Shown here: one piece after another, positions 1-37,084 of the stretch
Position numbering within the stretch: position 1 is the stretch's first letter
Layout: each line of letters begins with the position of its first letter
Virus record (IMG/VR): IMGVR_UViG_3300035703_000224
Span: 1-37,084 of that record
Length of the DNA stretch: 37,084 bases
Direction: 5' to 3' (one strand)
Source: a virus
Made by a program: the position numbers and the translations under genes
Notes under the pieces: generated by a model
Told to the model about the DNA's origin: nothing
The model's input: the letters and a program-made list of their open reading frames with translations, nothing else
Databases searched by the model: none

Positions 1-332
1 GTAGTGCTATAGTCACCATTATTCCAATTATCAAAGTGTGGATTATAATATCCACCAGAAACTGTTTTGGAAATAATATTTAAATTTGTATTGCTTGGGG
101 AAGTGAAATTATGAAAACTAGTATCTCTATCCAAAGATGACATAATCATGTCATTAATTGTTTGAGAAAACTGTGGGTTATTTAATTCTACATTACTTTT
201 AACACTTCTAGTTCCTCCACCACTATACAAACCATCATTCCAAAAATTATGTTGATTTGACTCATTAATTATATCATGAACTACTTTTAATTGCTCATGA
301 TCCAATACTCTTCTCACATAATAATGTTTCAT
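1..332 (-). CDS. 2OG-Fe(II) oxygenase, partial (N-terminal 110 residues)
   Basis: The ATG is at 332 and the frame runs off the left edge, so only the N-terminal part is visible. Residues 94-105 (GGYYNPHFDNWN) carry an H-x-D pair (H99, D101) in the setting typical of 2-oxoglutarate/Fe(II) dioxygenases of the PKHD or prolyl-4-hydroxylase type. The distal histidine and the 2OG-binding arginine would lie outside the window. The start overlaps the stop of the preceding gene as ATGA, so the two are probably translationally coupled. These enzymes hydroxylate proteins or small molecules using Fe(II), O2 and 2OG. The substrate is unknown; the neighbouring collagen-like fibres are a speculative candidate. 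Family assignment is fairly secure, function is not. Confidence 0.75.
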   Translation of the reverse strand, partial: MKHYYVRRVLDHEQLKVVHDIINESNQHNFWNDGLYSGGGTRSVKSNVELNNPQFSQTINDMIMSSLDRDTSFHNFTSPSNTNLNIISKTVSGGYYNPHFDNWNNGDYST

Positions 333-1516
333 ACAAACCAAGTAATAATTGAATATCTAGTTCCTTTTTGTACTGGCATTACCTCATGAGGGTACATAAA
401 GTTTGATGGGAACATAATTACAGATCCAACTCCAGTTCTCATTATTATTTCTTTATCAAAGAAAGCGAATTCACCACCTTCATAATCTTCATTTAATTGA
501 ATAGAGCAAGAAACTGATCTTTGTTCTGCTTTAAATGAATCTGTATGTTGAGTATAGTACTGACCTTCTTGATATCTTAAAAGTTGATATCCAGTATCAA
601 TTTCAACATTAAACAATGGATGTTTCTCCTTATATTGCTCCATTGCCTCCATCATACATTTATGAATTCTCTCATCAATAGATCTTCTAATTTCTTCATT
701 CCTAGAAATGCTGTTATGATCTGAAGTTAAAATTTGGTCACAATTTCTGGAATTTTTATGTTCGATTCCTCCACCAACAAGAGCAGGAGCCCATTCATCA
801 CAATGTTTATACTCTTCTAAAATTTCTTGACAAAAATGTTTAGGTAGGATATTATCAAACACATGAATATAATCTTCTAATCTAGTCCTTGATTGTGGAA
901 CTATTAGTGTAGGGGTTGAGATTTTTTCTTCTTTTTTCTCAATAACTTGGTTCATTTTTTTATCCTCTTTGTTGTCATTTTCTTTCTTTTTATCAAAATA
1001 GGCATAAGAACAATCACCTCTACTTCTTACATAATGTAAAAATACTTGAGTGTAATAATCTCCATCATAAGTATCTCTCCAGTGATCTGCAATCTTCCCA
1101 AGATACATCATTGCATCTCCTGGATTTAGAGTTACAGATCTTTCTTCACCTGATGGAGTTTGTATAGAAATAGGCCAAGGTTTATCTCCATTCAGATGAA
1201 GAGTTAAAGATATTTCACAAGCATCTCTATCTCTATGTCTTTCTAGAACACTTCCATTGAAATAAACTCTAGAATAAACATATGTAGGTAAAACTGTTTC
1301 TTCTAAAATTGAAGAAATTTCTTGAGTTTTTTCTGTTAATAACTCAAGAAAAGAAATATAATTATAATCTGAATATGAATTAGGTGCTTGAGGATCACCA
1401 GTTAAATTTTTATTTTTACAATAATGTTTAAATTCTTCTGCAAGTTCTATTGCTCTATATGAAGAAATAAAATTGGGTATAACAATATAGTTATTCTGTG
1501 ACAGTTTGGAATTCAT
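329..1516 (-). CDS. Two-domain 2OG-Fe(II) oxygenase with prolyl-4-hydroxylase-like C-terminal half
   Basis: 395 aa with two oxygenase-like halves joined by a charged linker (about 176-200). The N-terminal half has H94-R-D96 and a distal H145 (ADHWRD), a plausible facial triad. The C-terminal half resembles P4Hc domains: H324-x-D326 (TQHTDSF), distal H377 (YPHEV), then KGTR387YSIITWF, where R387 is the likely 2OG ligand. Both halves appear to keep their metal ligands. The gene follows the fibre-tip genes after a 45-bp gap that holds a possible sigma-70 promoter, and it overlaps the next oxygenase by ATGA. Known T4-like marine phages often carry such enzymes with unproven roles. A protein-modifying role on fibres is inference only. 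Confidence 0.82.
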   Translation of the reverse strand: MNSKLSQNNYIVIPNFISSYRAIELAEEFKHYCKNKNLTGDPQAPNSYSDYNYISFLELLTEKTQEISSILEETVLPTYVYSRVYFNGSVLERHRDRDACEISLTLHLNGDKPWPISIQTPSGEERSVTLNPGDAMMYLGKIADHWRDTYDGDYYTQVFLHYVRSRGDCSYAYFDKKKENDNKEDKKMNQVIEKKEEKISTPTLIVPQSRTRLEDYIHVFDNILPKHFCQEILEEYKHCDEWAPALVGGGIEHKNSRNCDQILTSDHNSISRNEEIRRSIDERIHKCMMEAMEQYKEKHPLFNVEIDTGYQLLRYQEGQYYTQHTDSFKAEQRSVSCSIQLNEDYEGGEFAFFDKEIIMRTGVGSVIMFPSNFMYPHEVMPVQKGTRYSIITWFV

Positions 1517-1536
1517 TTTATTGAAAAATAATTAAA

Positions 1537-1565
1537 AGTATAACATATTTTGATTTGAAATTCAA
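1537..1565 (-). promoter_or_regulatory. Candidate sigma-70 promoter for the oxygenase genes
   Basis: On the minus strand TTGAAT (1560-1565) and TATACT (1537-1542) are separated by 17 bases. A TG one base before the -10 box makes it an extended -10. The -35 box overlaps the stop codon of the upstream fibre-tip gene. No late-type ATAAATA lies in this gap, so the oxygenases may be expressed earlier than the fibre genes. This is consensus matching by eye in AT-rich DNA. Confidence 0.45.
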
Positions 1566-2185
1566 TCTTTGGTTGCAAGAATTACATCTCTATAATAAAC
1601 TGCAAAGGGTTGGGCATCAAATGTAACTCCATGTGCATGAGGAGATTCTGTAATAGTGTGAAGATGATCTTGACCTGATACTGTGTGACTGTGAGCAACT
1701 GCAGTTAATGAGTGGGTATGTTGCACACCCCCACCACCAGCAGCTGCTGTACCTGCAGCACTAGCTCTAACAGCTCTTGATGCAGTTGGTGTTGGAGCAT
1801 TAGTTCTATTCACATCGGGGTTATATTGATATCCATGAGTATGTGGTCCAGGAGTAGCTAAAGCATTACCTAATGTTATAGGAGGAGTGGAACTTTGAGT
1901 TGATATATTTGCTGGTCCAGGAGCAAATTGATACCCAGTTTGTCTGCCATCAGTTGCTGGAGTAGTTAAAGTTCTAGATGCTGATAAAACAGTAGAAAAA
2001 CTAGAAGATGCACTAGTTGTAGTCACTGGACCATTGACTATTCTTAATGATTTATCATTATGAGTGGAACTTTTAGTCCAACTTGTAGGAGCAGAAGTGC
2101 TTTCAAACACCATTACAGTTCCAGATGGAATAAAATCTGGAATGTAAAGACAATTAGTTAGAGAAGATCCTTGAAGTATTGCCAT
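1562..2185 (-). CDS. Fibre-tip protein with five HxH motifs (paralogue 1)
   Basis: 207 aa. The N-terminal block (SLTNCLYIPDF, about 8-18) is shared with the next two genes. Residues 22-52 (GTVMVFESTSAPTSWTK...LRIVNG) resemble a tail-collar or short-tail-fibre fold. Five H-x-H motifs lie at H115/117, H156/158, H165/167, H174/176 and H183/185, spaced like the iron-binding HxH motifs in the needle-shaped tip of T4 gp37. The protein ends with the conserved VILATKD. It is the last of three tandem paralogues on the same strand, 5 bases after its neighbour. Inferred role: trimeric receptor-contacting tip with a metal-bound core. Exact position on the virion is unknown. Confidence 0.72.
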   Translation of the reverse strand: MAILQGSSLTNCLYIPDFIPSGTVMVFESTSAPTSWTKSSTHNDKSLRIVNGPVTTTSASSSFSTVLSASRTLTTPATDGRQTGYQFAPGPANISTQSSTPPITLGNALATPGPHTHGYQYNPDVNRTNAPTPTASRAVRASAAGTAAAGGGGVQHTHSLTAVAHSHTVSGQDHLHTITESPHAHGVTFDAQPFAVYYRDVILATKD

Positions 2186-2190
2186 GATAA

Positions 2191-2880
2191 TTAATTCTTT
2201 GTTGCAATGATTACATCTACATAATTGATACTAAAGTCATACGACCCACTGTATGCATGAAGATGATTTCCTTGTGCTGTTGGACTGGAGTTATGGGAAT
2301 GAGCAGATACTGAAATTCCATGAGTGTGTGGTGCAGATATTGGGTGAGTATGCCCAGATGCTGCCACACTTGGTGCGCCTGTTGTTCCTGCAGTTTGGTT
2401 AGAACTAGATACACTTACTGCTGGAGCTACATTAGTAGATATTGTGGTTGAAGCTTGATATCTAGGAAATGGATGAGTATGTGGAGGAGTTTGTTGTGTG
2501 GACAATGTTGTTGATTGAGTAGCAAAAGGATACCCATCTGCACCCCCTGTTACTGGAGATGCTAAAGTAACCGATGTTTGTGTAATTTGAGTTCCTATTA
2601 TGTTTTGAGATCCAGTATTTTGAGGTCCAACTGATCTACTTGCAAAAGTTTGAGTAAATGGTAAACTGCCCCCAGTTGTAATAGGAGTTCCATTAGGTGC
2701 TCCAATTACTCTTAATCCAATATTATTAACACCTGCTGATGTATCTTTTGTCCAAGGTGTAGGAGCGTTGGACTGATGAAAAATCATAATAGATGGATTT
2801 GATGGAGTATCTCCAGATCCTCCAAGAAAACTTGGTATTGAACCACATCCAGTTAAACTATCTACTGTTAATACTGCCAT
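2191..2880 (-). CDS. Fibre-tip protein with five HxH motifs (paralogue 2)
   Basis: 229 aa, same architecture as the flanking genes. SLTGCGSIPSFLGG is near the N-terminus with Cys12, followed by IMIFHQSNAPTPWTKD and LRVIG collar-like segments. HxH pairs lie at H134/136, H177/179, H185/187, H194/196 and H206/208, and the C-terminus is VDVIIATKN. The middle (about 60-130 and 140-175) is Ser/Thr/Gly-rich and differs strongly between the three copies, as expected for an exposed surface. The gap to the next gene is only 5 bases. The HxH motifs suggest metal (Fe or Zn) along the trimer axis, by analogy with T4 gp37. Receptor-binding function is inferred. Confidence 0.72.
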   Translation of the reverse strand: MAVLTVDSLTGCGSIPSFLGGSGDTPSNPSIMIFHQSNAPTPWTKDTSAGVNNIGLRVIGAPNGTPITTGGSLPFTQTFASRSVGPQNTGSQNIIGTQITQTSVTLASPVTGGADGYPFATQSTTLSTQQTPPHTHPFPRYQASTTISTNVAPAVSVSSSNQTAGTTGAPSVAASGHTHPISAPHTHGISVSAHSHNSSPTAQGNHLHAYSGSYDFSINYVDVIIATKN

Positions 2881-2886
2881 TTTTTA

Positions 2887-3525
2887 TCAATCCTTAGTTG
2901 CAATAACCATATCTACATAAGTTAAATTAAAATCAACACTTCCAGCGGAAAAGGTATGATCATGTGCCCCAGAAATTGCATGATTATGAGCAGGAGTTGC
3001 TGGGAATGGATGTCCATGTTGGTCTACAGAATGTAAGTGAGGTTGACCCCCTCCTGTTCCTCCATCTGTGGTAACAGTCTGAGCACTTTGAGCGAGCCCT
3101 AGAGCAGCTGCGACTCTTAAAGTAGTACTTCCTGGAGGATTGACTACTGGTGCAGGATGTGTGTGTGGTGATATTTCAGGGCTTGTAATGGGAGAAGCAA
3201 CTGTGTTACCTTGAGAAAATAAAGTTTTTTCTAATGATAATGTTAAAGGTGCCTGCCCCACAGAACATCCATCAGTTGCTGGTTGAATGCCCCCACTATA
3301 AGGTCTAGTAGTAAAAACTTGATCCCAAATAAGACTTCCCCCAGGAGAAACAGTTCCATTCACAACTCTTAATGATCCAGCATTTACACTAGTATCTTTA
3401 GTCCAACTGACAGGAACAGTTGCCATCCTAAAAACCATTCTAGATTGAACTGAATCTGCAGCACCACCTAAAAAAGATGGTATAGAAGTACATCCAGTAA
3501 GTGAAGTAGCACCAAGGACTGCCAT
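2887..3525 (-). CDS. Fibre-tip protein with five HxH motifs (paralogue 3)
   Basis: 212 aa, first of the three paralogues in transcription order. It begins MAVLGATSLTGCTSIPSFLGG, nearly identical in pattern to paralogue 2. HxH pairs are H121/123, H163/165, H170/172, H180/182 and H188/190, and the end is VDMVIATKD. The start lies 6 bases after the stop of the collagen-like fibre gene, and a GGAG Shine-Dalgarno sits inside the 3' end of that gene, which suggests translational coupling. The conserved N-terminus probably attaches to a common fibre shaft and the variable C-terminal part contacts the host. This attachment is inference. Confidence 0.72.
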   Translation of the reverse strand: MAVLGATSLTGCTSIPSFLGGAADSVQSRMVFRMATVPVSWTKDTSVNAGSLRVVNGTVSPGGSLIWDQVFTTRPYSGGIQPATDGCSVGQAPLTLSLEKTLFSQGNTVASPITSPEISPHTHPAPVVNPPGSTTLRVAAALGLAQSAQTVTTDGGTGGGQPHLHSVDQHGHPFPATPAHNHAISGAHDHTFSAGSVDFNLTYVDMVIATKD

Positions 3526-3531
3526 AAAATA

Positions 3532-5094
3532 TCAATTCTCCAATAACTTATTCACAGTTTCTTGTAATTTATTTATTTGATCTTGTTGCTCTTTAATTGC
3601 TTCAATCAAGACTGCAACTATGTTTGCATAAGCAACAGATTTGGTTCCATCATTTTCACAAACAACTTCAGGAATAATTTCTTCCACTTCTTGTGCAACT
3701 ACACCAATATGATGACCTCCAATATCTATACGATCATATTCAACACCACGAAGACTTAATACCTTTTCTAATGAATTAGTAAGAGTTTTAATATTTGTCT
3801 TCAGTTTTATATCAGAGTTTGCAGTGACAGTTCCACCAGCAGTGAAATTACCTGTAGATGGATTAAATGTAAGTTTTGTGGAAGATACATTAACTGCGCT
3901 TACTGTCCCAGAAGTAGCATCATCAAATAAAATATATCTTGTGGCATTAGTTGAAGTATCATCAGATACAGTTAAAGAAGATCCAGCACCTTGAGCACCT
4001 TGAGCACCTTGATCACCTTGAGCACCTTGAATTCCAGTACCTGTATCTCCCTGTGCTCCTGTTGCTCCCTGTGCTCCTGTTGCTCCCTGTGCTCCTGTTG
4101 CTCCCTGTGCTCCTGTTGCTCCCTGTGCTCCTGTTGCTCCCTGTGCTCCTGTATCCCCCTGAGCACCTTGAGCACCTGTTGCACCTTGAGCACCTTGAGG
4201 ACCTGTTCCTTGAGCACCTGTATCTCCTTGAGCACCTGTTGCTCCTTGAGCACCTGTTGCACCTTGAGCACCTTGAGGACCTGTTCCTTGAGCACCTGTG
4301 TCTCCTTGAGCACCAGTATCTCCCTGTGCTCCTATTGCACCTTGAGCACCTTGAGGACCTACATCTCCTTGGAAACCTTGAGCACCTTGAAGACCTGTAT
4401 CTCCCTGTGCTCCTGCTGCACCTTGTGCTCCTGTTACCCCTTGTGCACCTTGAAGACCTATATCTCCTTGAGCACCTGCTGCACCCTGAGAACCTGTATC
4501 TCCTTGTGCACCTTGGAGACCTACATCTCCTTGAAAACCCTGAGCACCCGCTGCACCTTGAGCACCTGTTGCTCCTTGTGCTCCTGTTGCTCCTTGAGCA
4601 CCTTGAAGACCGGTATCTCCTTGGGCACCTTGAGCACCTGTTGCACCTTGTGATCCTGTTGCTCCCTGAGATCCTGTTGCACCCTGTGCTCCTGTATCTC
4701 CTTGTGCACCTTGAGAACCAGTATCTCCTTGTGCTCCTGTTGCACCTTGTGCTCCTGTAACACCTTGGGCACCTGTTGAACCTTGAGCACCTTGAAGACC
4801 TATATCTCCTTGAGCACCTGTGTCTCCTTGAGCTCCTGTATTTCCTTGGGCACCTTGAGGTCCTATTATACCTTGTGCACCTTGAGATCCCTGATCACCT
4901 TGAGCACCTTGAGGACCATATTGATTTAATGAAACAACAGTGGTTCCTATACCAACACCTAGAGTATCTTGGCGAATGAACAACTTTCCATCATAATGGT
5001 TTATAGCTAATTCTCCAAGTCCCAATTGTTCTATTGTTGGGACTTTTCCTTGAACCAGAGAACGCTTTACTCTTACAACTGGATTAGTATTCAT
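3532..5094 (-). CDS. Collagen-like tail fibre with C-terminal S74 chaperone domain
   Basis: 520 aa. Residues 1-58 form a short anchor domain ([11 protein letters not shown]...[14 protein letters not shown]) related to that of the 738-aa fibre gene. Residues about 60-369 are Gly-x-y triplets, mostly GAQ, GAT, GDT and GLQ, with rare proline: a collagen-like triple helix. A beta-rich stretch follows, then a peptidase S74 intramolecular chaperone from about 427 ([17 protein letters not shown]) ending in a trimeric coiled coil. Ser427 and Lys432 match the catalytic dyad, so self-cleavage between Asn426 and Ser427 is predicted. An AGGATGA Shine-Dalgarno precedes the ATG. The leader holds a palindrome and a late-type promoter. 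Role: host-contacting fibre, inferred. Confidence 0.88.
4051..4140. repeat. Five perfect 18-bp tandem repeats in the collagen-like gene
   Basis: The unit CTGTGCTCCTGTTGCTCC occurs five times without a mismatch and begins a sixth, degenerate copy at 4141. It encodes six residues (two Gly-x-y triplets, GATGAQ) on the minus strand. The rest of the collagen region is repetitive at the protein level but more diverged in DNA, so this block looks like a recent slippage or unequal-crossover expansion that would lengthen the fibre. Confidence 0.95.
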
Positions 5095-5123
5095 TCATCC
5101 TCATTGTTGGTATGTACCTTAAA

Positions 5124-5139
5124 TCCAATATATATTGGA
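5124..5139. other. Perfect 16-bp palindrome in a fibre gene leader
   Basis: TCCAATATATATTGGA is its own reverse complement and could form an 8-bp stem. It lies between the late-type promoter at 5149-5155 and the start of the collagen-like fibre gene at 5094, so it would be in the 5' leader. It could be a weak terminator for readthrough from upstream or an mRNA-stabilising hairpin. Confidence 0.5.
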
Positions 5140-5148
5140 CTTTTTAGT

Positions 5149-5155
5149 TATTTAT
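5149..5155 (-). promoter_or_regulatory. T4-type late promoter motif
   Basis: The minus strand reads ACATAAATAACT. This matches the T4 late core TATAAATA, which is read by phage gp55/gp33 with the gp45 clamp, at seven of eight positions. It overlaps the TAA stop (5152-5154) of the upstream coiled-coil gene and sits 55 bases before the collagen-like fibre gene. Confidence 0.6.
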
Positions 5156-5340
5156 GTAAAATCCTCAGGTTTTTTTCTAGTAGTTTTCTGACTTTCCAAC
5201 TTCTGTACTTTAGAAATCAATTCACTGTTAGTAGATGACAAAGAATTAATTTTTGCTTCATAAACAATCACTTGATTTATCAGTTCAGATACCTTTTTCT
5301 GGTATGCTGCTAATATTGATTGATAATCTATGTCATTCAT
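5152..5340 (-). CDS. Small coiled-coil protein
   Basis: 62 aa starting MNDIDYQSIL at 5340. The start overlaps the stop of the 738-aa fibre gene as TGATG, which fixes this start over a longer upstream reading. Residues about 8-50 show hydrophobic heptads (VSELINQVIVYEAKINSL...LISKVQKL) and predict one long amphipathic helix or coiled coil, followed by a basic then acidic tail (RKKPEDFT). It lies between two fibre genes. It could be a fibre chaperone or linker, similar in size and style to phage fibre-assembly helpers, but no family was recognised. The TAA stop is embedded in a late promoter motif. Confidence 0.7.
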   Translation of the reverse strand: MNDIDYQSILAAYQKKVSELINQVIVYEAKINSLSSTNSELISKVQKLESQKTTRKKPEDFT

Positions 5341-7556
5341 CAGAAGGTCCCAGCATCTACTGTAATATTTTGAAGAAATCTTTCTGCACCAGTACAGGAA
5401 ATAACTTGGGAAGTTCCAGCACAATCAGTTACCCAAAGTGCTCCAATTTCAACAGCAGCATAAGCACTTGCTGTAAGAACATTATTTGCTTCAGAAACAT
5501 CAGATGCAATACCAACTCTTCCTAAACTATCATCCCAATAAACTGCTGCTTTCTTAGCAGAACCACTATACCAGTTTAGCAGAACACCAATATCATAATT
5601 AAGATCTGATGTTGGAGGAATTAATTGGCCTGAACCATTGTCAATTAATCCAAGATCAATCAGAGGATCTTGAACTTTTAATGTATCTGTATTGACTTCT
5701 GTTGTTGTTCCTTGAACATATAAATCACCACTTACTACTAAGTTGCTAGCAATTCCAACATTACCTGTAGAGTTATTAATAGTAATTGATGAAGTTCCAT
5801 CTGCTGCTTTTACTGCACCAGTCTTTACATCACCAGTAAATGCTCCATACTGTGTTGTAAAGGTATTTGTTCCTGGATTGTAGTAAATACCATCATCAGT
5901 ATAAACAGTCTCATTAGTTGCAGAACCATTATTGGCATCTACAAAAGTCAGATGATAAGTTGCATTAGTATCACCTGCTGTTACAGTTTTTACTTGATCT
6001 GCAGAAGCAGCATTACCAGTAATTGATCCATTAAGAGTACCATAGAAATTAGTGGCACTAATTGAGGTATCAGACATTGTGATACCAGAACCAACAGCAA
6101 GACGAACACCATTCGCCATTGTTGTGGTCCCAATTGCCAATCCATAGTTAAATGCAAATGCATCAGTAGAAAATCCAAGAGTTCCAGTTTGGAACCACAT
6201 CAACTGCTTGTAAGTATTTGGAAGTGTATTAATTCCAGAAACAGCAAATGAAGCTAGTGGACTTCCTACAGTAGATGCAATTGCTATACCACCATGATTT
6301 GCAGTGTCATCATTGGGGGATATTGCAGTGGTAAATCCGAGAATAATTTCTTTATTTTCAATAAAAACATCTTCACCCTTTAATGTAACTGTAGTTCCTC
6401 CAATAGTTACATTTCCATTAACATGTAAATCTCCACCAACATGAAGTGTTTTTTGTATTCCTGCACCACCATTGACTCTAAATGCGCCATTTTGAGGATT
6501 AGTAGAATCACTTGTATCAGATATAGTTGTAATTCCAAGTACTCTAAGACCAGCATCTGCAAGAATATCTCCATCAACCATTAAGGTTGAACTTATAGAT
6601 GTAATGCCAAGAACTGAAAGTTCTTGAATTTCAGCATGTGCTTGAACATCAAGATTATTATTGGTAATTGTTAATCCATTGAATGTAGAAATTCCACTAA
6701 CATAAATGTTTCCTCCAATATTAACTGATTTCTCAATTCCTACCCCACCTTCAATAATTACAGCACCATTATCTCTGCTAGTAGAATCTGTGGTATTTGA
6801 AAATGTTGCGATTCCAGAAGCATTTAAATTATCTAATTCAGTGTGCCCTGTGACATCTAATCCACCATTAGCATCAATTAATCCAGTTACTGTTGCAATA
6901 CCAGACAGACTTAAATTCCTTGCTGTAATATCTTCTCCAACAATAGAAGCACCTCCAGTTACCTGAAGTCCACCAACATAAAGTTGATTATTAATATAAA
7001 CATTACTTGTGGTAAATGTTGCTACTCCGACAAAAGTAGAAACACCAGAAACATTTAAATTGGTAACTGAAATATCATTATCTAAATTAATAGTAATTGT
7101 ATTGTCAGTTACTGCAGTGTTTACATTAGTTCCACCAGTAAAGGTGATTGTTGAACCAGTGCTTACTGTATCTGGAGAACCAGAATCTGCTGCAATATTA
7201 AAATCACTTACTACAGCATCCCAAGATAGATCTCCAGTTGAATTAGTTTTCAGGAAATAACCATCTGTGATAGTTCCTGGGAATGTATAAGTTATTGCTG
7301 CACCTACTGATGCTGGTGCTGCAAGAGTAATAAAATCTGAACCACTTGTTGATTCTACAAGATTAACACCACTTCCACTGGAAGCAGTCTCTTTTTTCCA
7401 ATATCTATGAGAACCAACAAACTTATTATTATTTGTTGTACTATCAATACCTACATAAAAATCAAATGAATCTGTTGTAAAGGCTGGTTCACCTGCTTTA
7501 AGACCTGGCAGATTTGATAAAGCACCTCTTTTTACCTGTAAGACTGGTGCTGGCAT
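5340..7556 (-). CDS. Repeat-rich tail fibre protein
   Basis: 738 aa. The N-terminus (VLQVKRGALSNL...GEPAFTTDSFDFYVG, about 5-37) resembles the virion-anchoring N-terminal domain of phage tropism and fibre proteins, and the N-terminus of the 520-aa fibre. The body is beta-rich with repeated segments (xVxGxST, GGVGIEK/GGAGIQK, VGGDLHVNG). At least two longer units share the pattern DST-x-NGA-x-GG-x-GI-x-K-x-GG. The C-terminus is VDAGTF, the same last five residues (DAGTF) as in the small protein at 7585-7911. No S74 domain is present. Role: shaft of a long or side fibre, inferred from repeats and neighbours. Confidence 0.8.
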   Translation of the reverse strand: MPAPVLQVKRGALSNLPGLKAGEPAFTTDSFDFYVGIDSTTNNNKFVGSHRYWKKETASSGSGVNLVESTSGSDFITLAAPASVGAAITYTFPGTITDGYFLKTNSTGDLSWDAVVSDFNIAADSGSPDTVSTGSTITFTGGTNVNTAVTDNTITINLDNDISVTNLNVSGVSTFVGVATFTTSNVYINNQLYVGGLQVTGGASIVGEDITARNLSLSGIATVTGLIDANGGLDVTGHTELDNLNASGIATFSNTTDSTSRDNGAVIIEGGVGIEKSVNIGGNIYVSGISTFNGLTITNNNLDVQAHAEIQELSVLGITSISSTLMVDGDILADAGLRVLGITTISDTSDSTNPQNGAFRVNGGAGIQKTLHVGGDLHVNGNVTIGGTTVTLKGEDVFIENKEIILGFTTAISPNDDTANHGGIAIASTVGSPLASFAVSGINTLPNTYKQLMWFQTGTLGFSTDAFAFNYGLAIGTTTMANGVRLAVGSGITMSDTSISATNFYGTLNGSITGNAASADQVKTVTAGDTNATYHLTFVDANNGSATNETVYTDDGIYYNPGTNTFTTQYGAFTGDVKTGAVKAADGTSSITINNSTGNVGIASNLVVSGDLYVQGTTTEVNTDTLKVQDPLIDLGLIDNGSGQLIPPTSDLNYDIGVLLNWYSGSAKKAAVYWDDSLGRVGIASDVSEANNVLTASAYAAVEIGALWVTDCAGTSQVISCTGAERFLQNITVDAGTF

Positions 7557-7578
7557 GATTTTTTCTGTTACTTTTTAC

Positions 7579-7585
7579 TATTTAT
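7579..7585 (-). promoter_or_regulatory. T4-type late promoter motif
   Basis: The minus strand reads TTAATAAATAGT just before the 738-aa fibre gene, 22 bases from its ATG. It overlaps the last base of the TAA stop of the upstream gene. It fits the AATAAATA consensus shared by the intergenic motifs here. Confidence 0.6.
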
Positions 7586-7911
7586 TAAAAAGTACCTGCA
7601 TCCAAATCAATCTTATCATCCAAATCAACATCCAATCTTTCTAAGAATGTAGAAGCATACCCAACTAATCCAGGTTGTATTGTTTCTTCTCCTGCAGCAT
7701 AATTTAAAACCTCATCAGGATTAACCATTTTAAATTTTTGTTGAGAAGAATCATATACCATTACATATTTGTCATTGGTATTTGAATCATCAAAATCTAC
7801 TAGATCCTGAATTCTCATAATTTCTGTTGTGGTTGGTTGTACTTCTTGAATAGAAGGAGTTGTGAATTCTATGGTATATTGAGATGAGACTAATTCTACT
7901 TCTATATCCAT
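7585..7911 (-). CDS. Small virion-associated protein ending DAGTF
   Basis: 108 aa, beta-rich and strongly acidic, with DLVDFDDSNTNDKYVMVYDSSQQKFKMV in the middle (read as two short blocks, DLVDFDDSNTND then KYVMVYDS). The phrase KYVMVYDSSQQKF resembles a common segment of phage fibre and baseplate proteins. It ends DLDAGTF, and DAGTF is also the C-terminus of the next gene. The start overlaps the previous stop as TAATG, so the gene is coupled to the 7911-8237 gene. Location suggests a baseplate or fibre connector. No family was confidently recognised. Confidence 0.7.
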   Translation of the reverse strand: MDIEVELVSSQYTIEFTTPSIQEVQPTTTEIMRIQDLVDFDDSNTNDKYVMVYDSSQQKFKMVNPDEVLNYAAGEETIQPGLVGYASTFLERLDVDLDDKIDLDAGTF

Positions 7912-8237
7912 TAGGTTGCAGTTCCTTTTACTATTACTGTACCTTCTACTACCTTATTGGTGATCCCACTATTAGTAGATAAAACATCATAAACATATCT
8001 ACCTGGAGGAATGGTTTCGGTAATTGTACTTGCCATTCCTATATTAATAGTTCCAGTTGTTGTAGAAGCAATAGAAACTGTAAATGGATATGAATCAACT
8101 GCTCCAAAATGTTTTTTCAATTTGGATGAAAATGTATATCCAGAAAGATTTAATGCACCACCATCTAGTTTAATTTTCAGGGAAGTAGAAAATCTAGTTC
8201 CCTGATCAATTGTGAAATTGACTACTGGTACTGCCAT
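7911..8237 (-). CDS. BppU-like baseplate or fibre connector domain
   Basis: 108 aa. The sequence VVNFTIDQGTRFSTSLKI, then DGGALNLSGYTFSSKLKK and PPGRYVYDV, matches the pattern of N-terminal BppU-type baseplate upper-protein domains (Ig-like beta sandwich that recruits receptor-binding proteins). Size matches a single domain. There is no Shine-Dalgarno; the late-type motif ends only 12 bases before the ATG, so the mRNA leader would be very short. Coupled downstream through TAATG to the 7585-7911 gene. Family call is from pattern memory. Confidence 0.65.
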   Translation of the reverse strand: MAVPVVNFTIDQGTRFSTSLKIKLDGGALNLSGYTFSSKLKKHFGAVDSYPFTVSIASTTTGTINIGMASTITETIPPGRYVYDVLSTNSGITNKVVEGTVIVKGTAT

Positions 8238-8249
8238 TGGTTTTTTAAT

Positions 8250-8256
8250 TATTTAT
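8250..8256 (-). promoter_or_regulatory. T4-type late promoter motif over a stop codon
   Basis: The minus strand reads ACAATAAATAATT. The TAA stop of the 1300-aa fibre (8253-8255) lies inside the motif. The next ATG is at 8237, leaving 12 bases, so transcription starting about 6 bases after the motif would give an almost leaderless mRNA. Confidence 0.55.
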
Positions 8257-11200
8257 TGTGACTCAAGATCAGTGATTTTATTTTGAAGTTCTTGAATTTG
8301 TGATTCTAAAACTTCAATTCTTTCTATAGATTCTTGCAGTGCTTTTGTTAATGGAGCAATGAATTCAGAATATCTAAGACCCTGTTCACTATCCGGATTT
8401 TCTAGATCAGTTAGTATCCATCCTGCAAAATCATTTACACCTTCTTTATCTATAGATTCCTTAACTTCCTGAGCAATGAATCCCCAGTGAGTTCTAACAC
8501 CAGGAACATCTTGTACTATTGGATTTTCATTCTCATCAGATCCAATAACTATTCCACCACCAACTTTAAATTTATAAGAAACTGGTCTCAGAGATTTGAT
8601 GAAAGAAGTGCCAAGAACACTAGTTTGAACTTCAGTCTTTTCTCTGATGTCAGATGTGTTTATTGTGCCAGTGGCAGCAAACACTGTTGCCCATCTATTG
8701 CCAGAACCTCCTAAATTATAAGTTCCATTAGTAGTTGGTCTAAAATTACTAGTTGTAAATACTGCTCTGGAAGTGGTTGTTCCATTGGCAAAGATTGTTA
8801 AATCACCAGTAGCTCTATGATTAGATGAAGTTAAATCTCCACTAACAGTTAAGTTGTTGTTGAAGGTGGAGTTTCCAGTAACAGTAATTCCGCCACCATT
8901 TACTGTAATTCCAGATGAACTTACTGTTAATCCATTAACAAATGTAACTGCATTATTAAATGTAGATCCTCCTGTTACAGTAATACCACCACCACTTACT
9001 GTAAATGCATTATTTGCAGTAATTGAAGATCCTTCTAATCTAACTGCTCCACCTTGAGATTTAAATACAAATGTCTTGGGAGTTGTTGTTCCCTCTATTG
9101 TGCCAAATGTAACTCCTGCGCCAGCAAATGACAACATAGTTGCACTTCCTGATGATATGGCATCATTTCTATTGAAATGTGCACATATATTACCACCCCT
9201 AGAGAAGAATGATAATGGAGTTGAAGTTCCTCTAGGTCTGAATGAAATTCCTAAATTTGTGTTCCCATCACCTGGATTGTTTATCTCACCTTCAGTTGTA
9301 TTAACAGTAAGATCACCTACAAATCTGGTGTATCCTTCACCCCCATCAGGACTAATTACAATTCCTTTGTCAGTGTCTGCCCTATCTACAATACCAATTT
9401 TTCCAATAATATCTGAATTTCTTCTTAACTGAATCAGTGCTCCAAGTTCAGAACCAGTACTGATATTATTTCTGTTTATGCTTAATGGTGCAGAACCACT
9501 TCTAGAAATAGAAAGTCTTCCTCCATTTTGATATCTAAGAGATGCTCCAAGAATCCCAATACCAAAAGCATCTTTAGATGTTCCTGGATCTGGTTGTGAT
9601 GTATCCGAAAATACTCCATTACCATTAGTTGTTCCAAAGGAGTATTTTTTGGTGCTTAAAGTTTGATTTGTAGAATCAAAAATAAAAGCTTCTGATGTAG
9701 TTCTTATGCGTGGTTGAACTGCTCCTTCACCCTGAACAAATACTGGATAATATGATCCAGTTGTAGTATCAACTGCATTAAGAGAATTGGATGGTCCTGG
9801 ATTTCCTTGAGGTCCCAAGAAACCTTGTGGTCCTATAGGTCCTTGAGGTCCTTGAGGTCCTCTAGCACCTTGAGGTCCAGTACCTTGAGGTCCTATAGGT
9901 CCTTGAGGTCCTTGTGGTCCCCTTAAACCTTGAGGTCCTTGAGCACCTTGAGGTCCTGGAGATCCTTGAGGTCCTGTGCCTTGGGGTCCTTGAGCACCTT
10001 GAGGTCCTCTAAAACCTTGAGGTCCTGGAACTAAACTAGGTTCTCCTGGATCTCCCTGAGCACCTTGTGGTCCTCTAACACCTTGTGGTCCAGGAACACC
10101 TTGTGGCCCTGCTCCCTGAGGTCCTTGGAATCCCTGAGGTCCTCTATCACCTTGAGCACCTTGAGGTCCTTGTGGTCCTCTAATTCCTTGAGGTCCTGTA
10201 CCTTGAGGTCCTTGGAATCCTTGAGGTCCTCTATCGCCTTGAGCACCTTGAGCACCTTGAGGACCTCTTACACCAACACCCCCCTGAGGTCCTTGGAATC
10301 CTTGAGGTCCTTGTAAACCTTGAGCACCTTGAGGTCCTCTTGCTCCAATGTCTCCAGAATCTCCTTGTGCACCTTGAGGTCCTGCAACACCTTGAGCACC
10401 TTGAGGACCTTGAGGACCTCTTACACCAACACCTCCCTGAGGTCCTTGGAATCCTTGAGCACCTTGAGGTCCTGTAGAACCTTGAGCACCTTGAGGTCCT
10501 CTTGGTCCAGATAAAGATCCCAAATTATCCCAATCAGTTCCATTATACAACCATATATTATTAGTATCTAAAGCAACTACACAGTCTCCAGTAGAGGGTG
10601 GATACCAACTAAATATGCTATCATCTGCAGTCAATGTTGTATGTGGAGATGATGTTGTAACTGATGGAACAGTTCCTACTATATTAATAGATGTTCCTGC
10701 TGGACCTTGAGGTCCTTGGAATCCTTGAGGTCCTTGGAATCCTTGAGGTCCTTGTGGTCCTTGTAAACCTTGTGGTCCTCTTAGACCAGTTAATCCTTGA
10801 TCTCCTGTAGCACCTTGGAATCCTTGTGGTCCTTGGAAACCTTGTGGTCCTCTAACACCTTGAGCACCTTGAGCACCTTGAGGTCCTTGTGGTCCTTGGA
10901 ATCCTTGAGCACCTTGAGGACCTGATATTCCAAGTGATCCTTGGGCACCTTGTGGTCCTATTGAACCTTGAGGTCCTTGAGCACCTTGTGGTCCTGGAGA
11001 TCCTTGAGGTCCTTGTGGTCCTCTAACACCTTGAGGTCCTTGTGGTCCTCTAACACCTTGTGGTCCTTGTGGTCCTCTAAGACCTTGAGCACCTTGTGGT
11101 CCTTGAGGTCCTTGGAGTCCTTGAGATCCTACTGATCCCTGAGGTCCTATAACACCTTGAGCACCTTGAGCACCTTGTGGTCCTTGTAAACCTTGAGCAC

Positions 11201-12155
11201 CTTGTGGCCCTTGGAAACCTTGTGGTCCTTGTAAACCTTGAGCGCCTTGTGGTCCTATAGATCCTTCATTTCCTGATGGTCCCTGAGGTCCTTGGAATCC
11301 TTGAGGTCCTCTAACACCTTGTGGTCCAATAGCACCTTGTGGTCCAATAGAACCTTGAGCACCTTGTGGTCCTTGTGGTCCTTGGAAACCTTGAGCACCT
11401 TGAGGTCCCTGTGGTCCTTGGAAACCCTGAGCACCTTGTGGTCCTTGGAAACCTTGTGGTCCTTGGAAACCTTGTGGTCCTCTTTCGCCTGCAGCAAGAT
11501 CCCAAGTTACTCCTAATCCTGGACCTAATGATTTTAAATATCTATCTTGACTAGGGGCACCTAAATTCCCATAGGTATCTACAAGATCCCCTCCAATTCT
11601 TACTGTAGATCCATATCCAATATCTAATCTATACTGAGGTTGAGTAGACCCTATGCCAAGATTTTGTGTACTGGGAATAAAAACTAATTGCTCTGGAGCA
11701 ATATCAAAAGTTGTTAGAACATCTCCAGACCTAGCTGTAGTAAATCCAAGATATCTTGGGGTAGAATCTACAGGTTCATCTGCAAGTAATCCACTTGAAA
11801 TAGTAATTGTTGCTATTCCAAGTCCTTCAGTAACTATTCCTGTTACATTAACTCCTGGACCTACAAAGTTTAATTGGGTAATGGATCCAATACCAGCATT
11901 ACCGCCAATTATATTACCTTCGTCTCTAACTGTAATTCCAAGTTCAATTTGACCTGGAGGAATAGTGACCCAATATCTTTCTCCAGGATGCTCTGCCAAG
12001 GAGACAAGCATATACTGTGTACCAACAGGAAGTTCACTTCCCGGAGGATCACCCAAATTAGGCTCAGCTTGATTTAATCCAAGATACTGATATCTGTCTG
12101 CTGTAAGTCTTGATTGAGGAGTTCTTACAACTCTTCTGCTTAAATACTTTGCCAT
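8253..12155 (-). CDS. Giant collagen-like tail fibre with S74 chaperone domain
   Basis: 1300 aa. Residues 1-222 form an anchor region. Collagen-like Gly-x-y triplets run from about 223-483 and about 549-788, dominated by GPQ, GAQ and GFQ; Gln fills almost every third position. The interruption (about 484-548) includes [15 protein letters not shown], a small folded module. A beta-rich fibre part follows with repeated GGITVTG segments. The C-terminus is an S74 self-cleaving chaperone from about 1168 ([19 protein letters not shown]) with a final coiled coil. Ser1168 and Lys1173 fit the dyad. The gene has a late motif and a 19-nt leader shared with the 1272-aa gene. Role: long trimeric fibre, inferred from domains. 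Confidence 0.9.
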
Positions 12156-12158
12156 ATC

Positions 12159-12177
12159 TGGGTTCCACTATCCCCCT
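12159..12177 (-). promoter_or_regulatory. Shared 19-nt leader element, copy 1
   Basis: The minus strand reads AGGGGGATAGTGGAACCCA, ending 3 bases before the ATG of the 1300-aa fibre. An exact copy precedes the 1272-aa gene at 16402-16420. GGG and CCC within it could pair around a 9-nt loop. It begins 9 bases after the late motif, so it would lie at or near the very 5' end of the mRNA. A translation or stability role is likely but unproven. Confidence 0.7.
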
Positions 12178-12186
12178 TAATAGATT

Positions 12187-12193
12187 TATTTAT
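12187..12193 (-). promoter_or_regulatory. T4-type late promoter motif
   Basis: The minus strand reads TAATAAATAAATC, 31 bases before the 1300-aa fibre start. It overlaps the last base of the TAA stop of the upstream 127-aa gene and is followed by the shared leader element. Confidence 0.6.
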
Positions 12194-12576
12194 TATTGAT
12201 TAAGAGTCTCTAAAAGAGAAACTGTATATTTTAAATGATTTGGATTTGAAGTTGAAACTCCAACCATTCTCAGTCTATCTGTTTTTAATGCAGTTCTTTC
12301 TAAAACTAATCTTCCTTCCAACAAAACAAGAGCATCATTTGGAGGAACTGTTGCTTCATAAATTAACTCTGTAGTAGTTGTTGAAATACCACCACCAGAT
12401 AATCTAGTGTCTCTTTCGTGATAGAAACTTACTGTTCCAATTCCAGATCCAGTGTTAGCAACTTGAGCATACAGAACAATACTGGTATATCCAGTTTTTG
12501 TGGCATATATGCTAACATTAGTAGTTGAAACTACACCAGCAATTGTTTTATATTGATTTAAAGGTTGTTGTGCCAT
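12193..12576 (-). CDS. Small conserved virion protein, function unknown
   Basis: 127 aa, beta-rich, with no signal peptide or membrane segment. The stretch GYTSIVLYAQVANTGSG, then VSFYHERD and PPNDALVLLEGRLVLE, resembles small beta-sandwich decoration or connector proteins. The C-terminal half (LRMVGVSTSNPNHLKYTVSLLE) repeats this style. It sits 6 bases after the 1272-aa gene with no Shine-Dalgarno, probably translated by coupling, and before the giant collagen-like fibre. A fibre or baseplate accessory role is likely from context only; no named family was recognised. Confidence 0.7.
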   Translation of the reverse strand: MAQQPLNQYKTIAGVVSTTNVSIYATKTGYTSIVLYAQVANTGSGIGTVSFYHERDTRLSGGGISTTTTELIYEATVPPNDALVLLEGRLVLERTALKTDRLRMVGVSTSNPNHLKYTVSLLETLNQ

Positions 12577-12582
12577 AATGGG

Positions 12583-15500
12583 TTATTGTTGAAGGGCAAT
12601 GATTAATGGTGTAACTTCTGCCTGCAAACTCTTACTGAATGCTTGTCCACTAATAGTTCCAGTATTTTGATTAATTGTAATACCTTCACTGATTCTAAAA
12701 TCACCACTTTGATCTGTGCTTGTGAATGGAACTTTTCCTCCATTGGTAGCAACTACTTGATTTTCATCAATTGGAACTGCTCCCTTGGAAGGAATAGCAT
12801 TTACAATATCTGTTCCTGTACCTATATATTCAAAAGTAATGCTACTTGCAATAATCTTACTAGATTGATAGAAATAAACAGAAGATCCAACAGAGATTAG
12901 AGGAGAATAAGTAATAAACTCATCAAATACTACAGTAGTTGTTCCTCCTGCAGATACTGGAGTTGCAGAAACTGGATTGAAGAAATATGGTTCCAGAATT
13001 GCAACAGCTGTTGCAGTAGTTCCAATTCCAGGTCCAATTGCTGGTGGAGGAGCTATTGTAACTGTTGGTGGAGAAGTTGTAGCATATCCAGTGCCAGAAA
13101 CTAATATCTCAATACCAGTAATTGTTCCACCAGTTCCAATATTAGTTTCAAAAATAGCAGCTTCTGCTGGAATGAACAGATCTGCATCTAATGGCAAATC
13201 TATAGTGACTTCTAGAGGAACATTTGGATCATATCCATATCCTGGATTTGTAATTTCAAATCCACTTACAAAATAATATTGAGTTCCAATAACTGCAATT
13301 TGACCATCATAGGGTCTTTGTCCTTCTGGTAATATTAATGCAGGAGCAGCTGCAGTGCCAATACCAATAATTGAGGTAATAATACCTGCTCTAGATGTAA
13401 TAAAATCATCAGTTAATGCTGAAGTTGTCATTCCAGACACAAAGACCTGTGGGAATGAACCAACTCCAGTTTGATAACTTACATCCACAGGAAGGTTTTG
13501 AATCAAATATGTAGAAATTCCTGCTATGAATTCAATTGCAGCAATTTCTGCTTCTTTGACATATCCAGTGGATAATCCAGTAGGAGGTGGTGAAGTTTCA
13601 TTCAAATAAGTTAGTGATCCATCTTCAGAATCTCTATACCCTAAACCTGCATTAATTGAATTTCCATTACCTAAGGTCAATAAGTCTGAGCAAATTGCTT
13701 CAACAATAATTTTAGAATCTCTTCTGCAGAATTCTCTTCCTTTTACTGATCCACCATAATCAAATGCAGTTCCTGCAGCACCAAAAGGTCCACTGGTTGA
13801 TGTAACAAATCCCACAACCTCAGATGCAATAAAGTCTTTATTCTGTCTTAAGATTGTTACTGCATCTCTAAACTCCTGAGATGCTCCAACTCCAACATTA
13901 ATAACTAATCTATCTACATTTTCTCCTTCAGGTTCTGCTGCTACAGTTCCAACATACTGAAGTGGAGTTGCTCCATTGGAAACTAATCCAAAGTTTCCAA
14001 ATGATGAGTTGGAGTTATTGAGGTCACAAACACCACCAGTATCACAGAAAACTGCAGTATCACAACAAATTGTAAATAGTGAAACTAACTGGGCATAACC
14101 AAAGTTTGTAATAGAAACCCCAATACCACCTTGATTATATTGTGTGTAAGCATCCAGAACCATTGATTTGAATCCACCAGCTCTGTTGCCATCAATTCTC
14201 ATTCCAATACTGTCTGGAACAAAGTTGGTACAGTTTTGAACATAAGGTGACTGCCAATTTTCTTCAGTTCCATCAGCATATCCAAAACCTCTTGTTGGGA
14301 AGGATACCATTGCCTTTCCTGGATTACTTGGTCCAACAAAAGACATTTGAGCAACATAACATCCCCTCTTCACATAGAATAAATCAGTAAGATCTCTGGT
14401 GGTGACAAGAGTTCTTCTTAAATCTTCTCCAATAACAGCAACTCTTTCATTGAGTGAGATTGGACCATCCTCAATATAAAGACCTGCAAATACTTTAATT
14501 GTATCTCCTGGTTGTGCTATTGATGCTGCTTTTTTGATTGTGAGGAATGCATCTCCCGGTCCAGTTCCATTATTACTATCACTTCCTAACTTATTGACAA
14601 ACCATTCATTTCCAATTCTTGGTCCTGGTGGTTGCCATACCAATTCTCCTGCAGGATAATTGATTCTTGGAGCAAATGCTGTTCCTAATCCAATGATGGA
14701 TGTAATAATGCCTACACAGGATCCAACTGCAGAAACTACATTTGCACATCCATTAGGATTAGTATTTGAATCTCCATCAGCAGCAATTTCAGTATCAATT
14801 AATTGTGAGATACTTGTTATTCCTGTTTGATATGATTCTGGAAGTCGTGAATTATTGACAACATACTGAGCAATATATGCTATGCTTCCAATACCAGCAA
14901 CTGTTGCTGTTTTTACATAGTCTGCACCAAGTAATAGTGCAGTAGCAGGATTTGGATCTAAATGTTGAAGAGTGGGTCCATTGTAATAGGATAAACCAGC
15001 ACCTACTGATTGAGAGTTTCCTCCTCTAGAAATATCAAATGCAATAGCATCAATAATTAATCCAATATCTCTCTTGCATTTGGATGGTCCATTTGAAAGA
15101 CCTGCAGTTCCATAATCAAAAAATTGACCATTGAGACCAAAAGGTCCATCAGTTGATGTAATAAAACCTACAACCTCTGCTGCAATAAATTCTTTGTTTC
15201 TGATGAGAAGATTTGCCCCATCAATAAATCTTCCACTAATTCCTAATGCCTGAGAACCAAGAACAGAATAAGCAAAACCTACATTATTATTAGAATCTAT
15301 TACTTCTCCTCTAACTCTTAAGTCACCAGCAATATCAACTGTTCTAGTTGGTGTTAATGTATTAATACCAATAATTGGTTGAATTGTCTTTAGAAGAGTA
15401 TCATCTAATGAAGTTACTGTAGTGATTCCAAAATTAGATGCCCTTGCTAAAGTTCCTCCAATTCCAATATCCAATTTAGCAGTAGTTGTAATTCCAGTGA

Positions 15501-16401
15501 CAAGAAGATTTTCAATGGTTGAAATGCCAACATACTCATTAGTAATAGTAGCAAAACCTATAGTTGCAATGCCAATTCTAGCATTGGTGATAGTAGCAAA
15601 TCCTATTGTAGAAATCCCTACAAATTCATTGGTAATTGATGCTATTCCTATTGTAGAAATCCCTACAAATTCATTGGTAATAGTAGCAAAACCTATAGTT
15701 GCTACACCAACATAAGCATTGGTGATAGTAGCAAATCCTATTGTAGAAATCCCTACAAATTCATTAGTAATTGTAGCAAAACCTATAGTTGCTACACCAA
15801 TCCAAGCATTATTAATGGTCCCAAGACCAGTAACTCTAAGATCTCCATCAATATCTACATCATATAATGGAGTTAATTGATTAACACCAATATATCCTTC
15901 ATTTGTGATAACAACACTTTGTCCATTAGACTTTCCTTTAAATTCAAAGTCTCTAAAAGGAAGTGCTGTTCCAATACCAACAGATCCTACTCCAGTTATA
16001 ACTACATTATCTTTAGATCCAGAACCTAAAAATTCAAATTTTTGAGTTGGATTTATTAATCCAATACCTAAAGAACCAACTCCAGTTACTACAACTGTTT
16101 CACTTGCAATATCATTAATTTGGAGAACTTGTGTGGGATTGGTTATTGCAATACCAACTGCAGTTGAAAATGCACCAACCCCTCTTACATCAAGTCTTTG
16201 CTGTGGATTTGTTGTTCCTATACCAATTCTATTATCAACTAAAACATTATTTTCGGAGAAAATATCCCCAGCAACATCTAAGGTATAGTCACCTTCAGGT
16301 TTTCCTATTGATACTTGCTGATCAGCAACACTAGCATATAAAGTATCTGTACCTACGCCTAGACCAGTCTTAACCTTAAAAAAAGTATCTTGTGATGGCA
16401 T
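12583..16401 (-). CDS. Giant beta-helical tail or baseplate protein with internal duplications
   Basis: 1272 aa. Residues about 1-190 are fibre-like IGIGTTNPQQRLDVRG repeats. About 199-303 are seven 15-residue repeats (AYVGVATIGFATITN type). A domain at about 394-573 recurs at about 845-1018 (NKEFIAAEVVGF and NKDFIASEVVGF; ESYQTGI and VSYQTGV; IITSIIGLGTA and IITSIIGIGTA). Between them lies a pectate-lyase-like beta-helix (FLTIKKAASIAQPGDTIKV, about 610-630) related to one in the next protein. NPGYGY and SGTGY motifs follow near 1050-1100. Virion location is likely. Enzymatic activity on polysaccharide is possible but no catalytic residues were identified. Confidence 0.85.
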   Translation of the reverse strand: MPSQDTFFKVKTGLGVGTDTLYASVADQQVSIGKPEGDYTLDVAGDIFSENNVLVDNRIGIGTTNPQQRLDVRGVGAFSTAVGIAITNPTQVLQINDIASETVVVTGVGSLGIGLINPTQKFEFLGSGSKDNVVITGVGSVGIGTALPFRDFEFKGKSNGQSVVITNEGYIGVNQLTPLYDVDIDGDLRVTGLGTINNAWIGVATIGFATITNEFVGISTIGFATITNAYVGVATIGFATITNEFVGISTIGIASITNEFVGISTIGFATITNARIGIATIGFATITNEYVGISTIENLLVTGITTTAKLDIGIGGTLARASNFGITTVTSLDDTLLKTIQPIIGINTLTPTRTVDIAGDLRVRGEVIDSNNNVGFAYSVLGSQALGISGRFIDGANLLIRNKEFIAAEVVGFITSTDGPFGLNGQFFDYGTAGLSNGPSKCKRDIGLIIDAIAFDISRGGNSQSVGAGLSYYNGPTLQHLDPNPATALLLGADYVKTATVAGIGSIAYIAQYVVNNSRLPESYQTGITSISQLIDTEIAADGDSNTNPNGCANVVSAVGSCVGIITSIIGLGTAFAPRINYPAGELVWQPPGPRIGNEWFVNKLGSDSNNGTGPGDAFLTIKKAASIAQPGDTIKVFAGLYIEDGPISLNERVAVIGEDLRRTLVTTRDLTDLFYVKRGCYVAQMSFVGPSNPGKAMVSFPTRGFGYADGTEENWQSPYVQNCTNFVPDSIGMRIDGNRAGGFKSMVLDAYTQYNQGGIGVSITNFGYAQLVSLFTICCDTAVFCDTGGVCDLNNSNSSFGNFGLVSNGATPLQYVGTVAAEPEGENVDRLVINVGVGASQEFRDAVTILRQNKDFIASEVVGFVTSTSGPFGAAGTAFDYGGSVKGREFCRRDSKIIVEAICSDLLTLGNGNSINAGLGYRDSEDGSLTYLNETSPPPTGLSTGYVKEAEIAAIEFIAGISTYLIQNLPVDVSYQTGVGSFPQVFVSGMTTSALTDDFITSRAGIITSIIGIGTAAAPALILPEGQRPYDGQIAVIGTQYYFVSGFEITNPGYGYDPNVPLEVTIDLPLDADLFIPAEAAIFETNIGTGGTITGIEILVSGTGYATTSPPTVTIAPPPAIGPGIGTTATAVAILEPYFFNPVSATPVSAGGTTTVVFDEFITYSPLISVGSSVYFYQSSKIIASSITFEYIGTGTDIVNAIPSKGAVPIDENQVVATNGGKVPFTSTDQSGDFRISEGITINQNTGTISGQAFSKSLQAEVTPLIIALQQ
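15493..15807. repeat. Seven 45-bp tandem repeats in the 1272-aa gene
   Basis: Exactly 315 bases form seven in-frame 45-bp units, each encoding a 15-residue unit of the type EFVGISTIGFATITN. Copies alternate between two flavours (EFVGIST and AYVGVAT), so a 90-bp dimer may be the real duplication unit. The last copy is degenerate. Regular spacing predicts a beta-prism or beta-roll shaft segment whose length can change by recombination. Confidence 0.92.
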
Positions 16402-16420
16402 TGGGTTCCACTATCCCCCT
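16402..16420 (-). promoter_or_regulatory. Shared 19-nt leader element, copy 2
   Basis: Exact copy of the element at 12159-12177, directly abutting the ATG of the 1272-aa gene. It begins 11 bases after the late motif at 16432-16438. The GGGGG run ends 13 bases before the ATG, farther than a usual Shine-Dalgarno, so the element is unlikely to be only a ribosome-binding site. Confidence 0.7.
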
Positions 16421-16431
16421 GTCTATAAAGT

Positions 16432-16438
16432 TATTTAT
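16432..16438 (-). promoter_or_regulatory. T4-type late promoter motif
   Basis: The minus strand reads CTAATAAATAACT, 30 bases before the 1272-aa gene start and 12 bases after the stop of the 1731-aa gene. It is the same arrangement as upstream of the 1300-aa fibre. Confidence 0.62.
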
Positions 16439-16450
16439 TAGATAATGTAA

Positions 16451-19400
16451 TTAACCAAAAACTACAAAGTAAATAACATCAGTATCTTGAAGTTCTTGAG
16501 ATCCTTTGGTGTCAAAAGTTAGAATGGCGAATTCTCCATTTCCTGGACCAGCAGAAGCATCTACTGTACAAATGTGATCTCGATCATTCTCTCCTGTCCC
16601 TGCGTTTGCTATTACCACAAAGTTCTGATTTGCCCAAGTAGATTCACCAGTCTCTGGAGAATATACATCAGTATCTTGAGCATTGTTTTGTAGTTTGTTT
16701 TCTAGAACAAATAAATATCTTCCAGTGCTTGTTTTGGTTACTGTCACCTGAACATTTCCCCCATATTCTACTGTTGGAGTACTTGTTGTTCCATCTATCA
16801 TTTTACCCCAAGCTCTTGCTCCGAAAATTGGAGCAGTATCAGTTTGTCCCCCATTCAATCTAGTTGAAGTAACTGCACCTCTTCTAATTTTTGAAGTAGT
16901 TACTGCTTCTGATCCATCAGTCCCATCCAACTTGTCAGTTGTAACTGATCCATTTGCTAATGTATGAGTATGGCTACTTGCAGTAACTTCATTAGTTGAA
17001 GTTGATGTAATGCTGCTGGGATTGCCAAGGTTAAATGTTTTATCTAAGGTATTATCAAATGTTCCTCCTGTTAATCCATTTCCAGCAGAAACTGAATATT
17101 CAAGTTCTCCACTAATGCTATTTGCAGAAATAGTACCTGATGTAGTTATATCACCTTCTACAGTCAAATCACCTTTAACTGTCAAATCATTAGTAGTTAC
17201 ATCTGCAGTTGAGGCATCAAGAATTTTGTTAACTGTCAGATAATTAACTGTAAGTTCATCTATAAAATTATCCTCTTCTCCAGGACCACTAACAGTAATT
17301 TCTTCTCCTGTAGTAGCATCAAATTTCTTTCTGCCAATGAAGAATTCACCATTGCTGTTCATTCCAGTATAAACAACCAATCCACCATGAGAAGGTAAAG
17401 ATTGAGAAATAAGAATCTCATCATTGGATAGAACTCTATCTTGATTGGTTGGCATACCAGTTGAATAGTTGCCAGGACCAAATCCAGTATATTCAAAGGT
17501 ATGTCCAGAAGCTCTTAAAATAGAGTTTCTTCTAAGTTCTACTGGGAATACTTTAATTCTTCTGACTAATGAGTTATTTGGATGTGAAGTTGCTACTGTT
17601 CCCAGAACACCTCTTATTGCTGTAATTGTAGTACCAGAAACTCTAGTAACTAAAAGAATTTCATCTTCAATTTGTACAAAATCTCCTTTATTGAAACCTG
17701 AAGGAGAAATCATATCTATTTGTGTTTCCGATTCATTGACTGCTTCATTGCAATATGCAGTCAATCCATCAGTTAATGCAAATTGTCTAGTAGAAACATT
17801 CTCCAATGCAGAATTAGTATCTCTTACTTGAGATGTTAATCCTGATGGATATACACTTAATGCTCCAGATGCATCACCATCAACAGTAAATGAAGTAACA
17901 GATGAAACACTTTGTACTACAAATGTTCCTACAACACCATCAAAAATTACACCATTTCCTGGTAAGTATGGATGATATTGACTCTGAGAAGAATTTGTTG
18001 TTATTGTAGTAGTATTTGATCCTGCATTATAAACTGCACTTTGAATAGATTGTTTAGGAATAGAAGCAACTGCAACTGCAGAAGATGAAGTCTCAGCAGA
18101 ACCAGATGAATTTGTATATGTAATAGTATTCTTTGTTACTGATGTGATTGGGAATATTCCATTATTTCCCTCATATCTTGATCCAAGAATTTGTACACAT
18201 CCCAAATCAGATGGATCCAATGATAAAACTGAGCAAGTTGTTGCATTAACTGATCCAGGTATTCCTCTAAGAATCAAAGAATCTGCTATTTCATATCCAC
18301 TTCCAGGATTCATGACAGTTACTGCAGTAACTGTTCCCCCAGAAACTACTACCTTTGCTGTGGCATTTTCACCACTACCACCACACAATGGAATATCATA
18401 ATAAGTTCCATTGTTATATCCAGAACCTGCAGAAACAATACTTAAAGTTCTAGCACCATTCAATCCATGATTAACTTTAGTAGTGACAGTACATTGAGTT
18501 GATGCTTTAGTGATTGAAAGAACAGTTTTTCCACCATTAAAATCTTTCAAGTACTGAATTGCAGTTTCCTTGGTTACACTATTATATTGACTGTTAATAT
18601 CTACTTTACCTATTAAAGATCTAGATGCTGCTGTTATAGTTGCTTCTGGATCTGAGGTAATATTATCATAGTCTACCTTAGGATAAATGTTATCAAGACT
18701 TTGAGATAACTTATAAGATATATTATCAAATGGGGACGCTGATGGAACATTTTTAAATGCATTGGGAATAATATGATAAATTCCATCAGAAGATCCTTCT
18801 TTATACCTTTGAACTACTTTCACCTTATAGATTTGATGGTCATTAGATACCTCTTCGCAAGTAAAGAATGGCAATTCACTTCTATTTGAAGATAGAATTG
18901 TATAAGGAGAGAATCTATATGTTGTAGATGAACAGTTTCTTACATCTAACCAAGAAGCTGTAGATGTAGTTACTGTTGTTATTCCCCCTGGATTTCTGCC
19001 TAATTGATATGTAAATTGGATATCACTAACAACAGAAGCAACCTCAAATTTTCCATTAAATCCAGTTCCTGTTCCCAATCCAATTGGTGAGGGTTCTGCA
19101 TCACTACTTAAATTGTAAATATTGACCTTATTTCCTACTTCCAATCCATGAGGTTTAGATGTAACTACATTTGCTACTCCACCACTATACCAAGCATCAA
19201 CAACAATTCCTGGGTTTCTAACAATGCCAATTCTATTGTCATCTAATGGATTAAGTTCAGAATTATTATCTGTTCCAAAAGTTGAATCTAATTCTGATGA
19301 AGATCTCTGTAAAATAAATCCTGAGGTTGGTTCAGATGCATTTGGTGATTCCTTAGGAATTACATATCTATATCTGTATATTTTATCTTCTAAACTTCTA

Positions 19401-21646
19401 GCATCTATCTTTCTCTTAATATAGGAAATTGGATCATCTCCATTTTCCATATTATCAATGAAAGGTTCATCTTCCTCAATACCAATATACCATCTACCAA
19501 CACTAGAATCCCATTGAATAGGATTCCCTACATTACCTGGAGTAGAATCAATTACTGAACTGACCAGTTGAAGATTTCCTGAAGGAGTAATTCCTACTGT
19601 AGTTGTAATTGCTATTACATTTCCAGTTCCTACATCCTTTAAACTTCCACAAAGTTTAACTGAATTAGATGTAGGAATTGACTCAACATAGTAAACTTTA
19701 TCATGCTCTAACCCATCTGGAAGAATTGCATTTCTTGCTGTTACTCTTACTGCTTGTCCAACACTTAATGCACTGACATTTGCAGTTGCAGTAATGGTGT
19801 TAGATGAAATGCTTGAGATTGTATACTTAGTTTCATAATTTGGACTTATTGTTGCTTGTCTTTCAGTATTAGCATCCAAATAATACAACTTATCTGCATC
19901 TTTTGCACCTATAAAATAGGTTTTAATTTTTGGATTTGGAGGAGTAAATTGATCATCATAATTTTTCAGGTAAATTCTAGTATTGCTATTAGATGATGCT
20001 TCATCTTTTGTCAATTCAGCATCTATTACAAATGTGTTGATATTGAAATCATTTTCAACTATTTCTTTTGGTGGGATAATATGAGTTATGAAACCATGAT
20101 TATCTTTGGAAAGATTGAAATCTTTAAAACCCTTAGAATACAGTGAAATAGAACCAAAGTTTGAGTTGGAGTTGGTGATTGACTGATCTCCACCAGAATC
20201 TGCCACAAACTGCTTGGCATATCCAATAGCAAAAATTGAAACGCACTGAATAAATGCGTTATTAGATGCTTTTATGTGGAAACTTTCCCACTCTGGTCTA
20301 TAGATTGATTTGGAATCTTGATGAAGTGAATATAAATTGCCCCATTGAGATTGATTTTTATATGTTCCTGTAGTTTCATCATATCTTACAAATGCTCTAT
20401 CGTCTTTTTGGAGGGAAATTCCAGTGAACTGAGCAGTAACCATACTTCTGAATCCAGTAGCTTTGGATCCATCAGCGTGCATACCATTCATACCATAGAC
20501 TGATTTCAAGCTACAGTTAAAGATGTATGGTGAACTTGAGTTAACAGTATCAGAAAGAACTCTTACAGTAGAATCAGTGACTGCTGGAACTGCTGTAGAA
20601 GTTGGAGGATTTGGAAGTAAGTATGTAAATGAAGTTGTGCTTATAACTTGAAATACTATAAAGGATCCATTATATTCTGCTTCTGCTGTAAGTGAATCTG
20701 ATCCAACTCCAGATACTTGTATGGGGGCAAATGGAGTTAAACCATGATCTTCCTCTGTAGTTACAGTAATTGTTCTACTTGCATTTACGCCATCTCCAGA
20801 AATGACACTTTGAACATTAATGACACCTTGACCCAACTCTCCAACAATTTGGTTCTCTTCTGGAGTGGGTTGAAGATTTGTTGTAGTATCAGGAATTTCT
20901 CTTCCTGAAAGGGGTCCAAATGCAAGTACTAATTTATAGTAATATGTTTCTAAGTCAGTAAATGGACACTCTACATTTTCCTTAGTATAAAGATTTGTAT
21001 CATCTGCATATTCAAATGCAGTTAATTTATGGTGAGAATATGATGGGGATACTCTGTTTGTAGAATATGTATTAAAAACTGTTCCTAGAGGATCACCATC
21101 AAAAATTGTAAATCCATAGATGTATGAACCTCCAGTTACTTTAAAAATAGCAGTTGATGGGAAATTATCATTAGCAGGATCTGGAATATATCTTGGTCTA
21201 ATTTTTGTTTTTCTTAAATCAGTTGCAACTAAGGAAACACCTCTAGGAACTATTACACCACCATCTACACTATTATAAAGGTATAAAACATTATCAGAAT
21301 TGTCAATATTAAAATCAGTATTAACAGAAAACTGAACAATTGTTTTTGTTACATTGTTAGCATCTTTAAGCACTGAACCATTGTAATAAAGTCCAGGTCT
21401 ATTATCAATATAATGAGTTCCTGGTGAAATTAAAATGGTAGTTTGATCAAATGTGTCGTTATTTGCCCCAGGAATATATGAAAATCTAGCTGCCTCAAGT
21501 AAAGCTCTTTGAATAGTCTTGAATGGTCTAGTTCTAGAATTACCTCTATTCTCAATAGAATCTGTAGAGTCTAATTCATTGGGATCAACATAAATTGTAT
21601 TACCACTGAGATTTTTTAAGAAATTCTCTAATCTAGCTAAAGGCAT
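16451..21646 (-). CDS. Giant beta-helical baseplate or tail-fibre protein (1731 aa)
   Basis: The largest gene in the window. The N-terminus (NTIYVDPNELDS, then RTRPFKTIQRALLEAARFS, about 16-55) is a pectate-lyase-like beta-helix opening. A second helix block at about 391-505 has DGSKATGFRSMV, IQCVSIFAIGYAKQ and NSNSNFGSISLYSKG, clearly related to the 1272-aa protein. GSGY beta-repeats occur near 1072-1130. Residues about 1457-1540 hold shaft-like DLTVKGDLTVEGD repeats, followed by one HTH motif and a compact C-terminal domain ending VIYFVVFG. An AAGGAT Shine-Dalgarno and a late motif precede it. It is probably a core appendage shared by marine T4-like phages; its T4 equivalent, if any, is not clear. 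Confidence 0.85.
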   Translation of the reverse strand: MPLARLENFLKNLSGNTIYVDPNELDSTDSIENRGNSRTRPFKTIQRALLEAARFSYIPGANNDTFDQTTILISPGTHYIDNRPGLYYNGSVLKDANNVTKTIVQFSVNTDFNIDNSDNVLYLYNSVDGGVIVPRGVSLVATDLRKTKIRPRYIPDPANDNFPSTAIFKVTGGSYIYGFTIFDGDPLGTVFNTYSTNRVSPSYSHHKLTAFEYADDTNLYTKENVECPFTDLETYYYKLVLAFGPLSGREIPDTTTNLQPTPEENQIVGELGQGVINVQSVISGDGVNASRTITVTTEEDHGLTPFAPIQVSGVGSDSLTAEAEYNGSFIVFQVISTTSFTYLLPNPPTSTAVPAVTDSTVRVLSDTVNSSSPYIFNCSLKSVYGMNGMHADGSKATGFRSMVTAQFTGISLQKDDRAFVRYDETTGTYKNQSQWGNLYSLHQDSKSIYRPEWESFHIKASNNAFIQCVSIFAIGYAKQFVADSGGDQSITNSNSNFGSISLYSKGFKDFNLSKDNHGFITHIIPPKEIVENDFNINTFVIDAELTKDEASSNSNTRIYLKNYDDQFTPPNPKIKTYFIGAKDADKLYYLDANTERQATISPNYETKYTISSISSNTITATANVSALSVGQAVRVTARNAILPDGLEHDKVYYVESIPTSNSVKLCGSLKDVGTGNVIAITTTVGITPSGNLQLVSSVIDSTPGNVGNPIQWDSSVGRWYIGIEEDEPFIDNMENGDDPISYIKRKIDARSLEDKIYRYRYVIPKESPNASEPTSGFILQRSSSELDSTFGTDNNSELNPLDDNRIGIVRNPGIVVDAWYSGGVANVVTSKPHGLEVGNKVNIYNLSSDAEPSPIGLGTGTGFNGKFEVASVVSDIQFTYQLGRNPGGITTVTTSTASWLDVRNCSSTTYRFSPYTILSSNRSELPFFTCEEVSNDHQIYKVKVVQRYKEGSSDGIYHIIPNAFKNVPSASPFDNISYKLSQSLDNIYPKVDYDNITSDPEATITAASRSLIGKVDINSQYNSVTKETAIQYLKDFNGGKTVLSITKASTQCTVTTKVNHGLNGARTLSIVSAGSGYNNGTYYDIPLCGGSGENATAKVVVSGGTVTAVTVMNPGSGYEIADSLILRGIPGSVNATTCSVLSLDPSDLGCVQILGSRYEGNNGIFPITSVTKNTITYTNSSGSAETSSSAVAVASIPKQSIQSAVYNAGSNTTTITTNSSQSQYHPYLPGNGVIFDGVVGTFVVQSVSSVTSFTVDGDASGALSVYPSGLTSQVRDTNSALENVSTRQFALTDGLTAYCNEAVNESETQIDMISPSGFNKGDFVQIEDEILLVTRVSGTTITAIRGVLGTVATSHPNNSLVRRIKVFPVELRRNSILRASGHTFEYTGFGPGNYSTGMPTNQDRVLSNDEILISQSLPSHGGLVVYTGMNSNGEFFIGRKKFDATTGEEITVSGPGEEDNFIDELTVNYLTVNKILDASTADVTTNDLTVKGDLTVEGDITTSGTISANSISGELEYSVSAGNGLTGGTFDNTLDKTFNLGNPSSITSTSTNEVTASSHTHTLANGSVTTDKLDGTDGSEAVTTSKIRRGAVTSTRLNGGQTDTAPIFGARAWGKMIDGTTSTPTVEYGGNVQVTVTKTSTGRYLFVLENKLQNNAQDTDVYSPETGESTWANQNFVVIANAGTGENDRDHICTVDASAGPGNGEFAILTFDTKGSQELQDTDVIYFVVFG

Positions 21647-21677
21647 TTCAGATTATCCTTCGTTTATTTTCTTCTGT

Positions 21678-21697
21678 CTTATTTATCAATAAATAAG
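21678..21697. promoter_or_regulatory. Palindromic bidirectional late promoter
   Basis: The 20-base palindrome CTTATTTATCAATAAATAAG presents ATAAATAAG on both strands (minus core 21680-21686, plus core 21689-21695). It lies between the divergent 1731-aa gene (start 21646, 33 bases away) and the plus-strand 247-aa gene (start 21719, 23 bases away). Both cores match the T4 late consensus, so one site may drive both directions. Confidence 0.65.
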
Positions 21698-21718
21698 ATT
21701 ATTAGGATTTTTTGACTG

Positions 21719-22462
21719 ATGGCAATAAGCACAGAAAGAGAAGAATTGCTTAAATTTTATGAGCAAAAAATTAAATTAGATAAACAACAGTTAACACAAG
21801 TAGAAACTATAGAATCTGGATATACTATTGATGCCAAAAATGGGGATATTCCAATTAGAGTATGGGGACCAAGTGAATTAATCTCATACTTTGATGTTCC
21901 AATTGAAAATTTGGATCAAGAAATTGTATCAATTAATGATGAAATAAAAGAATTACAAAACTCAGTATTATCTATTGGAACTACTGCTAATTCAGTTGGT
22001 TGTGGAACAACTGCCTGGTCTCCAGGATTTTCTACAGTTACAGTATTGGAAGATAGAACAAGATACAAAGGATATTCATATACTTCTCCTAATCCATTTG
22101 CAGAAATTAGTGGATCTTTAGATACTGGAAATTCTGGAATAGGAACATATACCTTTATCAATCAAGTTGCAATAGGAACTTATTTTTCTCCTATAGATGT
22201 TTGTTATGCATTTACTTGTACCAGTGGACAATGTGAAGACTATGCTGATCAAATTGTAGATTTAAATACACAAATTGATAATTTACAAACAGAAAGGGAT
22301 GACTTAATAGTTAAAGTTAATGATTTTAAAATAAAGAGGATAGATTTTGAATTGCAAAATTATGCATACACAGCATCTAAGCAAAAACTTAACACCCAAA
22401 TAGGAATTGCAAGTGCTGCTATAGAGTTCTTAAATGATCCAGAAAATGAGCAATGGTTCTAA
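21719..22462 (+). CDS. Coiled-coil virion protein, function unknown
   Basis: 247 aa and the only plus-strand gene in the left 33 kb. Two helical coiled-coil regions (about 5-30 and 175-235, for example DQIVDLNTQIDNLQTERDDLI) flank a beta-rich centre (about 85-165) with several cysteines (VGCGTT, CYAFTCTSGQC). The overall shape, helix-beta-helix with hairpinned ends, suggests a trimeric structural protein. The ATG follows a weak AGGAT Shine-Dalgarno. It is expressed from the bidirectional late motif together with the fibre cluster, which supports a virion or fibre-assembly role. No family was recognised. Confidence 0.75.
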   Translation: MAISTEREELLKFYEQKIKLDKQQLTQVETIESGYTIDAKNGDIPIRVWGPSELISYFDVPIENLDQEIVSINDEIKELQNSVLSIGTTANSVGCGTTAWSPGFSTVTVLEDRTRYKGYSYTSPNPFAEISGSLDTGNSGIGTYTFINQVAIGTYFSPIDVCYAFTCTSGQCEDYADQIVDLNTQIDNLQTERDDLIVKVNDFKIKRIDFELQNYAYTASKQKLNTQIGIASAAIEFLNDPENEQWF

Positions 22463-22531
22463 AAACCCTACAGCAATTTTTTACCTGGAAATTTTTTTGC
22501 CCCTTTTTTGGAATAAAAAGTCAATTTTGAA

Positions 22532-22996
22532 CTAGGACTTCTTATTTTTTCCTCTATAAGTATCAGTAAGAGCATGGCAATTAGGACAAAGAAGACGAAG
22601 ATTTTCTAATCTATTGTCGTGGTGATTACCATTAATATGATCAAGTTCAATTGGAGTTGGTCTACCTCTCCATTCTGTTATTCCACATTCTTCACATTTG
22701 TGATCTTTAATTCCTTCTGAAATAAGTCTATTACGAAGTCTAAAAGATTGAACTACAGTATTTTCTTTAAGATAATCTTCAACAGGTCTTTTTGGTCCTA
22801 ATTTTTTATCCCTACTCCAAGCTTGTCCATGAAAGTGTGATGTATCAATTCCTAACTTAGATATTCTTCTGTGAGTTGTTTGATAATTTCCTCCAGCAGC
22901 AATTATATTAAGTTTTTGTAAAACTTGCCTAATACTGCCAGAAGTTTTTACTGCTTCACGAAGTTGTTCTTCAGTATAAGTGTATCTTTTATTCAT
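22532..22996 (-). CDS. HNH endonuclease, free-standing
   Basis: 154 aa. Residues about 8-60 form the helical DNA-binding module common in phage HNH enzymes (SIRQVLQKLNI, AAGGNY, GIDTSHFHGQ). The nuclease part has zinc pairs C101/C104 and C137/C140 and the HNH core ELDHINGNHHDNRLENL, with H120 as general base and N128 and N132 or H141 in the remaining positions. The complete catalytic motif suggests an active nicking or double-strand enzyme. It sits beside a tRNA gene in a small accessory patch between structural genes, the usual place for a homing endonuclease. No intron or inteln boundary is visible nearby, so it appears free-standing. Upstream is very AT-rich without a clear promoter. Confidence 0.9.
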   Translation of the reverse strand: MNKRYTYTEEQLREAVKTSGSIRQVLQKLNIIAAGGNYQTTHRRISKLGIDTSHFHGQAWSRDKKLGPKRPVEDYLKENTVVQSFRLRNRLISEGIKDHKCEECGITEWRGRPTPIELDHINGNHHDNRLENLRLLCPNCHALTDTYRGKNKKS

Positions 22997-23040
22997 TTAA
23001 ATAGTAAACTTTATATTATATATATTATTTTACCTTTTAA

Positions 23041-23114
23041 TAGGGGTGGTGAGATTCGAACTCACACTGTGCGGTTTTTAAGACCGCTTTCTCTGCCTGT
23101 TGGAATACACCCCC
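23041..23114 (-). tRNA. tRNA-Leu (anticodon UAA), short variable arm
   Basis: A 74-nt cloverleaf can be drawn by eye. The acceptor GGGGGTG pairs with CACCCCT (first pair G-U), with discriminator A. The D arm has TTC/GAA and a loop with GG. The anticodon stem GCGGT/ACCGC is perfect around loop CTTAAAA, giving anticodon TAA. The variable region is only ACAGT. The T arm GTGAG/CTCAC is perfect with loop TTCGAAT. No CCA is encoded. Decoding UUA suits an AT-rich phage. Bacterial tRNA-Leu normally has a long variable arm, which is absent here. Confidence 0.85.
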
Positions 23115-23197
23115 AAAAAAGGACTTACATAATCAAAAGATTAATGCCTTTGCACTTCCTCCACACCTTGTCAGTGTACTATAGGACTACTCTCTTG

Positions 23198-23371
23198 TCA
23201 AGTGCTAGGTGCAAGTTCACCTCTGAGTTCTGCAAGTTTAGCAGTAGCAAGGCACTCTACACAAGTCCAGTAAGTTTCTCCACTAATAGGAAAATTCTCA
23301 TCAGTGAAGTGTGCTGCCATATCTTCCTGAATCCCTTGAAGTTCTGCCAATTGCTCTTTGGTGATTTGCAT
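23198..23371 (-). CDS. Small 57-aa protein with CxxC, unknown
   Basis: Reads MQITKEQLAELQGIQEDM at the start and ends GELAPST. It has an N-terminal amphipathic helix, then TYWTCVEC (C37, C40), then a second helix (LATAKLAELRGEL). The CxxC pair could bind metal only as a dimer or be redox active. It starts 21 bases after the stop of the S74 protein gene and reads leftward towards the tRNA. Codon use includes CTT, GCA and CCT and looks slightly less AT-biased than its neighbours, which may mean recent acquisition. The Shine-Dalgarno is weak. Real coding is likely from sequence texture but not certain. Confidence 0.6.
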   Translation of the reverse strand: MQITKEQLAELQGIQEDMAAHFTDENFPISGETYWTCVECLATAKLAELRGELAPST

Positions 23372-23392
23372 AGTGAGTAGTCTCTTGCTTAC

Positions 23393-24130
23393 CTATCCAG
23401 TATAGCATGATCCAGAGCACTTTTGGCAACCAGTGGACAGTTTGCTGACTGTCTCCTTGAGTTCTTGGATTTGCTTTTGCTGTTCTTGGATTGCTCCTAC
23501 TAGAACAGTCGTTAACTTACCATAATTAATTGACTTTACTTCTTCATCATTAACTACTTTTTGTCCTATAACTTCAGGAATCACCTTTTCAACTTCTTGT
23601 GCAATAAATCCTATCTCAGGTCTTTCTTTCACATATCTAGAAGGAACTAATTCCTCTATCCAGTTAAATGAAATTGATTGAAGTTGAAGAACTTTATCTA
23701 AACAATTTTCTAAAGGTTGAATGTCTTTCTTCAATGAAATATCTGAGGTTTCATCTGGTTCTCTAGAAATTTCTTCACCTCTATATTTCCAAAATCCATT
23801 AAGATTTCCATCTCCAGAATTAAAATCTATTCTAGATGCACTAGATTCTAAATTTGGTTGTGCATCACAGTGTCCTCCTACATCTACACCAAATCCAAAT
23901 AGATTTGCTAACCCAAGTTGATTCCATAATCCAACACCATTGTATAGTCCTATTTCATTATGAACACCAAGTTGATTTGTAATTGCTTCAACCTGATTAA
24001 TGCCAAATATATGAGTTGTAAATGGTCTAGATGGATCTAATGCTGGTTCAAATGTAGCTGCTGATAATGGTGGTAAAACACCTTCTCCTACTTGAATGTT
24101 AGTTGAGTAAATATCAGTAAAGTTTGCCAT
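23393..24130 (-). CDS. S74 chaperone-bearing protein next to the central spike
   Basis: 245 aa. Residues about 35-85 are rich in Gly-Leu repeats (GLYNGVGLWNQLGLANLFGFG), likely a short beta-helix or shaft. The S74 intramolecular chaperone starts at about 129 (SDISLKKDI, IGFIAQEVEKVIPEV), with Ser129 and Lys134 in the dyad positions, followed by a coiled coil. The last ten residues hold three cysteines (GCQKCSGSCYTG), which is unusual for this family. It lies 3 bases after the beta-helical spike gene, within the gp5 hub cluster rather than the fibre cluster. It could be the spike tip or a fibre attached near the hub; this is inference. Confidence 0.82.
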   Translation of the reverse strand: MANFTDIYSTNIQVGEGVLPPLSAATFEPALDPSRPFTTHIFGINQVEAITNQLGVHNEIGLYNGVGLWNQLGLANLFGFGVDVGGHCDAQPNLESSASRIDFNSGDGNLNGFWKYRGEEISREPDETSDISLKKDIQPLENCLDKVLQLQSISFNWIEELVPSRYVKERPEIGFIAQEVEKVIPEVIGQKVVNDEEVKSINYGKLTTVLVGAIQEQQKQIQELKETVSKLSTGCQKCSGSCYTG

Positions 24131-24133
24131 AAA

Positions 24134-24676
24134 TTACCATCCATTAAGAAATTGAGTTACTTTAGTTACTACATCTAATATTCCACTTGGGATTAAACTA
24201 GTCAAAGGTTCTACATTAAAAATTTGACCACCAGATGCAACCAAATAAACATTACCTTCTGACTTCACCACTGCATTTCTTGTTGCAGAAACAACAACAT
24301 TATTACCTTTAATTCCAACATTACCACTAGATTCTATTCTTATATTGCCATTATCATTTCTTATAACAAAATCTCTTTCTGAACTTGTTGATTCAAATTT
24401 AATTTGCTTTGCTTTGATTGTAAGAGTCCCTTCACTTTGAATATTTAAGTCGCCCTTTGAATGAATTTTTAATCCATCAGCAGACTTACTAACTATAGAA
24501 TCACCAATTCTGGATGAATCTACACTTGCAATCTGAAATCCTCCATCCTTAAACAATTTTATATTTGCCCCAGAACCAGATCCCATTTGGATCTGTCTAA
24601 TTCTGTTGGCATCAATATCTTCTCCAATGAATAAGACCCCAGAGTCTTTATCTACAAAAGCAAATCCTTCACTCAT
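24134..24676 (-). CDS. Detached beta-helical central spike (gp5 C-terminal-like)
   Basis: 180 aa made of short repeated beta-strands (LKIHSKGDLNIQSEGTLTIKAK, shown here by its blocks GDLNIQSEG and GTLTIKAK; then NGNIRIESSGNVGIKG and NAVVKSEGNVYLVASGG). This is the pattern of the triple-stranded beta-helix needle at the C-terminus of T4 gp5 and VgrG. It overlaps the end of the gp5-like gene by 8 bases, so in this phage the needle is a separate polypeptide. The C-terminal 30 residues are hydrophobic. It is likely to trimerise under the hub and puncture the outer membrane. A PAAR tip motif is not seen. Confidence 0.75.
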   Translation of the reverse strand: MSEGFAFVDKDSGVLFIGEDIDANRIRQIQMGSGSGANIKLFKDGGFQIASVDSSRIGDSIVSKSADGLKIHSKGDLNIQSEGTLTIKAKQIKFESTSSERDFVIRNDNGNIRIESSGNVGIKGNNVVVSATRNAVVKSEGNVYLVASGGQIFNVEPLTSLIPSGILDVVTKVTQFLNGW

Positions 24677-26729
24677 GATCTTCTGCGCACAATACTACTG
24701 TTTTAACTTGTTTTCTAGATGGAGGTGCTGGTTCATCTGTTCTTCTAAATTCCAAAGTTGGTTCAAGAATTGCACCTTGACCTGTTGTAGTATTTATTTG
24801 TAAGTCTGGGAAAAGATTTACTGAAGATCCTGGATTTACTACATTAATACTAATGATTCTTCCAACATCATCAACTTCTGGATATGCTTCTATGTCATTA
24901 GCGCACTTTGCATCAACAATTTTATCAGTATTCTTATATCCAACACCAGTAAGTTTAACTGAAATATTTTTAATACTTCCAGTAACTTCTAATCCAGAGT
25001 CAGTAGTAGGATATGTTTGACAAGCATCACCTTCTTCATTAACTGGAGGAGATTTATATCCTTTTCCAGAATCTTGAATGATAATATCAGTCACCTTACC
25101 ATCCTTGATCTTAGTGTAACCATAAGCACCACCACCTTGCTCTCCACAATTACTATCTATAGAAATAAATGGTGGTGTTGTGTATCCAGAACCAGATGAC
25201 TCTACTATTGCACCAATAATTTGTCCTGCAGAACTTACAACTGCTTGTGCTGATGCTCCAGATCCACCACCTCCAAAAATTGTAATAGTTGGGAAACCAC
25301 ACTCTATAATACCAGCATTGCAGGAGAATTCAGAACCTGGAGGAATTGTACCATCAGTAGAAAGTCCAACAGAACCTGCCCAAGATCTAAAATTGCCTGA
25401 AACAGAAGATATTCCAGAAGAAATTGAAGATGAGTAGTTGAGAATTTTTTGGAAATCTGGATTACTAGCAGGAATCCATCCCTTATTTAATTCATAATCA
25501 TAATCCTCAGAGCAAGTGGGTGACTCGCAGGAAAGAAGAGACAATAATGTTCTAGTAAATGAAACTGCTCTAGAAACAATAGAAGATACTTGTCCTATTG
25601 ATGATCCTAACAATGAAGTTATTTTATTCAATGCTCCACCAAGAGATTCTGATAATTCATTGGAAAGAGTTCCAAGTAAATTTCCCACCAGTGCTTCAGC
25701 AGCACAGATTGGAGCACTCAAAACTTGACCCACCATTGAGGTCAAGAAATTGATTACATAGTTTAAAATTTGACTGAATATTTTTTCAAAGGCACATAAG
25801 ATGCTATCAATAACAGTTTCAATAGCGGCATGTTTTGCAATTTTTACTACTGGAGGTATTCCTGGAGTTCCAAAGAAATCTGTCAGCAAATTATAAATTC
25901 TTTTTATAATTTCCTCTCTTCCCCACTTCAATATTCCTATCAACTCATCTTTTATTACTGTTGCTACATTTAATATTACATCATCAATATTTACTACTGT
26001 ATTTAAAGTTGGATTAATATAAATGTTGTTTACATTTTGAGTTGTGTTTAAAAATTGTACAAATCCTACCAGTGCTCTTTGAATGGCATTAAATTTTCTT
26101 TTTCCTGAGGCACATTCTGCTGGAACAGAAATGATAACACTATTTGGTCCCTCTAAATTGGATACTGCTTGACCTTGGGTTATTGCTCTTTCTTCTTTTG
26201 AAGTTGATCCTATTCCAACAGGACTTTTTCCTTGTGCTATTTGTCCTTTATTTCCTATCCCACCCTTTGCAGTAACTATCCTTCCATCTGTAGCAATTAC
26301 ATAACCACTTGTTCCTTGAGGGGGCGTGAATGGTTTAAATGATGATGTTCCTTTACTTAAAACTTCAATCCAAGTTTGATCTGGATTTTGTTGTCCAATA
26401 TCACTATTTTGAAGAGCACCAACAATAACTGGTTGCTGCTCATCATCTCCATCTAAGAAAAAACCAACTACAATTTCACCACCATTCCAATTATTAGATA
26501 CTCCACTATATCCATTTCCTGCCCCAAGAGTTAGTGGTGTTAATACATGTGCCCAAGGTAAATTCTCATCCTTAATTTGATTGTCTGCAGGATGACGTCC
26601 TAATATTCTAACTCTTGCTCTAGCACCTTTAGAAGAGTCTTTAGAATTATAAACTATCTGTCCTATAAACCAATTAAATCCATCTCTTCCTAAGAATTGA
26701 GGATTAATTAAGGATTGTTCTAACATCAT
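24669..26729 (-). CDS. gp5: Baseplate hub protein gp5-like (OB-fold, no lysozyme domain)
   Basis: 686 aa. The N-terminal about 110 residues (FNWFIGQIVYN, ARVRILGRHPADNQ, LPWAHVLTPLT, GGEIVVGFFLDGDDEQQPVIVGAL) match the gp5/VgrG OB-fold. No T4-lysozyme catalytic pattern follows. Instead there is an unassigned helical region (about 210-400) and a C-terminal part with GSGY beta-repeats at about 510, 554 and 594 and several cysteines. ATGATG at the start gives two candidate Mets; the first overlaps the preceding TGA. Neighbours are the gp27-like hub and the beta-helical spike, as expected for the hub complex. gp5 identity is fairly secure for the N-terminus. Confidence 0.8.
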   Translation of the reverse strand: MMLEQSLINPQFLGRDGFNWFIGQIVYNSKDSSKGARARVRILGRHPADNQIKDENLPWAHVLTPLTLGAGNGYSGVSNNWNGGEIVVGFFLDGDDEQQPVIVGALQNSDIGQQNPDQTWIEVLSKGTSSFKPFTPPQGTSGYVIATDGRIVTAKGGIGNKGQIAQGKSPVGIGSTSKEERAITQGQAVSNLEGPNSVIISVPAECASGKRKFNAIQRALVGFVQFLNTTQNVNNIYINPTLNTVVNIDDVILNVATVIKDELIGILKWGREEIIKRIYNLLTDFFGTPGIPPVVKIAKHAAIETVIDSILCAFEKIFSQILNYVINFLTSMVGQVLSAPICAAEALVGNLLGTLSNELSESLGGALNKITSLLGSSIGQVSSIVSRAVSFTRTLLSLLSCESPTCSEDYDYELNKGWIPASNPDFQKILNYSSSISSGISSVSGNFRSWAGSVGLSTDGTIPPGSEFSCNAGIIECGFPTITIFGGGGSGASAQAVVSSAGQIIGAIVESSGSGYTTPPFISIDSNCGEQGGGAYGYTKIKDGKVTDIIIQDSGKGYKSPPVNEEGDACQTYPTTDSGLEVTGSIKNISVKLTGVGYKNTDKIVDAKCANDIEAYPEVDDVGRIISINVVNPGSSVNLFPDLQINTTTGQGAILEPTLEFRRTDEPAPPSRKQVKTVVLCAEDHE

Positions 26730-26935
26730 AGGTCAAAAATCTTACACTCAGGGCAATCTGGATTGTTGTAGCAGTACAATTCAAATGCATTTGGACACTC
26801 TTCTGCATTTGGATGATGCTCTGCATAGTTGTTAAGAGAATTTAATTCATCTTCAAGATATCTTTTTCTTTGCTTATTAATTTCTGGATTGTCCAGTTCT
26901 TTTTCTAGTTTAGTAATTTGTTCTTGTATTTTCAT
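26726..26935 (-). CDS. Small four-cysteine protein in the hub operon
   Basis: 69 aa. The N-terminal half is a basic or acidic coiled coil (QEQITKLEKELDNPEINKQR, about 4-23). The C-terminal half has C47, C55, C61 and C64, a possible zinc site with a final CPEC. It overlaps both neighbours as ATGA (gp27-like stop upstream, gp5 start downstream), so it is tightly coupled. T4 has the small hub protein gp28 near gp27, but no sequence link was recognised. It may be a hub assembly factor. Confidence 0.72.
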   Translation of the reverse strand: MKIQEQITKLEKELDNPEINKQRKRYLEDELNSLNNYAEHHPNAEECPNAFELYCYNNPDCPECKIFDL

Positions 26936-28272
26936 TTTGGTGGAACTCCATATGAATCTCTAATGAGTTTGAGTCCAGTATACCCTTGATTAGTCTCAAA
27001 TAAATGAGATAATTCTTTAATTAAATAATTTCCGGACTTTAAATCATCCCTTAATCCTTTCTTTGATTCATCTAATGTTATATTACCAAAATCTAATTTG
27101 ATCACATCACCAACTGTTAAGTTTAAGTTCAAGGGTACTGTTATATTTAACAGTTGACTAAATGCTAAGTTATATCTTGCAATGGATTGAGATTGATACA
27201 ATGGTCTTTGATCTATTCCTTCAGTCTCATCAGAATTATCAGGTTCTCCAACTAATTGATCAATTACTTTAACCATAATTCTAGATGGACTATCTTCAAG
27301 ATACTTTGGAACTTTTGGTTTCTCTGGATTTGCTGCAGAATTTTTCATAACATCAAGACTTTCTGAAAGTTTATATTCTTCCAATTTTAAGTCTCTAGTA
27401 TTGGCATCATAAAAGTAATTTACACTAGAGTACATTCCAATTCTCATATTCTCTAGAACATTAACATTCTTTTCAAAAAATGGTGTGCTGACTATTTTGA
27501 AATTGGAATTTGGATCTGCAGGAGCATTTACTTTTTCATCATATCTATAAGTAGCTACGGGAGTAGAAGATCCAGTAGGAGAAAGTGTTTCAAATAAAGA
27601 ATCTAAACTTCTAAAGTTGTATCCTTTTGTATTCTCATAGAATAAAAATCCTGCTGTTCCACTATTAGTAGAAGATTTTCCTGGTGGAATTGATTTTGGT
27701 CCCAACCAAGTTAATACTGTAAAAGGTTTTTTAGAATTTCCAAAGAAATGATAACTATTTTTTGTTGCATCTATGTTTCTTTTCTTTGTAGTTTTTAATA
27801 CTCCAGTTAATATCTGCTCCACTGACTGATCAATAGTTTGCTTTGAACCTGATGACTCTGGATATCTTCTGAAGACTCTAGTTGTTTCATTAGAAAATAC
27901 TTCAAGTGGAGCTATGTCAATCACAAACATTTCCTTAGTAGATTGAGTAGTGGATCCACTTATCTTGTAAATGTAATATGGATTAGTTGTTTCATTAATA
28001 TCAATAACTTGTTTAGTTTCTGTTTGCTCTATAGTCAGTATAACCTGTTCCCCTCCCTTCAATCCAGGTTTTATTTTTGAATCAGTAGAAGGAAGTGATG
28101 TTAATAATCCTTGAGTATCAACTACAACTAATCTCAGAAAAATAGCAGGTGAAAATAGGTCTTCAAAATATTGAACAGAAGCCTGTGTTTCTGTCATATT
28201 GATGACAGTTTGTTCATCATGAGATATGATTAAAAACTTTTTAATTTTATAATTGGTATATGATCCTGCCAT
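26932..28272 (-). CDS. Baseplate hub protein, gp27-like
   Basis: 446 aa. Beta-rich throughout, with the segment GFLFYENTKGYNFRSLDSLF at about 205-225, characteristic of gp27 and related hub proteins of the VgrG or gpD fold. It sits directly before the small 4-Cys gene and gp5, matching the T4 gp27-gp5 hub. The N-terminus (NYKIKKFLIISHDEQTVINM) and a C-terminal GDVIKLDFGNITLDESKKG segment fit a barrel-like hub protein. The ATG overlaps the previous stop. Role: trimeric hub that carries gp5 and the spike. Assignment rests on fold pattern and context. Confidence 0.7.
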   Translation of the reverse strand: MAGSYTNYKIKKFLIISHDEQTVINMTETQASVQYFEDLFSPAIFLRLVVVDTQGLLTSLPSTDSKIKPGLKGGEQVILTIEQTETKQVIDINETTNPYYIYKISGSTTQSTKEMFVIDIAPLEVFSNETTRVFRRYPESSGSKQTIDQSVEQILTGVLKTTKKRNIDATKNSYHFFGNSKKPFTVLTWLGPKSIPPGKSSTNSGTAGFLFYENTKGYNFRSLDSLFETLSPTGSSTPVATYRYDEKVNAPADPNSNFKIVSTPFFEKNVNVLENMRIGMYSSVNYFYDANTRDLKLEEYKLSESLDVMKNSAANPEKPKVPKYLEDSPSRIMVKVIDQLVGEPDNSDETEGIDQRPLYQSQSIARYNLAFSQLLNITVPLNLNLTVGDVIKLDFGNITLDESKKGLRDDLKSGNYLIKELSHLFETNQGYTGLKLIRDSYGVPPK

Positions 28273-30296
28273 TAGTTCAATGTGTTGAGAAGAACTTTCT
28301 TATAAAAACTATTTAACAGTTGTTCTTCAGAAGGTCCAGATATAATCACTGGTTCAGAAGAACCTTGCTGAATTAATTGCTGTTGTAATTGCTGAACAAC
28401 TGGATATGGAACTATTGTTGGTTCAGAATATCCTGATTGATATGGAAGATTTGTTGCTATTGGTCTTGAAGGTGTCCTAGGAGTTGTCATCTGAGCAGAA
28501 ACTGGTCTTCCTCCAATATTAAATCCCCCAGATCCAACAGATAATCCTGCAGATCTCTGGGTTTGTTGAAATATTGGAGAAATTGGAAAACTAACTCCTT
28601 GCTGAGATGGAGATTGGGAAGAAGAATCACTTTGCTGTCTAGCTCTTTCCTTAGATAATGGTGTTGGAAGTCTATTCTTAACTGATTGAACATGAGGAAG
28701 AGGATCTGTGTATCTTCCATTATTAGAAATGCCAAAGTGAAGATGAGTATTTTGTCCTGCTGGATATAATTTTGCTATCTGCTGTCCTCCATAAACCTCT
28801 TCGCCCACTCCAACCATAGGAGAAGTATGATAATACAGTGTTCTTAAACCACCTCCATGATCTATTTCAACAAAACCATTGTACCCATTTGAAACTGCTG
28901 CTACAACTTTTCCAGTTTTATATGCAACAACAGAAGCATCTAATGCTCCCTGCTGATGGGTCATATCTAATCCTTGGTGAGATCTTGCTCCACCATCTCT
29001 AGATGCACCAAATGCTTGTCCTGGACCTACATTTCCAAATGATCCAACATCTCCACCAGGGAGGGGGAAGAATGTATCTCCTGATATTGGTCCTGTATAT
29101 TCTCCTCCAGGAGACACTGGTGTTGGAGATGGCATTGGAGGTTCATCAAATTGTCCCTTTAAAGATATTTTAAAATCTTTTGAAATTTTTTCAAACTTAC
29201 TAACTACTCTTTCATACCTATCCAAAGATTTAGAAAAAGTTAACTCACCTCTTGATTCCTTTTTTCTTTCTACTAATTTCTTTTGTTGTTCTGTTTGTTT
29301 TTTTAATTTATCTGATTGAGTTGCCTTATTTCTTTGAGACTCTTTTTCACTAGCACCACTTAAATCTCTAACTAAATTAACTACATCCAATCCAAATGAT
29401 GCAATAGACAATAATCCAGCAACTGGAAGACCTATACCAGTTGCTGCTGATGCTGCTGCTAATGCATCTAAAGATGCTGAAGTCCCTGCAATTGAAGCAC
29501 CAGTAACATCTCCTTCCTGTGCTCTCAATGTTGCATCAATGGCACCAAGTGCTGCACCTGCTACAGGAACTATAGACTTTCCAAACCTACCAAATGCCTT
29601 TGCAACTTTTCCAGGTTGTTTTGATAATACTTCTGACCCACCTCTACTTAATGCTTGTGTTGGTGTTATTTGCCCTCTTCTTAAAAGTCTAGCTCTATCT
29701 CCTAAATTTGCTTCTCCCTTTATAAATTTAGCATAAGATTCATTTGCTCTACCCAATGATTTAGTATTTTTTGACCACCAAGGAGAAGAAGTAGCACTAG
29801 ATCCAGGAGTTCCTGCTGCTGCACCACCACCTCCTCCTCTTCTCATCATATTCCCAACTCCTCCCAACAATGCAGGACCAAGGAAAATACCAGCAGTAAC
29901 TAATCCAGGTCCAACAGCACCCATCCAATCACCTTTAGCAAGTTTTGATGCTGCATTAAATGCTGCTAATGCACCTATTGCTTTTAGTGGATCACTTGTA
30001 GAACCAGCAGTAAACAAAGAACCAGCATATTTTTTTATATCTGGTGGTTTGATTTTAACTTGTTTTTTCTGAACAAATCTTCTGTCATTTTGTTTTTGGA
30101 TAGAATCTAATCTTCTCTTATATCTGTTAAGAATTGATAGTTGTGTTTTCTTTTGATAGGTTCCCTTCTCAAAAACTTTTCTTAGTCTAGTAGAAGATTT
30201 CTTTATACTGTCGGATGAATCTACAAGACTATTAATCCTAGTAATATGAGCAGTAACTCTTGGTCTTGGTTTATTTAAAAGAGTTGTTGGGTCCAT
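28272..30296 (-). CDS. Tape-measure-like tail protein with M23 endopeptidase domain
   Basis: 674 aa. The N-terminal part has basic helices, then KKYAGSLF (about 89-96) and hydrophobic Gly/Ala-rich segments (about 105-148 and 243-305), in the style of tape-measure proteins. Residues about 405-540 are an M23 (lysostaphin-type) zinc peptidase: H440-x3-D444 (SHQGLDM), H490 (YYHTS) and H518-L-H520 (THLHFGI), all ligands present. The C-terminus is Gln/Ser/Pro-rich. It probably cuts peptidoglycan cross-links during DNA entry. Its N-terminal region resembles the upstream 571-aa protein, so the two may be paralogues. Which one sets tail length is unclear. Confidence 0.85.
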   Translation of the reverse strand: MDPTTLLNKPRPRVTAHITRINSLVDSSDSIKKSSTRLRKVFEKGTYQKKTQLSILNRYKRRLDSIQKQNDRRFVQKKQVKIKPPDIKKYAGSLFTAGSTSDPLKAIGALAAFNAASKLAKGDWMGAVGPGLVTAGIFLGPALLGGVGNMMRRGGGGGAAAGTPGSSATSSPWWSKNTKSLGRANESYAKFIKGEANLGDRARLLRRGQITPTQALSRGGSEVLSKQPGKVAKAFGRFGKSIVPVAGAALGAIDATLRAQEGDVTGASIAGTSASLDALAAASAATGIGLPVAGLLSIASFGLDVVNLVRDLSGASEKESQRNKATQSDKLKKQTEQQKKLVERKKESRGELTFSKSLDRYERVVSKFEKISKDFKISLKGQFDEPPMPSPTPVSPGGEYTGPISGDTFFPLPGGDVGSFGNVGPGQAFGASRDGGARSHQGLDMTHQQGALDASVVAYKTGKVVAAVSNGYNGFVEIDHGGGLRTLYYHTSPMVGVGEEVYGGQQIAKLYPAGQNTHLHFGISNNGRYTDPLPHVQSVKNRLPTPLSKERARQQSDSSSQSPSQQGVSFPISPIFQQTQRSAGLSVGSGGFNIGGRPVSAQMTTPRTPSRPIATNLPYQSGYSEPTIVPYPVVQQLQQQLIQQGSSEPVIISGPSEEQLLNSFYKKVLLNTLN

Positions 30297-30299
30297 TTA

Positions 30300-32015
30300 T
30301 CAAACAATCTGATAGACTAATTTTGAATACATTGTCAAGAAATTATCAGAATAAGAAGTATCTATAGCAGGAACATTATCATTGACTGCAGCAGTTGTTG
30401 ATGCTTGTGGTGATGATGCTCCTCCAACTGGCATAGGTGCAAGAACAAAACTTGGTTGTTGAGATGATGGAGATGGAATATTTCTTGCAGGACTTCTGGT
30501 TCCTGTTACTTGAGGAGTTATTGGAAGACCAGCAGAAGATTGTGCTTGTCTTAAATAATTTTCAAAATTCCTATAAAAAGAAGAGGTATGAACATTTTCT
30601 TGACTTCCTCCAGGAAGAGATGGCCAAACCCCTCTCAACCTACTGACTACCTGATCAACTTTACCAGACCTAATTAAATTGACAATTTCTTGTTCTCCTC
30701 CAGAAAACAAACTGGCAAGATATGCTCTATTAATTTTATATTGATTCTCTGCATTAAACAATGCTGTTCTTGGATCCAGTCCTGCAGCAATAGTTCTTGC
30801 TCTTAAAAATTCAGACATTTGCTGCATATTTCCCATAGCACCTGAGGTTTTCCCTTGTGCTTTTAGTTGTTCAACTTTTGCTATAGCTTGATCTATAGTC
30901 ATTTGAGACAACCCTGGAAGGGCACCTATGGTATTAACTGATTCTAGTCCACCCTCTCCTCCTGAGATGGCAGACATTAAAGCATTAATTTCTCCTGGGG
31001 CTGGTCCTGAAATTAATTGTCCTGGAGATCCTCCTCCTCCTCCACCACCACCTCCTCCACCTCCAGAGGATCTTTGTCCTTGCTGTTCACCTTGCCTTTT
31101 CAGAAGGAAATCTAATGCCTCTTCAAATTTCTTATTAAGACTTTCAAATCTCTTTAAATCATTTTGAGGTAGTGGAACTAAACTTGATGATTGTGTTGAT
31201 GCTTTTTGTTCTTGAGTTAATTCTTCAAGTCTTTGTTGAGTTGTATTTTCTTCTCCTCTACCAAATAAAGAACTTGCTAAAGCAACACCACCAGCAGCAA
31301 GAGCTGCCTTGCCTCCAAACTTGCCCAATCTTCCAAGTCTAGATGCACCTGCTGCTGTTCCTGCAGCACCAGCTCCTGCACTTGCTCCACCTCTAGAGAA
31401 TAATGATCCTACTAATTTGGATGTGAGTGTTGTTGCTATTCCACCAATGACAGCAGGAATGTAAGTTGCCCCAATTCCAATCAGAGGACCTATAATTTTT
31501 GATGGGTCTCCACTTAAAATTCCTTGAAGAAGATTGAACATTGCCAATCCTCTAATTGCTCCACCAGCACCACTAAAGAATGAACCAGTATACTTTTTAA
31601 CTGCTCCAAGTATATCAGTTTTACTATCCCCTAATTCTTTCTTACCTAATACTCTTCCTCTATTAGCAATTCTTTTTCTATACTCTTCAGATTCTTTTCT
31701 ATTTTGATCTTGAGTATTTTTATAATCTTCTGCTATAACCTGAAGAATTTTTTCTAAATTATTTTTAGTCTGTTCTAAATTTAAAGTTACTTTCCCCAAA
31801 TAAGAAACATCTCTCTGAGATGTTGATATACCATCATCGCCTGCAGTGGATACCTTTAATTTTTCTGCTAACTGCTGAGGTAAAGACCTACTAGGAATTA
31901 AAGATATTCTTCTAATATTTGGGGCACCAAAAGACTTAGACTTACTCCCAAGACTTGTGCCTGAAATAAATCTAGTTACTCTTTGTTGAAAATAACTAAA
32001 GCCTTCTGGTGTCAT
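30300..32015 (-). CDS. Tape-measure-like protein with lambda-lysozyme-like transglycosylase domain
   Basis: 571 aa. A long helical N-terminus (about 70-135), KKYTGSFF (about 140-147), and hydrophobic segments (about 155-205) resemble a tape-measure protein. A run of 12 glycines (about 318-329) forms a hinge. Residues about 340-475 resemble the lambda endolysin (GH104 lytic transglycosylase): GEINALMSAISGGEGG with candidate catalytic Glu354, LDPRTALFNAENQYKIN, and VWPSLPGG matching lambda IWASLPGA. It starts as ATGA over the gp51-like stop, the position expected for the tape measure after tail chaperones. The enzymatic call is from motif memory and needs confirmation. Confidence 0.75.
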   Translation of the reverse strand: MTPEGFSYFQQRVTRFISGTSLGSKSKSFGAPNIRRISLIPSRSLPQQLAEKLKVSTAGDDGISTSQRDVSYLGKVTLNLEQTKNNLEKILQVIAEDYKNTQDQNRKESEEYRKRIANRGRVLGKKELGDSKTDILGAVKKYTGSFFSGAGGAIRGLAMFNLLQGILSGDPSKIIGPLIGIGATYIPAVIGGIATTLTSKLVGSLFSRGGASAGAGAAGTAAGASRLGRLGKFGGKAALAAGGVALASSLFGRGEENTTQQRLEELTQEQKASTQSSSLVPLPQNDLKRFESLNKKFEEALDFLLKRQGEQQGQRSSGGGGGGGGGGGGSPGQLISGPAPGEINALMSAISGGEGGLESVNTIGALPGLSQMTIDQAIAKVEQLKAQGKTSGAMGNMQQMSEFLRARTIAAGLDPRTALFNAENQYKINRAYLASLFSGGEQEIVNLIRSGKVDQVVSRLRGVWPSLPGGSQENVHTSSFYRNFENYLRQAQSSAGLPITPQVTGTRSPARNIPSPSSQQPSFVLAPMPVGGASSPQASTTAAVNDNVPAIDTSYSDNFLTMYSKLVYQIV

Positions 32016-32197
32016 TTATTTGCTCTCTGTGCCTTTTCCTCTTCTTCTTGAATATGATTTTCAAGCAATGCCAAATAAATCTCCCTTTCCCAAGGAATCA
32101 TATTCTCAAGCTCAGTCAATGAGTATTTATGATACTGCATCAAGGCAAAGTTTGTCCTGTAATAAGACTCCAAATCCTCATGACCAATTACTACCCG
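32012..32197 (-). CDS. gp51: Baseplate hub assembly factor gp51-like, expressed by -1 frameshift from gp26
   Basis: An unreported frame continues past the gp26 stop. From the codon after the slippery site it encodes 61 residues, including YYRTNFALMQYHKYSLTELE, MIPWEREIYLALLE and a charged tail QEEEEKAQRANK. The pattern resembles T4-type gp51 and other tail-assembly chaperone partners. The first in-frame ATG is at 32140, which would drop the conserved-looking YYRTNFAL block and lacks a well-placed Shine-Dalgarno. The frame opens only 12 bases before the slippery heptamer. The TGA overlaps the next gene's start as ATGA. The 303-residue gp26-gp51 fusion is therefore the likely product. Coding is well supported; the frameshift is inferred. 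Confidence 0.78.
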   Translation of the reverse strand, partial: RVVIGHEDLESYYRTNFALMQYHKYSLTELENMIPWEREIYLALLENHIQEEEEKAQRANK

Positions 32198-32922
32198 AAA
32201 AAACTTGAAAGACCCTCAAGAACTATTTCATTTTCAACACCAGTGTTTGGATTCTTAATAGTAAAAGTATGAGATAACTTTGGCATAGTATCAAAGAAGT
32301 TTTCTATTCCTTTGAACTGATTTGAATCAAAAGTTTGTAACCATTCAACAAGTTCTTTCTTGGTTACATCTGATGCTGACCAAGATTCATCTGCAGTATA
32401 GACCATATCAATACAAGATGCCACTATTTCAAATGATTTATTAATGGTATCCTTACTTGTTACATTACCTGAAAAATTAAAGTTATTATCAATAAATTCC
32501 TGCAGTGAAGGATACTTCATTTTAATTGTGATACTATCATCAACTTTAATTTCTGATGTGTGTCCTTCAGGAATCACAACTTCAATTTCATCAATATTTA
32601 CTTTCACTTCTACTTGTGTTTGATTGTCATCTGGGCAAGTAACAATCAAATCTACAGACTCACCTACAGACTTTGCTCTAATGTTTAAGAAAAGATATTC
32701 AATATCAAAACTAGGAAGAGAATCTATCTTAACTCCTCTAGTCAGAACACACTCTTTGAGAGTATTTTTAACTGCATTAGTAATTTCTTTTGTATCATTG
32801 CTTTCCATAGCCAGGATAAGAATCTTTTCTTCCCCAACTAAAAAAGGTCTATACTTAATTGACTTTTTACTTGAAGGTAAAATCAACTCATAGGTTGGAG
32901 TTGCAACTTTTGGTAAAGGCAT
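32191..32922 (-). CDS. gp26: Baseplate hub protein gp26 (T4_baseplate family)
   Basis: 243 aa. The N-terminus (LPKVATPTYELILPSSKKSI, then KYRPFLVGEEKILILAMES) and the central FDIEYLFLNIRAKSVGE (about 74-90) are hallmarks of T4 gp26. The rest is beta-rich with a helical region near 165-215. It ends SSFFG just after a -1 slippery heptamer, from which the gp51-like frame follows. T4 also has 26 then 51 in this order. By position just before the tape-measure-like gene, gp26/gp51 are analogous to lambda gpG/gpGT. A late motif sits 26 bases before the ATG, and the start codon is preceded by little Shine-Dalgarno signal. Confidence 0.9.
   Translation of the reverse strand: MPLPKVATPTYELILPSSKKSIKYRPFLVGEEKILILAMESNDTKEITNAVKNTLKECVLTRGVKIDSLPSFDIEYLFLNIRAKSVGESVDLIVTCPDDNQTQVEVKVNIDEIEVVIPEGHTSEIKVDDSITIKMKYPSLQEFIDNNFNFSGNVTSKDTINKSFEIVASCIDMVYTADESWSASDVTKKELVEWLQTFDSNQFKGIENFFDTMPKLSHTFTIKNPNTGVENEIVLEGLSSFFG
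32197..32203 (-). promoter_or_regulatory. -1 ribosomal frameshift site (T TTT TTC)
   Basis: In the gp26 frame the codons are AGT TTT TTC GGG TAG, so T TTT TTC has the exact X XXY YYZ phase for -1 slippage, two codons before the gp26 stop. A 5-nt spacer (GGGTA) is followed by a weak possible stem GTAAT/ATTAC with a 23-nt loop. Slippage here opens the gp51-like frame without a stop. Confidence 0.7.
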
Positions 32923-32948
32923 TTTGAAATATAAAATTCAGATATGAT

Positions 32949-32955
32949 TATTTAT
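32949..32955 (-). promoter_or_regulatory. T4-type late promoter motif
   Basis: The minus strand reads ATAATAAATAATC, 26 bases before gp26 and 2 bases after the stop of the tail-tube-fold gene. It probably drives gp26, gp51 and the hub genes downstream. Confidence 0.58.
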
Positions 32956-32957
32956 TA

Positions 32958-33800
32958 TTAAAATGGAGAGGGTGGTCCTTGTAATGTAGGAGTTACTGGT
33001 GTTTCTCCTTGTGCTGCAATTCTATTTTGAGATCTTAATCTTATCTCTCTAAGTTCAGATAATGTTTGATTAATGGTAGATCTACTATTGCTATTGGATG
33101 TTCCTGCTGGAGTCACTGAACTTGGTTGAACTGGGTCTGGATCTTTACCTGGATTAGAAACTTTTGAAGTTCCATCACTATCAGTAGAATAAGTATCATT
33201 CATTCTTTTAAAATTATATACATCATAATTAAATGTTATTGTGGTTCTCAAAACATTTGTTCCTTCATAAGAAATTGGAACTGCTATTATATTGACTGGA
33301 TATGCATTTCTTAAAGTATATTCCACATAAGTTTTTGGAGGACCATACACCCCATTTTTAACAAGTCTATTACGATCATCTCTAAATCCCCTTTCAAATT
33401 TAGTAATTATTATATCAGTTTCATATGTGTTTGGATAATTAAACTTAACATATGAATTTGAAGTATCTCCTAAATTTGGAGAAATTTTTGCCATCCAATC
33501 CTCAAAATATCTAAGAACATCATACTTATTATCAATATAAAAACTTACATCTACTGGTGTATAAATTCTTCTGGTTGGATATTGTTCTATTCTTCCTTGC
33601 CTATCTCCATATACTTGTGCTAATTCAAGAGAAGTCCCAGGAAGAACTGCATCATAAGATAAAAAATTTATATCTGCACTGCCCACAGATCCATAGCTTG
33701 TTGGGATGTAAACATCAAAAACATTAGATAATGCTGGGTTAAATTTTTTAATTAATTCCTCAGTGCTAAACCATAAATTTTTATAGTTATTTACAGACAT
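32958..33800 (-). CDS. Tail-tube-fold baseplate protein (gp54- or gp19-like)
   Basis: 280 aa. Residues about 20-200 fit the tail tube fold: FNPALSNVFDVYIPTS, VLPGTSLELAQV, YPTRRIYTPVDVSFYIDNKY and RYFEDWMAKISP are typical of gp19 and gp54 family members, with VEYTLRNAYPVNIIAVPI and TTITFNYDVYNF later. The C-terminal about 70 residues are Ser/Pro/Asn-rich and probably disordered. A baseplate position next to gp26 favours gp54, the tail tube initiator, rather than the main tube protein. It is divergent from gp4 with only 31 bases between starts. Confidence 0.65.
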   Translation of the reverse strand: MSVNNYKNLWFSTEELIKKFNPALSNVFDVYIPTSYGSVGSADINFLSYDAVLPGTSLELAQVYGDRQGRIEQYPTRRIYTPVDVSFYIDNKYDVLRYFEDWMAKISPNLGDTSNSYVKFNYPNTYETDIIITKFERGFRDDRNRLVKNGVYGPPKTYVEYTLRNAYPVNIIAVPISYEGTNVLRTTITFNYDVYNFKRMNDTYSTDSDGTSKVSNPGKDPDPVQPSSVTPAGTSNSNSRSTINQTLSELREIRLRSQNRIAAQGETPVTPTLQGPPSPF

Positions 33801-33807
33801 CTAAATA
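33801..33807 (+). promoter_or_regulatory. Candidate late promoter motif before gp4
   Basis: CTAAATA in the 31-base gap between divergent genes, 24 bases before the gp4 ATG. It differs from ATAAATA by one base, so support is weaker than for the minus-strand motifs. No Shine-Dalgarno precedes gp4. Confidence 0.4.
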
Positions 33808-33831
33808 ATTTGAAGTGCTTATATTATATGT

Positions 33832-34266
33832 ATGAGTTATAAAGGAATATTTAAACCTTCATATCCAGAAAAATACATAGGTGATTATAGAAATATAATT
33901 TATAGATCATTATGGGAATTGAAGTTTATGAATTATTGTGATAGGAATGAGAATATAATTAAATGGTCCAGTGAAGAAATTTGGATTCCATATTTGTCTC
34001 CATTAGATAAAAGAGTTCATAGATACTTTCCAGATTTTTATATTAAATATAAAAATTCTGATGGAATAATTAAAGAAAGTCTAATAGAAATCAAACCAAA
34101 GAGACAAGTACAAGGACCAAAGTTAGGGAAAAGAGTTACAAAAAAACAGTTGGTGGAAATAAATGAGTTTGCAAAGAATCAAGCAAAGTGGAAAGCAGCA
34201 GAAGAATTCTGTGCTGATAGAAGATGGACTTTCCAAGTTCTAACGGAGGATAATCTTGGCATATAA
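33832..34266 (+). CDS. gp4: Head completion protein gp4
   Basis: 144 aa. The pattern YRSLWELKFMNYCDRN, then IIKWSSEEIWIPYLSP, HRYFPDFYIKY and SLIEIKPKRQV is characteristic of the T4 gp4 family, which has an endonuclease-like fold (E-x-K style active site) and completes the packaged head before tail joining. The likely active residues are E29, D69 (PDF) and E85-x-K87 (EIK). The gene leads a plus-strand block with the 179-aa protein, gp48 and gp53, and its last 11 bases overlap the next gene. Confidence 0.88.
   Translation: MSYKGIFKPSYPEKYIGDYRNIIYRSLWELKFMNYCDRNENIIKWSSEEIWIPYLSPLDKRVHRYFPDFYIKYKNSDGIIKESLIEIKPKRQVQGPKLGKRVTKKQLVEINEFAKNQAKWKAAEEFCADRRWTFQVLTEDNLGI
34245..34250 (+). promoter_or_regulatory. 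Strong Shine-Dalgarno that selects a TTG start
   Basis: GGAGGA lies 5 bases before TTG at 34256, inside the 3' end of gp4. It is one of the strongest ribosome sites in the window and supports the TTG start of the 179-aa gene, because no suitable in-frame ATG lies nearby upstream. Confidence 0.7.
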
Positions 34267-34795
34267 AACTATCTTTGAATCAATCAAAGAAAAGGCTGGA
34301 GGGAAAACTCAATCAAGAGAATGGTATAGAGAACAGGTTCTAGGAAAAAGTCCTGAGGATATTATAACAGACGAAAGGTCTGATGAAATTGGAGATGTTT
34401 TAGAAAGAGACCTGAATAGAACTACATCATTTCCTTTGCTATTCAACTTAATGTTCTATAAGTATAAAGCAAAGACAAGAAGGGATCTTCCATTCTATGA
34501 CAAGTATCCTTTATCATTTGTACTTGAGATGGATGCTAGATCATTCTTTGCAGTCAACTTACATTATTATTCTCCAGAAGAAAGGATGGGAATAGTTGCT
34601 AGTTTAGCAGAAGATAAGATTCCAAAGTTTCGTAAAGGAGCACATAAATACTTATTATCAGAGGTAAGAAGTCCTTACTTAATTTTAGCACAGCAAGAAT
34701 GGCAAACAATGTGTCTATTACCAGTAGAAGAATTTGTAAGGGACTTAGGTGGGGTAGAAATACCAATTCCATCAAACAAAGTGTGGGGTAGATAA
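34256..34795 (+). CDS. Conserved T4-like phage protein, unknown (179 aa)
   Basis: Starts with TTG after a strong GGAGGA. The core MFYKYKAKTRRDLPFYDKYP and FFAVNLHYYSPEERM are conserved-looking motifs seen in many T4-like and other myophage proteins of unknown function. It is a basic, mainly helical protein with no membrane segment. It overlaps gp4 by 11 bases and its stop abuts the gp48 start (TAA ATG). The setting between gp4 and gp48 suggests a head-tail joining or baseplate assembly role. Function not known. Confidence 0.78.
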   Translation: MAYKTIFESIKEKAGGKTQSREWYREQVLGKSPEDIITDERSDEIGDVLERDLNRTTSFPLLFNLMFYKYKAKTRRDLPFYDKYPLSFVLEMDARSFFAVNLHYYSPEERMGIVASLAEDKIPKFRKGAHKYLLSEVRSPYLILAQQEWQTMCLLPVEEFVRDLGGVEIPIPSNKVWGR

Positions 34796-36274
34796 ATGGC
34801 AGCAACAATACCTACAGGATATCAAAATAAAGGTAATGGAATTTGGATTAAAGATATTGAAATAAAAGGAAAAAAATTTACAGTTGAAGTAGATCCAACC
34901 ACTGAACAAAAATGGATATATGAAAAAGACTTTTATGGAAATGGACAACCTTTACTTACAATAACAAAGACAAACCCAAATGGAACTACTAATGGAAATT
35001 TTTCATATTCAAATAGGAAAAACGATCTAACAGCAGCTGGAATTAGTGCAGACTTATTAACCACCTCATTGAAGCAAGAAACTACTTGGGCTAATGTACA
35101 GGGGACACAATCTACTCCACCAAGTAGAGATGATGGAAATCAAAGATCTGAACCAAATTCTGCAGATGCTGGAACTCAACCCCCACAAGATCCAGAGTTT
35201 AAAGGAATTGGACCTTTAGATGAAAAATCTTTTACAGAAGATGCATTTAGAAACTATAAATATCCAATCTCAATGAATGCTCTTCAGGATAGAATTTTGA
35301 TACAACAACTTAAGTATGTGAGAAGTGATGTAATACAAAATGAGTCTAATTTTAGTAGTGCAAATGGAAATACTAAATTAAAAACTCTTGGAAGTGTTAC
35401 TTTACCAGTTCCAAATGATATATCTGAATCAAATAATGTTGGATGGGGAGAAGATAGTTTATCCAATATAGCTGCTGCTGCAATGGGTCCATTGTCTAAT
35501 ATGGTTGCAGGTACTGCAGAAGGTGATCTTGGACAAATCCCAAAAGGAGTTGGAGAATTGGTAAAAGTTTTTACTAATGCAGCAGTAGGAACAAGAGCAA
35601 AACAATTCCTTACCACTAGAGCAGCTGCAAGTTTAGTAGGAAAAATTGGAATCAATGTAAATCCAGAAGCATACATCACTAGAGTTACTGGAGCAGCAAT
35701 TAATCCTAACTTAGAACTCTTATTCAATGGTCCAAAATTAAGATCATTTGCATTCCAATTTAAGATGTCACCAAGAAATCAATCTGAAGCTGCTGAGATC
35801 AGAAGGATTTTAAAATTCTTTAAAAAGGGAATGGCACCAAAAAGATCTTTAATAGAAGAGTCTGCCTTTTTCTTAGGAACACCAAATGTTTTTAAATTAA
35901 AATTTATGTCTGGTGAAAATGAATTAAAGAGTATAGGTAAATTTAAAACCTGTGCTCTGGTTGGTTTTAATGCTAACTATACACCAGATGGATTCTATGC
36001 AGCATTTAATGACTCTAGTGCAAATGGATCACAACCAGTTTCAGTTACAATGCAATTATCATTTACTGAATTGACTCCAATATTCAATGATGAATATGAC
36101 AATGATCCAGAGTCTGATGATGTTGGTCCAAATACTTTTACTTATGAATCTCCACTAAAGACAGAACCCACAGAGACTCCTCCTCCAACAGATAATGCAG
36201 AACCAACAAATCAATCAAGACAATCAGGAGTTCCATCTCCTGATGGAAGAACAAATAGACCAGGAGGAAGATAA
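34796..36274 (+). CDS. gp48: Baseplate tail tube cap gp48
   Basis: 492 aa. The central segment TGAAINPNLELLFNGPKLRS, then FAFQFKMSPRNQSEAAEIRR and FFKKGMAP (about 297-345) is typical of gp48, as is KTCALVGFNANYTPDGFYAAF (read as KTCALVGFN and YTPDGFYAAF) and the later VTMQLSFTELTPIF. It is longer than T4 gp48 (about 360 aa), with an extra N-terminal part (about 1-110) and a Pro/Thr/Asn-rich tail. It caps the baseplate and starts tube polymerisation with gp54. It is translated directly after the 179-aa gene. Its last codons provide the GGAGG for gp53. Confidence 0.87.
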   Translation: MAATIPTGYQNKGNGIWIKDIEIKGKKFTVEVDPTTEQKWIYEKDFYGNGQPLLTITKTNPNGTTNGNFSYSNRKNDLTAAGISADLLTTSLKQETTWANVQGTQSTPPSRDDGNQRSEPNSADAGTQPPQDPEFKGIGPLDEKSFTEDAFRNYKYPISMNALQDRILIQQLKYVRSDVIQNESNFSSANGNTKLKTLGSVTLPVPNDISESNNVGWGEDSLSNIAAAAMGPLSNMVAGTAEGDLGQIPKGVGELVKVFTNAAVGTRAKQFLTTRAAASLVGKIGINVNPEAYITRVTGAAINPNLELLFNGPKLRSFAFQFKMSPRNQSEAAEIRRILKFFKKGMAPKRSLIEESAFFLGTPNVFKLKFMSGENELKSIGKFKTCALVGFNANYTPDGFYAAFNDSSANGSQPVSVTMQLSFTELTPIFNDEYDNDPESDDVGPNTFTYESPLKTEPTETPPPTDNAEPTNQSRQSGVPSPDGRTNRPGGR

Positions 36275-36940
36275 ATGACTTATTTCAGAGAAGTATCAGA
36301 CTTATTCTATCAGTCCCAACAACAAAATAGAAACTCTTCTTTTGATTATGTGAAGGTCAAGAATCTTTTTCGTAGAGCAAAGATTCGTGATGACTTCTTT
36401 CAAAGTGTAACTGTATTTACTAAGTATAAAATTATTGGTGATGAAAGACCTGAACAGGTGGCAGAAAAAATCTATGGCAATTCAGAATATGATTGGGTAG
36501 TTCTTATATCAAACAATATCATTAATGTCAGAACTGAATGGCCAATGTCTGAATATGACTTCAACCAATATCTATTCAGAAAATATACTACAGAAGAATT
36601 ATATGAAGAGCACCACTGGGAAACAATACCAGTCTTTGATAGTAGAGGAAAATTAATTATTCCTGGTGGAAAAATAGTAGATGAAGATTTTACAGTAGAA
36701 TATTATGATGAGCAATTACAGAATCAATTAATCACCCTAAGTCCAGTAAAGAAGGTTACTAACTTTGAGTATGAGACTTTAAAAAATGATAATAAAAGAA
36801 ATATTAATTTACTAAGACCTAGATTCTTACAAACTGCTATTGATGATATGAAGGAGATTATGTCTTATGGATTCTCATCTCAGTATGTAGATGAGAAAAC
36901 AAAAAAGGGTGATAATTTAAGAATTATCACCCAAAGATAA
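36275..36940 (+). CDS. gp53: Baseplate wedge protein gp53
   Basis: 221 aa. DERPEQVAEKIYGNSEYDWV, then VLISNNIINVRTEWPMSEYD and FRKYT (about 57-103) match the gp53 family (LysM-like fold), which clamps wedges together in the T4 baseplate. The start follows the gp48 stop as TAA ATG with a GGAGG Shine-Dalgarno 7 bases upstream. Its last codons encode both KKGDNLRIITQR and, on the other strand, an intrinsic terminator. It converges with the gene at 36941 with no spacer. Confidence 0.9.
   Translation: MTYFREVSDLFYQSQQQNRNSSFDYVKVKNLFRRAKIRDDFFQSVTVFTKYKIIGDERPEQVAEKIYGNSEYDWVVLISNNIINVRTEWPMSEYDFNQYLFRKYTTEELYEEHHWETIPVFDSRGKLIIPGGKIVDEDFTVEYYDEQLQNQLITLSPVKKVTNFEYETLKNDNKRNINLLRPRFLQTAIDDMKEIMSYGFSSQYVDEKTKKGDNLRIITQR
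36899..36932 (-). terminator. Intrinsic terminator inside the gp53 3' end
   Basis: A perfect 11-bp stem, GGGTGATAATT and AATTATCACCC, encloses loop CTTA (minus-strand reading), followed on the minus strand by TTTTTTG. The hairpin is at 36907-36932 and the T-run at 36900-36906. It would stop transcription of the minus-strand gene at 36941-37084 within gp53 coding DNA. On the plus strand there is no T-run. Confidence 0.82.
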
Positions 36941-37084
36941 TCATTCTTCAGCAAGTCTTGCAAAGTAAGAAAGGGTATCATCTTCATCCTCATCAGAAGA
37001 TGCAGAATGACTTTGTGAGCGAGTCCCACCATACTTTCCCTCAAGAACTTCTTCGCTGGAAGGAACAGGACCACGATCATTATC
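36941..37084 (-). CDS. C-terminus of an unknown gene with acidic tail (partial)
   Basis: 47 residues before the stop are visible and the gene extends past the right edge. The sequence includes EEVLEGKYGGTRSQSHSASS and then DEDEDDTLSYFARLAEE, a Ser-rich linker followed by an acidic, hydrophobic tip. Such tails occur on phage single-stranded DNA-binding proteins (gp32), where they bind partner proteins, but the visible part is too short to decide. It converges with gp53 and is followed at once by an intrinsic terminator. Confidence 0.6.
   Translation of the reverse strand, partial: DNDRGPVPSSEEVLEGKYGGTRSQSHSASSDEDEDDTLSYFARLAEE

Follow-up and report, generated by a model that had tools for sequence, protein, structure and literature searches.

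Frameshifting between the G and T genes is widely conserved, except in T4 (Atkins et al. 2016, PMC5009743). For T4-like phages, the passage of PMC10885494 that cites Vladimirov, Gautam and Davidson (Virology 2022, 566:9-15) states that some of them pair a short gene with a longer copy that is fused. PMC12846349 cites Vladimirov et al. 2022 for poly-T slip signals in the TAC-N genes of T4-like phages. Among hub assembly chaperones, PMC3004832 lists the gp26 and the gp51 of T4 itself, gp51 being needed for assembly and not found in the particle. As far as the citing papers convey its content, Vladimirov et al. 2022 had already identified the TAC genes among T4-like phages and proposed a –1 frameshift for gp26/gp51, so the idea is not new. 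Our search of the literature found no experiment on gp26/gp51 frameshifting. The Virology study of Vladimirov et al. from 2022 reportedly describes frameshifting as conserved in several T4-like groups, with the T4 group having separate genes 26 and 51.

Here, we analysed the gp26/gp51 junction of a T4-like phage of the cyanophage group (IMGVR_UViG_3300035703_000224, positions 1 to 37,084; this whole stretch of 37,084 nucleotides is called the window below). Compared with the TAC genes of T4-like phages in Vladimirov et al. 2022, as represented by the citing papers, these are the same genes (PF12322/phrog_150 and phrog_634, TAC-N/TAC-NC) with a poly-T slip site. Three items come from the present analysis, namely a scan of synonymous sites, a survey of start codons and the Shine-Dalgarno (SD)-like element, Vladimirov et al. 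being known here through the papers that cite it. The parallel with lambda G/GT drawn by the first-pass annotation of this DNA holds in logic, as the mechanism matches, and family searches detect no sequence similarity between the lambda genes and gp26/gp51. The slippery heptamer of lambda G/GT is GGGAAAG, unlike T TTT TTC here. The TAC locus of Pseudomonas phage Adele (Vandenendeviridae/Andersonviridae) is similar in having a conserved poly-T –1 signal at the end of TAC-N, an open –1 frame and a second ORF that is likewise misannotated as a separate gene, but it uses a GTTTTT motif and belongs to other phage families (PMC12846349).

The junction and its predicted products

All parts of the junction (gp26, the heptamer, the –1 frame and the next gene) lie on the minus strand (Table 1). 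The 3' end of gp26 reads TCA AGT TTT TTC GGG TAG. The first-pass annotation had reported the AGT TTT TTC GGG TAG ending with an in-phase heptamer, and we find T TTT TTC at 32203..32197 in exact X XXY YYZ phase, a single codon (GGG) separating it from the stop. The 61-codon –1 frame described there is likewise present, its TGA (32014..32012) overlapping the ATG of the next gene (32015) as ATGA. The predicted products are a short form of 243 aa and a long form of 303 aa, to which the slip adds 61 codons. In-phase X XXY YYZ heptamers are common in the AT-rich window (73 in 11,735 codons), and 17 of them are based on T6 or A6. Among these 17, only the gp26 heptamer combines 61 open –1 codons with a stop one codon later; the 16 others open at most 17 codons in the –1 frame.

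Table 1. Features of the gp26/gp51 junction, in window coordinates
Feature	Position	Strand	Evidence or remark
gp26 / TAC-N, zero-frame short form, 243 aa	32191..32922	(-)	PF12322, phrog_150, AlphaFold2 pLDDT 86.5
SD-like GAGGG, candidate stimulator	32213..32217	(-)	GAGG ends 10 nt before heptamer
Slippery heptamer T TTT TTC, P site TTT, A site TTC	32197..32203	(-)	T TTT TTN in 174/178 unique junctions
Zero-frame stop TAG, one codon past heptamer	32191..32193	(-)	stop 0-3 codons from heptamer in 174 junctions
–1 frame (FF + 61 codons + TGA), gp51 / TAC-C part of predicted long form	32012..32203	(-)	phrog_634, phrog_150, dN/dS
First in-frame ATG, codon 22 counted from slip	32138..32140	(-)	ATG in 75% of relatives, otherwise ATT/GTT/ATC; no conserved start
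Next gene, 571 aa, start overlaps gp51 stop as ATGA	30300..32015	(-)	lysozyme-like C-terminal half

The gp26 protein belongs to PF12322 T4_baseplate (E-value 2.5e-75) and phrog_150 (E-value 1.9e-81), and the –1 peptide to phrog_634 ('baseplate hub assembly catalyst', gp51; E-value 1.7e-28). The –1 peptide also matches the C-terminal part of phrog_150 (231-281 of 282); therefore, some phrog_150 members have both parts in one chain. When residues 1-86 of the AlphaFold2 model of gp26 were compared with the HK97 tail assembly chaperone 2OB9 by VIA-align, 84 residues were superimposed with an rmsd of 4.0 and a Z of 7.9, a value that unrelated folds can reach. The top VIA-align rows for the model were 3fgx (8.0), 2OB9 (7.9), 3klu (7.1) and 5ir0 (5.0), the next row scoring 2.4. 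A Foldseek search of the model against the PDB gave no significant match (2OB9, E-value 0.78), and a PDB sequence search with gp26 gave no match. With Foldseek non-significant, the placement of the model beside 2OB9 is supportive of a chaperone fold and not proof of it. The gp26/gp51 products would act as the tail assembly chaperones TAC-N and TAC-NC, a role that we infer.

The first-pass annotation called the next gene tape-measure-like, a label that our searches do not confirm: the 571-aa protein matched no Pfam, PHROG or NCBIfam family above threshold, and its residues 340-571 resemble a phage tail-lysozyme-domain protein. Its middle part is Gly/Ala-rich and hydrophobic, and it is almost without relatives in phage records (2 matches). 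Elsewhere in the window, the central part of the tail gene cluster holds an HNH endonuclease gene (22532-22996) next to one for tRNA-Leu(taa) (23040-23115), and the N-terminal half of a 395-aa ORF (329-1516) matches ferrochelatase-labelled families, its C-terminal half matching a 2OG-Fe(II) oxygenase family.

Conservation of the slip site and selection on the –1 frame

We collected related loci from IMG/VR and phage records and obtained 178 unique junctions. The conservation check proposed in the first-pass annotation favoured the frameshift: T TTT TTN is kept in phase, 0-3 codons ahead of the stop, in all but four junctions (168 TTC, 4 TTT, 1 TTA and 1 TTG at the A site). All 80 of the 80 closest IMG/VR loci have T TTT TTC one codon ahead of the stop. 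The heptamer-bearing junctions come from freshwater and marine cyanophage-like contigs and from Pelagibacter, Aeromonas, Vibrio, Citrobacter, Rhizobium, Agrobacterium and Desulfovibrio phages; a Desulfovibrio-type query found no relatives in IMG/VR. The four exceptions are T6 and three Ackermannviridae-like phages with shorter T runs. These Ackermannviridae-like relatives retain the –1 frame behind a run of T4-T5 only (GTTTTTC, CTTTTC, ATTTTC), which suggests a single-tRNA slip. In HTVC008M-like Pelagibacter phages and others, the stop immediately follows the A site (TTT TTT TAA, TTC TGA).

The amino acid ahead of the slip can be Ser, Ala, Asn, Asp or Arg, yet its codon is NNT throughout; the probability of NNT TTT arising by codon choice is ∼10^-10.7 (32 clusters, own codon usage). 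The A-site codon is TTC in 28 of 32 clusters; the –1 frame, in which its C is the first base of an Arg/Gln codon, may account in part for the retention of this C. We then scanned a codon alignment of 162 sequences for synonymous change. Relative to expectation, this change is 0.00 and 0.05 for the two Phe codons and 0.31 for the codon before them; from extension codon 4 onward it scatters about 1, and it drops again where the next gene overlaps. A few further low windows lie far upstream, in the N-terminal part of gp26. Since synonymous change is near absent at the Phe codons and normal downstream, the heptamer is the nucleotide-level signal at the junction.

The –1 frame was examined at codons 6-21, past the zero-frame stop and ahead of ATG22, the codon-level comparison that the first-pass annotation had also called for. 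Its dN/dS is 0.135 and 60 sampled sequences hold no stop, whereas the other two frames give ratios >1 and stops in 56/60 and 59/60 sequences. By this measure, the –1 frame is under purifying selection ahead of any conserved start codon. The start-codon survey found ATG22 in 75% and ATG6 in 59% of relatives and no start common to all; 46 of 162 relatives have no ATG, GTG or TTG at codons 3-10, though the residues there are conserved. Neither a shared start nor a loss of the frame before the ATG, both among the points named beforehand as contrary to a frameshift, was seen in these relatives. The argument that ATG 32140 lacks a good ribosome site proved uninformative, since in these phages the true starts of gp26 and the next gene are also without SD sequences. 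The annotation of gp51 is inconsistent among records: it starts at ATG6 in P-SSM2 and at ATG22 in S-RIM8, and is unannotated in Syn2, Asswx_1 and Maynard. A second conserved Glu column (TELE; –1 frame codon 31, window 32111-32113) has GAG in 12 of 17 clusters against 27% usage, ∼9 nt upstream of a codon-35 ATG that 90% of relatives keep. This may mark an internal start, or may be chance.

The T4 group offers a natural comparison. T6 and five further T4-group phages carry genes 26 and 51 as separate genes in divergent orientation, and the slippery heptamer is absent from the last 20 codons of gene 26 in 6/6. T6 gp26 matches only the TAC-N part of phrog_150 (14-235 of 282). T6 gp51 matches 14-280 of 282, with no gap at the stretch that corresponds to the frameshift junction of the window; therefore, the predicted frameshift product exists as a single-frame gene in relatives. 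The two T6 proteins show weak mutual similarity (BLASTP E-value 7e-05). Judged by these alignments, T4-group gp51 is a full-length in-frame fusion of the TAC-N and TAC-C parts.

An SD-like candidate stimulator

An SD-like stimulator upstream of a –1 site is known from Escherichia coli dnaX (PMC3711429). Like dnaX, gp26 has a slippery heptamer with an SD-like element upstream, a likeness in presence only; unlike dnaX, gp26/gp51 is without a conserved downstream hairpin, and the heptamer and the gene are different. The GAGG upstream of the gp26 heptamer encodes Glu-Gly. We found that 19 of 21 clusters encode this Glu by GAG, compared with a GAG usage of 27% (binomial test, P-value 1.7e-9). Among the 15 conserved Glu columns of 27 aligned cluster representatives, it has the highest GAG share (0.90; the next has 0.71 and the rest ≤0.39); over all 162 sequences, with near-duplicates counted, it ranks third (0.84). 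Pairing with the anti-SD sequence exceeds that of synonymous randomisations (mean –6.71 versus –5.61 kcal/mol, 0/500), and is not significant for the window sequence alone (–6.1 versus –5.5 kcal/mol). A GAGG located ∼10 nt upstream and chosen against codon usage is possibly new, and it would stimulate the slip.

No conserved downstream hairpin or pseudoknot was seen: the 162 sequences show no synonymous suppression downstream and the fold z is –1.48. A downstream RNA hairpin or pseudoknot was rejected as the stimulator on these same two grounds, synonymous change downstream being normal. The absence of conserved downstream RNA structure is possibly new as well. The frameshift of T4-like cyanophages could be set by pairing between mRNA and 16S rRNA alone, with GAGG at a fixed ∼10 nt spacing and no downstream structure, a proposal to which we give an even chance. 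If true, a two-part signal is kept family-wide in phages whose genes mostly go without SD sequences. The SD-like element is a simple and testable stimulator candidate.

A probable single gene for gp26 and gp51

Two forms of the tail chaperone are almost certainly made from one stretch of RNA by a –1 slip before the stop, and we consider it very probable that gp26 and gp51 belong to a single gene, which is read either without a slip, to give TAC-N, or with a –1 slip on T TTT TTC, to give TAC-NC. The programmed –1 frameshift put forward in the first-pass annotation is supported by the heptamer, the selection on the –1 frame and the T4-group fusion. At the level of sequence, the slip site is conserved, the –1 frame is selected and the T4 group holds a fused counterpart. 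In the proposed mechanism, translation would mostly terminate at TAG, which gives TAC-N (243 aa). A smaller share of the ribosomes (both the slip and its rate are inferred) would shift back by one base at T TTT TTC, probably aided by pairing of GAGG with 16S rRNA ∼10 nt upstream, bypass the stop and add 61 residues to give TAC-NC (303 aa). The roles suggested by the lambda gpG/gpGT pair are, for TAC-N, coating of the tape measure protein and, for the TAC-C tail, recruitment of the tail tube protein as the tail is assembled.

One could instead take gp51 for a separate gene that needs no frameshift, its translation beginning at an internal start or through reinitiation past the gp26 stop. GenBank records do give gp51 its own ORF, tight gene spacing makes reinitiation feasible, and a separate gp51 could start at the codon-22 ATG or, in the ∼60% of relatives that have it, at the codon-6 ATG. 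However, the survey above found no start common to all relatives, and residues are conserved at codons 3-10 even where no NTG is present. A separate gene also leaves unexplained both the T run frozen upstream of every start and the T4-group fusion with its missing heptamer. We therefore regard this reading as very unlikely. Transcriptional slippage on homopolymer runs is a known phenomenon, treated in the review PMC5009743, and the T run is conserved; RNA polymerase might slip on T6, so that a minority of mRNAs with an extra U would give the long form by ordinary translation. However, a run of six T that ends in C is short for such slippage, and most of the AT-rich relatives have no longer run. 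The exact X XXY YYZ phase, the predominance of TTC at the A site (partly a matter of the –1-frame Arg/Gln need) and the constant spacing of the SD-like element agree better with a slip of the ribosome. Polymerase slippage thus appears slightly less likely still than a separate gene. An error in sequencing, or a frameshift mutation that arose recently in a single genome, is refuted by independent copies, the 174 of 178 junctions coming from many assemblies and isolates together with the 80/80 closest loci, and its probability is negligible.

Overall, a –1 slip within one gene is the reading that we retain. The frameshift trick itself has already been described for tail chaperones, T4-like ones included, and the conservation of the slip site is extremely good here. 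The T4 group, which has two genes where its relatives use recoding, makes this a clear comparative case. In many cyanophages, the annotated 'gp51' most likely represents the C-terminal portion of a protein made by frameshifting and not a separate protein; many records would therefore carry a wrong or missing start.
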